Below are positions 1 through 64,000 of a stretch of 64,000 nucleotides of DNA, in pieces (within the stretch, counting starts at the first letter, position 1; each line of letters begins with the position of its first letter). The notes under the pieces are model-generated. The model did no database searches and had not been told where the DNA came from. It saw nothing but the letters and a program-made list of their open reading frames with translations. The stretch comes from Bacillus sp. EB01 (GTDB lineage Bacteria > Bacillota > Bacilli > Bacillales > Cytobacillaceae). The stretch lies in NCBI RefSeq assembly GCF_000613125.1, contig NZ_HG964497.1, positions 1,622,011 to 1,686,010 on the forward strand, given 5' to 3'. The translations under genes were made by a program, and so were the position numbers.

Positions 1-1086
1 GAGGAAGTTAGACAAAAAATTATTCAGGTATTAATTGAGGAGATGGAAATTCCGAAAGACTCAATCAGTACAGAATTTGCTCTTAACCATATTGATTCAA
101 CATCTAAAAAACGAGCTGATATAGTAGTTTGGCATAAAGATCGTGATGGTATTCAACATGCCCTTTTAGTGTTAGAAATAAAAGCTAGCCATATAGAATT
201 AACAGATCATACCTTAGAGCAGGTTAAAACTTACAACAAAATCCTTAAAGCAAAGTATATTGGGATTGCAAATGGAAAACAAATGCAATTGTATGAGGTA
301 ATGAATGATAAAGTAATTCCTTTAACCAATGAACTCTTTAAGTATGCAGAACTGGTAAAGGGAAAGGTGGAATATACGAGATTACGTGAATTACGGAGAT
401 TACCATATGATTTGACCACATATGACCGTTATATTAGTTTCTTACTTCAAAAAGGATATATTGGAGAAGGCACTCATACGGAGTTGCACCCATTTATTTC
501 AGAACTGCAAAATTACATATTATGTGGTGTATTTATTAAGAGTGGCAAATACAATACAAATATCATAGAGGATTTATCATACGGAATATTTTCTTTTGGA
601 AATGCAGGTGGGGGAAGTTTCCCCGGATACTATCGAAGTCTTATCGTTAAAGAATTAAATGGGAAGCATTCAATCTACCGCATTGGTATTTTTGGGACTG
701 CTGAACTGAAGTATGATCCTGTTTATGGAAATAGGGATGGAAATACCTATCTAATAGTTGCTGTTGATAATTCTGGGCTTTCAACAAACATTCTTCAATT
801 AAATATTGACCAGTTTATTTCAGTATCCAAAGAGCAAAATATCTATAAGATTTTCCATAATGGGCGTCGTAATGGATTTAAAAACCGCCAAGTATTTGAA
901 AAAGTAAAGAAGTTTTCTCCTGAACTCATTGTGGATGAGAAAATATATCTCGGCTCATTTCCATCAAAAGAAGCAATATCAATAAAAGCTGGTTCAGATT
1001 TTATTGAGAGATTAATAGAGTATGCTAGCGTACGGGTAAAGTTAGCAGAGAAGAAAAAGAAGAAACTGAGCTTAAAGGAAAATTAA
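1..1086 (+). CDS. Type I restriction enzyme R-like N-terminal domain protein (5' partial)
   Basis: The reading frame is open from the first base, so the gene starts before the window; the first internal Met is at 43. The visible N-terminal part (roughly residues 1-115 of the visible frame) has the HSDR_N_2-like pattern: RADIVV (an Asp after an Arg-Ala), then VLEIKAS (the E-x-K of a PD-(D/E)XK nuclease fold), then a QVKTYN segment. The rest, rich in Gly and Tyr, matches no family I recognise. Free-standing proteins with this domain occur widely in bacteria, often without an HsdR helicase, so a complete restriction system cannot be claimed. No hsdM or hsdS is visible. Function unknown beyond a likely nuclease-fold domain. 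Confidence 0.75.
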   Translation, partial: EEVRQKIIQVLIEEMEIPKDSISTEFALNHIDSTSKKRADIVVWHKDRDGIQHALLVLEIKASHIELTDHTLEQVKTYNKILKAKYIGIANGKQMQLYEVMNDKVIPLTNELFKYAELVKGKVEYTRLRELRRLPYDLTTYDRYISFLLQKGYIGEGTHTELHPFISELQNYILCGVFIKSGKYNTNIIEDLSYGIFSFGNAGGGSFPGYYRSLIVKELNGKHSIYRIGIFGTAELKYDPVYGNRDGNTYLIVAVDNSGLSTNILQLNIDQFISVSKEQNIYKIFHNGRRNGFKNRQVFEKVKKFSPELIVDEKIYLGSFPSKEAISIKAGSDFIERLIEYASVRVKLAEKKKKKLSLKEN

Positions 1087-1349
1087 TTATTTACTCAGTA
1101 AGAGGAATGCAATATCACTAATAGACGGAACGAATTAATTGAAACTCATAGGATTAATTCAAGTATGTCCAGGAAGGCTAATAATTGCAATGATAATACC
1201 TGTATTAAGGATTTTACAACGGTAGTAAATTCAATGAAAAACAATGATATTAGGGGGAAATAACTAAGAACAATCGAACCCCATATAAAATAAGTGCATC
1301 TTGAATAAAGCTAGCTCCACCTTCAGAATAAATTCATAAATGACTATAT
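1087..1349. other. Intergenic stretch, nothing recognised
   Basis: AT-rich, with stops in all frames. I see no hairpin or promoter I would defend between the end of the HsdR-like gene and the terminator of the convergent surface-protein gene. Confidence 0.4.
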
Positions 1350-1393
1350 AAAAAAGACCAAGCCAGGTAAGGGAATCCCTACCTGGTTTAGTC
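1350..1393 (-). terminator. Rho-independent terminator of surface-protein gene
   Basis: A near-perfect inverted repeat (CCAGGTA / TACCTGG, with further AGGGA/TCCCT pairing and one bulged base) lies just past the stop codon. On the minus strand it is followed by a T run. Confidence 0.8.
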
Positions 1394-1401
1394 ATTTAAC
1401 A

Positions 1402-4400
1402 TTACTTCACTACTGTCCTCGTTGCCTTACCCACATTCCCCGCTCGATCCTTTGCAGTAACATACAATGCCGTATTCCGCTTCTGTGCCGGAATAGTAAC
1501 TTTATACTTTCCATATCGGTCAGTTGTTGCTTTACCAATCACTTTTGTTCCAACCTTGATTGTCACAACGGAATAGGCTTCGGCTGTTCCGGTTACCGTC
1601 TTGGATCCGCTTTTTACAGTGTTAACCTTCGGAACCGCGGGAGGTGTCTTATCAATAGTGAATTTGACAGTTATTTTATTGCCAGCAGAGTCAGTTACGA
1701 CGAGCGTGTATGCTTTTGCTGTTTTAACGACAGTTCCACTCTTGAAGGCTACTCCATTCAAGGTCGCTTTACCTTCGTTAAAATAAATCCGGACTTCTTT
1801 ATTGTAAAAAGCGTTGTTGGCAACACCAGTTACCTTCGGGGCCGTTTTGTCGATTGTGAATTTCACGGTGGTCTTGTTTCCGGCTGCATCGGTTACGACC
1901 AATGTATAAACCTTTGCAGTCTTTACCACCGTACCGCTTGTGAAAGCTACTCCGTTCAAAGTCGCCTTTCCTTCATTGAAGGAGACTTTAACATCCTTGT
2001 TATAAAAAGCATTGTTCGTGACACCCGTTACCTTTGGTGCAGTTTTATCAATCGTGAACTTAACAGTTGTTTTATTGCCGGCCAAGTCAGTAACTACTAG
2101 AGTATAAACTCCTGGATTTTTCACAACCGATCCACTTTTAAAAGCAACCCCGTTCAATGTTGCTCTACCTTCTTCAAAGGTAATCTTAACATCCTTATTA
2201 TAGTAGGCGTTGTTTGTAACACCGGTTATCTTTGGAGCCGTTTTATCAATTGTAAACTTAACGGTAGTTGCATTTCCTGCCTTATCAGTAACAACGAGCG
2301 TATAGATTCCAGCCGCTGTTACTTTTGTACCACTTGTAAAAGCAGCACCATTTAGTGTCGCTGTTCCTTCATTAAAGACTGGAGTTACTTCTTTGTTATA
2401 GTAGCCATTGTTTTCAACACCAGTTACAACTGGAAATGTTTTATCGACAGAAAACTCAATTGTAGTTTTATTACCAGCCTTGTCAGTAACCACAAGTGTG
2501 TAAGACCCATCTGCCTTAACAGTTGTACCACTAGTAATGACGGAGCCATTAAGTGTAGCCGTTCCTTCATTGGACGTTGGCGTAACGTCTTGGTTATAGA
2601 TGCTATCAGCTTTTACTCCAAATATTACGGGTGCTGTTTTATCAATAGTAAACTTTACTGTAGTTTTATTACCGGCTTGATCAGTTACAACCAAGGTGTA
2701 ATCTCCCTCAGCTTCAACTACATCTCCACTAGAATAATGGACTTTATTCAAAGTAGCCGTTCCTTCATTAAAGGTAGCTGTTACATCCTTATTGTAACTC
2801 GTATTATCTTTAACACCTGATACGACTGGAGCAGTTTTATCTATTCCGAACTTGGCTGTTGTTGAGTTTCCAGCTTTATCTGTAACAACAAGAGTGTAAG
2901 CCCCCTCGGAACTAATAACTTCTCCCCTCGAAAAAGACGATCCATTTAAGGTGGCAGTTCCTTCATTAAAGGCTGGAACTACTTCTGATGTATAAACTCT
3001 GTTATTCTCAACCCCTGATATAATTGGTGCCGTTTTGTCGATGGTAAACTTAATAGTTGTATTATTGCCAGCTGTATCTGTTACAACTAGGTCGTAGTCC
3101 CCTTCTACTTTAACTATCTCTCCACTTTTGAAAGGCGCTCCATTTAGAGTGGCTGTACCTTCCTCGAAAGTTGGTATCACATCCTTATTGTAGCTGACAT
3201 CATTCTGAACCCCCGAGACCACTGGCGCTTGGAGGTCAATACTGAACTCAACCGTTGTTTTGTTACTAGCCTTATCCGTTACAACCAAGGTGTATATTCC
3301 ATCCATATTAACAACAGTTCCACTTATAAAGTTTTCACCATTAAGAGTCCCTGCTCCTTCATTAAAATGTATAACTAAATCTCTATTATAAATTCCATTA
3401 TCTGTTACTCCATAAATGATTGGAGCTGTTACATCGATAACGGTAATCACTACTGGTTCACTATCATTAATACCATCAGTTGCTGTTAAAGTAATTTTTC
3501 TCTCCGCCATTTGCCGTGATATTTGAATGCGGAATTTCCCTTCATCATCAGCAATCGTACTAAGTGTTTCATTTTCAATCATAGCGGTGACTAACGCCTC
3601 TGCTTCGGTAGTACCAACAATAAACGTATCTTGGTCTGTAACAGCATTTACATGTACAATAGGTCTAGTTTTATCCTTTACCAAAACTGTGGTTCCATCA
3701 TTCTGATTTCCGGAGTTGTCAATGGAAAACACAGTTACCAAGGTTTCTTTATGCTGGGGACTAATTTGAATAGAAAACTTTCCGTCCCCTTCTGCAAAGG
3801 CTTCTCCTATAATTTTTCCATTTGCATAAGCGACCACATTGTCATAAGGATCCGTTTCTCCAATAATTACAGTGTCACTGTCCCCAATGTCACTCACAAT
3901 AGGATTTGGCGGTGGAGTCTTGTCTTCTACAAGAATTGTTACACCTTGACTTTCATTTCCAGAAGTATCTGTAGCTGTTATCATTAAAGCGGTTCCTGCG
4001 CGTTGAATCGGAATATAGACTATAAAGTCTCCATTTTGGTCGGTCTCCGCACTAGCTAAGATATTTTCTCCATCCAGCACTTTTACAGTTGAACCTGGTT
4101 CAGATGTCCCAGAGATACTTGTTGAGTGATCTGATATATTAATAACTACCGGAACACTAGGAGGAACAACATCTTTTACGACAATAAAATCCCCATTTTC
4201 CAGTTTATGATCAGAAAAGATATAACTATATGTTAGGCCGGATGCATATAAGTCGAACCTATTAGTTGAATACTGACCTAATTCAAATTCACTATTGATT
4301 TTGAGGCTTCCTTCAAAAAATCCGGTTTGGTTATTAAAATAAAGGTAAAAATATTTGGTTTTATTTGTCAGAGGCTCACTATACCAAAGCAGGATATAGC

Positions 4401-5247
4401 GAATTCCTTCATTGTCATTTACTTTCATTTTAAGATTTACCGTTTCACCTGCAGTTACTTCCTTCTTATCAATACTTAAGCTGCTGTAAAATCCCATTCC
4501 ACTTGTACCAGTTATAGTGAAATTACCATCCTTTAAATATTCTGACTGGTCAAAGCTAATTATATTATCGCTCTTATAAACATCAAGTCTGGTAAAAGTG
4601 TATTCCCCCGGTTCCGAAATGGACTGGATGGGAATACTCCCCTCAAAGAAGCCTGATTCAGAATTGTAATTGAGTTTTACATAAATTGAATTATTACTAA
4701 TTGGCATAACATACAAAGCATTAATATAATTAATCCCTTTTGCATCGGAAACCTTCACACTAATTTTTACACTATTGCCAGAAACAGCTTCCTTTTTATC
4801 GACACTAATGCTTTTAATAAAATCTTCGGTATTTGTACCGTTTACATTAAAATTTCCGTCTGTAAAGAATGTAGATTCAAAAATATTGGTAGTATAACCA
4901 TCTAGATAGAATGTAATTCTGTTTAATTGATATTCTCCGATTTCTGATGTTGATTGTATTGGAATAATACCTTCAAACAAACCTGTTTCAACATTGTAAT
5001 ATAGAGTAACGTACGTAGTACTTTTTGTGATAGGTGAGATATACCAGGCAACAATATAATTTACATCCGTTACATCCTCTAAGCCTATACTCAATTCAAT
5101 TGAATCTCCAACAGTAACCTCTTTTTTATTTACATTTAAAACTTTCAATACGGGCTCTTTTAAATCTGACGCTAATGTATTATTTACAGGGATAGTGCTT
5201 ATGAATAATATTATCGCAGCTATGAGAAAAAACAGTTTCTTTTTCAA
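1402..5247 (-). CDS. Secreted surface protein with tandem Ig-like repeats (paralogue 1)
   Basis: A 1281-residue exported protein. It starts at a TTG (5245-5247) preceded by an AGGGAG ribosome binding site. A signal peptide follows: MKKK, a hydrophobic stretch, and a likely cut after NTLA. Three N-terminal repeats of about 100 residues come next (recurrent DKKEV, G-FEGS-I-I and GEY motifs), then three Big_6-like Ig domains (TSGTSEPGSTV type). After these are nine repeats of about 69 residues, each with YNKDV-FNEGTATLNG, YTLVVTD-AGNKTTVKFTIDKTAP. A last Ig domain ends in the VVK terminus. There is no LPXTG motif, SLH domain or C-terminal membrane anchor, so the wall attachment mode is not visible. 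The paralogue directly upstream has the same architecture. Likely an adhesin or matrix protein; ligand unknown. Confidence 0.85.
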   Translation of the reverse strand: MKKKLFFLIAAIILFISTIPVNNTLASDLKEPVLKVLNVNKKEVTVGDSIELSIGLEDVTDVNYIVAWYISPITKSTTYVTLYYNVETGLFEGIIPIQSTSEIGEYQLNRITFYLDGYTTNIFESTFFTDGNFNVNGTNTEDFIKSISVDKKEAVSGNSVKISVKVSDAKGINYINALYVMPISNNSIYVKLNYNSESGFFEGSIPIQSISEPGEYTFTRLDVYKSDNIISFDQSEYLKDGNFTITGTSGMGFYSSLSIDKKEVTAGETVNLKMKVNDNEGIRYILLWYSEPLTNKTKYFYLYFNNQTGFFEGSLKINSEFELGQYSTNRFDLYASGLTYSYIFSDHKLENGDFIVVKDVVPPSVPVVINISDHSTSISGTSEPGSTVKVLDGENILASAETDQNGDFIVYIPIQRAGTALMITATDTSGNESQGVTILVEDKTPPPNPIVSDIGDSDTVIIGETDPYDNVVAYANGKIIGEAFAEGDGKFSIQISPQHKETLVTVFSIDNSGNQNDGTTVLVKDKTRPIVHVNAVTDQDTFIVGTTEAEALVTAMIENETLSTIADDEGKFRIQISRQMAERKITLTATDGINDSEPVVITVIDVTAPIIYGVTDNGIYNRDLVIHFNEGAGTLNGENFISGTVVNMDGIYTLVVTDKASNKTTVEFSIDLQAPVVSGVQNDVSYNKDVIPTFEEGTATLNGAPFKSGEIVKVEGDYDLVVTDTAGNNTTIKFTIDKTAPIISGVENNRVYTSEVVPAFNEGTATLNGSSFSRGEVISSEGAYTLVVTDKAGNSTTAKFGIDKTAPVVSGVKDNTSYNKDVTATFNEGTATLNKVHYSSGDVVEAEGDYTLVVTDQAGNKTTVKFTIDKTAPVIFGVKADSIYNQDVTPTSNEGTATLNGSVITSGTTVKADGSYTLVVTDKAGNKTTIEFSVDKTFPVVTGVENNGYYNKEVTPVFNEGTATLNGAAFTSGTKVTAAGIYTLVVTDKAGNATTVKFTIDKTAPKITGVTNNAYYNKDVKITFEEGRATLNGVAFKSGSVVKNPGVYTLVVTDLAGNKTTVKFTIDKTAPKVTGVTNNAFYNKDVKVSFNEGKATLNGVAFTSGTVVKTAKVYTLVVTDAAGNKTTVKFTIDKTAPKVTGVANNAFYNKEVRIYFNEGKATLNGVAFKSGTVVKTAKAYTLVVTDSAGNKITVKFTIDKTPPAVPKVNTVKSGSKTVTGTAEAYSVVTIKVGTKVIGKATTDRYGKYKVTIPAQKRNTALYVTAKDRAGNVGKATRTVVK

Positions 5248-5326
5248 TGGAATATGCTCTCCCTAATGTTATAAAACAAATATAGTTGGCTAATAAAAGC
5301 ATCACAAATTTGTTCTATAGATTACT

Positions 5327-5366
5327 AGGGGTCTTAACTGGAAAGGTATTTTCAGTTTAGACCCCT
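5327..5366 (-). terminator. Hairpin after surface-protein gene 2
   Basis: An inverted repeat (AGGGGTC / GACCCCT plus AACTG / CAGTT) sits between the two surface-protein genes, just downstream of the longer one on the minus strand. No good T run follows, so it may be a weak terminator or an mRNA-stabilising hairpin. Confidence 0.45.
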
Positions 5367-5375
5367 GGATTTAAA

Positions 5376-8300
5376 CTATTTCACTACGGTTTTCGTCGCC
5401 TTGCTCACATTCCCAGCCCGATCCTTTGCAGTAACATACAATGCCGTGTTCCGCTTCTGTGCCGGAATTGTAACTTTATACTTTCCATAACGGTCAGTTG
5501 TCGCTTTACCAATTACTTTTGTACCAACCTTAATTGTTACAACGGAATAGGCTTCCGCTGTTCCGGTTACCGTCTTGGATCCGCTTTTTACAGCGTTAAC
5601 CTTCGGAGCCGCGGGAGGTGTCCTATCAATTGTGAATTTGACCGTTGTTTTATTGCCAGCAGAATCAGTCACGACGAGCGTGTATGCTTTTGCTGTTTTA
5701 ACGACAGTACCACTCTTAAAGGCTACTCCATTCAAGGTCGCTTTACCTTCGTTAAAATAAACACGGACATCTTTATTGTAGTAAGCGTTGTTGGCAACAC
5801 CGGTTACCTTTGGAGCCGCTTTGTCGATTGTGAATTTCACCGTGGTCTTGTTGCCCGCCGCATCAGTTACAACCAATGTATAAACCTTTGCAGCCTTCAC
5901 CACGTTGCCACTAACGAAAGTTACTCCGTTTAAAGTTGCCTTACCTTCATTGAAGGTCACTTTAACATCCCTGTTATAAAAACCATTGTTCGTTACACCG
6001 GTTACTTTTGGGACCGTCTTATCAATTGTGAACTTCACAGTAGTCTTGTTGCCGGCCAAGTCAGTAACTACTAGAGTATAAACTCCTGGATTTTTCACAA
6101 CCGCTCCGCTTTTAAAAGCAGCCCCGTTCAATGTTGCGGCCCCTTCATTAAAGAGAACTGTTATATCTCTATTATAATAGGCGTTGTTTGTAACACCGGT
6201 CACCTTTGGTGCAGTTTTATCAATTGTAAACTTTACGGTAGATGTATTTCCTGCCTTATCAGTAACAACCAGAGTGTAAGCCCCGTCGGAACTAATGACT
6301 TTACCTTTCGAAAAAGCTGACCCATTCAAGGTAGCAGTTCCTTCGTTAAATGTAGGTGTTACCTCTGATTTATAAACTTTATTATTCTCAACTCCTGATA
6401 TTACTGGTGCTGATTTGTCGATAGTAAACTTAACGGTTGTTTTATTGCCAGCACCATCAGTTACAACCAGAGTGTAATCTCCCTCTGCTTTAATTACCTC
6501 ACCACTCTTAAAAGGTGAACCATTAAGGGTAGCTGTTCCTTCTTCAAATGTCGGTGTTACATCCTTATTATAGCTGGCACTATTCTCAACCCCGGAAACA
6601 AGTGGCGCGTTTAGGTCGATAATGAATTTGACAGTCGATTGATTTCCAGCCTTATCCGTTACAACCAAAGTGTATGTTCCATCAACTTTAATAGCTGTTC
6701 CACTCTCAAAGTTCTCACCGTTGAGGGTTGCAGTCCCTTCATTAAAGGCCGGTGTGATTGCACTGGTATAAGTTTTGTTATTTTCTACTCCTGTAATAAC
6801 TGGGGCAATTTTATCAACAGTAAATTTCACAGTTGTTTTATTCCCCGCCCTATCGGTTACAACAAGTGTATAGAATCCATCCAGCTTAATCTCGGTTCCG
6901 CTAGTAAAGCTTATTCCATTAAGACTAGTAACTCCTTCATTAAACGACGGAGTGACATTTGTATTATAGTGTGTATCATTTTCGATACCTGTTACAACTG
7001 GAGCAATCTTATCGATCGTAAAGGTAATAGTCGTTTTATTGCCAGCTGAGTCAGTTACAATTAGGGTGTACGCCCCCTCGACGCTAACCACATTCCCACT
7101 TTTAAAAGCAACACCGTTTAAAGTAGCCGTTCCTTCCGTAAAGGAAGGTATAACATCGGTATTATAGTAGGTATTATTTTTAATACCTGAAACAACCGGA
7201 GCTGTTTTATCGATGGCAAATTTAACAATAGTTTTATTGCCAGCCAAGTCTGTTACAACTAACGTATATGAACCTTCATCCTTAATGACAGTACCACTCT
7301 TATAAGCCGAACCATTAAGAGCAGCATTTCCTTCGTTAAAGGTTGGGGTCACATCGACACGATAACTGCTGTTATTTACTACACCCATTACTTTTGGTGG
7401 GGTTTTATCAATAGTAAATTTAACGGTAGTTTGATTCCCAGTGTCATCAGTAACAACTAAAATATACGTACCTTCTGACTTAATAACAGTTCCCCACTCA
7501 TAGGTTTCTCCGTTCAATGTCGCTGTTCCTTCATTGAAGGATATAGATACATCCTTATTGTAAAAAGAACCATCGGTAACACCTTCAACAACAGGAGGCG
7601 TTACATCTAGTACGGTAACCACGACTGGCTGACTCGTATTCCTACCATCAGAGACGGTGACGCTAATCCTTTCTCCAGCGGCTTGCTTTGGAATTTGCAG
7701 CTCAAATTTACCATCTGAATTAGCTGTTGTTGTATAAATAGTCCCTTTTATATCGGCACTTACAGTTGCATCAATTTCTGTCGTCCCAGTAATTGCAAGA
7801 GATTGATCAGTAATAGGATCAAGACTAATGGACGGAGCCGTTGCATCTTGTACTACGATTTCCGTAGCACTACTTTGATTCCCTGCAACATCTCGTGCAT
7901 AGATAAACAAAGGAGTTCCTGCGTCTTGCTTAGGAATTTCTATACTAAAAGCACCGTTATCATCTGCAGTACTACTTCCAAGAACCGTTCCATCTTTATG
8001 AATTTCAATTGTTGCTCCAGTTTCAGTATAACCAGTCACCTTTGTATCTTTGTCCGTAACTTCGTTTACACTCGGATTGCTTGGTGCAGTACCATCCTTA
8101 ACTGTAATTGTTGTTCCTTCGCTTGTATTTCCAGAGCTATCAGTTGCCGTCACTGTTAATTCAGTTCCAGCAGGTTGCTGAGGAATATAGACATAATACC
8201 AACCATGCCAGTATGCGTAATTGCTGCCTATTTCCACGCCATTAGCTTCTACTTTTACTAGAGAATTTCCTTCGGCATAACCAGTTATAGTTGATGAGGA

Positions 8301-9833
8301 GTCGTATACCTCTTCCACGGAAACCTTACCAGGAGGAGTTACATCACTAACAATAACCGTGGTAGCCTGGCTTTCATTCCCACTTGCATCAGTGGCTGTT
8401 ATATATATTTCTGTATGAGCGACTTGTCTTGGAATATAGATTGAATAGTACCCATAATTGTCAGCTGTCCCTGAGCCAATCGTATTTCCATTCACCTTGG
8501 CCGTAACGGTTGAATTTGCTTCAGCGTTGCCATAAATGTAATTAGAATATTCGTCTACCGTGGAGACTGAAGGCGAACTCGGAGGCGTGACATCTCTTTC
8601 ATTCACGTAAAAGTCAAAAGCAGACAAATCCTGGCCCCAGTATGGGTACACATTGTAGTTCCATATATTGGTGGAGTTCCCGTAAGTATCATTTAAATAG
8701 ATAAATTGAACTTTCCAACTTCCTATAGAATGATACTGAGTCCAAAATCCAGGTACCTCTGCTTTATAATAATTGCCGTACCAGTGTGTAAATATTTCTG
8801 TATGTGAATAACCAAGAGGGGTTTTGAAGTTTGCTTTAACTTCCGATACCCCTGAAGCATCTTCAACTTCTGCAATTAATGTTACTGGATCACCTGAAAA
8901 GACATCATTATCTTCTACTGTTATAGACTTCAAGGTTGGAGGATTCTCCTCCGGAATGAAAGTGAAATCTCCACCATCCAGACTCCTTGTACTATAGTTG
9001 TATGCACTATAATCATATTCAACCGTAGAGTTACCTTGATTATCTGTCAGACGAACCGATTCAAGTTCATACTTACCATATCCGTAATTTTGTAAAATAG
9101 AAGCATACATGGTCACTTGAAATTGGTTGTTACCTATATAGGTTGCATTTGTACCTAATCCGCCACCATTTGGTAATGAATATTGTACGGATACACTTTC
9201 TATACTCCCCAATTGATCTTCGGCATCCAGCGTTAGTATAATGCTTTGGTCAGGAGCTAATTTTGTATTACTGACTGAAGCACCCTTAAGCTCCGGTCCT
9301 ATAGTATCCGATGCAAAAACAGTGTAATTCCCTTCATCTAATTCATATTTTCCGCCTTCATCCTTATCAAAATATACTCTAAAACCACCACTATAAAAAT
9401 ATTGAGTAATATTTGCGACGGTTAATGTACCTACATCAGAATAATTTGTATATGCATAACCATAGAAAGTAGATTCTGATACGTTATTTCTTGAAAGTCT
9501 AACTTGCATATAACTGCCAGAAGGCAACTTATAACTTACGGTCATATATTGGACCCCGGTATAGCTACCCCCTATATAACCAATTCCATTATTATTTTTG
9601 ATAGTCACTCTTACTTCCTGGAGATTAGGTACAAGGATATTCTTCTTTTCAACAGAAATTGTATCAACAACATTGGAGCCGTCATCATTAGATATTGATG
9701 CTTTAACCGGAATGTTACTAAAGCAAGTAAACAAAATACAAAAGGCAGTCAGCAATACTAGTAATCTCTTTTTAATAAAAATTCCCCCATAGAACCATAA
9801 ATTAATTGTATTATTTCCGTATTTCGTGACCAT
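5376..9833 (-). CDS. Secreted surface protein with tandem Ig-like repeats (paralogue 2)
   Basis: A 1485-residue paralogue of the neighbouring downstream gene. The N-terminal part has Ig-like modules rich in Tyr and Gly, followed by several Big_6-like domains. Ten repeats of about 69 residues (YNKDV, FNEGTATLNG, LVVTD-AGNKTTVKFTIDK) and a C-terminal Ig domain nearly identical to that of paralogue 1 complete it. The signal peptide (KKRLLVLLTAFCILFTCF, likely cut near VKA) begins only at about residue 21. The ATG at 9833 has an AGGGATAGG just upstream. A second option is an ATT at 9774-9776, directly before KKR and with GGGGGA at ideal spacing, which would mirror the start of the paralogue. No anchor motif is visible. 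Convergent evolution between the two C-termini points to gene conversion. Confidence 0.83.
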   Translation of the reverse strand: MVTKYGNNTINLWFYGGIFIKKRLLVLLTAFCILFTCFSNIPVKASISNDDGSNVVDTISVEKKNILVPNLQEVRVTIKNNNGIGYIGGSYTGVQYMTVSYKLPSGSYMQVRLSRNNVSESTFYGYAYTNYSDVGTLTVANITQYFYSGGFRVYFDKDEGGKYELDEGNYTVFASDTIGPELKGASVSNTKLAPDQSIILTLDAEDQLGSIESVSVQYSLPNGGGLGTNATYIGNNQFQVTMYASILQNYGYGKYELESVRLTDNQGNSTVEYDYSAYNYSTRSLDGGDFTFIPEENPPTLKSITVEDNDVFSGDPVTLIAEVEDASGVSEVKANFKTPLGYSHTEIFTHWYGNYYKAEVPGFWTQYHSIGSWKVQFIYLNDTYGNSTNIWNYNVYPYWGQDLSAFDFYVNERDVTPPSSPSVSTVDEYSNYIYGNAEANSTVTAKVNGNTIGSGTADNYGYYSIYIPRQVAHTEIYITATDASGNESQATTVIVSDVTPPGKVSVEEVYDSSSTITGYAEGNSLVKVEANGVEIGSNYAYWHGWYYVYIPQQPAGTELTVTATDSSGNTSEGTTITVKDGTAPSNPSVNEVTDKDTKVTGYTETGATIEIHKDGTVLGSSTADDNGAFSIEIPKQDAGTPLFIYARDVAGNQSSATEIVVQDATAPSISLDPITDQSLAITGTTEIDATVSADIKGTIYTTTANSDGKFELQIPKQAAGERISVTVSDGRNTSQPVVVTVLDVTPPVVEGVTDGSFYNKDVSISFNEGTATLNGETYEWGTVIKSEGTYILVVTDDTGNQTTVKFTIDKTPPKVMGVVNNSSYRVDVTPTFNEGNAALNGSAYKSGTVIKDEGSYTLVVTDLAGNKTIVKFAIDKTAPVVSGIKNNTYYNTDVIPSFTEGTATLNGVAFKSGNVVSVEGAYTLIVTDSAGNKTTITFTIDKIAPVVTGIENDTHYNTNVTPSFNEGVTSLNGISFTSGTEIKLDGFYTLVVTDRAGNKTTVKFTVDKIAPVITGVENNKTYTSAITPAFNEGTATLNGENFESGTAIKVDGTYTLVVTDKAGNQSTVKFIIDLNAPLVSGVENSASYNKDVTPTFEEGTATLNGSPFKSGEVIKAEGDYTLVVTDGAGNKTTVKFTIDKSAPVISGVENNKVYKSEVTPTFNEGTATLNGSAFSKGKVISSDGAYTLVVTDKAGNTSTVKFTIDKTAPKVTGVTNNAYYNRDITVLFNEGAATLNGAAFKSGAVVKNPGVYTLVVTDLAGNKTTVKFTIDKTVPKVTGVTNNGFYNRDVKVTFNEGKATLNGVTFVSGNVVKAAKVYTLVVTDAAGNKTTVKFTIDKAAPKVTGVANNAYYNKDVRVYFNEGKATLNGVAFKSGTVVKTAKAYTLVVTDSAGNKTTVKFTIDRTPPAAPKVNAVKSGSKTVTGTAEAYSVVTIKVGTKVIGKATTDRYGKYKVTIPAQKRNTALYVTAKDRAGNVSKATKTVVK

Positions 9834-10334
9834 AACCTATCCCTAAAAGCCGCATAAACATATCCCAACATATCAATAAAAAACATGTTAATTCTTCTAA
9901 TCCTGTTGCCTCCTATTTTAAAAACTCACAGTATAATAGCATCAATATTTTACCATGAAAAACCCAGTTTTTTACTGATATTATTAAATTTTTTTGTCTT
10001 CTGTTTCTCTTTTTAGGCTGCCATTTACAACAAAAATGGTTCCCAAAGATAGGGGTCTATTTTTGTATCAAAATAATAAAGGTAAATATTTCTTTTTACT
10101 CTTTTCCAAATGAACGAAAAATTAAATTTGGTGTAAGAGGATTTAGGCGGTACTGATTTGTATCAGTATATTGATATTTTGAACGGGGGTCTTAAGGTAG
10201 ATTTGCTCGAGGATATCAATAGAGGCTTCCAGTGCATTTTTGTTTCGGATAATCCCAGCATATATAATTGTAATTGTTTGCAGACTCCCTTTTTAATAGG
10301 GGTAGTCCCCTTGTTAGCTTTAATTCTACAAACA
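9834..10334. other. Intergenic region upstream of two divergent genes
   Basis: About 500 AT-rich bases between the surface-protein gene and the LCP gene. A small perfect hairpin (AGGGG-TAGT-CCCCT, 10298-10311) is present. Short open frames here have no supported ribosome binding site and I do not call them. Nothing else is recognised. Confidence 0.4.
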
Positions 10335-10362
10335 TTGACAAATTATTACTAAACGATATAGC
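10335..10362 (+). promoter_or_regulatory. Candidate SigA promoter for the LCP gene
   Basis: A perfect TTGACA, a 16-base spacer, then TATAGC, about 58 bases before the LCP start codon. Confidence 0.45.
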
Positions 10363-10419
10363 CACTACTTCAAATTTTTGGTACTCTAGTAGGAGCAATC
10401 AGAAAAACGTAGGAGAAAA

Positions 10420-11343
10420 ATGAGAACAGAAAAGAAGAAGAAAAAACGTTGGGTTCGCATCCTATTTATTTCCTTTTTCGTCTTGGCATTAGCTGTTGGC
10501 ACATATACTTTTATCGTTTATGAATCTTTAACCGCTGCTGTAGATAGAATGCATGATCCGATTGACCGAGACAAATCTCCCAAAAGGACCGACCAAGTAA
10601 CCTTTGAAAACCAAGAACCTTTTTCTGTACTTCTACTTGGTGTTGATGAGAGACAAGGAGACAGAGGTCGTTCAGATACAATCATTGTCCTAACGGTAAA
10701 TCCAAAGCAAAAGTCAGTTAAAATGCTAAGCATACCAAGGGATACTAGAACTGATATAATAGGTCATGGAACAGTGGATAAAATCAACCATGCTTATGCC
10801 TTTGGTGGAGTAAAAATGTCAATGGACACTATAGAAAGTTTTCTCGATATCCCTATACATTACTATGCTCAAATCAATATGGAAGGTTTTAAGGATATTG
10901 TGGACGCTGTTGGAGGAGTTACAGTTACAAACTCTTTTGAATTCACTTCGGGAGGAGAAACATTCCCTAAAGGGCAAATCACCCTCGATGGTGATTCAGC
11001 ATTAAAGTTTGCAAGAATGAGGTATAATGACCCAAGAGGTGATTTTGGGCGCCAAAATAGGCAGCGAAACATTATTCAGGCTGTAATAAAAGAAGGGGCT
11101 TCCCTCTCATCACTAACTAACTTCGGTGATATATTTAACGCACTGGGCAAAAATGTCCGAACTAACTTAAGCTTTGATCAAATGATGGATATTTAGAAAA
11201 ATTATAAGCCTGTGGTTGGTAATGTTCAGCAGCTAGAAATAAAAGGTGAAGGAACAAAAATAAACAAAATTTATTATTATGTTGTTCCAGAAAGTGAAAT
11301 AAAAAACATCCAAACTGATTTAAAATCACATTTAGAAATTTAA
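10420..11343 (+). pseudogene. LytR-CpsA-Psr (LCP) family glycopolymer transferase, interrupted by amber codon
   Basis: LCP proteins attach wall teichoic acid or capsule-like polymers from undecaprenyl carriers to peptidoglycan, outside the membrane. The ATG at 10420 follows a GTAGGAG site. The frame shows a basic N-terminus, one transmembrane helix (about residues 10-32) and the LCP core: FSVLLLGVDERQGDRGRSDT, LSIPRDTR, KINHAYAFGG, FARMRYNDPRGDFGRQNRQR. The frame stops at TAG 11194-11196 (258 residues), but the same frame continues without a shift to TAA at 11341-11343. The extra residues (NYKPV-VQQLEIKGEGTKI-YYYVVPE) are the usual LCP C-terminus. The stop falls where family members often have Gln, so a CAG to TAG change is the simplest explanation. 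The catalytic core is intact, so a truncated product could retain some activity. Convergent with the exopolysaccharide operon. Confidence 0.8.
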
Positions 11344-11357
11344 TACTTTGTGAAGAT

Positions 11358-11388
11358 AAAAGGCGGCCATGAATTTGGCCGCCTTAAA
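11358..11388. terminator. Bidirectional hairpin between LCP gene and exopolysaccharide operon
   Basis: A 9-bp perfect stem (AAGGCGGCC / GGCCGCCTT, 8-base loop). On the minus strand it is followed by TTTTATCTT, making it the likely end of the exopolysaccharide operon. On the plus strand the T tail is poor. Confidence 0.75.
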
Positions 11389-11420
11389 AATTCCGCCTGA
11401 CAATTGGTGCTGAGGAATAA

Positions 11421-12446
11421 TTATTTTTGGTTGTAATACTCCACATACCAATCCGCAAACTTCTGCAACCCTTCTTCAATAGAAGTTTTCGGTTTAAACC
11501 CAACAGCTTTTTGGAGTTCATCTGTAGAAGCATATGTTGCCGGAACATCCCCGGGCTTGATTGGTTCAAACATCTTTTCAAAGACAACTTCCCTGCCAAG
11601 TGCTTTGCCTAAGCATTTTTCTAGTGTTTCAATGAAAACCATTAGTTTCTCTGGGTTATTGTTCCCGATGTTAAAGACTTTGTGTTGAACATCACCAACA
11701 GGTGGATTGCTTAACAAACGTTCAATTCCCTCTACAATATCATCGACATAGGTAAAGTCACGATACAGATCGTTTTCAAAGTCGCCATTGTTAAAGATTT
11801 TAATTGGCTCTCCAGCAAAATACTTATCTGCAAAGCCAAAGTAAGCCATGTCTGGCCTTCCCATCGGACCATATACGGTAAAGAACCTAAGCCCTGTTGC
11901 TGGAATCTTATAGAGGTGGCTGTAAGTATAAGCCATCAATTCATTAGATTTCTTCGTAGCAGCATATAAAGACACTGGGGTATCAACAAAATCAGTTTCT
12001 TCAAAAGGTACCTTTTTATTAGCCCCATATACAGAACTAGATGAAGCATATACTAGATGATCAACCGGATAGTGTCTGCATGCCTCCAGTATATTGTAAA
12101 AGCCAATAATATTACTCTGGATGTACACGTCAGGATTTTCGATAGAATATCTAACACCCGCCTGGGCGGCTAAATTAACCACGATGTTAGGTTTTTGCCC
12201 TTCAAAAATCTCGGTGATAAGCCCTTTGTCTGCAATATCTCCCTTAATAAAAGTAAAGTTTTCATAAGGTTCTAGTTGATGTAAACGGGCATACTTAAGG
12301 TTTACGTCATAGTAATCATTTATATTATCCAATCCGATTACCTTGCAGCCTCGGTCTAATAGTTTCATAGAAAGATAATATCCAATAAACCCAGCTGCTC
12401 CGGTAATTAGGTAGACTTTATTAGTATCTAACTGATTGTAGGTCAA
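11421..12446 (-). CDS. UDP-glucuronate 4-epimerase-like NAD-dependent epimerase
   Basis: An extended short-chain dehydrogenase, likely making UDP-galacturonate from UDP-glucuronate for polymer assembly in the cytoplasm. Visible are the Rossmann motif TGAAGFIGYYLSMKLL near the N-terminus, NLAAQAGVRYS, the SSSSVYG serine region and the catalytic YAATKKSNELMA (Y-x-x-x-K). RFFTVYGPMGRPDMA is typical of the UDP-GlcA epimerase subgroup. I chose the TTG at 12444-12446 (341 residues, normal for the family) because AAGGAG lies upstream and because a longer start would run far into the previous gene. It overlaps the UDP-glucose dehydrogenase stop by 26 bases. Pairing with that enzyme supports the substrate assignment. 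Last gene of the operon. Confidence 0.85.
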   Translation of the reverse strand: MTYNQLDTNKVYLITGAAGFIGYYLSMKLLDRGCKVIGLDNINDYYDVNLKYARLHQLEPYENFTFIKGDIADKGLITEIFEGQKPNIVVNLAAQAGVRYSIENPDVYIQSNIIGFYNILEACRHYPVDHLVYASSSSVYGANKKVPFEETDFVDTPVSLYAATKKSNELMAYTYSHLYKIPATGLRFFTVYGPMGRPDMAYFGFADKYFAGEPIKIFNNGDFENDLYRDFTYVDDIVEGIERLLSNPPVGDVQHKVFNIGNNNPEKLMVFIETLEKCLGKALGREVVFEKMFEPIKPGDVPATYASTDELQKAVGFKPKTSIEEGLQKFADWYVEYYNQK

Positions 12447-13797
12447 GTTCCTTCGACTCCTTTGTACCCTTCCTGCTAGTTGAAGCTCGTCCAATAGAAT
12501 GATACTCAACCCCAACTTCTCGCATATCGTTTACACTATAAATATTCCGCCCATCGTAAACAAGCGGAGTTCTCATTAACTCCTTATAATCTTCAGGAGT
12601 TACTGCTTTGACTTCCCCCCACTCAGTGAAGATAAAACAAACATTTGCTCCTTCTAATGCTGCTTCAGGACTATCTACATACGTAATAGTTCCTCTTCCA
12701 TTTTGACCCTCAGGATATACTTTTGAGAAATTCTTAGCACCTACAGGATCAAAAGCAAAGATATCTGCCCCTTGTTCTAGCAACAGTGGAACATTTTCAA
12801 GGGAGGCCGCTTCCCTTAAATCATCTGTCCCAGGCTTAAATGTAAGACCAAGCACTGCAACCTTAAGTCCATTAAAGGTAATAAGTCGTTTCCTAGCTTT
12901 CTTGTATAACATTGTTTTTTGATCTTTATTAACATCAATTGCAGCTTTTACAGTTTTAAGCTCGTATCCATTTTGTTTAGCAATATATTCAAGTGCTTTT
13001 GTATCTTTAGGGAAGCAAGACCCCCCAAAACCGATACCAGCATTAAGGAATTTGCTGCCAATACGTTCATCAAAGCTCATTCCTTTGGCTACATCCTGGA
13101 TATCGGCACCAACTAATTCACATAGATTAGCAACATCGTTCATGTAAGAGATTTTAAGTGCAAGAAAATCATTAGAGGCATACTTGATCATCTCAGCAGA
13201 TCTTCTATTAACAGAAACAATTGGCAAATGGAACGGTTCATAGATTTCCATTAGTCTTTGTTCTGCCCATTTGCTTTCTGTACCGATAACAACCCTTTCA
13301 GCATAAAGAGTATCGTGTACTGCAGAACCTTGAGCAAGAAACTCTGGATTAGAAGCTACTTCAACACGTACATCATTAACTAAAAAGTCTTTAATAAATT
13401 GTTCTACTTTATCATTTGTACCAACTGGAACTGTGGATTTAACAACGACTAAACAATCTTTTTCTATTGATTCGGCAATTTGTCTCGCAACAGTAGCAAT
13501 ATATGAAAGATTCGCAGAACCATCGGATTGTTCCGGAGTACCAACGCCAATAAAAATAGCATCTGCATCTTTATAGGCTGTCTTATAATCTGTTGTATAA
13601 TCAATTCTTCCTGCAGAGTAATTTTTTTTCATTAACTCCTCTAAACCGGCTTCATATATAGGAGAGATACCAGATTTCATTAGTTTAACTTTACTCTCAT
13701 CAATATCTACACAGGTAACAAAATGTCCAACTTCTGCAAAACAAGCACCCGCAACCAATCCTACATACCCAGTTCCTGCAACTGCTATTTTATTCAT
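12421..13797 (-). CDS. ugd: UDP-glucose 6-dehydrogenase
   Basis: Oxidises UDP-glucose to UDP-glucuronate with two NAD+. The 458-residue protein begins at ATG 13795-13797 behind AAGGAG; an upstream in-frame Met adds only unrelated residues. The N-terminal Rossmann motif AVAGTGYVGLVAGACFAEVGH, the KSTVPVGT and NPEFLAQGSA segments, and the active-site Cys motif GFGGSCFPKDTKAL are all present. So is the C-terminal UDP-binding domain (LGLTFKPGTDDLREAAS). It lies immediately before the UDP-glucuronate epimerase, so the polymer probably contains uronic acids. Close to TuaD-type enzymes of Bacillus. Confidence 0.93.
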   Translation of the reverse strand: MNKIAVAGTGYVGLVAGACFAEVGHFVTCVDIDESKVKLMKSGISPIYEAGLEELMKKNYSAGRIDYTTDYKTAYKDADAIFIGVGTPEQSDGSANLSYIATVARQIAESIEKDCLVVVKSTVPVGTNDKVEQFIKDFLVNDVRVEVASNPEFLAQGSAVHDTLYAERVVIGTESKWAEQRLMEIYEPFHLPIVSVNRRSAEMIKYASNDFLALKISYMNDVANLCELVGADIQDVAKGMSFDERIGSKFLNAGIGFGGSCFPKDTKALEYIAKQNGYELKTVKAAIDVNKDQKTMLYKKARKRLITFNGLKVAVLGLTFKPGTDDLREAASLENVPLLLEQGADIFAFDPVGAKNFSKVYPEGQNGRGTITYVDSPEAALEGANVCFIFTEWGEVKAVTPEDYKELMRTPLVYDGRNIYSVNDMREVGVEYHSIGRASTSRKGTKESKELDLQSVRY

Positions 13798-13871
13798 AGA
13801 TAGAAACTCCTTATTAGATATTAAACCTTTAAATGACATTCTGGTTAGCAAACACAGTAAAGTGAAAACAC

Positions 13872-14726
13872 TTACTTAACTCGTATAACCTCTATTTTTG
13901 TTTTTTTAAAGATAAAAAGATGTAGTAATCTAGTAATGAATATTAATGTTAGGATTGGATAAGGACTAGTGGATTCATTATTGATCCAGTTTTGAGCCTT
14001 TGAGGAGAACTTTGCTTTACCTATCCTAAATCCTTTCAGATATCTCAACAATCTACTGCTACCTTTATTAAAGACTGAACCACAATTAGGTAATACATTA
14101 TCTTGGTGGGCTTTTGCCCATCTAATTCGATCCATAATAGGATTTTGACCATGAAATTCTTTATTTGGGAATTTAAAAACAGCACCTATAATAAACTTAT
14201 CCTGACATCCTGTGAAAATAGTTTTCCTAAATTCTATATTCATTTCATTTCTCATTAATTTTACAACTCTTTGGTCACTATCTATATATGTTACACTTTC
14301 CACGAAGTCATATATAGATTGATTAACTTGTCGCCCCTGACCTGCATTCATGGCCAGTGCCCCACCTATGGTTGCTGGTACTGAAGCTAAATAGTAAAAA
14401 GAGTCAAGTGATCTTTTATAGCAGTAGCTAAGCACCTCAGAAACTAAGACATTAGATGATATTTCATATAGGTTCTCTTTCTCTGAAATACAGTTAATTT
14501 CCTTTTTTAAGTTGTTTTTTAATACCAATGTTTTTACATTTTTCCTAGTAAATAAGGTATTTGAGCCATTTCCTAAAAAGAAAAGCTTTTTCTTATTTTT
14601 TTTAGCCCAATCAATATAAAAAATATAATCTTCTATAGATTCAATTTCACCATAATATTGGAAATAGTGTTGGGTTCGATACCTCGATAAGGTATCAGTT
14701 TTTTTACTGATAATTTTGCTATTCAT
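13872..14726 (-). CDS. MurB-like FAD-binding oxidoreductase in the polysaccharide operon
   Basis: A 284-residue protein resembling UDP-N-acetylenolpyruvoylglucosamine reductase. Motifs seen: FLGNGSNTLF (FAD pyrophosphate binding), SVPATIGGALAMNAGQG (the classic IPGTVGGA-NAGA block), EFRKTIF, and PNCGSVF containing the family's catalytic Ser. The C-terminus is divergent: the expected HANFIVN block reads AQNWINNEST, and the terminal Glu may be the one in KIEVIR. A housekeeping MurB is normally in the division cluster and essential, so this is probably a second, specialised copy acting on a nucleotide-sugar enoylpyruvyl ether or related substrate. It sits between Wzx and the UDP-glucose dehydrogenase in the operon. 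Substrate unknown. Confidence 0.72.
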   Translation of the reverse strand: MNSKIISKKTDTLSRYRTQHYFQYYGEIESIEDYIFYIDWAKKNKKKLFFLGNGSNTLFTRKNVKTLVLKNNLKKEINCISEKENLYEISSNVLVSEVLSYCYKRSLDSFYYLASVPATIGGALAMNAGQGRQVNQSIYDFVESVTYIDSDQRVVKLMRNEMNIEFRKTIFTGCQDKFIIGAVFKFPNKEFHGQNPIMDRIRWAKAHQDNVLPNCGSVFNKGSSRLLRYLKGFRIGKAKFSSKAQNWINNESTSPYPILTLIFITRLLHLFIFKKTKIEVIRVK

Positions 14727-14755
14727 ATCTTTAAATCCCCCTTCCTTATTCAGCC

Positions 14756-16294
14756 TTAATTAGTACTTTTTTTGGGAGTTAAAATAAGATTTTTCTCATC
14801 CTTATTTAAACCAAACAACCACATTAATAACACATACATTATAGTTATGAGTACTGCTTTTATAAGCAGACCCAACCATCCCAACACCTGAAGGTTATTT
14901 AATATGTTTCCAAATAACAATAGAAGCGGAATAATTACTATATAACCTTTTGAAACACTAGAAAAAAACTTTCTTATATCTATACCAATTTTTTTAGAAT
15001 AGTATATGTTAATGATTAGAATATTACCGATTATTAGCGAAATGAAAGTACCAGTTGTTGCTCCATATATTCCAAATAAGGAAGTTAAGGGAATACTAAT
15101 TGCTATATTTAATATTGCAGTAAAGACATAGGCTATTGCTCTAAAACGGTGCATCTTCTTAGCTTGTAGGATCGATACACCAACAGTTTGAATCATTGGG
15201 ATTGTTACAGGGACCATTAAAATCAGAGTAACAAAGTAGGCTTCTAAAAATTCTTCCCCAGCCCAAAGTCGAATAAATTCCTTACCTATTGATACAAAGC
15301 AAATAAAAAATAACCCCAGAAGAAAAAGTTGCATCCTTCCAGTTCTAATCATCAATTTAGTTAGATCTTCCTTTGAAGCATTTTGACTAACCAATTGCGT
15401 TGCCCTTGGTAAAAATATTCCTGATACAACTGTGGCAAATTGCATATAATAGAGAACCAATTGCATAGCAATTGCATAAATACCGACTTTAACAGTGTCT
15501 TCGTATATACCAAGAATAGTATGTCCTAGCTTCCAGTAAATTTGGTCAACCATTACAGCGAGAAAAACAAAGAAAGAATAAGAAAAAATTTCTTTCAATA
15601 ATACTCTATCAAAATAAAAGATATTGATTTTTACTTTTAATATAAACAAGACATAAAAAACCTTTATTAAAAGTAGCGTTAAATTCAAAATTGTATCTAC
15701 TACAACAATAGAAACTACTCCAAAACCGTTTAACAAAAGAGTAACCAGAATTATCGGTCTTATTATAAGCCTAATAGTTTCAAATGAATTTAATGCTAAA
15801 AATTTTTCCATACCGCGCATAATTGAGCCAGCAGAATTTAAAGGTAATGAAACGGCAATATTTATTACTAAGAGGCTAAACATAACTTTCGCTCTTTCAA
15901 GTTGACCCTCGGTTAATGATGAAGAAAAAATCATTTCTATGTTTATATAGAACAATAACCCTATTAATAAGACCAATAAAGACATTGCAGTATAAATTAA
16001 AATACAAAGACCTAGGAAATTTTCTTGGTCTCTCATTTTATTCATACTTTGGTACTTAGCTACATACCTAACTATCGTGCTGCCAATCCCAAAATCTAGA
16101 ATACTCATATAACCTACAAAAGCTCCGATTAACATATATAGTCCATATTCAGAAGCTCCAAGATTCCTTATTAAAAAAGGAACCATTAATAAGCCAATCA
16201 AGATATGAAGTACTAAATTAAGGTATGATGTAATAATTCCTATCTTTCTTTCATTTGAAGAATTTGCACTTAGAAATCTATATAATATTTTCAT
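14756..16294 (-). CDS. Oligosaccharide flippase (Wzx-like)
   Basis: A 512-residue polytopic membrane protein with about 12-14 hydrophobic helices. The start resembles polysaccharide transporters (YLNLVLHILIGLLMVPFLIRNLGASEYGLYMLIGAFVGYMSILDFGIGS pattern, spread over residues 24-74). These proteins move lipid-linked repeat units across the membrane for polymerisation by Wzy, and a Wzy candidate lies upstream in the same operon. ATG start at 16292-16294. AT-rich like its neighbours. Confidence 0.85.
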   Translation of the reverse strand: MKILYRFLSANSSNERKIGIITSYLNLVLHILIGLLMVPFLIRNLGASEYGLYMLIGAFVGYMSILDFGIGSTIVRYVAKYQSMNKMRDQENFLGLCILIYTAMSLLVLLIGLLFYINIEMIFSSSLTEGQLERAKVMFSLLVINIAVSLPLNSAGSIMRGMEKFLALNSFETIRLIIRPIILVTLLLNGFGVVSIVVVDTILNLTLLLIKVFYVLFILKVKINIFYFDRVLLKEIFSYSFFVFLAVMVDQIYWKLGHTILGIYEDTVKVGIYAIAMQLVLYYMQFATVVSGIFLPRATQLVSQNASKEDLTKLMIRTGRMQLFLLGLFFICFVSIGKEFIRLWAGEEFLEAYFVTLILMVPVTIPMIQTVGVSILQAKKMHRFRAIAYVFTAILNIAISIPLTSLFGIYGATTGTFISLIIGNILIINIYYSKKIGIDIRKFFSSVSKGYIVIIPLLLLFGNILNNLQVLGWLGLLIKAVLITIMYVLLMWLFGLNKDEKNLILTPKKSTN

Positions 16295-16342
16295 AGTTTT
16301 TCCTTTTTGTTATATTCGAGCACAATATACTCTTGCTTATCT

Positions 16343-17422
16343 TTATTTTAAATCAGCATTCAGATGCCTTTTTAAAAAACTCTTCGACTCGTTTACTTGA
16401 TCAAATAGCCTTTTCTGCACTAGTGGGTAATTAATTTCCTCATTTGAGAAATGTTTTGAATCTAAAAACCTTGATCCCAAACCAACTGATTCTATTAAAC
16501 TTGAAATCCTGGAATTTAACTTTGAATGTTTTACAATGGAGAAGTCCTTTTGAAAAATCAAAGAAAAAGCAGTTCCATGAAATGAATTCGTACAAATATA
16601 AGAAGCTCTTGCTAAAGCATATATAAATTCTGCCGGACCAAAACTTTCAATCTTCTTTCCGTTAAAATTCTGGTGAGAGGGAGATATAAATATAGCTGTA
16701 CATTTCTTTTCCAATGCTATTTGTTTTGTATGCTCTATAAGATCTTCAGAGTACTCCATCATATAGCATAAAACAAAATTTTGAGGTAAATTTGTTTTTC
16801 GTGCAATCTTAAACCATTCTTCTTTATCTAATAAAAATACAGGGTCTAGCACATGTTCAGCATTAATGTTGAAATTTTCCTTGAGATGATCCTTTAAAGA
16901 TCTTTCCCTAACTGAAATTGCATCAAAGTAAGGCAAAAAGCTAGTAAAATACTGTCTTTCTAATTCATTTGGTTCTTGTTTACCTAAACTGGCCGCATAT
17001 GAAATTTTCTTCCCTTCACTAACGAAATGAAAAAAATATGCTTTTGATTTATTAGAAATCTCTGTGTTCCACACTTGATCACTACCTACAATATATGCAT
17101 CATATTTAGGTTTGCTTTTTAAAATCTGCTCATCCCCTATAAATATAGTGTTTGAGATGTTGAAATAACTTTTTCTAAACGATGTAAACCTTTTACTTTT
17201 TATTCTATTATTAATAAATGTCTTAAAGTTTAAAATTTTCTTTATCTTTTTTCTTACTACGTTTTCTTTTTTAAAGTTTTGACTTACCAGATGACTTTTA
17301 GGGCGGTAATTTATAATTTCTGTTTGAAACCCCTGTTTTGCTAAATATTTTTGTAGTGCATATGCTTGTAAAACCGCACCATAATTATTCGCTTGATGGT
17401 AAGTTAGTGTGCCTATTTTCAT
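16343..17422 (-). CDS. Polysaccharide pyruvyl transferase family protein
   Basis: A 359-residue cytoplasmic protein that probably adds ketal-pyruvate to a sugar of the repeat unit. The start ATG 17420-17422 is preceded by GAGGAG with good spacing. Signature segments: MKIGTLTYHQANNYGAVLQAYALQ at the N-terminus (typical of the CsaB/WcaK-like family), YDAYIVGSDQVWN, SYAASLGK, VREKSL-type (here VRERSL), LDPVFLL, and a C-terminal ICTNSFHGTAFS. It overlaps the upstream glycosyltransferase gene by 38 bases, so the two are translationally coupled. Acceptor sugar not predictable. Confidence 0.82.
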   Translation of the reverse strand: MKIGTLTYHQANNYGAVLQAYALQKYLAKQGFQTEIINYRPKSHLVSQNFKKENVVRKKIKKILNFKTFINNRIKSKRFTSFRKSYFNISNTIFIGDEQILKSKPKYDAYIVGSDQVWNTEISNKSKAYFFHFVSEGKKISYAASLGKQEPNELERQYFTSFLPYFDAISVRERSLKDHLKENFNINAEHVLDPVFLLDKEEWFKIARKTNLPQNFVLCYMMEYSEDLIEHTKQIALEKKCTAIFISPSHQNFNGKKIESFGPAEFIYALARASYICTNSFHGTAFSLIFQKDFSIVKHSKLNSRISSLIESVGLGSRFLDSKHFSNEEINYPLVQKRLFDQVNESKSFLKRHLNADLK

Positions 17423-18530
17423 ATTTTTCTCCTCTATATAAAGTGGATATTTTATTGGAATACTCCTTAATATCAAAAGAATGAAGTTTAGTCACATCCA
17501 ATTTCAAATTATGTTTGCCAGCCAGAATATCCGAAACCTTACCTGCCCAAACCATTTTATTTAAAGGGAGATAGATACATAATCCACAATCAACCAATTT
17601 TGGGACAGATTCCGAAACTAAACAAGGTAATTCCATAGATTGTGCTTCCAATAATGAGATCCCAAACCCTTCATGCAGTGAAGGAAACATAAATAAACTT
17701 GAATTCTGAAGTATCTCTTTTATATTTGAGTCTGAAGGTAAAAATTCTACATGTTTTTCAAGTCCTAATGAGAGTACTTTACTCTCAACTAATTCTCTAT
17801 ATTCGTCACCATAACCAACTAATTGGAGTTTTACATTTGAGTATTCTCCTAAAATAATTGGTAATATTTCTATTAAAAAAAGTTGGTTCTTATTTTTTGT
17901 GAATTTTCCAATATGAACTATACGTTGGTCTTGGTCATTATTATATGGATTAATTTCAACTTTTCTTTTAAAAAATGATGTATCTATAGGATTTGGAATT
18001 AATAAAGTTTTTACATCAGTTCCGAAGGTACTTACACTTGCTTCTAAAGAACATCCTATTTTTATGTTACTAACCCTGTTGGTTAATTTCTGTAAAAATT
18101 TCTTATAGTAATATGCAATTGGGTTATTTTTGGATATACCTAAATTGGACGTGTGAGCATGACTAATTCGAACTTTCACACCAGCAAAATAAGCAGCTAG
18201 ATTACAAATTCCACTTTCTAATTCATTATGACAGTGAATTGCATCATATGGACCGTGCTCTTTCAAAATTTTATAAGTCCCTTTAAGTATTCTTATAAAT
18301 CTAATATAGTAATCAAGTTTTTTTCTTAGATTATTTCTTCCCTCATAATTTGGTAACCTATATATTTTCCCACCAAGACTCTGAAACTCTTCATCATAAT
18401 ACCTTTTCTCTTTTGTAAATAGTATTATGTCAGACTTTCCGGTAAAAGTCCGACATGTGTTCATAATTACCGACTGAACACCACCATTCCCCAACCCTTC
18501 ACAAGAAACATGTAGAACTTTCATTGTCAC
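17385..18530 (-). CDS. Glycosyltransferase family 4-like protein
   Basis: A 381-residue GT-B fold enzyme. Visible are the N-terminal MKVLHVSCEGLGNGGVQSVIMN, the HCHNELESG and ISHAHTSN segments, and the C-terminal nucleotide-sugar part with VHIGKFTKNKNQLFLIE, LVGYGDEY and FPSLHEGFGISLLEAQS (the E-x7-E motif). The GTG at 18528-18530 overlaps the CapA-like gene stop (GTGA). An ATG two codons later is equally possible. Likely adds a sugar to the lipid-linked intermediate at the inner membrane face. Confidence 0.85.
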   Translation of the reverse strand: MTMKVLHVSCEGLGNGGVQSVIMNTCRTFTGKSDIILFTKEKRYYDEEFQSLGGKIYRLPNYEGRNNLRKKLDYYIRFIRILKGTYKILKEHGPYDAIHCHNELESGICNLAAYFAGVKVRISHAHTSNLGISKNNPIAYYYKKFLQKLTNRVSNIKIGCSLEASVSTFGTDVKTLLIPNPIDTSFFKRKVEINPYNNDQDQRIVHIGKFTKNKNQLFLIEILPIILGEYSNVKLQLVGYGDEYRELVESKVLSLGLEKHVEFLPSDSNIKEILQNSSLFMFPSLHEGFGISLLEAQSMELPCLVSESVPKLVDCGLCIYLPLNKMVWAGKVSDILAGKHNLKLDVTKLHSFDIKEYSNKISTLYRGEKYENRHTNLPSSE

Positions 18531-19663
18531 TTCTCACTTCTCTTTTGAATTATGCCGCTTATTAAAAGCTCTCTATGAGCCTCACACTCAATAAAATTTT
18601 GAATGGCAAGCATTTGACTTTTTTTATACTTATTTTTTAAAATTTTCCCATTGAATAATTTTCTGTCTAAGCGTGACATCCACTTTCCAGTACCGCTAAA
18701 ACTTCTCAAGTAAGCGTCTATATTTTTTCGGGCGAATTCCTCATATTTACTCTCTATTATTCCGTCTTCAATTATTTCTCTTGACCGATTCTCAAAATCA
18801 TTCAATATTTTAGTTGCTTCTTTATCTATAGCTAAACGTATAGATTCTTGCTTCTTAACAAATGGAATATAATCTATATTAATTCCGAAATTGTCAATTT
18901 CCAATTGAATTAATAAACTCGTCTTCCAGAACTCACTATCAGAGTTATCAAAAATAAAATTCCCTTGGCCGTAAACTATCGTTGCCTGATTATAAACCTC
19001 ATAACATCCAATTGAGTGACTGTGTTGACAAATTACTATATCCGCTCCCTTTTCAACCATTTTACGGCAAACCTTCTGCAAGTAAGGTGAGGGATAGCGA
19101 TAGTGCTCTTTACCTCCATGATAAAGAACAATTACATAATCACATTTATTTTTTAGTTCTCTGATATGGTCTAGACTTTCTAATGGATCAAATGGATTAG
19201 CACCTGGTTTTTCTTTTGAAGCTAAAGTAAATTCACTTTCTGTACACGCATATACACCAATTTTGAAACCTTGTCTCTCAAAAATAAAAGGTTTGTAAGA
19301 ATCAGCTAAGTTATTGCCTATCCCCACATAAGGAATCTTATTCTTCTCAAAACATTCTTGAGTTGAGTTTAGCCCTGAAATGCCTTGATCTAATATGTGA
19401 TTGTTTGCCAATGAGATTAGTGAAGGTTCTAGTTTCAGTATTCCATTAATAGTTGAAGTTGGAGCTATAAGGTTTGGTCCATTTTTATCTATTGGGTCCT
19501 TTATATTTGTAAGGGGGACCTCTAAATTAAATATTCTAAAATCAGCAGATTTCCATATTTGAAGTAAGTCTTTGCCAAGTAAATTATCCACATTGCCACT
19601 ATTAAATTCATCTAGGTTAGAATTAGTTGGCACTAAATCGCCACCTATAATTATCTTCATCAT
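18527..19663 (-). CDS. CapA-family (PGA_cap) metallophosphatase-like protein
   Basis: A 378-residue protein of the family named after CapA of poly-gamma-glutamate capsule synthesis. Motifs in order: GGDLVPTNSN (metal site 1), FNLEVPL, SLANNHILDQG (N-H pair), VLYHGGKEHYRYPSPYLQ, GADIVICQHSHSIG (H-x-H) and IVYGQGNFIFD. These are the calcineurin-like metal-binding residues. No signal peptide or N-terminal membrane helix is seen, unlike classical membrane CapA. Family members occur in many polysaccharide clusters without poly-glutamate synthesis, so no CapB/CapC partner is implied, and none is present here. Stop overlaps the next gene by four bases. Confidence 0.82.
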   Translation of the reverse strand: MMKIIIGGDLVPTNSNLDEFNSGNVDNLLGKDLLQIWKSADFRIFNLEVPLTNIKDPIDKNGPNLIAPTSTINGILKLEPSLISLANNHILDQGISGLNSTQECFEKNKIPYVGIGNNLADSYKPFIFERQGFKIGVYACTESEFTLASKEKPGANPFDPLESLDHIRELKNKCDYVIVLYHGGKEHYRYPSPYLQKVCRKMVEKGADIVICQHSHSIGCYEVYNQATIVYGQGNFIFDNSDSEFWKTSLLIQLEIDNFGINIDYIPFVKKQESIRLAIDKEATKILNDFENRSREIIEDGIIESKYEEFARKNIDAYLRSFSGTGKWMSRLDRKLFNGKILKNKYKKSQMLAIQNFIECEAHRELLISGIIQKRSEK

Positions 19664-19669
19664 TTCCTC

Positions 19670-20575
19670 CTAATACTTAGTAGGCAACTTTAACCAACTA
19701 CCTAATAAATGATCATAAGATTCCGGACTGAATTTTTCATAACCAGATCCCGGAAAAAATGTTAACTCTCCGAAATATAGCCGATCGTTAGTTTCATAAA
19801 AATCAACTCTCACAAAAGGAATATCCTTTGACAATTTTTGTGCAAATTCAATCATTTGGTTATAATGCTTTGGCTTAGGTGTTACCTTGGTACTGTTGGG
19901 ATAATGTCTTTTAAAGGGCATTTTTTCCCAATCTAAATTATAGAAATCGATATTTAAACCTTCTGAAGAATTTCTATTAAGACATACAAATGAACACTTT
20001 ACCTCTCCATTAAAACACATAAATTTATAATCCAATAATTCTTTTCCATTTTCTTGGGTTAAGTATTCCTCACAAATAATTTTGGGCTTAATATCTTTGT
20101 AAGGCCACTCTCTGTGTACCAAATAATATCTTTTTCTCAACCAAGAGTTAATTTCTTTTTTCAGTTTTAAAAAATCAATTTTAGATTTATCTTTACAAAT
20201 AAATACATCTCCAGAAGTATGATTGGGCTTTAATACAAACTGTTTAGGCAGAGCATCAAAGTTAATTTCTTCAAAGGAATCATATATACCTATAATTGGT
20301 ACTAAATATTCATTACCAACTACACTACTTATGTGTTCCCTAACTTTGATCTTATCTACTAAATCTGTATATAAGGGGTTGCGATTATAAAGCTTTAACC
20401 ATTGTAGTTTTTCGTTAAAAGATTTCGGATTAGATAAATTAAGCCTATTGCCTGTAAAGTTTTTATATTGAAGCTTTAAATAAGATTTGTCTGGAATAAA
20501 AGTTTGTATTATGGGCAAGTGCCAAACCTTTGACAATATTTTACGAGCAGTATATGAAGTATTTAACTCTTGCAA
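19670..20575 (-). CDS. TupA-like ATP-grasp protein (copy 1)
   Basis: A 301-residue protein of the ATPgrasp_TupA family, first noted near teichuronopeptide synthesis genes. The start is TTG after AAGGGG. Seen: NPKSFNEKLQWLKLYNRNPLYTDLVDKIKVREHI at the N-terminus (the family hallmark), QFVLKPNHTSGDVFICKD (ATP-grasp Lys and loop), ICEEYL, DYKFMCFNGEVKC and the metal site VRVDFYETNDRLYFGELTFFPGSG (D..E). ATP-grasp enzymes form amide bonds via acyl phosphates, so it may add an amino acid to a uronic acid carboxylate of the polymer; that role is inference. A second homologue lies at 24751-25641. Confidence 0.83.
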   Translation of the reverse strand: MQELNTSYTARKILSKVWHLPIIQTFIPDKSYLKLQYKNFTGNRLNLSNPKSFNEKLQWLKLYNRNPLYTDLVDKIKVREHISSVVGNEYLVPIIGIYDSFEEINFDALPKQFVLKPNHTSGDVFICKDKSKIDFLKLKKEINSWLRKRYYLVHREWPYKDIKPKIICEEYLTQENGKELLDYKFMCFNGEVKCSFVCLNRNSSEGLNIDFYNLDWEKMPFKRHYPNSTKVTPKPKHYNQMIEFAQKLSKDIPFVRVDFYETNDRLYFGELTFFPGSGYEKFSPESYDHLLGSWLKLPTKY

Positions 20576-20612
20576 TTTAATTCCCCTTTTAAAGATTAAA
20601 TGTTTTATACTC

Positions 20613-21806
20613 CTAACTAGATCTTTTGTACTTTATTTGTCCGTAACCACACAAAACAAAAACAAAGAGCAAGATATATATACGATCAAAATAAGAAACA
20701 AATCCATAGTCTAAAATTAATAAGATTAATAATATTACGAATAGTAATTTATTTATAAAGTCTTTATTTTGATTTAAAAACAACCTCACTAATATTATTA
20801 ATCTAATAAAATAATAAAATATAAGTGAAGGTATTCCTCCTGATATTAATATTTCAATGTAGTTATTATGCGAATATGTCCCATATGATCCTGGGAAATG
20901 TCTGAAAGTATCTAATCCGTATCCGGTCCATGGTCTTAATTTGAAATACTCCCACCCTAATTCAACAAATAAATTTCTAGTTTTAGCTGAACCCTCTTCT
21001 ATCTCTTCACCAGAAAACATGCTAATTAATGCTTCCATTCTATAACCAATAATGTTATAGAAAACAGGCATTTTCATAACAACAAGATAAAAAGTAATAG
21101 CAGCAAGGGATGCAAAAAAAATATTTTTTATTCTACTTTTAGGATTCAACATAAATAATAGAAGTATAGTACCAAAAACAACTAAAAATAGTCCTTTTCG
21201 AGAGCCCGTGAGAAGAACAATTAAACTAAACCAAACTAGAAAAAATAAATCACAATTATTTTTAAGTTTGTTATATTTATAAAGATAAATTAAATATGAA
21301 ATACCACTTATTAAGGCAATTGTATTTGCATTATACCTGACATATTGTCCAAAGATAGTTAAACTAATATCCCAACCCAGTCTACCTGAAAAAATTTGAT
21401 CAATTGATACGAAAACAATAACTAATGAAAAAATCATTCCTACTCTTGCAAAAATGATAAGGCTCTTTTCCAAATAATCATTTATCAGAACAAAATTATA
21501 AAATAAAAGGGTAAAAATAAAATTAATAATTAGTGTAGTGGCCATAGATAAGCTTGTGTTTTGATTAATTGAGATTCCCATAAAAGAAACAAATAAACTT
21601 TGGGCAATAAAAAGGAAAGAAAAAATGAAATATATATTAAAATAGAATTTTTTTTTTGTTAAAATCACAAGTACAATAAACCCACAAAATAATAACATGA
21701 ATAGTTGATTAATCAGTGTGTGTGGGAGGAAAACCTCACTTAGGAGGTATATAACAAATGTCAAATTTACAAATGATCTTAATAAGATATCTTGTTTCCT
21801 ATTCAT
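20613..21806 (-). CDS. O-antigen ligase/polymerase-like membrane protein (Wzy candidate)
   Basis: A 397-residue protein with about 10-12 predicted transmembrane helices and one larger external loop containing the WTGYGLDTFRHF-SHNNYIE segment, which is characteristic of the O-antigen ligase (Wzy_C) family. The expected role is polymerisation of flipped repeat units outside the membrane. The stop-to-start relation with the upstream glycosyltransferase is an 8-base overlap. Very AT-rich. Confidence 0.82.
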   Translation of the reverse strand: MNRKQDILLRSFVNLTFVIYLLSEVFLPHTLINQLFMLLFCGFIVLVILTKKKFYFNIYFIFSFLFIAQSLFVSFMGISINQNTSLSMATTLIINFIFTLLFYNFVLINDYLEKSLIIFARVGMIFSLVIVFVSIDQIFSGRLGWDISLTIFGQYVRYNANTIALISGISYLIYLYKYNKLKNNCDLFFLVWFSLIVLLTGSRKGLFLVVFGTILLLFMLNPKSRIKNIFFASLAAITFYLVVMKMPVFYNIIGYRMEALISMFSGEEIEEGSAKTRNLFVELGWEYFKLRPWTGYGLDTFRHFPGSYGTYSHNNYIEILISGGIPSLIFYYFIRLIILVRLFLNQNKDFINKLLFVILLILLILDYGFVSYFDRIYILLFVFVLCGYGQIKYKRSS

Positions 21807-22908
21807 CGTTGCACCGCATGTTTTTATTACGTCCTTTGGCTATAATATCTTGCAAATAATTCACCCATTTTTGACTGACTATATTTGAATCAAATAAGTT
21901 TCTAATTTGTATTGCATTCCTACTAATTTTATCAGCTAATTCTTTTGAACTAGCTAACTCTTTCATCGCATTACTCATTGCATCAATATCATTTACCGGC
22001 ACTAGTATACCATTAGCTCTGTCTTTAATAATCTCAGCAGGTCCGCCAGAGGGGCAATCAGTTGATATTACTGGTACACCTATAGCCATAGATTCTATAA
22101 CAACGTTCGGCAAACCTTCGTAATTTGAACTTAGTACAAACATGGAAGCTCCGTTAATGTCCTCTAATAATTCGGAACTCCTTCCTGGAAAATTAAATGA
22201 ACCAGCTGGTAAAAGTAAGGAAGCAAGACCAGTTAATTCGTTTCTTAAATTACCATCTCCATAAATAGTTAAAGAATATTCTGGGTGAGTTTCCCGAAAT
22301 AAGGCAAAAGCCTTTATTAATAATGGAAAGTTTTTTTGATTATCAAATCGACCAGCACCTATAATTTCTTTTCGTCTCTCACCTTCCCAAGGGAGCGGTA
22401 AACGATTTAAATCTAATGGATTAGGTAATATTTTTCCTTTTTTTTGAATTTTCGCAGAAAAAAAGCTAGCTGCTTCTTTAGTTTGGAATATAATTCCGGA
22501 TGCGAAAGGATAAAAAATTTTCCTTAATATTCTTGACTCCTTTTTCCATGGCATCACCCAAGGATTATTTCTTTCTGAGACAACTACGGGGATTTTTGTC
22601 CCTAACAATGCAGGAATAACATAAATTCCAATGTCTTCTGGTAATGATAAGACTATATCCGGTTTTACCCCTTTTACTAAATCTCTTAAAATTTTATATC
22701 TAAGCATTTTATCAAATAAAGAATTAATTGATTTCTTTCCTATAGGTAGAACCTTTACTTTCTCAGGGATATCATATAATACTTTTTCATTATCAATTGT
22801 AATTATAGTGGCTTGTATTCCCATGTTGTCTGCATATTTAACAAGTTCTGAAATAACTCGCTCAGCTCCACCCGCCCACATACTACGAGTTACAAAAGCT
22901 ATTTTCAA
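21799..22908 (-). CDS. Glycosyltransferase family 4 protein
   Basis: A 369-residue GT-B enzyme. N-terminal MKIAFVTRSMWAGGAERVISELVKYA is the canonical GT4 start. VVSERNNPW, GAGRFDNQKNFPLLIKAF, SLTIYGDG, FVLSSNYEGLPNVVIESMA (E-x7-E) and STDCPSGGPAEII follow. This combination resembles amylovoran/EpsD-type retaining transferases. Sugar specificity cannot be read from sequence. ATG start; overlaps the Wzy candidate by 8 bases. Confidence 0.88.
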   Translation of the reverse strand: MKIAFVTRSMWAGGAERVISELVKYADNMGIQATIITIDNEKVLYDIPEKVKVLPIGKKSINSLFDKMLRYKILRDLVKGVKPDIVLSLPEDIGIYVIPALLGTKIPVVVSERNNPWVMPWKKESRILRKIFYPFASGIIFQTKEAASFFSAKIQKKGKILPNPLDLNRLPLPWEGERRKEIIGAGRFDNQKNFPLLIKAFALFRETHPEYSLTIYGDGNLRNELTGLASLLLPAGSFNFPGRSSELLEDINGASMFVLSSNYEGLPNVVIESMAIGVPVISTDCPSGGPAEIIKDRANGILVPVNDIDAMSNAMKELASSKELADKISRNAIQIRNLFDSNIVSQKWVNYLQDIIAKGRNKNMRCNDE

Positions 22909-22946
22909 TAATAAAACTCCCTTTTTCTCTTTATATAATAAAAAAA

Positions 22947-23594
22947 TTACAATGAGTTGATTAATTTGTTTATATCAATGAATCTTGATAACCCAAACGG
23001 CTCCTGGGAAGCTTCAATATGCTTTTGATTTTTTGCTGATTTAATATAAACAACCGAATTTAAAAGTGGATAATCTTTTGATGTAAAACATATTTTATTT
23101 TTCAAGGGCAAGTTATCAAATTCTATTAAATGTTGTTCTGTACATCCATTTTGATCATTAAACTTCACTAATAATTTATTTAAATTTACTCTATTGCATC
23201 TTCTAACCCATTTACGGAGCGCTTCTTCCTCGCTTTTATAATGCAGAAAGATAATTTCTATATCCTGAAGTTTGCCAATTGGGTATGTTCCAAATTTCTT
23301 ATCAGTTTTTAGTTGTTCATAATACTTTGAATTATTAGGGTTAATAAATTCTAATTTTGAATTTAAATAATACCTCAAATTTGAAACAAACTTTAAAAAA
23401 TCGTCTGCCATAAAATATAAACCTATAGTCGGACTATTATAGGGTAGTTCATAACTTTGATATATAAATCCTCCCCAACAATTATTTGATATGATAGTAA
23501 AATCTTTTCCCTTTACTATCTTCTTTCTATATTTGCATGTTTTTTCTATATATTTTTTTTTCACTCTAATTTTAAATCCTTCAAAACTAGGCAT
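22947..23594 (-). CDS. DUF1919 family protein
   Basis: A 215-residue protein with the DUF1919 signature: FTIISNNCWGGFIYQSYELPYNSPTIGLYF, then FLKFVSNLRYYL, YPIGKLQDIEIIFLHYKSEEEA and LLVKFNDQNGCT. Such proteins are found in exopolysaccharide clusters (they are sometimes named as acyltransferases), but the biochemical role is not settled. No membrane helix. It lies between two glycosyltransferase genes with short spacers, so it presumably modifies a repeat-unit sugar. Confidence 0.75.
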   Translation of the reverse strand: MPSFEGFKIRVKKKYIEKTCKYRKKIVKGKDFTIISNNCWGGFIYQSYELPYNSPTIGLYFMADDFLKFVSNLRYYLNSKLEFINPNNSKYYEQLKTDKKFGTYPIGKLQDIEIIFLHYKSEEEALRKWVRRCNRVNLNKLLVKFNDQNGCTEQHLIEFDNLPLKNKICFTSKDYPLLNSVVYIKSAKNQKHIEASQEPFGLSRFIDINKLINSL

Positions 23595-23611
23595 TAAATC
23601 ACCCCTTAAAA

Positions 23612-24718
23612 TTAACTTTTGATAACATTACTGTAATAGTTGTTATAAAGTTCCTTCATTTTTTGGGCATTTTCTTTTATACTAAACCCTGAACTTATTA
23701 TTTTATTTTTAACTTGTTCTAAGATTAATGAACGGTCTTTAGGATTATTATTAACTATTATACTTGCCCACTCATTAGGTTTCTGATTTAAAGAAATAAA
23801 CCTCACTAAGTCAGTTATTTCTACTTCATTAGAAACTGTATCTGCTACAAAGCATGGTAAACAAGCTGCTTGTGCTTCTATTAATGTTAATGGTAATCCT
23901 TCGAATCTTGAAGTCATTACAATCATATCCATTGCTTGCATTAAGTTTGGCACTTCAAAGGACTTTCCAACAAAGTATATAAATTCAGAAAGTCCCATTT
24001 CTTTTGTCTTTTGTTCAATATCATTTTTTAAAGCACCTTCACCTATTAACATTAATCTAAATTTAGGGTTAAGTTTATATAACTCTTTAAATACTTCTAT
24101 TAAATAATCATGGTTTTTTTGATAATTAAAGTGACCAACGTGTCCAATTAAGATGTTGTCATCTTTAAGATTTAACTTCTGTCTATATTCTTCTCTAGTG
24201 TTTTTATTAAAAATATATTTAGATATATCAATACCATTATTAATAACTTCAAATGGTTTTTCTTTATAAAGCCATCTTCCCGCTTTAGTACCACAAGCAA
24301 AACCATGAGTATAATAGGAATCAAAAGAGTTTCGTAATAGAACATGAAATATTTTGTATTTTGTTTTACTGTTATGGCTATGGGGTATTCTTATAAGAAC
24401 TCCACTTTTTTTGGCTGCATACATTTCTATTGCTAATGTGCAACTATTTCCGTGCGCATGTATTATATCGTATTTATTATTTTTGATTATTTTTATTAAT
24501 TTATTGATATATCTAATGGGATTACGCATTCTGCCTTCAATTTTATATATTTGACTATTATATGATAAGATTTCTTCTTCCAATTCACTCCTAATGGTAT
24601 TGGGAACCACAAAGTCAAATTGTATATCCGATTTATCCATTGCGCGAAAATAATTCAATATAACGTTTGTTATTCCATCCATATCAAATCGAGTAGTTGA
24701 TATTATTAAAATCTTCAT
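23612..24718 (-). CDS. Glycosyltransferase family 4 protein (EpsF-like)
   Basis: A 368-residue GT-B enzyme. Visible: MDGITNVILNYFRAM, YDIIHAHGNSCTLAIEMYAAKKSGV, RIPHSHNSKTKY, then IGHVGHFNYQKNHDYLIEVFKEL, LMLIGEGALK, IVMTSRFEGLPLTLIEAQA (E-x7-E) and ADTVSNEVEITD. This order is that of Bacillus EpsF and related family members of capsule clusters. Seventeen bases separate it from the downstream DUF1919 gene. Confidence 0.87.
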   Translation of the reverse strand: MKILIISTTRFDMDGITNVILNYFRAMDKSDIQFDFVVPNTIRSELEEEILSYNSQIYKIEGRMRNPIRYINKLIKIIKNNKYDIIHAHGNSCTLAIEMYAAKKSGVLIRIPHSHNSKTKYKIFHVLLRNSFDSYYTHGFACGTKAGRWLYKEKPFEVINNGIDISKYIFNKNTREEYRQKLNLKDDNILIGHVGHFNYQKNHDYLIEVFKELYKLNPKFRLMLIGEGALKNDIEQKTKEMGLSEFIYFVGKSFEVPNLMQAMDMIVMTSRFEGLPLTLIEAQAACLPCFVADTVSNEVEITDLVRFISLNQKPNEWASIIVNNNPKDRSLILEQVKNKIISSGFSIKENAQKMKELYNNYYSNVIKS

Positions 24719-24750
24719 TATAACCCTCTCTATTTTTCTAATTCAGAAGA

Positions 24751-25641
24751 TTAATTAGGCAATTTAATCCAATCACCCATTTTTAATTCCATATTATGAG
24801 GTTGAATTTTCCCGAACCCTGCATCGCTCATAAATGTAATTTCTCCGAAATATAATTTATTATTTATAACATAAAAATCTATCCTAGCATGGGGAAAGGG
24901 AGAAGATAATTTCTTTGCATAATCTATCATTTTTTCATACTGTGCTGGCTTATTGAAATTCTTACTTTCCTCATAGGGGAAATTTATTTGCACCTTTTCC
25001 AAAAGGCTCCAATTTTTATCGTATACTCTTCTTTTATGTTCTATAAATCTATCTGTATCAACTGCTGTAAATGCAATTTCATGCTTCCCATCAATATTAT
25101 TAAAGCAAAACACTTTATAGTCGACGGGAACATTTAAATTATCTTCTGAAAGAAAACGCTCAATTATTATTCTTGGTTTAATTACACCATAAAACCATTC
25201 GCCGTAACATGGGACATACTTCATTTTAAGCCACTTTGCTAGTTGTTTTTTAGTTTTAATTCTATCTAATTTGTCTTTATTCTTACATATAATATTATTT
25301 CCTGATCCATGAGTTACTTTAATTACAAATTGTCGAGGTAAATCATCAAACGGAATTTCATTAGGATCATGCCCGACCCAAATTATCTCGTTTAATAGGT
25401 CTTCTCCACCCATATTTTTTATATATTCTCTTACTAAGAACTTATCAGTACAGACTGGCATTAATTCATTTCTATAATTTAATTTCATCCAATTGAGCTT
25501 CTCATTATAGGTTTTGGGGTTATCTAAATTTAACTTTCGCCTAAATTTAACAAAATATATAATAATAAAAACTATTTTGGGATTATATTTATAGAGTATG
25601 TTTAGTGGGGTTAGCAAAATATTCTTAATTTTTTTCTTCAT
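24751..25641 (-). CDS. TupA-like ATP-grasp protein (copy 2)
   Basis: A 296-residue homologue of the protein at 19670-20575. Shared features: RRKLNLDNPKTYNEKLNWMKL, CTDKFLVREYIK, QFVIKVTHGSGNNIICKNK, PRIIIERFLSE, DYKVFCFNN and ARIDFYVINNKLYFGEITFMSDAGF. A hydrophobic N-terminal stretch (about residues 10-30) may associate it with the membrane. Two such enzymes in one cluster suggest two different amide or ligation steps, or an amino-acid-decorated polymer; this is inference. Confidence 0.83.
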   Translation of the reverse strand: MKKKIKNILLTPLNILYKYNPKIVFIIIYFVKFRRKLNLDNPKTYNEKLNWMKLNYRNELMPVCTDKFLVREYIKNMGGEDLLNEIIWVGHDPNEIPFDDLPRQFVIKVTHGSGNNIICKNKDKLDRIKTKKQLAKWLKMKYVPCYGEWFYGVIKPRIIIERFLSEDNLNVPVDYKVFCFNNIDGKHEIAFTAVDTDRFIEHKRRVYDKNWSLLEKVQINFPYEESKNFNKPAQYEKMIDYAKKLSSPFPHARIDFYVINNKLYFGEITFMSDAGFGKIQPHNMELKMGDWIKLPN

Positions 25642-25662
25642 TAAATTACTTCCCTTTACAGT

Positions 25663-26526
25663 TTATTCACCAAGAGATTTAAGTTCTGTAAAATTTCCAC
25701 CGAACTTTTCTTGTTCAAAAATCTTTACATCAACTAAATACCTGTACCAATAACACTCAAAGTAGTGGAAAATATAGCCTTCCCTTCCATCTAAGAAGCC
25801 TAATCTTATATAGTAGTTATAAACAAACCATAACCAAGCTCTCATATATCTCGGTGCCCTGTAATATATTCCAAATTTCTTTTTTCTTGTCTGCTCAATT
25901 TTCTTATCAGTTTTTATACTTTCCGATAACCCATTTTTGTAAGCGATATAATCTTGCATCTCTCGAGTAGCATACCAATTGTATTTTTTTATAAAGCTAT
26001 CTATATCTTTAAAATCATGATGTATAAATCTTTCATTCAAGAAAATAGACTTTCCGCTTAATAAGATAGTATGAGCATCTCTTTTTCTATCCTCTATTTT
26101 TCCTTTCCCTCTCTTAAAAACCATTAGCTTCCTTTTTTTACTCGCCCCATATTTTAATCTCTTCCCCAAAAAATAAAGCCAAGCTTCCATTGTAAAACCA
26201 TTTATATCATCGTCTGAATGAAGCTCCATCAAATCCTCTAGTTTTTTGCACAATTCCGGAGTAAATCTCTCGTCAGCATCTAATCGAAGTATCCATTTCG
26301 TTGTTATATTTGTATTATCAATACCCCAGTTAAATTGTTGAGCATAATATTCAAATGGATTATAATAAACCTCTGCCCCATTAGCCTCGGCAATTTCAAC
26401 TGTATTATCAGTACTTCCACTATCGATAATAACTACTCTACTTGCAAAACCCTTTATTGATTCTAAACAAGGAACAATATTCTGACTTTCATTTTTAGTA
26501 AGAATTATTGCCGTTAAGTCCGCCAT
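25663..26526 (-). CDS. Glycosyltransferase family 2 protein
   Basis: A 287-residue inverting GT-A enzyme of the WaaE/KdtX-like type. Seen: MADLTAIILTKNESQNIVPCLESI at the N-terminus, VVIIDSGSTDNTVEIAEANGAEV, and the DXD-like LRLDADERFTPEL. EAWLYFLGKRLKYG and KRDAHTILLSGKS follow. I chose ATG 26524-26526 because it begins directly at the conserved domain, although its ribosome site is weak; an upstream TTG (26560-26562) would add 12 residues. Confidence 0.85.
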   Translation of the reverse strand: MADLTAIILTKNESQNIVPCLESIKGFASRVVIIDSGSTDNTVEIAEANGAEVYYNPFEYYAQQFNWGIDNTNITTKWILRLDADERFTPELCKKLEDLMELHSDDDINGFTMEAWLYFLGKRLKYGASKKRKLMVFKRGKGKIEDRKRDAHTILLSGKSIFLNERFIHHDFKDIDSFIKKYNWYATREMQDYIAYKNGLSESIKTDKKIEQTRKKKFGIYYRAPRYMRAWLWFVYNYYIRLGFLDGREGYIFHYFECYWYRYLVDVKIFEQEKFGGNFTELKSLGE

Positions 26527-26567
26527 CTTTTGTATCACATTCCTCGATTTTATTTGTACCAAGCTTT

Positions 26568-27425
26568 TTATTTTTCTGTCTTATATATAGTAGTAGCAAA
26601 ATCCCATACTCTATAATTTACTTTATATTTAGACATTTCTTGGTCATAAACCAAATTCCCAAAAACCTTGTTATATAGTTTAGTTTTATCCCAAACCAAT
26701 TTCAAAAAAGGATTTAATAATTTAGTCACCCTCAGCTTTTTCCCATGATGTTCAGAAATAATTTTAACCATTTCACTTGTTTTAACGTACTCAAGATTTT
26801 GAGGAAAGAATGTGCCGCTTTCTTCATACTCAATCATCAAACGTAGAAATTCACTTAAATTATCTACATGTATCATACTTCGCCTATTTTCAATATCTGG
26901 GAAAACAGGTGTCACCCTTGCTATTTTTGATAATTTAGGAAAGTTACCTTTTGAACCCTTACCATATATCATGGGAGGTCTAACAATTACAATTCTAAAT
27001 TCCGTACTCACTAAGCTTTCTAGTCCTTTTTCAGCCTGGAGTTTACTATTTCCATAAAAGTTACTTGGAGAAGGCCTAGTGTTTAAATTAATAACTCTAT
27101 TTTCGTTGCCGCTGTCTCCGTAAACTATAATGCTACTCATAAAAATAAATTGTTTTATCCCTTCCGCCTTAGCCTTCCTAGCAATCTCAATTGTAAGATC
27201 GCGGTTAACTTTGTAATAAAGTTCTTCTAATTTCGGATCAGATGAAACATGAGCAATACCTGCTACATGTAAAATAGCGTCATAAATGGAAAAGTCCTTC
27301 TCTTTCCAAGTATCCTTTCTCAGGCTAATTGTATCTATTGAATATTTACCGGGATAGTTTTGTAACCACTTAATGAAACTGTTACCTACATAACTATTTT
27401 TTCCTGTAATGAGTATTTTCTTCAA
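26568..27425 (-). CDS. NAD-dependent epimerase/dehydratase family protein
   Basis: A 285-residue extended SDR. The N-terminal ITGKNSYVGNSFIKWL is a slightly atypical glycine motif (GKNSYVG). ILHVAGIAH, MSSIIVYGDSG, the catalytic SNFYGNSKLQAEKGL (Y-x-x-x-K), RPPMIYGKGSKGNFPKL and RRSMIHVDNLSEFLRLMIE are as in the UDP-glucose 4-epimerase-like family that accompanies priming transferases. It probably makes a 4-keto reduced or epimerised UDP-HexNAc used by the priming enzyme just downstream of EpsC; substrate inferred only from context. Confidence 0.83.
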   Translation of the reverse strand: MKKILITGKNSYVGNSFIKWLQNYPGKYSIDTISLRKDTWKEKDFSIYDAILHVAGIAHVSSDPKLEELYYKVNRDLTIEIARKAKAEGIKQFIFMSSIIVYGDSGNENRVINLNTRPSPSNFYGNSKLQAEKGLESLVSTEFRIVIVRPPMIYGKGSKGNFPKLSKIARVTPVFPDIENRRSMIHVDNLSEFLRLMIEYEESGTFFPQNLEYVKTSEMVKIISEHHGKKLRVTKLLNPFLKLVWDKTKLYNKVFGNLVYDQEMSKYKVNYRVWDFATTIYKTEK

Positions 27426-27441
27426 TTTAAGAGATCTCCTA

Positions 27442-28056
27442 TTACTTACTATTTTCCTTCTTTGTGGTTAGTCCGGTGCCACCTTCAAGAACACCTTCAC
27501 TTTTTATAACACTAATTATAGTTCCAAAGAAACACTTAACATCCATCCAGAAACACAAATTACTAACATATTCGCCATCAAGACTTGCCTTTATTTTAAT
27601 TGGAAGTTCATCTCTACCATTGATTTGAGCCCAACCTGTTAATCCAGGAAGAATGTCATTTGCACCATATTTATCTCTCTCTTCTATTAAATCATATTGA
27701 TTCCATAGTGCCGGCCTAGGACCAATTATACTCATTTCTCCCACAAAGATATTCCAAATTTGCGGTAACTCATCCAAAGAAGTTTTCCTTAGATATTTTC
27801 CTAAATTAGTAATGTATGAATCCGGATTCTTTAATAAATGAGTTGGGGTATCGTTTGGTGTCTCAATGCGCATTGTTCGGAATTTCAAAATATTAAAATG
27901 ATTTTTATGAATACCAACACGTTTCTGTTTAAAGAATACTGGACCTCTTGAATCAAGTTTAATAGCAATTATTAATATTAAAAAGAGGGGCGCCAGAATA
28001 ATTAAAGTAAATAAAGATAATAGAATGTCTAGTAAACGTTTTACTTTAAGATACAT
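27442..28056 (-). CDS. Undecaprenyl-phosphate sugar-phosphate transferase (EpsL/WecP-like priming enzyme)
   Basis: A 204-residue priming enzyme that transfers a sugar-1-phosphate to undecaprenyl phosphate. The ATG 28054-28056 (MYLKVKR) has AAGGAG eight bases upstream, better than the upstream in-frame Met. One membrane helix (about residues 8-32) precedes the polyisoprenyl-phosphate HexNAc transferase domain: DSRGPVFFKQKRVG, NILKFRTMR, LRKTSLDELPQIWNIFVGEMSIIGPRP, PGLTGWAQINGRD. It follows the EpsC-type dehydratase, suggesting a modified HexNAc as first sugar. Confidence 0.92.
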   Translation of the reverse strand: MYLKVKRLLDILLSLFTLIILAPLFLILIIAIKLDSRGPVFFKQKRVGIHKNHFNILKFRTMRIETPNDTPTHLLKNPDSYITNLGKYLRKTSLDELPQIWNIFVGEMSIIGPRPALWNQYDLIEERDKYGANDILPGLTGWAQINGRDELPIKIKASLDGEYVSNLCFWMDVKCFFGTIISVIKSEGVLEGGTGLTTKKENSK

Positions 28057-28177
28057 ATTATTAATCTCCTTATCCAATGGGAGCTAATTTACTAAAAACA
28101 CAAAACAATTAATTATGGTCAAAAAAATAGCCCCTATCTATCTTTAGTTTAGGAGCTGTACTTTTATTTGAAACTTG

Positions 28178-29998
28178 TTATTTTGCAATTGTTAGAATCC
28201 TGTTTTCGCGCCTATTAGCTAAATTAATTACAAATGTTTTCATTTCTTCAGAAGTAAAGTTTTCGAACCTTTCTAGCAGAAACTCTATCTCCTTCTCCTG
28301 CTCCAGTACAGCCTTACCAATAAATATCTTCGGATACACAGGTTCTGGATAAACTTCTTTTTCATTAAGAAGCTCTTCAAACATCTTCTCCCCAGGCCGT
28401 ATACCTGAGAATTTTATCCCAACTTCTTCTATAGTATAACCAGAAAGTTTAATTAAGTTTTTAGCCAGATCAACAATTTTAACAGGCTCTCCCATATCGA
28501 GGACAAAGACTTCTCCTCCTCTTGCAAGTGCCCCCGCCTGAATGACTAGCCTTGAAGCTTCGGGTATTGTCATGAAATACCTGGTCATATCTGGGTGTGT
28601 AACCGTAACAGGCCCACCAGCCTGTATTTGCTTTTTAAACAATGGAATTACACTCCCACGGCTGCCAAGTACATTCCCAAAGCGTACAGCTACAAACCTA
28701 GTTTTGCTTTCTTGATCAAGCTTTTGGATAATCATTTCTGCAATTCGTTTTGTTGAACCCATAACGTTCGTCGGGTTGACTGCCTTATCGGATGAAATCA
28801 GAACAAAGGTTTCCACACCGAATGTGTCAGCTGCTTCGCCAACATTCTTTGTTCCGAACACATTGTTCTTTACTGCTTCTATAGGGTTATATTCCATTAA
28901 TGGCACATGCTTATGTGCTGCAGCATGATATACAACATTCGGCTGGTGCTCTTTCATTACTTCGAATATTCGATTCCGGTCTTGAATGTCACCGATCACC
29001 GGAATAATTTCAAATTGTTCGCCGTACTTTCTTCTTAGTTCCATATCAATCAGATAGATGCTATTCTCCCCGTGGCCAAGAAGTACAAGCTTTGCTGGAT
29101 GAAATACGCTAATCTGACGGCAGATTTCCGAACCAATTGAGCCGCCCGCCCCGGTAACTAAAACTGTTTTACCAGTAACGTAACTAGCTATACTTTCCAT
29201 ATCAAGTTTGACTGGTTCCCTACCGAGAAGATCTTCAACTTCAACATCTCTAAAGTTATTCACCGATACTTTCCCTGTCATTAAATCTTCAAGCATTGGG
29301 ATGATTTTCGTTTTTGCCTTAGTTGCCGAACACTCATTAAAAATGCGGTTCAGTTCCTTTTTGCTTAAAGAAGGGATGGCTATGATAATATGGTCAATAT
29401 TCAGCTTCTCGACTGATTCTCTAATATGCTCAATCCCTCCGATTACCGGGATATTATAAAGCTGTAATTTATGTTTTCGTGAGTCATCATCAATAAACCC
29501 AACCGGAAGCAACTCTGCATCAGGATTGTGCTGCAGTTGCCTTACAACCATTGTCCCTGCAGATCCTGCACCGATAATTAGTGCACGTTTCTTGTTAGCA
29601 GCTTTACGGATTACAGAATCTCTAAATGATCTCCATATAAATCTTGAACCGCCAATTGCCAATAGGTATACCATCCATGTGCTAATTAATCCTCTAACAT
29701 GTATTTCGTCGTAGGAGGCAAATTCCATTAAGGCCGTCATTAGAACAGAAAAGGTAACAGCCTTCGCAATTGCCATTAACTCCCCTATACTCGCATATTC
29801 CCATGCTTTTTGGTAAAGACGATAATAAAAAGAAAAAATATGATGGCTGACTAGCAAAGTAAGAGCACTTACAGTTACGGCAGGAAATGAAGTAATTCCC
29901 AACGACGGATGCAACGGAATGTAACTAAAATAGACAGCACTAAGGACAAGAATTGAATCAATAAGAATTAGCAATGCTAAACGGGATTTATAGGACAC
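28178..29998 (-). CDS. Nucleoside-diphosphate sugar 4,6-dehydratase (EpsC/CapD family)
   Basis: A 606-residue membrane-bound enzyme. Four hydrophobic helices (about residues 8-110) precede a CoA-binding-like Rossmann part (ALIIGAGSAGTMVVRQL). The catalytic SDR domain then follows: VLVTGAGGSIGSEICRQI, DIQDRNRIFEVM, YHAAAHKHVPLME, LISSDKAVNPTNVMGSTKR. The Tyr of a classical YxxxK is replaced by Met-Gly in VMGSTKR, as in this family. It converts UDP-GlcNAc to the 4-keto-6-deoxy sugar. GTG start after AAGGGG. It sits between galU and the priming transferase. Confidence 0.92.
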   Translation of the reverse strand: MSYKSRLALLILIDSILVLSAVYFSYIPLHPSLGITSFPAVTVSALTLLVSHHIFSFYYRLYQKAWEYASIGELMAIAKAVTFSVLMTALMEFASYDEIHVRGLISTWMVYLLAIGGSRFIWRSFRDSVIRKAANKKRALIIGAGSAGTMVVRQLQHNPDAELLPVGFIDDDSRKHKLQLYNIPVIGGIEHIRESVEKLNIDHIIIAIPSLSKKELNRIFNECSATKAKTKIIPMLEDLMTGKVSVNNFRDVEVEDLLGREPVKLDMESIASYVTGKTVLVTGAGGSIGSEICRQISVFHPAKLVLLGHGENSIYLIDMELRRKYGEQFEIIPVIGDIQDRNRIFEVMKEHQPNVVYHAAAHKHVPLMEYNPIEAVKNNVFGTKNVGEAADTFGVETFVLISSDKAVNPTNVMGSTKRIAEMIIQKLDQESKTRFVAVRFGNVLGSRGSVIPLFKKQIQAGGPVTVTHPDMTRYFMTIPEASRLVIQAGALARGGEVFVLDMGEPVKIVDLAKNLIKLSGYTIEEVGIKFSGIRPGEKMFEELLNEKEVYPEPVYPKIFIGKAVLEQEKEIEFLLERFENFTSEEMKTFVINLANRRENRILTIAK

Positions 29999-30036
29999 TC
30001 TTCATTTCCCCTTTTTAATACATTAATCGTAAAGTT

Positions 30037-30930
30037 CTATATTAAAACATTTTCTTTCTGATTATTTAATACTAAATCTTTAAGATAGTTTAGTAATTCA
30101 TCTTTCATTTCTTCTTTTTGTAGTGCAAACTCTATCGTTGTTTTTACAAAGCCCATTTTTTCTCCAACGTCATAGCGTTGTCCATTAAAATTATAAGCAA
30201 AGACTCGTTGGATTTTATTAAGCTTTTGTATAGCATCAGTTAATTGGATTTCACCGCCGGCTCCAGTTTCCTGCTCATCTAGGAATAAGAAAATATCGGG
30301 TGTAAGAACATATCGACCCATAATTGCCAAGTTTGATGGAGCTGAACCAGGTAGGGGCTTCTCAACAAAGTTTTCCACTTGAAATCGTCGGCCTTCTTGA
30401 ATAAAAGGGTCTATTATCCCATATCGATGCGTTTCATTCTCTGGAACTGTTTGAACACCAATAATAGAAGAAAAAGTTTGTTCATATTGGTCGATAAGTT
30501 GTTTTAAACAAGGCGTTTCACTTTGGACGATATCATCGCCTAGTAAAACTGCGAATGGTTCATTGCCTATGAACTTTCTTGCAGACCAAACAGCATGCCC
30601 AAGTCCTTTGGGTTGTTTCTGACGAATATAATGAATATTTGCTAGATTCGTGGAATATTGCACTTTATCTAGCAAGTCAAACTTTTCTTTTTCTATTAAA
30701 TTCTGTTCCAATTCAGGGGCAAAATCGAAGTGATCCTCTATTGCACGTTTACCTTTACCGGTAACAATAATTATATCCTCGATACCGGATGCAACTGCCT
30801 CTTCGACAATATATTGTATTGTTGGTTTATCAACTATTGGTAGCATTTCCTTTGGCATTGCTTTTGTAACAGGAAGAAAACGTGTCCCTAAGCCTGCAGC
30901 AGGTATGATTGCCTTACGTACTTTTTTCAA
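30037..30930 (-). CDS. galU: UTP--glucose-1-phosphate uridylyltransferase
   Basis: Makes UDP-glucose, the precursor for the UDP-glucose dehydrogenase at the end of this operon. The 297-residue protein has [41 protein letters not shown] at the start, [27 protein letters not shown] (metal-binding Asp), [28 protein letters not shown] and [12 protein letters not shown] chose TTG 30928-30930 (LKKVRKAI) because GGAG lies eight bases upstream and family members begin at this point. It is the first gene downstream of the EAR-like RNA. Confidence 0.94.
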
Positions 30931-31074
30931 ATAATTCACTCCAAATGCTTTTTAGATTCCCTAAATAATCAATAAAAAATAAATACCTAAGGGCAATACA
31001 CGTTTAATAACATGTATTGTCGTTAGATATTTAATAAGATTTTATATTTCCTGTTTTAGTCCAGCGTCTAGTAC

Positions 31075-31230
31075 AGTAAGCTATACGAGGACCGTCCGCC
31101 TTTATATGTATGGGCATCTAACCCACCCTCACATCACGCAATTGACGACTGGCGTCTAAGGAGGGGTAACCCTCCCACTGCATAACCGAGTGCTTCCATG
31201 TGTAACGGACAGGATAGCTTCGCCGGCCAA
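31075..31230 (-). ncRNA. EAR (epsC-type) processive antitermination RNA element, probable
   Basis: The 353-base gap between the phosphatase and galU holds a GC-richer, highly structured stretch. Read on the minus strand: GUCCG (31206-31210) pairs with CGGAC (31094-31098) as a closing stem. Inside are CACU/AGUG, GGAGG/CCUCC around GUUACC, and GACG/CGUC hairpins, plus a conserved-looking GCACUCGGUUAUGCAGUGG segment. Bacilli carry the EAR element (Rfam epsC family) in this operon position, between the kinase module and the glycan genes, where it lets polymerase read through distal terminators. The identification rests on position, strand and structure; a covariance search was not possible. Confidence 0.72.
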
Positions 31231-31283
31231 GAATTCACTTGGCGATGATATTGAAATGAATAGCTAGAATACTAGTATCCGAT

Positions 31284-32048
31284 TCAGAATAGGCCAAGGA
31301 ACTTTTTCTGTTTAATCATTTCGGGAATTTCGCGGATCACTTGTTTTCCCTCAAGGAGAAGTTCCGCGTTTTCCTTTAACAGATAGACCATGTCCATGCC
31401 GTACTCGGATTGGATCGTGTTGTATGCTTCACCCATTACAAAGCCGCGGCTTGTTGTGTTATGGGCATCAGATGCAAGGAAATGTGTCAGGTTTGCTTCG
31501 ATTAATTGTAGTGTGAACTTGCGGATTTTCTTGCCAAATTTGCCAGCTGCACTTGCAGAGGTAATTTGTGAAAGGGCCCCATTTTTCACTAGATTATAGA
31601 GAAGCTCGGGGCGCTCGATTAATTGCTGATTTCGCTCTGGATGGGCGACAATTGGGATGAACCCTTTCAGCTGCAAATCAAAAAATAATTTTTCTGTATA
31701 CCGAGGCACATGGTTGGATGGGAATTCTATTAAAAGATAATTTGAATTTCCAAGACCTTGGATATTCCCGTTTTCTATACCTTCGAGAAGTTCCCCGTGT
31801 ATCCGGACCTCTTGGCCTGGAAGGAGTGTTAAATTTACGCTTTCCTCTTGGAATACCCGGTTTAACTTCTGCACGTTTTCCGTAACCAAAGACCTTGGAT
31901 TGTCATCACGACTATTCATATGGTGTGGAGTAGCAATTATGGTATCGATTCCTTGTTCGACAGCTTGAGCTGCCATTCGCAGAGCTTCTTCCATGTTTGC
32001 TGCTCCATCATCAAGTTTCGGCAGTATGTGGCAATGTATGTCTATCAT
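31284..32048 (-). CDS. Tyrosine-protein phosphatase (YwqE/CpsB family, PHP-type)
   Basis: A 254-residue manganese-dependent phosphatase that dephosphorylates the BY-kinase encoded just upstream. Metal-binding PHP motifs: MIDIHCHILPKLDDGA (H-x-H and D-D-G), IIATPHHM, LLPGQEVRI, LIEFPSN, PIVAHPERN, FLASDAHN. Length and order match B. subtilis YwqE and streptococcal CpsB. ATG 32046-32048 behind GGAAGTG. Last gene before the EAR-like RNA. Confidence 0.92.
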   Translation of the reverse strand: MIDIHCHILPKLDDGAANMEEALRMAAQAVEQGIDTIIATPHHMNSRDDNPRSLVTENVQKLNRVFQEESVNLTLLPGQEVRIHGELLEGIENGNIQGLGNSNYLLIEFPSNHVPRYTEKLFFDLQLKGFIPIVAHPERNQQLIERPELLYNLVKNGALSQITSASAAGKFGKKIRKFTLQLIEANLTHFLASDAHNTTSRGFVMGEAYNTIQSEYGMDMVYLLKENAELLLEGKQVIREIPEMIKQKKFLGLF

Positions 32049-32138
32049 TTTACAACACTTCCAATATCTTGAATTACCTTATCTAATAGTACTATGTTAC
32101 AAACTATGCAGTAAAGGGGGTGAATTTGTCGAAACTTG

Positions 32139-32828
32139 TCATTTAACTCCGTAATAGTAATATTGCTGGTTTTTCTCGAATTTTCTATTGTTGAGTACGA
32201 CACCAAGAACTTTTGCCTGGGCTGTAGCAAGCAATTCTTTCGCCTTAACGGCTTGTTCAATCTCAGTTTTCTCGCTGCTAACTACTAGAATCGTGCCATC
32301 ACATTTATTTGAAAGGATTTGTGCATCCGTTACTGCTAGAACTGGTGGAGTATCGAATAAAACAATATCGAATTTCCCTTCTGCCTCTTTTATGAAGCTG
32401 TCCATCATCCTAGAGCCAAGCAATTCTGAAGGATTAGGAGGAATCGGCCCGCTTGATACAACATAAAGCCCTTTTACATCTGTTTCATTAATTGCTTCTT
32501 TCAATTCAACCTGATGGGAAAGGACATTTGTAAGCCCAATTGTATTGGTTAAATTAAACGAATAATGGACAGTAGGCTTCCTGAGATCCGCATCAATTAG
32601 CAGGACAGATTTGCCTTGCTGGGCAAATACAACTGCGAGGTTTGCAGTCGTGGTTGATTTCCCTTCACCAGGTCCTGAAGAAGTGACCATGATTTTCTTA
32701 ATTTCCTCATCAACTGAGGAGAACTGGATATTTGTCCGAAGGGTCCGGTACTGTTCAGAAATAGGGGACTTAGGATCAAGCTTAGTAATTAGTTTTCTTT
32801 TTCCTTGTAGAAGCTTCTTTTTCGCCAT
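32139..32828 (-). CDS. BY-kinase, CpsD/CapB family tyrosine autokinase (YwqD-like)
   Basis: A 229-residue cytoplasmic bacterial tyrosine kinase. EQYRTLRTNIQFSS, Walker A SSGPGEGKSTTTANLA, Walker A' LLIDADLRKP and Walker B IVLFDTPP are all visible. It ends in a Tyr cluster (QQYYYYGVK), the usual autophosphorylation site. It needs the membrane modulator encoded 11 bases upstream and is reversed by the phosphatase downstream. The module controls polymer length and export and can phosphorylate UDP-glucose dehydrogenase in Bacillus. Confidence 0.93.
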   Translation of the reverse strand: MAKKKLLQGKRKLITKLDPKSPISEQYRTLRTNIQFSSVDEEIKKIMVTSSGPGEGKSTTTANLAVVFAQQGKSVLLIDADLRKPTVHYSFNLTNTIGLTNVLSHQVELKEAINETDVKGLYVVSSGPIPPNPSELLGSRMMDSFIKEAEGKFDIVLFDTPPVLAVTDAQILSNKCDGTILVVSSEKTEIEQAVKAKELLATAQAKVLGVVLNNRKFEKNQQYYYYGVK

Positions 32829-32839
32829 GGTAACCCTCC

Positions 32840-33559
32840 TTAAGCCCTTGACTTACGTTCGGTGCGTTGTTGTTTGGATGTCGGTTCATCGAATACAGGA
32901 ATGGAACCTAGGACAGGAAGCTCCAGTAATTTTTCGACGTCTTGCTCAGTTTTAATCGTGTTATCAAAATACTCCAGCAAGAATGCGATTCCCACGCCTG
33001 CCATCAAACCAACGACTAGTGCAATAGCAATATTAAGAAGTGGTTGCGGCTTCACAGGTGCTTGACCGTCTTGAACTGTTGCTTTTGCAAGTATGCTTAC
33101 ATTATTAACACTCATAATTCCAGGAATTTCCTTTTGGAAAGTTTCTGCTGTTTTATTGGCGATATCTGCTGCCCGTTTTGGGTCCTCGTCCTGAACGACA
33201 ATGTTCATAAGTTGTGAATCTTGCTCAGTAGATACAGATATTTTAGATTTTAATGTTTCATAGGACATATCGAGATTCATTTCGTCTATCACTAAATCAA
33301 GAATAGCATGACCAACAATGATTCCCTTGTACGTATTAATTAACTGAAGGTTCGTTTGAATATCACCGGTATTGTATGCTACTGCATCCTTTTTTTCCTG
33401 GTTAACAAGAATTTGCGAGGATGCCTGGTAAATTGGTGTCATAAAGAAATAACTGGCTATTCCAGCAATAAGAACCGCAGCTAATGTTGTTATAACAATT
33501 AAACTTAATCTTTTCCGTAGTGTTGCCAACAATTCTTTTAAACTGATTGTTTCTTCCAT
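32840..33559 (-). CDS. Wzz/YwqC-type chain-length determinant and kinase modulator
   Basis: A 239-residue membrane protein with two helices (about residues 18-38 and 172-195) flanking an extracytoplasmic domain. Conserved parts: ISLKELLATLRKRLSLIVITTL at the start, YQASSQILVNQ, SVSTEQDSQLMNI, and the proline-rich APVKPQPLLNIAIALVVGLMAGVGIAFLLEYFDNTIKTEQDVEKLL. ATG behind GGAGGGG. It is the first gene of the operon; a weak ATGACA / TACAAT pair with a short 15-base spacer lies at 33615-33641 on the minus strand. Confidence 0.92.
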   Translation of the reverse strand: MEETISLKELLATLRKRLSLIVITTLAAVLIAGIASYFFMTPIYQASSQILVNQEKKDAVAYNTGDIQTNLQLINTYKGIIVGHAILDLVIDEMNLDMSYETLKSKISVSTEQDSQLMNIVVQDEDPKRAADIANKTAETFQKEIPGIMSVNNVSILAKATVQDGQAPVKPQPLLNIAIALVVGLMAGVGIAFLLEYFDNTIKTEQDVEKLLELPVLGSIPVFDEPTSKQQRTERKSRA

Positions 33560-33787
33560 GTGCCCCTCCGAACGTATGTAATTCTAATTTTTTCTCCAAA
33601 ATATTACTAGGATGATTGTAAATTATTAAAAATATTGTCATAATCTAAGTGATAATGTGGAAAATTTTGCTCTTTAGATAATGTAACCCATTTGTAATAA
33701 AAGTTAAAGAGTTTTTTCGAAATGGAAAAATTTAAAAGTTTATTAAGTTAGAAGATTGGGTACTTAAACGGTTTTGGAGGTTTATAT

Positions 33788-34600
33788 ATGAAAGTGTTCT
33801 TATCTATTGTATTAGCTACTGCTTGTGCCGCTGTATTAATTCTCGGGAATGTGCATTGGAAGGAAAATGTTATTAAAAACGGGGATTCCTCTGTGGTTGC
33901 TAAGGAAACTGAGACTAAGAGTCCGTCATCAAATGATAGTGAGGATGCTAAAGTAGAGAAAGCTTCACCAGATCAAGCCCTTTTAACTTTGGCTAAAAAT
34001 TGGCCCGCAAAGAGCTTGAGTGGATTCCAACAGGCATTATCGGAAAATAGACCATTTAAGGTTGTCATTGTTGGTTCCAACGCTATTGGCGACGAAACCA
34101 TTGGCTGGGGATCCTTAGTCAAGCAAGGCATGACTGAAGCATATGGTGAGGGAGTAATTGAGGTCGAAATTACCAAATATAGCTCCACTACCATGGATTA
34201 TGTTAGGGGAAATCTGCAGGATCAGCTTTCAGGCCAAAATCCAGACCTTGTTATTTTCGAACCGTTTCTTCTTAGTGACAATGGTTATGTTCGGATAGAA
34301 GATACGCTTGTAAATGTCACTTCTATCATTGAAGACGTTCAGGCTGACAACCCACAAGCAGAATTCATTCTTCAACCGCCAAATCCCATCTTTAAACCAA
34401 AGATGTACAAAACTCAGGTTGCTGAGCTTGAAAAATACGCTACTGAGAATGGGATCGTCTATTTCGATCACTGGGAATCATGGCCTGATCCTACTAGCGA
34501 AGAAATCCATGACTACGTTGACCAAACGACAAAACAGCCTAATGAGGCCGGTCACAAGCTTTGGAGTAACTATATCCTGAATTATTTAATAGCGAAGTAA
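33788..34600 (+). CDS. Secreted SGNH/GDSL-type hydrolase family protein
   Basis: A 270-residue protein with an N-terminal signal or anchor (MKVFLSIVLATACAAVLILGNV) and a low-complexity Ser/Glu/Lys linker. An SGNH hydrolase-like fold follows: VVIVGSNAIGDETIGWGSLV (nucleophile block, with Ser in GSNAIGD), PDLVIFEPFLLSDNG, FILQPPNPI, and C-terminal PNEAGHKLWS with the catalytic His. It might deacetylate or de-esterify the polymer made by the divergent operon; this is inference from position. ATG behind TTGGAGG. Confidence 0.78.
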   Translation: MKVFLSIVLATACAAVLILGNVHWKENVIKNGDSSVVAKETETKSPSSNDSEDAKVEKASPDQALLTLAKNWPAKSLSGFQQALSENRPFKVVIVGSNAIGDETIGWGSLVKQGMTEAYGEGVIEVEITKYSSTTMDYVRGNLQDQLSGQNPDLVIFEPFLLSDNGYVRIEDTLVNVTSIIEDVQADNPQAEFILQPPNPIFKPKMYKTQVAELEKYATENGIVYFDHWESWPDPTSEEIHDYVDQTTKQPNEAGHKLWSNYILNYLIAK

Positions 34601-34636
34601 AAAACGGCATCCCGAGTTTCGGGACGCCGTTTCTTT
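34601..34636. terminator. Bidirectional terminator between SGNH hydrolase and fadE
   Basis: A long hairpin (AACGGC-TCCCGA / TCGGGA-GCCGTT, one mismatch) has TTTCTTT on the plus side and TTTTTT on the minus side, so it serves both convergent genes. Confidence 0.88.
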
Positions 34637-34645
34637 ATGGTTGGA

Positions 34646-36430
34646 TTATACAACGAACTTTTCAGCTTCAATCAGCTTCTCAGCTGCCTGGCGTTTCTTG
34701 GCCACAACATTGATTGGTGTGTGGCGGGTGAACTTCCGTAACGCTGACAAAAGCATACGGAGAGCATCTCCTTCTTCTGTGGCTAGAAGGGTTTCTTTTG
34801 CATGCTGCTCGATTTCGTTGAACGCTTCCTGACAGAAAATTTGTGTGTAAAGAAGCTTCTGCTGGGCTTTCTCAAGTCCTTGATTTGCGATGGCCTTTTC
34901 AGTGCGTAGAACGGCGGATTCCATCGCATACGCGTTCGAGATGATGTCGGCTATGTTAACCAAGATTTCTTGTTCCTGCTCGAGGGCTTTGCCGAATTTT
35001 TGGGCCGCAAGGCCAGCAGCAAGAAGACCAATCTTCTTGGCATTTGTTACAAGGTGCTTCTCCTGTTCGAGCGGCGCATCCCCTGGCTCTTCTGGCATCA
35101 TCATCATGAGCTCTTCCTGGAGCTTCATTGCTTTCTCGAACAATGGCAGCTCGCCTTTCATAGCTTTACGGATGAATGTACCCGGTACAAGCAGGCGGTT
35201 GATCTCGTTTGTTCCTTCGAAGATACGATTGATCCTTGAGTCACGGTAAGCACGTTCAATCTCATACTCAGCCATGAAGCCGTAGCCGCCATGGATTTGG
35301 ACGCCTTCGTCAACTACATAATCAAGTGTTTCTGTGGCGAATACTTTGTTCATCGAGCACTCAATTGCATACTCAGCAATAGACTTAGCAACTTGAAGAC
35401 CGTCTTTTGCTTCTTCCTCAGAAAGGCGGCCCATTCTGTCTTCAAACAGACCCACCGTACGCCATACTGAGCTTTCAGTTGCATAGATTTTAGATGCCAT
35501 CGTGGCAAGCTTTTCTTTCGTTAAGTTGAAAGAAGAAATAGGCGTTTTGAACTGCTGGCGCTGGTTTGCGTATTGAACAGTGATTTCGAAAGCACGCTTT
35601 GCTCCGCCATTAGCACCTACTCCAAGCTTATAACGACCGATGTTCAGAATGTTAAAGGCAATTACGTGGCCTTTACCAGCTTCACCTAGCAGGTTTTCAA
35701 CTGGTACTTCTGCATCCTGAAGAATCAATGTACGAGTAGACGAGCTCTTGATTCCCATCTTCTTCTCTTCGGCACCAGTGGAGACCCCTGGGAATTCCCT
35801 TTCAACGATGAAGGCGGAGAACTGCTCGCCATCAATTTTTGCGTAAACTACAAAGACATCAGCAAACGCGGAGTTCGTGATCCATTGCTTTTCCCCATTG
35901 AGGATGTAGTGAGTTCCCGCTGCATTCAATTTTGCAGTTGTTTTTGCGCCAAGGGCATCGGATCCTGAGCTTGGCTCAGTTAGTGCGTATGCCGCAAGCT
36001 TCTCCCCTGTTGCGAGGTCTGGAAGGTACTTTTGCTTTTGCTCTTCGTTACCGAAGAGGACTATTGGTAGAGAACCAATTCCTACATGGGCTCCGTGGGA
36101 AATCGAGAAGCCGCCGGCACGGGCCATCTTTTCAGCGATAACAGCCGAGCTTACTTTATCAAGGCCAAGGCCGCCATATTCTTCGGGAACATCCGCGCCA
36201 AGCAGGCCGAGTTCGCCTGCTTCTTTCAACAACTTAACGGATTTGTCGAATTCGTGGTTTTCAAGCGCTTCTACTTGTGGAAGCACTGATTTGTTTACGT
36301 ACTCTTCGGTCGTTTTAGCTATCATTTTATGTTCATCATTAAAATCCTCAGGGGTAAAGACACGGTCATAGGAGACGTCCTCAATTAGAAAGCTGCCGCC
36401 TTTGATGGACTGATCAAGCGTATTGGTCAT
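34646..36430 (-). CDS. fadE: Acyl-CoA dehydrogenase
   Basis: A 594-residue flavoenzyme, the same length as Bacillus FadE; it oxidises acyl-CoA to trans-2-enoyl-CoA. FAD and substrate motifs: [71 protein letters not shown], the [35 protein letters not shown] block, and a helical C-terminal extension. ATG behind GAGGAATC. Third gene of the fadNAE operon; the expected electron acceptor EtfAB is not in this window. Confidence 0.94.
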
Positions 36431-36546
36431 TATGATTCCTCCATTTCATTATAAAAAATCGACATTTTTCGACTTATTTTTCACTTATTCGACGAGTTTC
36501 TTCTATTATATAAGTTGGATACGCTTTATATAGAACGGTAGAACGG

Positions 36547-37722
36547 TTATAGAAGTTCAAATACACCGGCAGCCCCCATACCGCCGCCGATACACATCGT
36601 GACAACACCGAACTGTTCATTACGGCGCTTCAGTTCGTGAATTAGGGACAGGGTTAGCTTTGCACCTGTACAGCCAAGCGGGTGTCCTAGGGCAATTGCA
36701 CCACCGTTGACATTGACTTTTTCCTCATCAAGGCCAAGTTCACGGACGATCTGGATTGCCTGGGAAGCAAAAGCTTCGTTGAGCTCAAATAGTGAAATGT
36801 CGCTTACTTCAAGGCCAGCTAACTTCAATGCCTTTGGAATCGCAACGACAGGCCCGACACCCATGATTTCAGGCGGCACTCCACCGACTGCGAATGAGCG
36901 GAATTTTGCCAGTGGCTTTAGCCCAAGCGATTCGGCTTTTTCGCGCTCCATCACCATGACAGCTGCTGCACCGTCGCTTGTTTGTGAGGCGTTTCCGGCT
37001 GTAACAGATCCTGTGACAGAGAAAGCCGGGCGAAGTTTCGCGAGTGTCTCCATATTTGTACCAACACGGACACCTTCGTCTTCAGAGAACTGGAAGGACT
37101 TTTCCTTTAGTTTGTTGTCGGCACCGACCGAGCGGATCGTAACATCGACAGGAACGATTTCGTCTCTGAATTTACCTTCCTGAATGGCGCGTGCTGCACG
37201 TTCGTGGCTGCGAACGGCAAAGGCATCCTGGTCCTCACGAGAGATGCCGAATCTCCTTGCTACTTCTTCGGCTGTATGGCCCATACTCATGTAATATTGC
37301 GGAGCTGTTTCTGCAAGTTTGATATTCGGGCGGGTTACGTGTCCCATCATCGGCACCATGCTCATCGATTCGGCGCCCCCAGCTAACACGGTGTCAGCGT
37401 GGCCAATCATGATCCGCTCCGCTGCATAGGCGATGGCCTGCAATCCGGATGAGCAATAGCGGTTGATGGTAATCGCCGGTACTTCATATGGCAGCCCGGC
37501 AAGGCCCGCGATGTTGCGCGCCATGTTTAGGCCCTGTTCAGCCTCCGGCATTGCACAGCCGATAATGACGTCATCTATATTTCCTTCGTAATTGCCGGCG
37601 CGTTTCAACGTTTCCTTGATAACGAGCGCACCAAGGTCGTCGGGACGGACCCCGGCAAGCGAACCTTTTTTCGCCTTCCCGACTGGGGTGCGCGCTCCGG
37701 CAACAATCACCGCTTCTCTCAT
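36547..37722 (-). CDS. fadA: Acetyl-CoA C-acyltransferase (3-ketoacyl-CoA thiolase)
   Basis: Performs thiolytic cleavage of 3-ketoacyl-CoA in beta-oxidation. Starting at ATG 37720-37722 (behind GAGGG) gives 391 residues, the FadA length. [16 protein letters not shown], the nucleophilic Cys in [11 protein letters not shown] (residue 90), [28 protein letters not shown] (His) and [11 protein letters not shown] (second Cys) are intact. It sits between fadN and fadE in the conserved order. Confidence 0.95.
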
Positions 37723-37759
37723 TGGTTTCCCTCTCTTTCGGTCTAGTGTTCTATGAGTA

Positions 37760-37793
37760 GGCGGGTTTGGGTACCGGTAGGTACCCGTCCGCC
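37760..37793 (-). promoter_or_regulatory. Hairpin in the fadN-fadA spacer
   Basis: Nested inverted repeats (GGCGG/CCGCC outside, GGGTACC/GGTACCC inside) occupy the intercistronic gap. No T tail follows. It is probably an mRNA processing or stability element rather than a terminator. Confidence 0.5.
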
Positions 37794-37866
37794 GAATGGT
37801 TGTGCGTAGATATGAATTACCCAACATCGAGCGTCGACCGCTTTTTCCAAAAGGGGCTTTAAACTC

Positions 37867-40239
37867 TTAGTTCCTTAATGGTTTGCCTTTGACTAGCATA
37901 TGCTGCATGCGCTGCTGGGATTTTGGCTCGGCAACGAGGCTTAGGAAGGCTTCGCGTTCGAGGTCGAGGAGATATTGTTCGTCGACTTCGGTACCGAATG
38001 GAACTTTTCCTCCTGCGATGACGTAAGCAAGCTTCTTGGCGATCTTCATGTCGTGCTCGGAGATGTAGCCGGATAGCTGCATCGCCTGGGCGCCGAGGAT
38101 GAGTGCGGCATAGCCGGTTTCACCTGTGACCGGAACTTTCTTCCGGACTGGCGGCTTGTAGCCTCCTTCATACAAGGCAAGTGCTGCCTGCTTGGCATCA
38201 TAGAGCTGGTGGTCGCTGTTTGCCGAGATGCCGTCTGCGAAGTTCAGGAAGTTGTTTTCGCGTGCTTCGGCTCCGGACATGGAGACTTTCGCTGTCGCGA
38301 TGGTTTCGAATACTTTGGCTGCGACCTTCATGAGGTCGAAGTCGACTCCTTTAGGCAGCGAGTTGAGGTGCTTGATGTAAAGCTCCTTGTTGCCGCCTCC
38401 GCCAGGGATTAGCCCGACACCTGCTTCAACGAGACCCATGTAGGTTTCCATGCTTGCCTGGATGTGGGCTGCTGGCAGACAGACTTCAGCTCCGCCGCCG
38501 AGTGTCATCTGGAATGGTGCAGCGACGACTGGCTTTGGCGAGTATTTGATTTTCATCATGGTGTTCTGGAACATCTTGACGACCATGTCGAGATCCCAGA
38601 TGTTGTCATCCTGGGCTTCCATCAGAATCATCGCCAGGTTTGCGCCGACGCAGAAGTTCTTGCCCTGGTTGCCGATGACGAGCCCTTTGTAGTTCTTTTC
38701 AACTTCGTCGATGGCGAAGTTGATCATTTGAAGAATGTCAGGACCGATTGCATTGCTCTGTGAATGGAACTCGAGCAGGAGGACGCCGTCGCCGATGTCG
38801 ATCAGGCTTGCGCCGGAGTTCTTTTTGATGACGCCTTTTTCCTTTTTGATTGCTTTCAGGTCGATTACCTTCGGATTGACTTCGAGCGGTTTGTATTCGC
38901 CGTTGTCGTAGTAGGTGTTTTCTTTATAGAAGCTTGTGCGGCCAGCTGCGAGCATATCGTAGATCCAGCCAGGAACTGTGCGGCCCTCTTCCTGCATTTT
39001 CGCAACAGATTTTTCAAGGCCGATTGCATCCCATGTTTCGAATGGCCCCTGTTCCCAGCCGAAGCCCCACTTCATCGCGCGGTCGATGGACGGAATGTCA
39101 TCGGCAATGGTGCCGAGCAGGTCCGCTGAGTAGATGAGAACCGGACTGAAGATGTTCCAGAGCAGTTCACCGGCGCGGTCGTTTGCGTATACAAGCGCTT
39201 TCAATTTATTCGCTGTGCCTTTTTCTTGTTTTGCCATTTCTGTTGCCGCGGTTTTCAGCTGCTTACGCGGTCCGTATGTGAGTGTTGCTGGATCCAGTTC
39301 AAGGATTTCCTTACCTTGCTTCAGGAAGAAGCCCTGGCCGGATTTGCTGCCAAGCCAGCCGTTCTTCAGCATCTCGTTCATAAATGCCGGTACTGTGAAG
39401 ACTTCCTTTTCTTCGCCTACTGCCCCATCCCAGACGTTTTTGGCTACATGGACAAAGGTGTCGAGTCCGACAACGTCAAGTGTACGGAAGGTTGCCGATT
39501 TCGGACGGCCGATTAGCGGACCTGTAATGGAATCAACTTCGCCGACGGAGTAGCCGCCTTTCAGCATTTCCCTCAGTGTGACGAGCAGGCCGTAGGTGCC
39601 GATTCGGTTGGCGATGAAGTTTGGCGTGTCTTTCGCAACGACAACGCCTTTGCCGAGCACGTCTTCACCGAAGGTTTTCATGAAGCTGAGTACTTCGGGG
39701 TCGGTGTGCTGGGTTGGGATGACTTCGAGCAATTTTAGGTATCTTGGCGGGTTGAAGAAGTGGGTGCCTAGGAAGTGTTTCTGGAAATCCTCGCTGCGCC
39801 CTTCCGCCATTGCTTCGACCGAGATGCCGGAAGTGTTGGATGAGACGATGCTGCCTGTTTTACGGTACTGGTCGACTTTTTCAAATACTTGCTTTTTTAA
39901 GGTGAGGTTCTCAGTGACGACTTCGATGATCCAGTCGACATCTTTGATGCGCTGGATGTCGTCCTCAAGGTTGCCTGCTTCGATGAGGTTCAAGTTTTCT
40001 TTGACTGTGAGTGGTGCCGGCTTTTGCTTGAGCAGCTTTTGGAGCGACTCGGTGGCGATCCGGTTGCGGACTTGTTTGTCTTCGAGTGTGAGTCCCTTTG
40101 TCTGTTCTGCGGCGGTCAGTTCTCTTGGGACGATGTCGAGGACAAGTGTCGGGATGCCGATGTTCGCGAGGTGTGCGGCGATCCCTGAGCCCATGACGCC
40201 AGAGCCAAGCACGGCAGCTTTTCTAATCGATTGAATCAC
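37867..40239 (-). CDS. fadN: 3-hydroxyacyl-CoA dehydrogenase / enoyl-CoA hydratase
   Basis: A bifunctional beta-oxidation enzyme, 790 residues from GTG 40237-40239, which has AAGGGGGAG six bases upstream. An upstream ATG would add an unrelated low-complexity leader made of local repeats. The dehydrogenase comes first: RKAAVLGSGVMGSGIAAHLA, TSGISVEAMAEG, FLGTHFFNPPRYLKLLEVI, KDTPNFIANRIG. The hydratase/isomerase part is C-terminal: NFCVGANLAMIL and GGGAEVCLPAAHIQA, with GLVEAGVGLIPGGGGNKEL. First gene of the fad operon; a FadR operator lies 80 bases upstream. Confidence 0.94.
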   Translation of the reverse strand: MIQSIRKAAVLGSGVMGSGIAAHLANIGIPTLVLDIVPRELTAAEQTKGLTLEDKQVRNRIATESLQKLLKQKPAPLTVKENLNLIEAGNLEDDIQRIKDVDWIIEVVTENLTLKKQVFEKVDQYRKTGSIVSSNTSGISVEAMAEGRSEDFQKHFLGTHFFNPPRYLKLLEVIPTQHTDPEVLSFMKTFGEDVLGKGVVVAKDTPNFIANRIGTYGLLVTLREMLKGGYSVGEVDSITGPLIGRPKSATFRTLDVVGLDTFVHVAKNVWDGAVGEEKEVFTVPAFMNEMLKNGWLGSKSGQGFFLKQGKEILELDPATLTYGPRKQLKTAATEMAKQEKGTANKLKALVYANDRAGELLWNIFSPVLIYSADLLGTIADDIPSIDRAMKWGFGWEQGPFETWDAIGLEKSVAKMQEEGRTVPGWIYDMLAAGRTSFYKENTYYDNGEYKPLEVNPKVIDLKAIKKEKGVIKKNSGASLIDIGDGVLLLEFHSQSNAIGPDILQMINFAIDEVEKNYKGLVIGNQGKNFCVGANLAMILMEAQDDNIWDLDMVVKMFQNTMMKIKYSPKPVVAAPFQMTLGGGAEVCLPAAHIQASMETYMGLVEAGVGLIPGGGGNKELYIKHLNSLPKGVDFDLMKVAAKVFETIATAKVSMSGAEARENNFLNFADGISANSDHQLYDAKQAALALYEGGYKPPVRKKVPVTGETGYAALILGAQAMQLSGYISEHDMKIAKKLAYVIAGGKVPFGTEVDEQYLLDLEREAFLSLVAEPKSQQRMQHMLVKGKPLRN

Positions 40240-40320
40240 ATTTGTCTCCCCCTTCTTTGCGTTCATTGATTCGTTGACTCGATGGTCGTTGAGTTGGTTA
40301 ATGGTTGGTCGTTGAGTCGT

Positions 40321-40338
40321 TGAATGAATGCTCATTCA
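40321..40338. promoter_or_regulatory. FadR operator
   Basis: TGAATGAATGCTCATTCA is a near-perfect palindrome matching the Bacillus FadR box (TGAATGA-N4-TCATTCA type). It lies between the candidate promoter and fadN, so acyl-CoA-responsive repression by FadR is expected. Confidence 0.85.
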
Positions 40339-40392
40339 TTTTCTGAGCAAAAAAATTTTGCCCTGTTGGATGATTGAGCCTCTTTACTTCTA

Positions 40393-40421
40393 ATAATAAA
40401 ATATTTAGAAAATTGGTGCAA
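40393..40421 (-). promoter_or_regulatory. Candidate SigA promoter of the fadNAE operon
   Basis: Minus strand TTGCAC, 17-base spacer, TATTAT. The transcript would start near 40385, placing the FadR palindrome in the early transcribed region where it could act as a roadblock. Confidence 0.6.
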
Positions 40422-40516
40422 CATTTAAGTTCAATATCGTATAAATTTTAACATTTAAGGCCTGACGTGGTGAATAAATAACCTTAGAATCCATACCAAT
40501 AAAATGTGTTATCAAG

Positions 40517-40551
40517 AAAGGAGATTGTTCCGAAGAAGAATCTCCTTTTTT
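40517..40551. terminator. Terminator of the double-NTPase gene
   Basis: AAGGAGATT / AATCTCCTT stem with 12-14 base loop, just past the stop at 40575. T run TTTTTT on the plus side and TTTCTT on the minus side. Confidence 0.75.
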
Positions 40552-40574
40552 AACATTTTTAATCTTATAACTTA

Positions 40575-42968
40575 CTACGCCTCTATCCCTTCTACTGGTC
40601 CTCTTCCATTCCTAACACGAATGCAGTTGTCAATTGTTGCCCTCATTTCGTTTACGTCAGGTTCCTGGCCATTGTTTGCGATAGATTTAAAATAATACTC
40701 TAAAACTAACTGAAAAAGAAATCCTGTACGTGGTATGTTTAAAGTTTGAACCAAATTTTCAATACAATCCATTATTCGTTGTAAAACAAAGCCTCCTCCT
40801 AGGGAGCCCAGTGAGGTAAAGTAATTTTTCATTTCCATCTCGGAAAATCCGGATAATTCAATTGAAGATGTATATAAGCCTGTTTCTTCCAACTCCAATA
40901 CTGATTTGCGTCCCGACAGAATCCAGCTAACGTTATCTAGTTTTTTTATTAGCCTTTTGATAAATTCCATCCCTTCTTTACTTATAAATTCGTTGTCATC
41001 CAAAAGAAAAATTAACTTTAATTGCATAATAGCAAATTTATTAAATTCACTAATCCACATCGATAGAATGTCATCTACTATTTCATTTAAATTGGCAGTA
41101 AAATCGTGCTTTGAACCATCTCTAGGTGCTTGGTCAATCCACAATGAAAAGTCTTCCCCCCATATTTTTGCGGAAGGGAAAGTATTTTTATTATTTGCCT
41201 CTAGCAATTTATTAAAGTTGGTAAAGTTCGCTCCATATTTACTTGATAACTCATGTGCAATCTTGATTAAAATACTTTTAGGATTACTATAATCAAAATT
41301 TGTAAACCTTGTAGTTATATAATTATTACTTTCTAGAATGTCCAAGCATTTGTAAGAGAAAGCTGTTTTTCCAATCCCTCCAGGACCATATACATTTACA
41401 ATCACTTTTTCTTCTCGCTGGATAAAGTTAAGTAATTGATCCATTTCTCTATCTCTAGAAATGAAAATTCTCTTATCATTATCAGGGAAAAGCCGGGAAA
41501 AAATTTGATATTGCCAGTTATCAAATTCTCTACTGTTTAGTGCTCTTTTACCAAAATAAAAAGATTCAATAAATAATTCGAGGTTGTCCATCTTTTCTAA
41601 AGACATTAATTGGTTGCTAAAATACTCGAACACTATTTTATTTGCTCGTTTTAAAAGTTCAGGTGATTCTGTTTTTAGTTCATTCACTAACACTTCACGC
41701 ATCAAATTATGCATGGTCCATGTGTTAGGTTTGTTTGATACATCATTGATAAAGGAAAAACGAAATAAATTATTGTACGCGGTAATAGGATATTGAGTAT
41801 GAAATTCTACTACTAATTTTTCAAAGAGGGATAAATCCCAGTATCTTGGAACTGCAAGCATCTTTAAGGTTTCTTTTTCATTTGTATTTAAATATCGCAG
41901 GAATCTTTCTCTCAACCGCTCATCATTTACCGGAAAATCATCTTGTGTCAACTCCCTAACAGGGCTCACTTCATTGTAAATGTCTACAGCTAAATCTAAG
42001 TAAAAAGGAACACCTAAGCTGCTTTCCATAATATATGTTTGTATATTGGTATCTTTTATATCACAGGATTCTAAAAAAGATTCCATATCTTTATTAGATA
42101 AATTATCTAAAAGATGCGGATCCAATACGTCCTTCCAACCCTTATTGATATCCTCCCAATTCAGTTTTTCTCTGCCGAGTATTACCCATATAACCTCTGG
42201 GAGATTAGCAATAAGTTCACGAACCCATTCATCCCTCTTGTGGAAACTGCCAGTTTCTCTATTATCTTCCCAAAGCGCCTCATATGTATCAATAAAAATA
42301 ACCACTGTAGTAGTAGAGTGCTTAATATATTCTTTAATGTCTTGGGCAAAAAAACCAGGTAAATATTTTTCTATTTCAGTTGGGGTTTTGCTATCGAGAC
42401 TTTCTGCAATTTTGTTCCCACTTCTATTCCACCAGTCTTTTAAATATTTATTCCAAGTAGAACTTGCAAATTTAAGTGACTTTCCTATCCAACCAACCAC
42501 TGGGGCATCCTCAATTACTGAAATCACCTCAGCTAAAAAGTCTCCATCCTCCAAGATAGAAGATAATCCAGAACCTTCATTTATTGGAACAAGTGGTTGC
42601 AGTTTCTTCCAGTAAATAGCATATGCCATTGCAAAATTCTTGAACTCTATATCAGCTGTCTTTCTTAACTCAGTACATAAATGAATCATTGCTGCACCTT
42701 GCTCACGAAATTTTTTAGTTTCAAAATTAAGTGTACAATGATAATGCTCAGTATGATTTACGATAATTTGTTCTAATTCTTCACGAAGACGACTCTTTCC
42801 AATTCCTCCAACACCATAGAAATTAAGAACAATATATTTTTCCAAATGATCTGTTTTATAATTTATTACCTTCCAAAAAGAATCCCTTGGTTTCTCTCTA
42901 TCAGTAAATTTCCGTGTGGCTCTAGGTTTTTCAATTAGGCTCTCTATTGGAAACTGTGGTTTTATCAT
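40575..42968 (-). CDS. Protein with two STAND/NB-ARC-like P-loop NTPase modules
   Basis: A 797-residue protein starting at ATG 42966-42968 behind GGGGGA. Module 1: Walker A GVGGIGKS (about residues 52-59), Walker B TVVIFIDTYEALWED (Asp 227), sensor-like WVILGREKL, and a GVPFYLDLAVDIY motif typical of STAND ATPases. A winged-helix-like part follows (about 355-440, MHNLMREVLVNE). Module 2: Walker A GPGGIGKT (528-535), Walker B KLIFLLDDNE (657-658), WILSGRKS. It ends soon after the second NTPase core, with no TPR, WD or LRR sensor and no recognisable effector domain. Function not known; related NTPases serve in signalling and antiphage defence. Monocistronic by its own terminator. Confidence 0.75.
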   Translation of the reverse strand: MIKPQFPIESLIEKPRATRKFTDREKPRDSFWKVINYKTDHLEKYIVLNFYGVGGIGKSRLREELEQIIVNHTEHYHCTLNFETKKFREQGAAMIHLCTELRKTADIEFKNFAMAYAIYWKKLQPLVPINEGSGLSSILEDGDFLAEVISVIEDAPVVGWIGKSLKFASSTWNKYLKDWWNRSGNKIAESLDSKTPTEIEKYLPGFFAQDIKEYIKHSTTTVVIFIDTYEALWEDNRETGSFHKRDEWVRELIANLPEVIWVILGREKLNWEDINKGWKDVLDPHLLDNLSNKDMESFLESCDIKDTNIQTYIMESSLGVPFYLDLAVDIYNEVSPVRELTQDDFPVNDERLRERFLRYLNTNEKETLKMLAVPRYWDLSLFEKLVVEFHTQYPITAYNNLFRFSFINDVSNKPNTWTMHNLMREVLVNELKTESPELLKRANKIVFEYFSNQLMSLEKMDNLELFIESFYFGKRALNSREFDNWQYQIFSRLFPDNDKRIFISRDREMDQLLNFIQREEKVIVNVYGPGGIGKTAFSYKCLDILESNNYITTRFTNFDYSNPKSILIKIAHELSSKYGANFTNFNKLLEANNKNTFPSAKIWGEDFSLWIDQAPRDGSKHDFTANLNEIVDDILSMWISEFNKFAIMQLKLIFLLDDNEFISKEGMEFIKRLIKKLDNVSWILSGRKSVLELEETGLYTSSIELSGFSEMEMKNYFTSLGSLGGGFVLQRIMDCIENLVQTLNIPRTGFLFQLVLEYYFKSIANNGQEPDVNEMRATIDNCIRVRNGRGPVEGIEA

Positions 42969-43231
42969 ACGATAACTATCCCCCTTAAAAATTATAATAA
43001 ATACATTTATAACTCTGAGATGATGTCTAGTGATGGATGTTGTAGTACTCAAGTAAGTGTGTTTATTTCCTTACTTACAGCATGTTACTTCGATATCAGT
43101 TGGGACTTAACCCTTGGAGCTAATTTGCTATTGTGCCAGAGACTGAGTTAGGCAGAATAGCCAAATTAAAGAACACTCTTGATGGCTTGAAAGGCTCTTT
43201 AGTTAACTTTCTCTTGCTTACCTGCTTTGAA

Positions 43232-43498
43232 TTATCTTCCTTGTTCCGCTTTCCATTGTGCATATTCTTTTCGCATGCATGCTCCGCATGGGCGGTAGCC
43301 GGCTGCAATGGCGGTTTCCTCATCGGCAAAGAAGACCCGGGTTTCCACATACCCTCCCTGTTTTATCGCTCTTAATGCAGCATGGCAATCGAGCCGTCCA
43401 TAGATTTTGGCCTTCCCGTTCCCTCCCACGGTTCCGGGTGTTGCACTCTGGTATGGCTGGCGGTTTGCATCAAGCAAGGTGTACATTTTTCCATTCAT
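43232..43498 (-). CDS. Small Ada-type zinc-binding domain protein
   Basis: An 88-residue protein resembling the N-terminal metal-binding domain of Ada. It has RLDCHAALRAI, VFFADEETAIAAGYRPCGACM, giving a Cys...Cys-x-x-Cys set that could bind zinc. I chose ATG 43496-43498 (MNGKMYTLLDANRQPYQS), which has AGGAG at eight bases. No methyltransferase or AraC domain is attached, so DNA repair activity cannot be assumed. Stand-alone versions are common in Bacillus. Confidence 0.78.
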   Translation of the reverse strand: MNGKMYTLLDANRQPYQSATPGTVGGNGKAKIYGRLDCHAALRAIKQGGYVETRVFFADEETAIAAGYRPCGACMRKEYAQWKAEQGR

Positions 43499-43709
43499 CC
43501 TATTCACTCCTCTTCACTGCTCCCGTTTTTGTGAATTTCACTATAGATAAAATGATACTTCAAAGAATGCCATTTGCAATTCAAAATATAACTAAAATTC
43601 TCGAAATTTTTAGATATTTAGAACCGTACCATATTTTAATCATAGAGTCGAAAAGAACCACATGCTACAAAAGTATTTAGTAATATATTCCTGTTTTTCC
43701 TTTAATGTA

Positions 43710-43737
43710 TTGACTCGTTAATCTAGTAAGCTATAAT
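43710..43737 (+). promoter_or_regulatory. SigA promoter for the SAM-riboswitch transcript
   Basis: TTGACT, 16-base spacer, perfect TATAAT, ending about 40 bases before the S-box. Confidence 0.75.
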
Positions 43738-43777
43738 TCAACTTAACAAAAGCATACTAATTTTATAGAAATACTCA

Positions 43778-43880
43778 CTTATCAAGAGCAGGCGGAGGGA
43801 CAAGCCCTATGAAGCCCGGCAACCGGTCATTTTTTTAATGACACGGTGCTAATTCTTGCAGCATTTAGCTGAGAGATAAG
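43778..43880 (+). promoter_or_regulatory. SAM-I riboswitch (S-box)
   Basis: Outer stem CTTATC / GATAAG, with AAGAG-GGCGGAGGGAC, ATGAAGCCCGGCAACC, GGTGCTAATTC-GCAG and TGAGAGATAAG in the canonical order. It is on the plus strand and followed by a terminator. Binding of SAM is expected to favour termination, so the gene downstream is expressed when SAM (methionine) is low. Confidence 0.95.
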
Positions 43881-43904
43881 AGAGAGGCACACTATTTTTG
43901 TGTA

Positions 43905-43938
43905 AAAACCTCTTTCTTTTGAAAGAGGTTTTTTTTAT
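43905..43938 (+). terminator. Riboswitch-controlled terminator
   Basis: AACCTCTTTC / GAAAGAGGTT stem with eight T residues. The left arm (CCTCTTTC) is complementary to the GAGAGAGG region at the 3' edge of the S-box, giving a plausible antiterminator. Confidence 0.92.
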
Positions 43939-43980
43939 ACAAAGTAACACACAGCCACTACATAAAAGGAGGATTTTCAT

Positions 43981-46356
43981 TTGGAAACGAAACGAAAAAA
44001 TGTGAAGAGAATTGTAGGGTCAGTGGTTTTAAGCGGGGTTTTGTTAACCAGCTCACTACCAGTAAATGTATTCGCTACAGAGGCGCATGCCGAAAGAAAA
44101 CAAAGCCTGTTTAACTCCGAGCACTATGATTACCTCGTTTATGATGAGATTCAGGGTAAACTCAAAGAATTTAAAAAGAGTAAGAGAGTAAATGTTGAGG
44201 TAACAGGAAAGTCATCGACTGGAAGAAATCTTTATACAGTGACGGTATCAAGCGATGGGAAAACACAGGATGCTGAGTATAAAAAACTTAGAAAATTGAT
44301 GAGTGAAAATCCTGAAAAAGCGAAGGAATTTTTGGAGGAAAATCCTCAAGTAAAGGCCCCAATTTTAATTCATGCTTCCATTCATGGAACTGAATTTGTT
44401 GGAACAGATGCTGCCCTTCAGCTAATTGAAAGATTTGCGTTTGAAAATGACCAGGAAACACAACAAATTCTCGATTCTTATACTCTCGTTTTTAATGTGA
44501 ATGCAAATCCGGACGGCCGCATTGATGCCACACGATTCAATAGGCAGGGTATTGACCTTAACCGTGATTTTATTACACAGTCACAGCCAGAGACTCAGGC
44601 AGTTATTGAACAAATCACCGAGCTTAATCCGCTTGTATTACTTGATTTACACGGCTATGTAAAGCAGCGGGGTGTAAAAAACCATCCAGGTCTTATCCTG
44701 CCGGGTACGCCTCCACATAACCCGAATTATGAATACGACCTTCAATACAAATGGATGAATCAGCAGGCCGAAGCAATGGAAGCTGAGCTTGTAAGTGAAA
44801 GGGCAAATTACCAGACAGATCTTTATAAAACTATGGAAGGCACCCATATTCCGCTCCGTGATTCCAAGGACGGCTGGGATGTTTACCCGCCGATTTATAC
44901 TCCAGCTTATGCCCAGCTCCATGGCACCTACGGCTTTACCCTGGAAGCACCAACGAATGATTGGGATGGAGTCAAGTGGCAGGTAGATGCAGTAACAGGG
45001 GCGCTTAACTTTGCTGTGGAAAATAAGCATTGGATGCTCGAAGACCAGCTTGAGATTCTGAATCGAGGCGAGGAAAATTATCATCCGAATTACGAGAATC
45101 AAAGTTTCCCTGAAGCCTATATTCTCCCAGTTAATGAAGCGGATCCGACTGTTACCGAAAAGGCCGTTCAGCATCTCCTGAACAATGATGTCGAAGTCCA
45201 GAAGGCAAACAAAGGGTTTACAGCTGAAGGAAAGACATATGAAGCCGGCACGTATATTGTTGATTTGAACCAGCCTAAAGCATCGGTTGCAAATGCATTC
45301 CTTTGGGACGGCGAGGATATCACGAACGATATAGCTGCTATGTATGACATTTCTGCATGGAGCCTGCCTGAATTGTGGGGCTTTGAAGCAGTTGAGGCAA
45401 AATCAGATTTTACTGTCCAGGCAAAGAGAGTCGATAAAGTGAAGACAAAGGGCCAATTGATTGGGAAAGGTCCTTATGTAATCCCGAACTCCTCAAACGC
45501 TGCTGTTCAACTCGTTAACGAGCTTGTTGGCAAAGAAATTCCTGTAAAACGAGATGTTCAGGGTAATTTTTATGTAGATACCAACCGGGGCAGCATTGAA
45601 AAGGAGGTAAAACAATCCGGCTTAACCGTACAATCGAGTTCAGCTGGCATTCCCACTGAAGCAGAAGCTATCACCAAAGTAAAGGTTGCTATTTTACGAG
45701 ACGGCGGTATGGGGAAAGTACAATCCCACTCAGGCGTGAGAATTGCTCTCGAGCGCCTTGGCTTTGATGTAACCGAACTTCATCCGCAGCAGGTAGCTGC
45801 TTCAGGCCTTAATGGGTTCGATGTATTTGTGTATAGCGGAAGCGCAAATTTAGTCTCATTTAACTCCAGCACTGCCAACAAGGAATTTACTCTGGCAAAT
45901 GAAGCGGAATACAACGCTTTTAAAGAAAACGTGAAAACATTTGTCGAACAGAACGGCAGATTTATTGCAGTCGGTGCGGGTGCTTCCCGTGTTGCAAAAT
46001 CACTTGGGCTGACCGAGGTGAATGTAAATACAGGTTCTTCAAGCAGCAACGGTATTGTACGGGTTGACTATAAAGGGGCCGGAATCACAGCGGGATATGG
46101 AGGCAATGACGTGGGATTTGTTTATGGTCCTGTCTGGTATACGAATACAACCAATACAAATGTCGAAGCAACCTTTGCCGCAACTCCGGACTTTTTTGAA
46201 TCCGGCCACTGGAAAAACCGTGAAGCAGCGTCAGGCCAGGCTGTTATTGTTGAAGAAAGAGACCGCCCTGTAACGCTCATTGGCCTGGAAGCAGGCTTCC
46301 GTAACCATACAGATTACTTATTCAGACTTCTATCGAATTCAATTTTTGACAAGTAA
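43981..46356 (+). CDS. Secreted M14-family zinc carboxypeptidase
   Basis: A 791-residue exported metallopeptidase. TTG start at 43981 behind AAGGAGG. Signal peptide (basic start, SVVLSGVLLTSSLPVNVFA, cut near ATEA). The M14 site is intact: H135-x-x-E138 in HASIHGTEFV, substrate Asn-Arg in GIDLNRDF (194-195), third zinc His 224 in LLDLHGY, and catalytic Glu 322 in GFTLEAP. The C-terminal half (from about residue 560) looks like a glutamine-amidotransferase/ThuA-like fold (VKVAILRDGGMGKVQSHSGV, FDVFVYSGSA). Expression is under the SAM riboswitch, suggesting use of extracellular peptides for methionine supply; that link is inference. Confidence 0.9.
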   Translation: METKRKNVKRIVGSVVLSGVLLTSSLPVNVFATEAHAERKQSLFNSEHYDYLVYDEIQGKLKEFKKSKRVNVEVTGKSSTGRNLYTVTVSSDGKTQDAEYKKLRKLMSENPEKAKEFLEENPQVKAPILIHASIHGTEFVGTDAALQLIERFAFENDQETQQILDSYTLVFNVNANPDGRIDATRFNRQGIDLNRDFITQSQPETQAVIEQITELNPLVLLDLHGYVKQRGVKNHPGLILPGTPPHNPNYEYDLQYKWMNQQAEAMEAELVSERANYQTDLYKTMEGTHIPLRDSKDGWDVYPPIYTPAYAQLHGTYGFTLEAPTNDWDGVKWQVDAVTGALNFAVENKHWMLEDQLEILNRGEENYHPNYENQSFPEAYILPVNEADPTVTEKAVQHLLNNDVEVQKANKGFTAEGKTYEAGTYIVDLNQPKASVANAFLWDGEDITNDIAAMYDISAWSLPELWGFEAVEAKSDFTVQAKRVDKVKTKGQLIGKGPYVIPNSSNAAVQLVNELVGKEIPVKRDVQGNFYVDTNRGSIEKEVKQSGLTVQSSSAGIPTEAEAITKVKVAILRDGGMGKVQSHSGVRIALERLGFDVTELHPQQVAASGLNGFDVFVYSGSANLVSFNSSTANKEFTLANEAEYNAFKENVKTFVEQNGRFIAVGAGASRVAKSLGLTEVNVNTGSSSSNGIVRVDYKGAGITAGYGGNDVGFVYGPVWYTNTTNTNVEATFAATPDFFESGHWKNREAASGQAVIVEERDRPVTLIGLEAGFRNHTDYLFRLLSNSIFDK

Positions 46357-46391
46357 AAAACACCTTTAGAGGAAACTGTGCATGCATTCAA

Positions 46392-46426
46392 TAAAGACGC
46401 GCTCCACATCGGAGTGCGTCTTTTTG
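46392..46426 (+). terminator. Terminator of the M14 peptidase gene
   Basis: AAGACGC-CTCC / GGAG-GCGTCTT hairpin followed by TTTTT, 36 bases after the stop. Confidence 0.88.
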
Positions 46427-46439
46427 GGTTCCTGCTTTT

Positions 46440-46562
46440 CCGTTTTTTTTGCACACTTTATTCATTTTATGAAGACATTTTTAAATTTACGGTACACCTT
46501 TTTTGTTTTATGAAGACTTTTTTCGTTTTATGTAACACTCTTTTCGTTTTATACGCAATCCG
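46440..46562. repeat. Degenerate tandem array, period about 21 bp
   Basis: Read on the minus strand, units of 20-21 bases begin GTGTTACATAAAACG, GTCTTCATAAAACAA, GTGTACCGTAAATTT, GTCTTCATAAAATGA, each with an A-rich tail. Units resemble those at 62839-62950. No coding function is supported. Confidence 0.65.
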
Positions 46563-46831
46563 ATTTGAAGTAGTCTCTTGGTAGATGCATTCCGGCCTGC
46601 CGTAATACTGGCAGACCGTTAAAGGATGAGTCGCTGAACAGATTGGATGGACTTTGGGCAATTTAGTAGGTGGGCGACATGAATGATTATTTGGATGTTT
46701 TTTCAGCAGCAATGGGGATTTTCAGGGTGCTGTGGATTATGTGTATTCGGATGAGGTGCATGCGTGGAGATAGGGTTACATATAAGAAAGCAGTTGGATT
46801 TAATTATGACTAAAGAATCAGGTAAAAAGTC
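46563..46831. other. Intergenic region before the c-di-GMP riboswitch
   Basis: No gene supported. A small hairpin (CTGCC / GGCAG near 46596-46615) is the only structure noted. Confidence 0.4.
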
Positions 46832-46859
46832 TTGCTTATTGGTTGAATTATCCTATAAT
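46832..46859 (+). promoter_or_regulatory. Candidate SigA promoter for the c-di-GMP riboswitch transcript
   Basis: TTGCTT, 16-base spacer, perfect TATAAT. The aptamer begins about 20 bases downstream. Confidence 0.65.
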
Positions 46860-46877
46860 AGTGATATAAACCATAAA

Positions 46878-46972
46878 TCGTACGATAATGGCAAAACCAT
46901 TGAAAAATGGTGACGCAAAGCTATAGGGGCTAAGATCAATTTGATTATGCTCGCCAGCTTCCGAATACGGAC
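46878..46972 (+). promoter_or_regulatory. Cyclic di-GMP-I riboswitch (GEMM-I)
   Basis: Canonical order of conserved parts: ACGATAATGGCAAAACC, a CCATT-GAAA-AATGG hairpin with GNRA loop, GACGCAAAGC (46912-46921), AGGGGCTAAG, ATGCTCGCCAGCTTCCGA. Downstream, CTCCT (46972-46976) is complementary to AGGAG of the ribosome site (46995-46999). This suggests translational control by sequestering the Shine-Dalgarno. No intrinsic terminator lies between aptamer and gene. Confidence 0.93.
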
Positions 46973-47004
46973 TCCTACGATTTGTGTTCATTTAAGGAGG
47001 AACT

Positions 47005-47163
47005 ATGGGGATTCATTTGTTATGGCCACAATTAAAAAGAAAATGGCATTCTTTAAGATTGAGATACCATGCTATACTACTCGAAGGCTGTCTGGATACC
47101 AAAATGAGATGCCAGTTAGAAAAGAGAATTTCCTATCATATGAGGAAATTAAGTGATTTTTGA
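47005..47163 (+). CDS. Small protein (52 aa) under c-di-GMP riboswitch control, unknown function
   Basis: ATG 47005-47007 lies five bases after AAGGAGG, which is the strongest ribosome site in the area, and is the first start after the riboswitch. The product MGIHLLWPQLKRKWHSLRLRY.. is very basic (many Lys and Arg), probably helical, and has no membrane helix or signal. It is recognisably similar to the 48-residue product at 51229-51375: both have LK-KWH-(V/L)RL-Y, then CLD-K, then an R-L-K-I-YH pattern. I know no family name. A role in c-di-GMP output (motility versus biofilm) is inferred only from the riboswitch. Confidence 0.78.
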   Translation: MGIHLLWPQLKRKWHSLRLRYHAILLEGCLDTKMRCQLEKRISYHMRKLSDF

Positions 47164-47165
47164 TG

Positions 47166-47193
47166 GAAGGCACCTTAAGGGGTGCTTTTTTAC
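47166..47193 (+). terminator. Terminator after the 52-aa gene
   Basis: GCACC / GGGTGC hairpin followed by TTTTTT directly after the stop codon. Confidence 0.82.
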
Positions 47194-47494
47194 TTCCAAC
47201 CTACTCCTATATCATTGGAGCTCAAATCAATAACAAGTTTAATTTTAGGACAATAAATATACCAATTACTCCATCTAACTTGTTCAAGTCTGTAAATGAT
47301 GGTATTCATTCTTGTTTTCATAACATACTGATGGTGAAAATCAATAATATAGCATAAATCATTATTTAACTTTTGGGTTTTATTCAAGACCTCAATTAAT
47401 GAACTTTAATAGTCAATAGAGGGAGAAAATATTGTTTTGTTAAAGATAAAGTCCCAGTTAATTTTTCCGCTATTCGTAAAGGGAAATCCTTCAA
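47194..47494. other. Intergenic stretch, nothing recognised
   Basis: AT-rich spacer between convergent genes. Overlapping short open frames on both strands lack ribosome sites. Confidence 0.4.
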
Positions 47495-47683
47495 CTAAAT
47501 TTTTTTAGAGTCTTCTTTAGATAAAATTTCTACTTCCTCTTTATTACCATTTGGGAACAACTGATTAACGTCCTCTAAAAAATATTCATATTTCCTTTTT
47601 TCCTCTTCTTCCATTCTCTTTTGTTTTTGTATAATCACCAATTCCTTTAGCTGTTCTTTTCTTTCTTTATTATCCATATTCAC
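47495..47683 (-). CDS. Small hypothetical protein (62 aa), charged helical
   Basis: Sequence rich in Lys, Glu and Gln (NKERKEQLKELVIIQKQKRMEEEEKRKYEYFLEDVNQLFP), likely a single long helix or coiled coil. Start: a GTG at 47681-47683 with GGGAG five bases upstream, or the ATG two codons later. No family recognised. It lies among other short minus-strand genes. Confidence 0.5.
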   Translation of the reverse strand: MNMDNKERKEQLKELVIIQKQKRMEEEEKRKYEYFLEDVNQLFPNGNKEEVEILSKEDSKKI

Positions 47684-47836
47684 CTAGTCTCCCAGACACT
47701 ATTTCCTCCCGGTTCAAAATAACATATAAATCTCGACTGTTTATTTATGATCAGTAATCGTACCCGTTTGTTTAAGTAGGTTTTTTCACATACTTATTAA
47801 AGGAATACTACCCAGTTTATATCCAAGGGCAAATAT

Positions 47837-48151
47837 TTAGTCCTTAAATTTTTGATCCAACTCATACCGTAAATCATCAATTTGATTAATGAAACCCTCC
47901 GCTATTTTTATGACCGCTGGATTTTCAGGTTCTGTAAAATCAATCTTGCCGATATACCTATAATCTGTAAGTGCGACTTTATCAATAAATTCCACTTTTT
48001 CTGGTCCCCAGTTTTTTTCATAAAAATCATTTACAAAGTCTCTCTCAATACTAGATATTGTATCAACCTTACTGAAAGCCCTTTTAAGAGTTTTGAGTGT
48101 CCGTTTTGCATCCTCATAAAACTCCCCTGTAAGCCTAATTTTCTTAGCCAT
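47837..48151 (-). CDS. Hypothetical protein (104 aa)
   Basis: ATG behind GGGGAG with good spacing, so it is probably expressed. Acidic-basic soluble protein, no membrane helix: MAKKIRLTGEFYEDAKRTLK at the start, ending INQIDDLRYELDQKFKD, likely helical. No domain recognised. Its upstream region carries one copy of the dispersed repeat seen also at 48653 and 49147. Confidence 0.6.
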   Translation of the reverse strand: MAKKIRLTGEFYEDAKRTLKTLKRAFSKVDTISSIERDFVNDFYEKNWGPEKVEFIDKVALTDYRYIGKIDFTEPENPAVIKIAEGFINQIDDLRYELDQKFKD

Positions 48152-48185
48152 TGTAAACTCCCCAATAAGAAAATTGTATAAATAC

Positions 48186-48262
48186 TTTAACTAAACGGCC
48201 CCGTATGTTCAATAAGGAAATCAATAAAAATGCCGGTTAGTTCTGTTGAACAGGATTTTCCT
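48186..48262. repeat. Dispersed intergenic repeat, copy A
   Basis: Contains GGCCCCGT-TGTTCAATAAGGA-TCAA-GCCGGTTAG, similar to copies B (48653) and C (49147) but more diverged. Confidence 0.6.
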
Positions 48263-48324
48263 AGTATCTGAACTTTATTAAGTAAAGGTTTTTAATGGTT
48301 TAGGAAGCAAGAAACAGGCTTTAC

Positions 48325-48603
48325 CTATTTATCAAATCTTCTAATATTAGCATTCCAACTGTTATTTGCAGCCCATATCCCCAGTGGAACATTGACTATT
48401 ACGCAGACAAAATATAAAACTATAACTTCAGTCAAATTGGAGAAGATTGTCTGTCCATAAAAAATCACATAGACAGTAAAAAACAGCGATACAAATACTC
48501 CGAATAACAGTATAGATTTTAAAATATATAATTTTTTGCCTTTAGATTTTATCCGCTTCCATTTTTCTTTTTTTCCTTCACTTTTTATAAGCCCTGCATC
48601 CAT
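48325..48603 (-). CDS. Small membrane protein (92 aa), unknown
   Basis: ATG 48601-48603 with GAGGGG seven bases upstream. A basic cytoplasmic N-terminus (KSEGKKEKWKRIKSKGKK) is followed by two hydrophobic helices (YILKSILLFGVFVSLFFTVYV and VIVLYFVCVIVNVPLGIWA). No family recognised. Confidence 0.6.
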   Translation of the reverse strand: MDAGLIKSEGKKEKWKRIKSKGKKLYILKSILLFGVFVSLFFTVYVIFYGQTIFSNLTEVIVLYFVCVIVNVPLGIWAANNSWNANIRRFDK

Positions 48604-48652
48604 AGCCAAACCCCTCGTATCTATAAAACAATTTAAGTTAATCCCCTCGTTC

Positions 48653-48732
48653 TTAAGCTAACCTGCCCCGTTTGTTCAATAAGGAATTCAACAGAAAGGG
48701 TGGTTAATCCTTCCTGGATCAACACACCTGTC
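48653..48732. repeat. Dispersed intergenic repeat, copy B
   Basis: CCTGCCCCGTTTGTTCAATA, AAGGAATTCAACAGAAAGGG and GGTTAATCCTTCCTGGATCA in a row, almost identical to copy C. Confidence 0.75.
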
Positions 48733-48772
48733 TCTACTTTTGTTCTATTTGTTCGACCTACGAAGCAATGGC

Positions 48773-49036
48773 TTAGTTTGGTTTATTTTCTTTTACTTTT
48801 ACCATCTTCTTCTCATTACCACGTTTAAAGTTTCCCGTAATTTTAGCTAACAATAACTGGACTTCTATTATATTATCTTCAACTTCTTTAATTCTTGCTA
48901 TAAGGCGTTCAGCATCATTATCCTTTATAATTTTAATTTGTTTACCATTGTAATAGATTGCTACCGTTCCTTTATTCGTTGTTTGGTAAGTAAAAGGTTC
49001 TTCACTTAATCTGTTTCGTTTATCTATTTCGCTCAA
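48773..49036 (-). CDS. Conserved hypothetical protein (87 aa) of Bacillus type
   Basis: EEPFTYQTTNKGTVAIYYNGKQIKIIKDNDAERLIARIKEVED.. VQLLLAKITGNFKRGNEKK resembles a small family of uncharacterised Bacillus proteins with the same PF-Y-V-G-V-WNGKQ, AE-F, A-ITGNFKRGN pattern. Soluble, basic C-terminus. Function not known. A dispersed repeat lies on either side. Confidence 0.65.
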   Translation of the reverse strand: MSEIDKRNRLSEEPFTYQTTNKGTVAIYYNGKQIKIIKDNDAERLIARIKEVEDNIIEVQLLLAKITGNFKRGNEKKMVKVKENKPN

Positions 49037-49146
49037 TACATCATCTCCTAAATTCTTATAATTTCCAACATTATTTTCAAAGAGTCATTTGTATCACTTG
49101 TTTTTCTTTAAAACTTAATTCCTAGTATTCGGCAATTTCTTTTATT

Positions 49147-49222
49147 ACTATCCTGCCCCGTTTGTTCAATAAGGAGTTCGAAAAAAAGGGCGGTTAATCC
49201 TTCCTGTTACAACGCACCTATT
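49147..49222. repeat. Dispersed intergenic repeat, copy C
   Basis: CCTGCCCCGTTTGTTCAATA, AAGGAGTTCGAAAAAAAGGG and GGTTAATCCTTCCTGTTACA in a row; over 80 percent of bases match copy B by eye. Confidence 0.75.
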
Positions 49223-49482
49223 TGCTTCACAATCTCTCTTTTTCAGACTCAATGCTAAAGTCCGTTAAATATAAATGAAGAATTTAGAAACTGACAGCAT
49301 AAAATATGAACTCATCAGTGAATAATCCGAGTAAATTATTTTCAAGCCCCAATCGATATAGATGGGGCTTTTTCTACATCTTTGTTTAACAGAACCTATA
49401 ATGCAAAGAAAACCATCGGAGGGGTAATTTGTTATGGTAAAATGTAGAGGGGCACATAAGTAATTATAAGGGGGAATAAGGA
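49223..49482 (+). other. Intergenic region with an orphan terminator
   Basis: A plus-strand terminator-like hairpin (AAGCCCC / GGGGCTT then TTTTT, 49345-49376) follows no gene I can support; it may mark a decayed gene or a short RNA. Then the AGGGGGAATAAGG ribosome site of the next gene. Confidence 0.5.
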
Positions 49483-50184
49483 ATGAAAAAAAAGCTAATC
49501 ATTGCAGGGTTAACATTAGTAGCTTCATTAGTATTTACACCTGTTGGGAATGAAGCACAAGCAAAAAAAGAGACTGCCAACAATGGTAATCATTATGGGT
49601 GGACAAAAAGCAATGGTAATCATTATGGTTTAGTGAAACAAGGAAAAATCAAGGAACAGCCGTCGGAACAGGTTTTTACTTATACGGCAGCCGATATTAT
49701 GACAAATAAAGTGATAATGCAAGAGAATCAAACAATCTTGTTTGAAGGGTATACTCTTAAATACACTAAAGACAGTTATACCGTATTGAAAAATGATACC
49801 TTGATTAGCACCGGTTTAGTTTTGGACACAGAAGAAGTTTGGCTACACTATGATCCTGCCGGCACCTACATAGCGTTGACCGTCAATAATAATAATACTG
49901 GCTATTGGAATAGTGTTCCATTGATTCTTGCATATGAAAGAGGAGAATACTCAGGTTTGGGAAATTACTTGAGTGGTTCCGAATATAGGGATACCATTTT
50001 TCTAAGTGGATATTATGTAAATTTCAATAAAGAAACTAATACAGTTACCATAACAAAAGATGGTTTAGTAATTGAAGAATACCATTATCCGAAAATTGAT
50101 AGGGTGTTAGTTATGCACCAATCACAAACCGATTTAATAACATTGGAAATAAATGATGTTTTGGTATATACATTCGACATCTAA
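49483..50184 (+). CDS. Secreted protein of unknown function (233 aa)
   Basis: ATG behind AAGGGGGAATAAGG. Clear signal peptide (MKKKLIIAGLTLVASLVFTPVGNEAQA, cut after AQA). The mature part begins with a short duplicated NGNHYG motif (GNHYGWTKSNGNHYGL), then two apparent repeats with ILFEGYTLKYTKDSYTVLKND and IFLSGYYVNFNKETNTVTITKDG, suggesting an internally duplicated beta-rich domain. No family recognised. Confidence 0.72.
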   Translation: MKKKLIIAGLTLVASLVFTPVGNEAQAKKETANNGNHYGWTKSNGNHYGLVKQGKIKEQPSEQVFTYTAADIMTNKVIMQENQTILFEGYTLKYTKDSYTVLKNDTLISTGLVLDTEEVWLHYDPAGTYIALTVNNNNTGYWNSVPLILAYERGEYSGLGNYLSGSEYRDTIFLSGYYVNFNKETNTVTITKDGLVIEEYHYPKIDRVLVMHQSQTDLITLEINDVLVYTFDI

Positions 50185-50227
50185 TCGAAGAAAAAAAAGA
50201 ATTTCTTCTCTCGTTAACAGGTTCTAT

Positions 50228-50269
50228 AAAAAAGAAGCAGCCAGTTTCAGCGGTTCGCTTCTTTTTTGC
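50228..50269 (+). terminator. Terminator after the secreted protein gene
   Basis: AAAAAAGAAGC / GCTTCTTTTTT arms around an 18-base loop, T tail included in the stem. Confidence 0.75.
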
Positions 50270-50586
50270 TTAATGAATAGGAAAATGCTCAAATCAAACA
50301 GGCATTTCCATAATCTTCATCATATAGATCAATCTGCAAAACCAAAATCCCTTTTAATTTAACAATTAGCAATTTGTAACTTAGCGTAACTAAACCCTAT
50401 TCTCCTATGTAATCGAAAGACTTTCATAATTGTATTATGGACCTTTGATTATTCATTTTGATTAACTTCTCAGATCCTAAATTAAGTTAATATTTAGTTC
50501 GACAGTGAGTAAAAAAATTCGTTCTTCAACTAATGCTGCCTCGTTAGTTAAAAGCCACTAACAGGCAGCTAATGTTACGTGTACTT
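50270..50586. other. Intergenic region
   Basis: Contains a hairpin GCTGCCT-GTTAGT / ACTAAC-AGGCAGC at 50535-50569, possibly the terminator of the following minus-strand gene. Nothing else recognised. Confidence 0.45.
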
Positions 50587-50889
50587 CTATTTCGTTTTAG
50601 TAAATTGTCTTGCAAAAAATAATAAAACGATGGAGACTAGTAGGTATATAAAGGAATGAATTCCTACTACATATCCCATTTTCCCACTAACATTCTCAAC
50701 ACTGGCTAGAACAAAAATATAAATGGAATATAACATCGGCAATAACGAGAGTATCCAAGATACAATAGGTAATTTCTTGCTACTAATTCTAACTAAGAAT
50801 AATAGAATTAAGAAGGGTAAAACAAAGTAGGTTATGATCCAGGTAAAGAAATACAATTTATTGCCTCCTGAAATCCTCAGATTCAACAA
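50587..50889 (-). CDS. Small membrane protein (100 aa), unknown
   Basis: Three hydrophobic helices (LYFFTWIITYFVLPFLILLFLV; PIVSWILSLLPMLYSIYIFVLA; GIHSFIYLLVSIVLLFFA). No domain recognised. The N-terminal MLNLRISGGNK may be longer than the real start; ribosome site is weak. Confidence 0.5.
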   Translation of the reverse strand: MLNLRISGGNKLYFFTWIITYFVLPFLILLFLVRISSKKLPIVSWILSLLPMLYSIYIFVLASVENVSGKMGYVVGIHSFIYLLVSIVLLFFARQFTKTK

Positions 50890-51228
50890 CCTAATTTTAC
50901 CATATTACTTCGGGCATTATATTGTTTTATTAAACTCCCTCAATAAGAAGGAAAAGCGCCGGAACCTGACATTATTTTTTCCTTCCCGGATCAACCCATC
51001 CCGGTTATAAGCCCGGAATAGGGAACTGTTACTTAAAGGGTATGGCTCATCTTTAAACTTTTGTTTAATTTTCGACTAATGGTAGATGTCCAAGTACCAG
51101 CCCCCTGTACAAAACGACAAGTGCATGAAATAGGTCGGTTTTTTACCTAATCCATTTTGGACGAATCGACATTCCCCACATTAAAAGAGTGATATTATCC
51201 TGAAAAAGGCATGTGGGGTGAGGTTGGT
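50890..51228. other. Intergenic region upstream of the 48-aa gene
   Basis: Holds a weak copy of the dispersed repeat family (50940-51004, CAATAAGAAGGAAAAGCGCC and CCTTCCCGGATCAACCC) and the inverted repeat described next. No gene seen. Confidence 0.45.
51174..51218. promoter_or_regulatory. Inverted repeat just before the 48-aa gene
   Basis: CCCCACAT (51174-51181) and ATGTGGGG (51211-51218) form a perfect 8-bp repeat 29 bases apart, ending beside the ribosome site. Could be an operator or an RNA hairpin controlling translation. Confidence 0.45.
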
Positions 51229-51375
51229 ATGAGTTACTTTCATACATTAAAAGAAAAATGGCATAAAGTTAGGCTGTTTTATCTTAACTTGATTGTGAAT
51301 GACTGCCTTGATCCAAAGCTTAAGCGGGATTTGATTCGGAAGATAGACTATCATCAGCAAAGAGTTACTGATTAA
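51229..51375 (+). CDS. Small protein (48 aa), paralogue of the riboswitch-controlled 52-aa protein
   Basis: ATG 51229-51231 behind GGTGAGG. Product: MSYFHTLKEKWHKVRLFYLN.., then NDCLDPKLKRDLIRKIDYHQQR. It shares the LK-KWH-RL-Y start, the central CLD-K and the R-L-K-I-YH end with the protein at 47005-47163. It is followed at once by a strong terminator, which supports a real transcription unit. Unlike the paralogue it has no GEMM aptamer upstream. Function unknown. Confidence 0.68.
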   Translation: MSYFHTLKEKWHKVRLFYLNLIVNDCLDPKLKRDLIRKIDYHQQRVTD

Positions 51376-51409
51376 GCAATGGTTTGGCATTGCTAGTACA
51401 TATGCAAAA

Positions 51410-51448
51410 AGGCTGGCATGATAGCCAGCCTGAACATTGTTTTTTTTC
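51410..51448 (+). terminator. Terminator after the 48-aa gene
   Basis: AGGCTGGC / GCCAGCCT perfect stem with 6-base loop, followed after ten bases by eight T residues. Confidence 0.75.
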
Positions 51449-51459
51449 AAAAAGAAGGC

Positions 51460-51540
51460 TTACATTTCTTCTGGTGCTTGCAGGCCCAGTAAGCGGAGTC
51501 CTTCTTTAAGTGTGAGTACCACTGTATAGACTAGGGTCAA
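51460..51540 (-). pseudogene. Vestige of an arginyl-tRNA synthetase 3' end
   Basis: Read on the minus strand the 26 codons before the stop give LTLVYTVVLTLKEGLRLLGLQAPEEM, identical to the argS C-terminus at 62994 except one residue. DNA identity is lower (about 80 percent by eye), with most changes silent. Similarity ends abruptly at about 51541. No upstream coding part remains. Confidence 0.88.
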
Positions 51541-51782
51541 GGGCGTTACGCTCCCAGCATGCCAAAAGAAAATCCCGTATAGAATAATAGATAAACGGAT
51601 GAAGATTTTTTGAAATCTTCATCCGTTTTTTATTTTAGCCAGCTTTGTTTCGGCTTGACCTTTTCAAACCTAATTGAATTAGATCCTTCGGAATAAATAA
51701 TATTATTATCGTAACTACAATACTGTATGTTGCATAGTATAGAGTGCATAGTGTATTATATACAGTAACAAGGAGGTGTAGG
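51541..51782. other. Region between argS vestige and PadR gene
   Basis: Contains a strong terminator-like hairpin (51592-51634: AACGGATGAAGATTT / AAATCTTCATCCGTT, then TTTT) without an obvious plus-strand gene before it. An inverted repeat TACTGTAT / ATACAGTA (51721-51728, 51760-51767) lies just before the PadR gene and is a candidate operator. Confidence 0.6.
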
Positions 51783-52121
51783 ATGAGTACTTTACTGAAT
51801 TCATTGATTACAGAGCTTAGAAGAGGAACATTGACATTGGCTGTACTTAGTCAGTTGCGTACTCCTCAATATGGCTATTCATTAGTACAGCGGCTGGAAA
51901 GTTCAAATATCTCAATTGACCAAAGTACCTTATATCCCCTTTTGCGCCGTTTAGAAAAGCAGGAACTCGTCACGAGCAGCTGGGACACGTCGGAGAGCAG
52001 GCCTCGAAAGTATTATGTATTAAGCGACTATGGAGTAGAGATTTTTACACAGCTAAAAGAGGAATGGCTAAAAAATTCAAAAGAGCTCTATGAGTTGCTC
52101 AAAGGAGAGGAAGACGAATGA
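51783..52121 (+). CDS. PadR-family transcriptional regulator (1)
   Basis: A 112-residue winged-helix regulator. ATG 51783-51785 behind AAGGAGG. Typical PadR segments: LRRGTLTLAVLSQLRTPQYGYSLVQRLE, STLYPLLRRLEKQELV and SRPRKYYVLSDYG. The next gene starts inside its stop codon (ATGA overlap), so the membrane protein is its partner. Autoregulation through the upstream palindrome is likely. Confidence 0.92.
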   Translation: MSTLLNSLITELRRGTLTLAVLSQLRTPQYGYSLVQRLESSNISIDQSTLYPLLRRLEKQELVTSSWDTSESRPRKYYVLSDYGVEIFTQLKEEWLKNSKELYELLKGEEDE

Positions 52122-53107
52122 ATCTGATTGATGTGTATATTCAGGAAGTGACTCGAAGACTGCCTGAAAAAAGTCGCGAGGATATTGCTCTTGAATTGCG
52201 TTCCACCATTGAGGATATGCTGCCTGATCATTACAGTGAAGAAGACGTGAAATCAGTGCTGCAAAAAATGGGGAGCCCTGCTGCACTTGCCATCGGGTAT
52301 CGCGACCAACCGATGCATTTAATTGGGCCGCGTTATTATGATGTCTATATCTCATTATTAAAAATGATTTTACCGATTGCCTCTGTGATTGCTTTCATTT
52401 CAGTGATGGCTGAATATAAAAACGGATTTAATGGCGAGGAAGCGGTTATTAATATCATTTTGGATATCATCGGACTTGGAATTTGGAGAATCATTGATGT
52501 AGTAATGCAGACTTTCTTTTGGTTGACAGTCGTTTTCGCTGTTATTGAACGTGTTGATAAAGACAAAGATAACCAACCGTTAACTTCAGCCCTTAAGAAA
52601 TGGTCACCTGAGGATTTAAAGAACATTGCCTATATTCCGAAGAAAAAGGCAATATCAAAATTCGAGGTGTTTTTCGGACTATTGTGGACTGCAATATGGG
52701 CCACCCTCTACTTCTATGCGAACCAACTCATTGGTATATATGAAGGCGGAAAAGACGGCTTAACATTCGTTGCTCCGGTATTCAATCAAGAAATTTGGCT
52801 GCAATATTGGCCATTGGTTGCAGCTCTGATTGCTTTTGAGATTGCGCTATCAGTCTATAAATTCATTAAAGGCCAATGGACGAAAAGATTGGCAATCGTA
52901 AACGCCATACATGAATTTGTCGCAACTGTGATCTTCTCCATCATTTTACTAACCCCTAACATCTTTAATCCAGAATTTCTACATTACAAAAATGAGTTCG
53001 AAAATATTGATTCTTGGCTAATCTCTCTAATTATCATCGTCTTTAGTGTATCTGCAGTAATTAATTCGTTTGATGGTTTCAAAAAGGCCAGGGCCACTGT
53101 GAAGTAA
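52118..53107 (+). CDS. Membrane protein with N-terminal HAAS-like domain
   Basis: A 329-residue protein. The first about 75 residues (DVYIQEVTRRLPEKSREDIALELRSTIEDML, then VLQKMGSPAALAIGYRD) match the helical HAAS signalling domain usually coupled to PadR regulators. Six or so transmembrane helices follow. Likely a membrane sensor or partner whose level is set by the PadR protein encoded four bases upstream. Mechanism unknown. Confidence 0.82.
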   Translation: MNLIDVYIQEVTRRLPEKSREDIALELRSTIEDMLPDHYSEEDVKSVLQKMGSPAALAIGYRDQPMHLIGPRYYDVYISLLKMILPIASVIAFISVMAEYKNGFNGEEAVINIILDIIGLGIWRIIDVVMQTFFWLTVVFAVIERVDKDKDNQPLTSALKKWSPEDLKNIAYIPKKKAISKFEVFFGLLWTAIWATLYFYANQLIGIYEGGKDGLTFVAPVFNQEIWLQYWPLVAALIAFEIALSVYKFIKGQWTKRLAIVNAIHEFVATVIFSIILLTPNIFNPEFLHYKNEFENIDSWLISLIIIVFSVSAVINSFDGFKKARATVK

Positions 53108-53443
53108 CCGACGTCCATATTAGGCACCCTTTTAGATAGTTAGGGGTGCCTTGAATTTGATTATTGTATTTTTGCATATGCTGGATTGTACAGGCATTAA
53201 TATTTTGGTGTTCTTGGCAAACTAGAACCGTCGCTAATTAATTTTCGTTCATACATACTTTTTAAAGTTTCATGAGCTTGTTACGGCTTCCTCATTAGAA
53301 TCCATCATGCGTTTCTTGTCTTCCATCTTAAATCAAGTGCCTCCCTTGTATTTTGCCTAGGCCAACCTCCACTGGCCAATGGTACATTTTGTGCGCGGCT
53401 TCTAAGAAATTTTTTAAGAGAATGTAAAATATTCACATTACCC
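53108..53443. other. Intergenic region between the two PadR modules
   Basis: A hairpin AGGCACCC / GGGTGCCT (53122-53151) follows the membrane protein gene and is probably its terminator, though the T tail is poor. No gene seen in the rest. Confidence 0.5.
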
Positions 53444-53490
53444 TTGCATTACAAGGTAAAGTTTTGTATGATTTCCCTATACCTTGTAAT
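53444..53490 (+). promoter_or_regulatory. Promoter and PadR operator candidate
   Basis: TTGCAT, 17-base spacer, TATGAT. The inverted repeat ATTACAAGGTA (53448-53458) / TACCTTGTAAT (53480-53490) overlaps both promoter boxes, which fits autorepression. Confidence 0.65.
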
Positions 53491-53518
53491 ACATGATAAT
53501 TAGAATGGTGGAAAATGA

Positions 53519-53848
53519 ATGTCAGAAACTCAAATGATGAAGGGGATATTGGATGGGTGTCTCTTGGCGATTATCAAGGAGAAAGAGTGTTATGGATATG
53601 AGATGGCAGAGCGTTTAAGTGAGTATGGCTTTGGTACGATCAGCGAAGGAACCATTTACCCGTTATTGTTGAGAATGCAGCGTGAAGGGCTTGTCACTTT
53701 TGTTCGTAGAGAATCAATAGCTGGTCCGAAGAGAAAATACTATTCATTAACTACGAAAGGGCAGCAAGCCTTGACCGATTTTATCATGAGATGGAATGAG
53801 CTTGAGAAAAGTGTTAACGCAGCCATTAAGAAAGAAAGAAATGAATGA
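53519..53848 (+). CDS. PadR-family transcriptional regulator (2)
   Basis: A 109-residue winged-helix protein: MMKGILDGCLLAIIKEKECYGYEMAERL, GTISEGTIYPLLLRMQREGLV and GPKRKYYSLTTKGQQAL. This is the PadR subclass controlling a downstream HAAS/DUF1129-like membrane protein. ATG 53519 behind GGTGG. Stop overlaps or abuts the next gene. Confidence 0.92.
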   Translation: MSETQMMKGILDGCLLAIIKEKECYGYEMAERLSEYGFGTISEGTIYPLLLRMQREGLVTFVRRESIAGPKRKYYSLTTKGQQALTDFIMRWNELEKSVNAAIKKERNE

Positions 53849-53858
53849 GGTGAAAAGA

Positions 53859-54611
53859 GTGGAACAACTTCAACTATCCGAGAAGAGCAGGAAATTCATT
53901 GATGATTTAAGGCTTTACTTGTTTTCTAGTGGAAAAAATGATCAAGAGATTAAAGAAATTGCTGAAGAACTTGAAGATCACCTATACGAAGCTGAAGTAA
54001 ACGGGAAATCGATTGATCGAATTATTGGACGTTCGCCCAAGGAGTATATGATGAGTATCTCCAGTGAAATGAAGACCGATTATAAAGCATGGGCAAAATA
54101 CGTTCCTCCCGTGATCATTGGTGCTATGTCCTATTTTGTGTTTGGGGATCTTCTGCAAGGTACATTGAACTATAGTCTATTAAAAATTGCAGGAACGGTT
54201 GTCTATTGTATTCTCTTCCTTGTAAGTGTACTGTTCGCTTTTCGCTTTATGGCAAGAAATCAAGTTTCTAAACTTAAAGAGTTTTTAATTTTACTATTGC
54301 CAACATTTATAGGTACATTCTTTTTTGGTGGCATCATCATTGCGGATTCACTTTACCCCACACCCATCATTCACTTTGGCACGTTGGGGAGTATTATTAC
54401 TGGCGTGCTTTTTCTTGGTTTTGTGGTCATTTTTTCGATTCGGGCTAAAACCACTATCCTGCCTGTGGTCTTAATCGCACTTCACCTGCCAACCCTGCTA
54501 TTGTCACACACTTCTTTCAGCGAAATTACACAATTGATTGTAGGGTGGATTATAACCTATCTACTAATCATCGTATATCTATTTTTTATGCTCAAAAAAG
54601 AAAAAGGCTAA
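53859..54611 (+). CDS. Membrane protein, DUF1129/HAAS-like, partner of PadR (2)
   Basis: A 250-residue protein from GTG 53859-53861, which has GAGGTG six bases upstream; ATG 53841 is an alternative. The N-terminal helical part (SEKSRKFIDDLRLYLFSSGKNDQEIKEIAEELEDHLYEAEVNGKSIDRIIGRSPKEYM) is the signalling domain. About six transmembrane helices follow. Same gene pairing as at 51783-53107 but only weakly similar in sequence. Confidence 0.78.
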   Translation: MEQLQLSEKSRKFIDDLRLYLFSSGKNDQEIKEIAEELEDHLYEAEVNGKSIDRIIGRSPKEYMMSISSEMKTDYKAWAKYVPPVIIGAMSYFVFGDLLQGTLNYSLLKIAGTVVYCILFLVSVLFAFRFMARNQVSKLKEFLILLLPTFIGTFFFGGIIIADSLYPTPIIHFGTLGSIITGVLFLGFVVIFSIRAKTTILPVVLIALHLPTLLLSHTSFSEITQLIVGWIITYLLIIVYLFFMLKKEKG

Positions 54612-54676
54612 TGGGGAAGGTTCTTGTTTGAATGAGAAGTTGGCGGATAGGTGAAACTGGCAGACGAGAACCATCC

Positions 54677-54750
54677 CAAAATTGTTCCTTAATATAAACA
54701 ACCCCCTGGCGTAAAATTGCTCATAAAAAGGTGCACATAGAAATGCAAGA
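54677..54750. repeat. Intergenic repeat unit related to the 62.8-kb array
   Basis: AAAATTGTTCCTTAATAT..CCCCTGGCGTAAAATTGCTC then ATA and a second TGCACATAGAAATGCAAG unit. The same succession of blocks occurs at 62806-62860. Confidence 0.65.
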
Positions 54751-54830
54751 TTATTTAGATGTTCGAATTATATCTTTACCCTACATATTACGATTACACC
54801 CATCAGACCACAATAAAGGAGTTGTATAAA

Positions 54831-55499
54831 ATGAATGAAAATAAAGGTACAGAAATAAAACGCTCTTCGAAAGCAGAAAACATACTACCTCAGATCAATA
54901 GTAAAACTAAGCTAGGCGATTTACGAAAAATCGCGAAGGACATTAAAAAAGATCACGAACTAGCTATGGAACTTTGGTCAACCAAAGAGTTTTTGCCCAG
55001 ACTATTAGCAATCTTAATTATGGATAAAAAACTTCTTTCACAAGATGTGCTAAATAAGCTTGATAAGGATATGCAGACTCACACTTTTGATGAGCGAAAT
55101 AACTTAATGGATTGGTTAATGGCTAATCAGCTCACCAAAGACAAGAAGACAATTGCATTGATGGAGTCATGGGAAAATAGCCCTTCTGCTCTTCAAAGGC
55201 GAGCTTTCTGGTATTATCAAGGGCGATTGAGATGGACTGGACAAACACCGCCTGATAACACCGCAGACTTACTATCTACATTAGAAGCTAATATTACGCA
55301 GGAAGAACCGGAAGTTCAATGGGCTATGAATTTCACCGCAGGCTGGATAGGCGTTTATGATGAAAAGAATCGTGCACGTTGTATTAAACTTGGTGAGAAA
55401 ACGGGTCTTTACAAAGATGAAATAGTAGCAAAAGGATGTACTCCCAGCTATTTACCGGAGTTCATTACGATTGAAGTTAACAAACGACATAATAATTAG
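54831..55499 (+). CDS. DNA alkylation repair (AlkD-like) protein
   Basis: A 222-residue all-helical HEAT-like protein. ATG 54831 behind AAAGGAG. Recognisable: TKLGDLRKIAKDIKKDHELAMELW, FLPRLLAILIMDKK, NNLMDWLMANQL, SALQRRAFWYYQGRLRWTG and EVQWAMNFTAGWIGVYD. The usual AlkD glycosylase aromatic and acidic pocket residues cannot be assigned with certainty, so enzymatic activity is not assured; many family members are annotated only by fold. Confidence 0.8.
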   Translation: MNENKGTEIKRSSKAENILPQINSKTKLGDLRKIAKDIKKDHELAMELWSTKEFLPRLLAILIMDKKLLSQDVLNKLDKDMQTHTFDERNNLMDWLMANQLTKDKKTIALMESWENSPSALQRRAFWYYQGRLRWTGQTPPDNTADLLSTLEANITQEEPEVQWAMNFTAGWIGVYDEKNRARCIKLGEKTGLYKDEIVAKGCTPSYLPEFITIEVNKRHNN

Positions 55500-55526
55500 T
55501 TACTTTTGAAAATTTATTAAGGTTTA

Positions 55527-55652
55527 ATGCAAAAAATAAAGGAATTCAATGCCTCATATGAAAATTGTAATAGGCTTGGACCGAAAAATAAAGAAAACAA
55601 CGCGTTATGGCAGCTAGTTAGTGAAATATGCAAGGAAAATGTAAATGATTAA
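55527..55652 (+). CDS. Small open frame (41 aa), doubtful
   Basis: MQKIKEFNASYENCNRLGPK.., ending ALWQLVSEICKENVND. An AAGG lies only four bases before the ATG. It has protein-like composition but no homologue that I recognise; it could be the end of a decayed gene. Confidence 0.25.
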   Translation: MQKIKEFNASYENCNRLGPKNKENNALWQLVSEICKENVND

Positions 55653-55726
55653 CTCACTATCTCTTTTTGATCTGTAGGGCGCTTATCTTTAAGAAGAACA
55701 ACTTTCCAACTGCACAGTACAACGAT

Positions 55727-55857
55727 ACTATTCAATAGAAAAAGATCTTCCACAATCAGGCGCGATTGTTCAATTAAACTTAGATTTTTTTAGTATCGTG
55801 AAGTTTCTTAAATTAAACAACTATATTTTTAACCCCGTCCTAAATACGAACGGGGTT
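55727..55857. repeat. Hairpins and a diverged dispersed-repeat copy
   Basis: ACAATC-AGGCGC-GATTGT (55752-55769) within CAATAGAAAAAGATCTTCCA and TTGTTCAATTAAAC resembles the TTGTTCAATAAGG repeat family at 48-49 kb. A second hairpin AACCCCGT / ACGGGGTT (55831-55857) has no T tail. Confidence 0.5.
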
Positions 55858-55987
55858 AGCTGTACGCCCTTCTACCATCGCCTCGACCGAAAATATGGAA
55901 ACCTCTGATATACTGTTAATTGATATTTCTTATTCTCCAAGTTAATTGTATCGACCTTCAACTTTCATTGAGATAGGATGTGATCGG

Positions 55988-57091
55988 ATGTTAACCAATG
56001 AATTTACTAAACTATTGAACATGAAATACCCCATTATCCAGGCTCCGATGGCTGGCGGGATTACGACTTCACGTTTGGTAGCGGCGGTTTCTAATTCCGG
56101 TGGATTAGGAATGATAGGTGCCGGCTATATGTCCCCGGAGCAATTACGGCTTCAGATTAGAGAAATTAGGAAGCTGACGTCTGGCCTGTTCGGTATTAAT
56201 CTATTTGTTCCTAATGATTTTACTGTTACAGAAGAGGATGTCCGATTAGCGCAAAAAGCAATGCAGCCTGTCCGTGAACAATTGGGGATACAGGAATACG
56301 CAGACGCGGAGATTCCTGTTTTTCCAGATGTCTATCAATCTTTTGTTGAACAAGTGAAAGTTGTTATTGAAGAGCAGGTTTCTGTCTGTTCTTTTACATT
56401 TGGAATTCCTTCGGAGGAATTTATCAGGGAATTAAATCGAAGTGGTATCATGTTAATTGGAACGGCTACGACTGTCAGGGAGGCAATTGAACTGGAAAAA
56501 GCGGGCATGGATGCCGTCGTTGTCCAGGGCAGTGAAGCCGGCGGACATCGCGGAAGTTTTCACCAGGGAGACCAGGAGAGTCTCGTCGGATTAATGTCGC
56601 TTATCCCTCAGGTTGTTGATAACGTGAACATCCCTGTTATAGCTGCTGGGGGAATTATGGACGGGAGAGGGTTGATGGCGTCCCTCTGTTTGGGAGCCAA
56701 AGCGGTCCAGATGGGCACAGCGTTCCTGACTTGTGTTGAAAGTGGAGCCCACAAAGTCTACAAAAAAGCAATCCTGGCTGCCAAAGAGGACGAGACTGTT
56801 CTGACCCGTTCGTTTTCCGGCAAATGGGCACGGGGGATTAAAAACAAATTTATAAACGAAATGCAGTTTCATGAAACATCATTACCGGATTTCCCGGTGC
56901 AAAATGTCCTGACCCAATCTATCAGGAAAGCCGCCTCCTCTCAAGACAATCCAGACTTTATGTCCCTTTGGTCCGGACAATCTCCGCGTCTGGCTAAAGA
57001 TCAAACGGTCGAAACGTTAATACACTCGATAATCGCGGAGGCGAAAAAGTTCGGTCTTTCACGTTCCCCATCCGGACTCGTCCGTGAATAG
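55988..57091 (+). CDS. Nitronate monooxygenase (2-nitropropane dioxygenase family)
   Basis: A 367-residue FMN-dependent TIM-barrel enzyme that oxidises alkyl nitronates. PIIQAPMAGGITTSRLVAAVSNSGGLGMIGAGYMSP at the N-terminus, GINLFVPN, LIGTATTVREAIELEKAGMDAVVVQGSEAGGHRG (active-site His), IPVIAAGGIMDGRGL and GAKAVQMGTAFLTC (phosphate-binding loop) are all present. ATG 55988-55990 is closest to the conserved N-terminus. Stands alone. Confidence 0.92.
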   Translation: MLTNEFTKLLNMKYPIIQAPMAGGITTSRLVAAVSNSGGLGMIGAGYMSPEQLRLQIREIRKLTSGLFGINLFVPNDFTVTEEDVRLAQKAMQPVREQLGIQEYADAEIPVFPDVYQSFVEQVKVVIEEQVSVCSFTFGIPSEEFIRELNRSGIMLIGTATTVREAIELEKAGMDAVVVQGSEAGGHRGSFHQGDQESLVGLMSLIPQVVDNVNIPVIAAGGIMDGRGLMASLCLGAKAVQMGTAFLTCVESGAHKVYKKAILAAKEDETVLTRSFSGKWARGIKNKFINEMQFHETSLPDFPVQNVLTQSIRKAASSQDNPDFMSLWSGQSPRLAKDQTVETLIHSIIAEAKKFGLSRSPSGLVRE

Positions 57092-57436
57092 CGCAATAAA
57101 GTAAATGGCAATGCAAATAGGGTGAGAATCTCAGTTATTTTTTTTGTGCTATATTAATGATTTTGGGAAAATTAGCAATCCTGGATAATCAGACAAGGTT
57201 ATTTGATTTTTTGGATGTTATAACTGAAAGCTGATTTCCCTAGGTTTGAAAAATAAACGGAAAAATTCCCCTTAAATTGGGAAATACTGATATTTCCCTT
57301 TAAATAAAGGGAGTTTTTCCTTTTATCAGATTCAAATCATTGGATTTTGGCATATTTAGAGAGATTAAAAGGAATTTCTCCTCTTATATTTGCCGTTTAA
57401 GCCTCCCCCTATCTATTTAGAGGGAAATTCTCCACT
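57092..57436. repeat. Intergenic stretch with repeated TTTCCC/TTAAAT blocks
   Basis: Between 57255 and 57436 blocks such as ATTCCCCTTAAATT, ATTTCCCTTTAAAT, TTTTTCCTTTTATC, ATTTCTCCTCTTAT and AATTCTCCACTTAA recur at irregular 22-60 base spacing. Some pair with neighbouring GGGAAA/GGGAG. No gene. Confidence 0.45.
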
Positions 57437-57482
57437 TAAAAAAGCATGCCGACCCTTCCTTTCCGAATTACCATGCTTTTAC
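57437..57482 (-). terminator. Terminator of the truncated malic enzyme gene
   Basis: AAAAGCATG / CATGCTTTT stem with a 23-base loop; the minus-strand side ends in TTTTTT. Confidence 0.7.
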
Positions 57483-57497
57483 CGTATATGATTTAAC

Positions 57498-58025
57498 CTA
57501 TTTCTCCACTTTTTGTTTAAAATTTTCACAAATGTTCTTGTCTGGGCAAACGAGAACCGCCCGCCCTGTCTGCTTTAGGTCAATACCGTCTTTTGGAAGT
57601 CCAAGATTCCTAAAGGCTGCATCTATTCCCTTAGGATCATCAATGGAAAGATACATGCCTCCTGGCCGCCGGTACACATGGGAATACTGCTGAATCGCTT
57701 CGCCAACAGTCGGAGTATAAATAATCGGAAGCATTTCACTAAGAAGATCCTTCAGGAGCCGGTAGAACATCACAACGTTGCGGTTGTAAATTTCATAAAG
57801 CAGTCCGTTTTTAAACAGGTTGGCAGTCCTGGATGAGTATTGTTCATATGAACGTTTTACCTGTTCTTCCAGTGTGAGTACTTGTGGCGGCAATAAACCT
57901 TCCAGCCCCAGCTCTTCGCGTTCTTTTTTCGTAAAAGCAACGCCTTTATTCAAGAATGGATTGGATAGAAGCTCCTTGCCTCTTAGATTTGTTTGGATGA
58001 CGTTTGTACTCACAAGCGTTTTCAT
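57498..58025 (-). pseudogene. Truncated NAD-dependent malic enzyme (N-terminal third only)
   Basis: From ATG 58023-58025 (behind AAAGGGGA) the frame encodes 175 residues. [70 protein letters not shown] (catalytic Tyr region), [25 protein letters not shown] are those of malate oxidative decarboxylases, which are normally about 540-570 residues. After DGIDL, where VVTDGERILGLGDQG should follow, the sequence becomes unrelated ([14 protein letters not shown]..) and stops. The metal-binding, lysine and NAD-binding parts are missing, so it cannot be an active enzyme. It lies next to a dicarboxylate symporter. Confidence 0.85.
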
Positions 58026-58123
58026 TGATTTTTCCCCTTTCATTTCAGATAAATAAGAAGATTACTGCACAATAACTTGATTCGCTCATTGAAGGGGGTG
58101 CTTCCAAACCCGAAACACGCGGT

Positions 58124-58232
58124 CCGCTAATTTGTTCAGGACAGTTTTTTAAAAATACAGGACAGTTTTTCGAATTTGCAGGACATTTCCCAAACTTTGC
58201 AGGACAGTTTTTCAGATTTGCTGGACAAACCA
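58124..58232. repeat. Tandem array, 21-bp period
   Basis: On the minus strand, TGTCCAGCAAATCTGAAAAA, TGTCCTGCAAAGTTTGGGAA, TGTCCTGCAAATTCGAAAAA, TGTCCTGTATTTTTAAAAAA and TGTCCTGAAC repeat every 21 bases. A short open frame through it only translates the repeat. Confidence 0.8.
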
Positions 58233-58288
58233 GTCCACCACCGCTTCCCACTCCTTCAAATAAATTTCTTTTTCAAAGATTTTAATAT

Positions 58289-58324
58289 GCAAAAAGCAGG
58301 CAGTTTTTGGCTGCCTGCTTTTTA
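58289..58324. terminator. Terminator of the dicarboxylate symporter gene
   Basis: AAAAAGCAGGCAG / CTGCCTGCTTTTT nearly perfect stem; its minus-strand copy ends in TTTTT directly after the symporter stop. Confidence 0.88.
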
Positions 58325-58346
58325 TTCCTGAACGTATGAACTAGCT

Positions 58347-59600
58347 TTAAGCTGTTGCCCTTTTTTCCACCGCCTCTTGCAATGGATGGAATTCGCCTTC
58401 CATCTTGGAAACGACTACGGTTGCAACTCCATTTCCAATTAGGTTCGTAATGGCACGGGCTTCTGACATGAATCGGTCGACACCAAGGATAAGTGCCATT
58501 CCTTCAACCGGAATCGACGGGAATACAACGAGTGTGGCTGCAAGTGTAACAAAGCCTGATCCAGTAACACCTGCGGCACCTTTGGAAGTGAGCATCAGGA
58601 TGCCGAGTAATGTAAGCTGCTCCCAAATGCTTAAATCTACTCCGTACGCCTGAGCTATGAATAAAGCCGCCATTGAAAGGTAGATTGATGTCCCATCCAG
58701 ATTGAAGGAATAACCAGTCGGAAGTACGAGTCCAACGACCGGTTTGGAACAGCCGTATTTCTCGAGCTTTTCCATCATCTTGGGCAGCGCAGCCTCTGAA
58801 GAGGAAGTGCCGATAACGAGAAAGATTTCTTCTTTTATAAAAGCAATGAATTTGAAGATATTAAACCCATAAAACTTTGCGATGCCACCCAAAACGAGGA
58901 TGATGAATATCGCCATAGTTGTGTAAACAGAAGCCATCAATTTCCCAAGATAAATAAGTGATTCAACCCCAAATTCACCAATGGTATACGCCATCGCACC
59001 AAAAGCTGCGTATGGAGAAACCTTCATAATAATGTTTACGAGACCGAAGAATACTTCAGACAATTTTTCCAGAAAATCGAGGATTGGTTTGCCCGATTTG
59101 CCTAAATGGGCAAGGGAGATCCCAAACAGGACCGCAAGCAACAGTACCGGCAGCAGCTGTCCTCCTGTGAAAGCACCAACAAAACTGTCCGGAATGATTG
59201 AAACGATAAAGCCAACAAATCCGTTGTTTGTCTCCTCTGCGGCCTTTGTATATTGTGAAACATCGCCTTGGCCAGCCTTGGCATCGATTCCCTCCCCGGC
59301 TTTAATAAGGTTGCCGACCAGGATACCGATCGCTAATGCGATGGTTGAAACGATTTCGAAATAAAGCAGTGCCTTGCCTCCAATTTTACCAACTTTCTTC
59401 ATGTCCCCCATGCCTGCAATACCAATAACGATTGTAAGGAAGATGATTGGAGCAATGATCATTTTTACTAACTTAATAAAAATGTCGGCAATAACCTTCA
59501 GCTGTGAACCAAACTCTGGAAAAATGAAACCGACAGTAATACCAAGAATGATACCTATGATAACCTGAGTCGTCAGATTTCTAAAATTGAGTTTCCTCAT
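58347..59600 (-). CDS. Dicarboxylate/amino acid:cation symporter (DctP-like, DAACS family)
   Basis: A 417-residue transporter with about eight helices and two re-entrant loops. VGTSSSEAALPKMMEKL is the serine-rich loop, LPTGYSFNLDGTSIYLSMAALFIAQ the ligand/cation site motif, and GAAGVTGSGFVTLAATL the second loop. Likely imports C4-dicarboxylates or glutamate/aspartate; the divergent DcuS/CitA-type two-component system favours dicarboxylates. A perfect cre lies 30 bases upstream of the start. Confidence 0.92.
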   Translation of the reverse strand: MRKLNFRNLTTQVIIGIILGITVGFIFPEFGSQLKVIADIFIKLVKMIIAPIIFLTIVIGIAGMGDMKKVGKIGGKALLYFEIVSTIALAIGILVGNLIKAGEGIDAKAGQGDVSQYTKAAEETNNGFVGFIVSIIPDSFVGAFTGGQLLPVLLLAVLFGISLAHLGKSGKPILDFLEKLSEVFFGLVNIIMKVSPYAAFGAMAYTIGEFGVESLIYLGKLMASVYTTMAIFIILVLGGIAKFYGFNIFKFIAFIKEEIFLVIGTSSSEAALPKMMEKLEKYGCSKPVVGLVLPTGYSFNLDGTSIYLSMAALFIAQAYGVDLSIWEQLTLLGILMLTSKGAAGVTGSGFVTLAATLVVFPSIPVEGMALILGVDRFMSEARAITNLIGNGVATVVVSKMEGEFHPLQEAVEKRATA

Positions 59601-59629
59601 AAAAAATTCCTCCCATCCTACTAGTTTTT

Positions 59630-59643
59630 TGAAAACGTTTACA
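59630..59643. promoter_or_regulatory. cre site 1 (CcpA)
   Basis: TGAAAACGTTTACA matches the consensus TGWAANCGNTNWCA at every position, just upstream of the symporter start. Confidence 0.85.
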
Positions 59644-59751
59644 CCCCTTTTGTTATTGACATGTTACAATTTTGTGAACAAGAAAAATAGTTTTTAAAAG
59701 TTTTAAAAGTGTTTTGTAATTAAAATAAGTAAACTATTCTATTACTTTATT

Positions 59752-59765
59752 TAAAAGCGTTTACA
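59752..59765. promoter_or_regulatory. cre site 2 (CcpA)
   Basis: TAAAAGCGTTTACA matches the cre consensus except one position. It lies 47 bases before the sensor kinase start, so both divergent units may be catabolite repressed. Confidence 0.72.
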
Positions 59766-59811
59766 ATTTATAGTTAAGGTTACTAGGTTTGTGTGTTTGG
59801 AGGCGTTTTTT

Positions 59812-61401
59812 GTGCATCGTCAGCGATTTAAGCTAGGCACACTGATTATTTTCTTCGTTTGTTTGGTTGTTCTCATTTCCCTTTCGATTACCGACATTTT
59901 AATAAGCAATGACGTCAGCCAAGATATAAGGAAAAGCCAAGAGGAGAAGGCGCAGATTATAGCGAGGACAATTGCGAAATCCGATATCGTCATCAGTGAA
60001 ATGGACAGCGGACAAAAGTCCAACAGGATACAGGATTTCACAAGGGATATCCAATCTGCCACCAATGTGTTGTTTATCGTTGTGATGGATATGGAGGGAA
60101 TCCGCAAATCCCATCCCAATACGGCTATGATAGGAAAACCGTTTGTTGGAGGAGACGAAAAACAAGCTTTAAAAGGAAATGAGTACGTGTCAATCTCGGA
60201 AGGTACTCTGGGTAAGTCAGTCCGGGCGTTTACGCCAATTTTTAATGAAGAAGGAAGACAGCTAGGTGCTGTTGCCGTAGGGATCTCACTTGAAACCTTA
60301 AAAACAACTGTTAACAAAAACCACCGGGAAATCTTTGTTGTTACTACGTTCGGCTTAATAATCGGAATTATCGGGGCCATACTCCTGTCGCGATATATCA
60401 AAAAAGTCCTGCTAGGGCTTGAACCGTTTGCGATTGCAAAAATCCTTGAAGAACGGAGCAGGATGCTGCAATCCGTACATGAAGGAATTATAGCGGTTGA
60501 CCACAATTCCACGATTACACTTGTAAACAAGTCGGCTTTGCAGATTTTTAAAAAAGCCGGCCTTTCCCAAAACCCAGTTGGAATGAAAATACATGACTAT
60601 TTACCTTCAAACGGGCTGGATCACGTGTTGAAGTCAGGGCAGCCGGAACTTGATGAGGAGAATATGATTAATGGTGTTGTTTCCATTCTAGTCAACAGGG
60701 TGCCGCTTGTCGTCGACGGACAAGTTGTCGGGGCAATTTCAACGTTCCGTGATAAGACGGAAATGAATCAGCTCGCAGAACAGCTTACAGGCGTAAAGAC
60801 ATACGCCGAGACTTTGCGCGCACAGTCACATGAGTTCATGAACAGGCTGCATGTTATTCTTGGCATGGTGCAAATGAAAGCTTACGACGAGCTTTCTGAA
60901 TTCATCCTGACACTGGTAGATTTCCGGAACCAGGAATCAGGAAACATCGCCCAGCATATTAAGGATCCCGCTCTTGCTGGATTCATTATGGGAAAATTAA
61001 GCTATGCCCGGGAACAGAACGTTGACCTTTCAATCGAAATTGACTCGGTCATTCCTGAGCTTTCGGACACCAAGGTCACACATGGGCTAATCACAATCAT
61101 TGGAAACTTGGTTGACAATGGAGTGGAAGCGATGGCGGACTGTGATGAAAAAACACTGGAATTGTCCTTGTCTTTTCATGGGGGTTTTCTGACGGTGGAA
61201 GTTTTCGATTCAGGGCCAGGGATACCAGCCGAAGCGCAAGGTAAAATTTTTGAAAAAGGCTACTCTACAAAGGGGGAAAACCGCGGCTATGGGTTGTATT
61301 TGGTCGCCAAGAACGTCAAAGAACTGGGTGGAACATTAACGATTGATTCGAAATTATTACTAGGCACTAATTTCATCGTACAAATTCCAATCGTGTTATA
61401 G
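59812..61401 (+). CDS. CitA/DcuS-type sensor histidine kinase
   Basis: A 529-residue membrane kinase. GTG 59812-59814 has TTTGGAGG seven bases upstream. Helix 1 (LGTLIIFFVCLVVLISLSI), an extracytoplasmic PAS-like sensor (about 40-170, with SATNVLFIVVMDMEGIRKSHPN, VSISEGTLGKSVRAFTPI), helix 2 (VVTTFGLIIGIIGAILLSR), then a cytoplasmic PAS. H-box: LRAQSHEFMNRLHVILGMVQM; N-box NLVDNGVEAM; G-boxes DSGPGIP and GYGLYLV. It should sense external C4-dicarboxylates or citrate and pass phosphate to the regulator 10 bases downstream. Resembles Bacillus DctS and MalK. Confidence 0.92.
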   Translation: MHRQRFKLGTLIIFFVCLVVLISLSITDILISNDVSQDIRKSQEEKAQIIARTIAKSDIVISEMDSGQKSNRIQDFTRDIQSATNVLFIVVMDMEGIRKSHPNTAMIGKPFVGGDEKQALKGNEYVSISEGTLGKSVRAFTPIFNEEGRQLGAVAVGISLETLKTTVNKNHREIFVVTTFGLIIGIIGAILLSRYIKKVLLGLEPFAIAKILEERSRMLQSVHEGIIAVDHNSTITLVNKSALQIFKKAGLSQNPVGMKIHDYLPSNGLDHVLKSGQPELDEENMINGVVSILVNRVPLVVDGQVVGAISTFRDKTEMNQLAEQLTGVKTYAETLRAQSHEFMNRLHVILGMVQMKAYDELSEFILTLVDFRNQESGNIAQHIKDPALAGFIMGKLSYAREQNVDLSIEIDSVIPELSDTKVTHGLITIIGNLVDNGVEAMADCDEKTLELSLSFHGGFLTVEVFDSGPGIPAEAQGKIFEKGYSTKGENRGYGLYLVAKNVKELGGTLTIDSKLLLGTNFIVQIPIVL

Positions 61402-61411
61402 AGGTGAAAAA

Positions 61412-62128
61412 ATGATCAAGGTTCTAATTGTCGAGGATGATCCGATGGTAGCTGAATTTAACAAGCGCTTCCTTAAGGAAATGGACGGTTTCACTCTAGC
61501 CGGTGTTCTTCACTCAGTAAATGCGGCTATTGATTTTCTTGCCCGGAATCAGGTTCACCTGATTCTCCTTGATGTGTACATGCCTGGTGCGACCGGGATT
61601 GAATTAATCAAGTATGTAAGAGAGCATGATATTCCCACAGATGTGATTGTGATTACTGCCGCGGCCGATAAAGACAAAATCCAGACTGCCCTGAGGTACG
61701 GAGCCGTCGATTATCTCATTAAGCCTTTTGAATTTGAACGATTCCAGCAGGCATTGCTTCAATATAAGAAAAAACATTATTTTTTATCGAATAGTGAGGT
61801 GCTCAGGCAGGAGGACCTTGATGAACGGATTTTGAGTACAGAGCAAAATTCAGCACTATTCGATCCAACTCCGAAATTGCCTAAAGGGCTTACTAGCAGT
61901 ACACTCCAATCCATCATTGAGGTAATCCGCTCAAAGGAGCAGGATCCGTTTTCTACTGATGAAATATCTGAAACCACTCTTATTTCACGGGTATCGGTAC
62001 GGAAATACTTAAAGTTTTTGGCACAAATCGGCGTGCTTGAAGAATCATTGACCTATGGAATAGGCAGGCCGCTCTTTTTGTATCGATTAAAGAAAGACCA
62101 GCTTGGACAATTAAGCCGAATGCAATGA
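61412..62128 (+). CDS. CitB/DcuR-type response regulator
   Basis: A 238-residue regulator. Receiver domain: VLIVEDDPMVAEFNKRFL, phospho-acceptor Asp54 in LILLDVYMPGATGIELIKYVR, VITAAADKDKIQ and DYLIKPFEFERF. The C-terminal helix-turn-helix contains DEISETTLISRVSVRKYLKFLAQIGVLEESLTYGIGRP, as in DctR/MalR/CitT. Likely activates the divergent symporter gene. GTG-free ATG start behind GAGGTG. Confidence 0.93.
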   Translation: MIKVLIVEDDPMVAEFNKRFLKEMDGFTLAGVLHSVNAAIDFLARNQVHLILLDVYMPGATGIELIKYVREHDIPTDVIVITAAADKDKIQTALRYGAVDYLIKPFEFERFQQALLQYKKKHYFLSNSEVLRQEDLDERILSTEQNSALFDPTPKLPKGLTSSTLQSIIEVIRSKEQDPFSTDEISETTLISRVSVRKYLKFLAQIGVLEESLTYGIGRPLFLYRLKKDQLGQLSRMQ

Positions 62129-62380
62129 AATAGCCGGACGGTCCAAATCGATGCCAAAACAAGTAGTGAAGATCCTTTGTTGCAACTCTTTGAAAACGGT
62201 CCATCCACTTTTTCAGACGTTTATGATACTCATTATCGTGCTGCATGTGATAGAAACAAAAAGTTTCCTTCTGTCGAACGCACCAAAGTTTTGCTGCTTG
62301 GTTCCTGCCAACGTGAACTTTACAACGGTTAGTATGTTACGTGCTTAATATTCATTTTTTCTATAGGAGCAAATTTATAT
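62129..62380. other. Intergenic region, nothing recognised
   Basis: Short open frames here have no start context or familiar composition. An ATAGGAG ribosome site for the next gene lies at its end. Confidence 0.35.
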
Positions 62381-62734
62381 ATGGATGACAGTTATCACTA
62401 CTACCTCTTCGGAATGAGGTGTTTAGCAAGTAAGGAGTTCAAGATGGCAATCCATTACTTTGAACAATCTTTAGAACTCGACCAGCATTTCAAAACCTAT
62501 GAAAGATTATACGAATGCTATAAAAGCCTTGGAAACCACTCCTTAGCTAGAGAAAATATAAGACTAGCATATGAACATAACAATAGAAATGATAAGGTTG
62601 CTTTTGCATATGCAACAGAACTTCATAATTATGGTTTAATTGATGAAGCGTCCAAAGTTCTTGAAGCAATATTGATGCGTAATTCCACTTTTAAAAAGGC
62701 AAGAGAGCTTTTAAACAAGATTAAAACAACATAA
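62381..62734 (+). CDS. Tetratricopeptide repeat protein (117 aa)
   Basis: MDDSYHYYLFGMRCLASKEFKMAIHYFEQSLELDQHFKTYERLYECYKSLGNHSLARENIRLAYEHNNRNDKVAFAYATELHNYGLIDEASKVLEAIL contains three TPR units of about 34 residues. ATG behind AGGAG. It is a protein-binding scaffold; partner unknown. Cytoplasmic. Confidence 0.82.
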   Translation: MDDSYHYYLFGMRCLASKEFKMAIHYFEQSLELDQHFKTYERLYECYKSLGNHSLARENIRLAYEHNNRNDKVAFAYATELHNYGLIDEASKVLEAILMRNSTFKKARELLNKIKTT

Positions 62735-62805
62735 ATTTCCAAAAGCTCACTATTTACGAAAAGAGTCAAAATAAAAAAGTTAATTGTGCAGTAAATACCA
62801 TTAAA

Positions 62806-62965
62806 ATTGTTCCTTCATATGAGAATCTCTCTGGAAGTAAAATTGCTCATAGAAATGAAAAAAGTGCTCATAAAAACAAAAAATGTGCCCATAGAAATGC
62901 AAAGCGTGCTCATAGAAGCTAAAAGTGTGCCCATAAGCATTAAAAAGGGCGAGCATAAGAACCCG
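62806..62965. repeat. Degenerate tandem array, period about 21 bp
   Basis: Block AAAATTGTTCCTTCATAT..CTGGAAGTAAAATTGCTC as at 54677, then units GTGCTCATAAAAACAAAAAA, GTGCCCATAGAAATGCAAAG, GTGCTCATAGAAGCTAAAAG, GTGCCCATAAGCATTAAAAA each 21 bases. Five to six units. Confidence 0.8.
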
Positions 62966-62968
62966 CCC
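62941..62968 (-). terminator. Terminator of argS
   Basis: GGGCG / CGCCC stem (62947-62951, 62964-62968); minus-strand side followed by TTTTTA. It is built partly from the last unit of the neighbouring array. Confidence 0.65.
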
Positions 62969-62993
62969 AAACATAGGTCTTTTAAATAGAGTC

Positions 62994-64000
62994 TTACATT
63001 TCCTCAGGAGCCTGCAGTCCTAATAAGCGAAGACCTTCTTTAAGGGTGAGTTTCACTGTGTAGACTAAGGTTAGCCGGTCTTGTTTAAGTTCGCTGTCAT
63101 CAAGGATGCGGACGGATGCGTAGTATTTGTTGAACGCCCTGGATAGCTCGATAACATACTTGGCGATTTGTGATGGATCGTATTCTTCGATTGCTCGTTT
63201 GATTGCGTCAGGGAAGGCTATCAGGGCGGTGATAATTGACCATGCTTCCTGATCCGGGATGCTGACGGGGTTGTCGCTTTCCTGGAAGTCCCCTTTTCTC
63301 AGGAGCGATGCGGCACGGGCATGAGTGTATTGGACGTATGGGCCGGTTTCCCCTTCAAACCGGAGCATGTCTTCTAGCGAAAACTCGATGTCGTTTTGGC
63401 GGAAGTTTTTCAGGTCATGGAAGATGACGGCGCCTGTTCCGACCTGGCGGGCAACCTCCTCTTTTGAAGCAAGGTTCGGATTTTTCTTCTTAATATCTTC
63501 CAGAGCCAGTGCGATTGCCTCATTGAGAACCTCTTCAAGCAGGACGACCTTGCCTTTCCGGGTAGACATTTTCTTCCCATCCTTCAGCATCATCCCGAAA
63601 GGCACGTGGCTCATTCCCTTTTGCCACTCGAAGCCCATCTTTTCCAGCACGGAGAATACCTGTTTAAAGTGAAGCGTTTGTTCATTGCCGACAACATACA
63701 AGGATTTCGTAAAGTGATAGGTTTCCTGGCGGTAAATGGCGGCTGCCAGGTCACGGGTTGCATAAAGGGTTGTTCCGTCGCTTTTCTTGATCAGGCACGG
63801 CGGCAAATTCTCGAGCGGCACAACCTGTGCTCCGTCCGATTCTTCGAGCAGCTTCTTGTCCTCAAGCATTTCAACGACCCTGTCCATCTTGTCATTGTAG
63901 AATGCTTCCCCGTGATAGGAGTCGAACTCTATTCCCATCAGCTCATAGATTTTCGCAAACTCCTTCAGGGATTCCTCGCGAAACCATTCCCACAGCTCGA
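62994..64000 (-). CDS. argS: Arginyl-tRNA synthetase (C-terminal part; gene continues past window)
   Basis: Charges tRNA-Arg. The frame is open to the end of the window (first visible codons ELWEWFREESLKEF). 335 codons are visible. KKSDGTTLYATRDLAAAIYR, VVGNEQTLHFKQVFSVLEKMGFEW, and the KMSTRKGKVVLLEEVL signature (KMSKS equivalent) precede the anticodon-binding helical domain with GPYVQYTHARAASLLRK and C-terminal LVYTVKLTLKEGLRLLGLQAPEEM. Class I family, normal C-terminus. A fragment copy of the last 26 codons occurs at 51460-51540. Confidence 0.95.
   Translation of the reverse strand, partial: ELWEWFREESLKEFAKIYELMGIEFDSYHGEAFYNDKMDRVVEMLEDKKLLEESDGAQVVPLENLPPCLIKKSDGTTLYATRDLAAAIYRQETYHFTKSLYVVGNEQTLHFKQVFSVLEKMGFEWQKGMSHVPFGMMLKDGKKMSTRKGKVVLLEEVLNEAIALALEDIKKKNPNLASKEEVARQVGTGAVIFHDLKNFRQNDIEFSLEDMLRFEGETGPYVQYTHARAASLLRKGDFQESDNPVSIPDQEAWSIITALIAFPDAIKRAIEEYDPSQIAKYVIELSRAFNKYYASVRILDDSELKQDRLTLVYTVKLTLKEGLRLLGLQAPEEM

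What the first reader, a model, noticed from the sequence alone, without database searches (positions are those of the whole stretch)
46832..47193. c-di-GMP-I riboswitch controlling an unrecognised 52-residue basic protein
A complete GEMM-I aptamer with its own promoter is followed by a 52-codon gene and a terminator, so the whole transcript is dedicated to one small protein. CTCCT directly after the aptamer is complementary to AGGAG of the ribosome site, which suggests Shine-Dalgarno sequestration. The protein has a paralogue at 51229. I know of no described family with this sequence, so this may be a new c-di-GMP output protein in Bacillaceae.
Basis: partly seen in the sequence, partly recalled or inferred. 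Interest (0 to 1): 0.78.

Follow-up and report, generated by a model that had tools for sequence, protein, structure and literature searches.

The report
c-di-GMP switch for unknown hairpin protein
A bacterial RNA sensor for the signal molecule cyclic di-GMP sits in front of a gene for a tiny two-helix protein from a large, apparently undescribed family, and the RNA looks built to switch that protein on when the signal rises.

Summary
A c-di-GMP-I (GEMM-I) aptamer lies at 46880-46965 (79.6 bits, cut-off 35), followed by a 52-codon gene and a terminator hairpin. The protein is real: profile matches occur in 111 of 193 genomes of its GTDB family and 96 of 397 drawn from the order; median dN/dS is 0.12 over 312 pairs. 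Pfam, NCBIfam, PHROGs and PDB sequences gave no consistent match. GEMM-I precedes 107 of 170 distinct members and 31 of 64 in loci from other families. AlphaFold2 gives a two-helix hairpin (pLDDT 89).

The second pairing co-varies, also in diverged leaders and other families. This fits a translational ON switch: c-di-GMP stabilises P1 and frees ribosome site and start codon. Ligand response and direction are inferred. What the protein does is unknown; seven close relatives lie behind motAB, a lead towards motility.

The parts
46832..46859 (+). probable promoter: TTGCTT-16-TATAAT (-10 perfect, -35 weak)
   Evidence: sequence; -10-like hexamer in 88 of 103 GEMM-led members against 73 of 206 control windows; not listed by the consensus scan
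46872..46882 (+). P1 5' strand, the switching strand (overlaps the start of the Rfam match)
   Evidence: MFE pairing; often ACACATAAATCG-like in homologues
46880..46965 (+). c-di-GMP-I (GEMM-I) riboswitch aptamer core
   Evidence: RF01051, 79.6 bits, cut-off 35
46972..46976 (+). anti-Shine-Dalgarno CTCCT, sharing its last base with the P1 3' strand
   Evidence: at least 5 contiguous complementary nt to the SD in 86 of 102 leaders, 50 on average after shuffling
46976..46986 (+). P1 3' strand (pairs with 46872-46882)
46995..47000 (+). Shine-Dalgarno AGGAGG
47004..47008 (+). start-codon region TATGG, alternative partner of 46871-46875 (CCATA)
   Evidence: forms when the anti-SD/SD helix is forced; positional and permutation tests over the family
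47005..47163 (+). gene of a 52-aa basic protein (pI 10.1), predicted two-helix hairpin
47165..47190 (+). intrinsic terminator hairpin, U run at its end
51229..51375 (+). paralogue of the same family, 48 aa, without GEMM-I

Best explanation
This is a stand-alone transcription unit in which a class-I c-di-GMP riboswitch controls translation of one small helical-hairpin protein of a new, widespread family. With little c-di-GMP, the 5' strand of P1 pairs with the start-codon region and CTCC pairs with the Shine-Dalgarno site, so translation is off. When c-di-GMP binds the aptamer it stabilises P1 (46872-46882 with 46976-46986). That takes the 5' strand away from the start codon and disfavours the anti-SD helix, so translation is on. 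The protein would then act by binding a partner; the neighbourhood of its nearest relatives outside the genus (behind motAB) makes a motility component the first candidate. Shown: aptamer match, gene family, purifying selection, association, conserved complementarities. Inferred: ligand response, ON direction, the protein's action.
For: Aptamer. Family and selection. Association: 107 of 170 members (103 at 32-62 nt before the matched domain, 4 at 194-358 nt) and, outside the GTDB family, 31 of 64 members in 13 of 19 families. Switch: over 79 non-redundant leaders the complementarity of the P1 5' strand has two main peaks, the P1 3' strand (z -12.4) and the start codon (z -15.2). The own start region fits better than permuted ones: z -3.6, p 2e-4 for 79 leaders; z -3.35, p 0.001 for 18 leaders under 50% protein identity; z -3.4, p 0.0012 for 31 leaders of other families, and z -3.05, p 0.003 for the 23 of them left after removing those like the first set or each other. 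Forcing P1 raises the mean unpaired probability of SD to start from 0.37 to 0.56, in 68 of 79 leaders; median cost of P1 is 3.2 kcal/mol. In the window, forcing the anti-SD helix makes CCATA/TATGG pair unasked. Hairpin. motAB.
Against: In the window itself P1 is already the minimum without ligand (-36.9 against -34.5 kcal/mol; P1 probability 0.47 on a slightly different stretch), so this copy may be leaky. In 11 of 79 leaders forcing P1 does not raise accessibility. Anti-SD/SD co-variation is not significant (p 0.08-0.12). 63 of 170 members and 33 of 64 in other families have no GEMM-I found, so the protein is not always under this control. Folding ignored ligand, pseudoknots and cotranscriptional kinetics. 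The z values of the positional scan treat related leaders as independent, and weaker dips (z -4.3 to -4.6) occur at -60, +85 and +90 too. The motility lead rests on one clade.
Confidence: 0.72

Rival explanations
1. Translational OFF switch. P1 and the anti-SD/SD helix are compatible as an H-type pseudoknot, because CTCC abuts the P1 3' strand and the SD follows it. Ligand-stabilised P1 would then hold the SD sequestered.
For: The order of the strands allows it, and anti-SD complementarity exceeds shuffles (86 of 102 with at least 5 nt against a mean of 50).
Against: It does not explain why the P1 5' strand is also matched to the start codon. The anti-SD does not co-vary significantly with the SD.
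Confidence: 0.17
2. Transcription attenuation: the leader switches between terminator and antiterminator, as in several other Gram-positive GEMM-I elements.
For: C. difficile class-I switches and B. thuringiensis Bc2 act at transcription (PMC6366702, passages); T5 runs lie between core and start in 19 of 101 leaders.
Against: Core and matched domain are only 32-62 nt apart in 103 of 107 GEMM-led members, little room for a separate terminator; 82 of 101 leaders have no T5 run.
Confidence: 0.05
3. On the separate question of the protein's action: it is not a motility factor but a nucleic-acid-binding, metal-binding or other regulatory hairpin, and the motAB neighbourhood is a local accident.
For: It is strongly basic (pI 10.1). 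Two histidines are invariant in 32 of 32 aligned members. Within 1.4 kb a MotA-type neighbour was found for only 7 of 170 members.
Against: No positive evidence for nucleic acid or metal; structural matches are generic.
Confidence: 0.6
4. The small frame is not translated and the transcript acts as an RNA.
For: Short frame; no product was measured.
Against: dN/dS median 0.12 over 312 unsaturated pairs and pN below pS in over 99% of 1229 pairs; homologues across many families.
Confidence: 0.01

Closest known systems
c-di-GMP-I (GEMM-I) riboswitch, Rfam RF01051
   Same: full-length aptamer match far over the cut-off
   Different: Expression platform: short leader, no terminator seen, in which the P1 5' strand is shared between P1 and the start-codon region. 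For the Vibrio cholerae switches Vc1 and Vc2 the passages read call the mechanism unclear or unknown (PMC4744006, passages).
Bacillus thuringiensis Bc1 and Bc2 switches
   Same: class-I aptamers in Bacillaceae; Bc2 is described as an ON switch (PMC6366702, passages), and for Bc1 RBS and AUG accessibility changes with ligand (PMC11218506, passages)
   Different: Bc2 acts by transcription read-through; Bc1 has a long platform with two terminators and its RBS and AUG are trapped, not freed, with ligand. Their targets are cap (collagen adhesion) and mcpE, not this family.
Bacillus methanolicus MGA3 c-di-GMP riboswitches
   Same: an RNA-seq survey lists four putative c-di-GMP riboswitches: before sinI, before a c-di-GMP turnover operon and before two genes of unknown function (PMC4342826, passages)
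   Different: I did not see those unknown proteins, so whether one belongs to this family is open; no family or mechanism is given in the passages read.
Small hairpin regulators of Bacillus: Sda (PF08970), Spo0E-like (PF09388), SinI (PF08671)
   Same: about 50 aa and two helices (recalled); a SinI is itself behind a GEMM-I in this genome
   Different: profile-profile comparison finds no relation (probability under 1%), while two halves of the family find each other at 99%

Membership tests
c-di-GMP-I riboswitch (RF01051) | covariance-model match over the gathering score | tested here: met
   79.6 bits against 35, positions 1-87 of 87
c-di-GMP-I riboswitch (RF01051) | binds c-di-GMP | not testable with these tools
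   needs in-line probing; some homologues of the class recognise cyclic AMP-GMP (PMC9495176, passage), and which ligand this one prefers was not tested
translational riboswitch | ligand-dependent access to SD or start codon | tested here: inconclusive
   alternative pairings conserved, P1-start pairing co-varying; no ligand experiment
Sda (PF08970) | profile similarity | tested here: not met
   hhalign probability about 0.1%; no Pfam hit
Spo0E-like (PF09388) | profile similarity | tested here: not met
   hhalign probability under 1%; no Pfam hit
SinI (PF08671) | profile similarity | tested here: not met
   hhalign probability 0.2%; no Pfam hit
any family of Pfam, NCBIfam or PHROGs | consistent match of several members | tested here: not met
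   of 32 members scanned, each listed family matched a single member, at E 0.0021 or worse; PADLOC was not searched
ferritin-like two-helix fold (EncB, EncC, Rru_A0973) | shared fold | tested here: inconclusive

The most novel reading that the evidence does not exclude
A widespread c-di-GMP output layer of the bacilli has been overlooked: through a translational ON riboswitch with start-codon capture, c-di-GMP induces a two-helix protein that binds the flagellar stator MotAB (or another motility part) as a brake, a riboswitch-made counterpart of PilZ-type motility brakes. Its invariant histidine pair would form a metal or partner-binding site.
Probability: 0.15. Interest if true: 0.85.

Novelty: new variant of a known kind. 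Interest (0 to 1): 0.63.

Why it matters
GEMM-I riboswitches were found in 189 of 193 genomes of this family, and one recurring target is a protein family that no library searched here names. If the switch works as inferred, it gives a compact, terminator-free translational ON design for c-di-GMP, usable as a reporter. It also makes a concrete question testable: what does c-di-GMP do in Gram-positive bacilli through a 50-residue protein, and is it motility?

Tried and rejected
Considered and rejected: relation to Sda, Spo0E-like or SinI proteins (positive control); a known family in Pfam, NCBIfam or PHROGs; a solved homologue by sequence; a constant operon partner: within 1.4 kb the commonest neighbour clusters are a divergent gene (47 members) and a convergent one (32 members). 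The count of leaders with at least 4 complementary nt between anti-SD window and SD (97 of 102) says little, as shuffled windows give 82 on average; at 5 nt it is 86 against 50. Anti-SD/SD co-variation was not significant. The structural look gave generic helical hairpins. Rru_A0973 (an encapsulated ferritin, recalled) aligns over 52 residues, model 1-52 on 18-69, so that residues 32 and 62, two of the five named in mutant titles, fall on the invariant H15 and H45. Hairpins of equal length align at the loop anyway, so this is a lead only. Foldseek against PDB could not be run.

Rows dropped before counts: near-identical leaders (102 to 79; 77, 41 and 18 at lower identity cut-offs); leader L119 skipped for want of a start, and L207 given another start; start codons elsewhere were picked by an SD score of mine. 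Four of 170 members under 44 residues were left out of tree and dN/dS (166 kept). dN/dS used pairs of at least 60% protein identity with at least 40 shared codons; of 1229, 915 were saturated and 2 gave no ratio, leaving 312, which are not independent. The 170 members are those in loci fetched by then, not every match, whose list was cut. The other-family set is 60 loci, one each from 60 of the 84 matching genomes outside the family, taken mostly from the top of the list; three of its leaders (L357, L365, L366) resemble one of the first set and were removed with five like each other.

Full report
What is there. The window lies in a 5.28 Mb single-contig genome. Its GTDB family includes Neobacillus and Robertmurraya, judging by record titles of matching contigs. 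At 46880-46965 on the + strand lies a full-length c-di-GMP-I aptamer (79.6 bits, cut-off 35), one of 12 in this genome. A 52-codon ORF follows at 47005-47163, then a terminator hairpin of -13.1 kcal/mol (z -3.9). The -10 hexamer TATAAT is perfect and the -35 weak; the consensus scan listed neither this promoter nor the terminator.

The association. A covariance model built from 24 GEMM-I sequences was run on 164 loci that hold members. Of 170 distinct member ORFs, 107 have a GEMM-I upstream on the same strand, 103 of them 32-62 nt before the matched domain. With 12 elements in 5.28 Mb I estimate less than one such pair by chance (inference). I then fetched 60 loci from other GTDB families: 31 of 64 members are GEMM-led, in 13 of 19 families, 28 of them at 31-51 nt. 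The own genome has three members: this one, the paralogue at 51229 without GEMM-I, and one at 2805912-2806058 behind another GEMM-I. So the link to c-di-GMP recurs across families but is not universal: 63 of 170 and 33 of 64 lack it.

The expression platform. Between aptamer core and start there is, in order, an anti-SD (literal CTCC in 67 of 102 leaders), the P1 3' strand, a short spacer, the SD and the start codon, which by my SD-scoring rule is GTG in 79 and ATG in 24 of 103 members. The typical P1 5' strand ACACATAAATCG can pair with CGATTTATGTG (P1) or with ATGTGTT around the start codon. Scanning 15-nt windows along 79 non-redundant leaders, complementarity to the P1 5' strand peaks at the P1 3' strand (z -12.4) and at the start codon (z -15.2); weaker dips (z -4.3 to -4.6) lie at -60, +85 and +90. 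The own start region fits better than permuted ones (z -3.6, p 2e-4). This holds for 18 leaders whose proteins share under 50% identity (p 0.001), for 31 leaders of other families (p 0.0012), and for the 23 of these that resemble neither the first set nor each other (p 0.003). Where the P1 5' strand reads TTTCAT instead of ACACAT, the start region holds ATGAAG. Anti-SD/SD matches of 5 nt or more occur in 86 of 102 leaders against 50 after shuffling, but do not co-vary significantly, as expected if most SDs are alike.

Mechanism. Forcing P1 raises the mean unpaired probability of the SD-to-start stretch from 0.37 to 0.56, in 68 of 79 leaders; the median free-energy cost is 3.2 kcal/mol, a size that ligand binding could pay (inference). 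In the window, P1 gives -36.9 and the alternative -34.5 kcal/mol; when the anti-SD helix is forced, CCATA (46871-46875) pairs with TATGG (47004-47008) without being asked to. The simplest reading is a translational ON switch. The main rival is an OFF switch by pseudoknot, which the strand order permits. Ligand binding and direction were not tested.

What the protein may do. In a FastTree of 166 members the window gene falls in a clade of 16 (midpoint-rooted, support 0.775). Fourteen of these 16 count as GEMM-led, one of them (L118) with a shortened aptamer of 31.5 bits. Seven of the 16 (L132-L136, L138, L139) lie downstream of motA and motB on the same strand; Pfam was run on L138 and L139 and confirms MotA and MotB there. 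In L138 the gap behind motB is about 44 nt and no GEMM-I was found; in the five others listed with motB a GEMM-I lies in between. One further clade member (L120) lies behind a GGDEF-HD protein gene. This is a lead towards motility, not proof: no other member showed a MotA-type neighbour within 1.4 kb. Profile comparison finds no tie to Sda, Spo0E-like or SinI proteins, with a working positive control.

What is known. Passages of PMC6366702: the functional C. difficile class-I switches are OFF switches at transcription, B. thuringiensis Bc2 is an ON switch at transcription, and the two V. cholerae ones respond in opposite directions without termination control. Passages of PMC4744006: no terminator or anti-SD is apparent for Vc1 and its mechanism is unclear. 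Passages of PMC11218506: Bc1 has two terminators and its RBS is trapped with ligand. Passages of PMC4342826: B. methanolicus has c-di-GMP riboswitches before sinI and before two genes of unknown function. PMC9495176 was seen in passages, PMC9262584 in a search listing only. In nine searches (four of the lists cut) I saw no title or abstract start that describes this protein family or start-codon capture by a GEMM-I P1 strand. The library lacks most subscription papers.

Verdict. A genuine riboswitch with a genuine target family that the searched libraries do not name. The RNA is a new variant of a known kind; the physiological role is open.

Noticed in passing
43776-46356: A SAM (S-box) riboswitch (82.4 bits), followed by what looks by eye like a terminator, stands before an M14 zinc carboxypeptidase gene, to my knowledge an unusual S-box target.
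   Followed up: partly
L006 and L009 (genome 1486718-1487560), L011 (genome 1525382-1525464): Three GEMM-I elements of the same genome, two of them 756 bp apart, each precede a 31-aa frame with CVRCGKK near its end; the two tested have no Pfam match. Another dedicated c-di-GMP mini-protein candidate.
   Followed up: partly
L013 (genome 1816596-1816688): A GEMM-I precedes a SinI anti-repressor (PF08671, 42.2 bits); the same arrangement is listed for B. methanolicus.
   Followed up: partly
51174-51218: Perfect inverted repeat CCCCACAT / ATGTGGGG encloses a TATTAT hexamer just before the paralogue at 51229; it may be an operator in place of the riboswitch.
   Followed up: no
G021:C1:1026218-1026967 (L122, L241): In the close relative G021 the 51229-type gene has a second neighbouring copy whose match contains an in-frame TAG.
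   Followed up: no
L118 1386-1450: A member whose aptamer match is only 65 nt and 31.5 bits, with the downstream platform kept: perhaps a decaying riboswitch.
   Followed up: no
31111-31225: epsC RNA (91.2 bits) on the - strand between genes that look like polysaccharide genes, an ordinary element.
   Followed up: no
L028 423-505 and L034 2664-2746: A second GEMM-I about 1 kb downstream of the family member, before a gene beginning MMGFLRDLGKFSGKAAGFVVGG.
   Followed up: no
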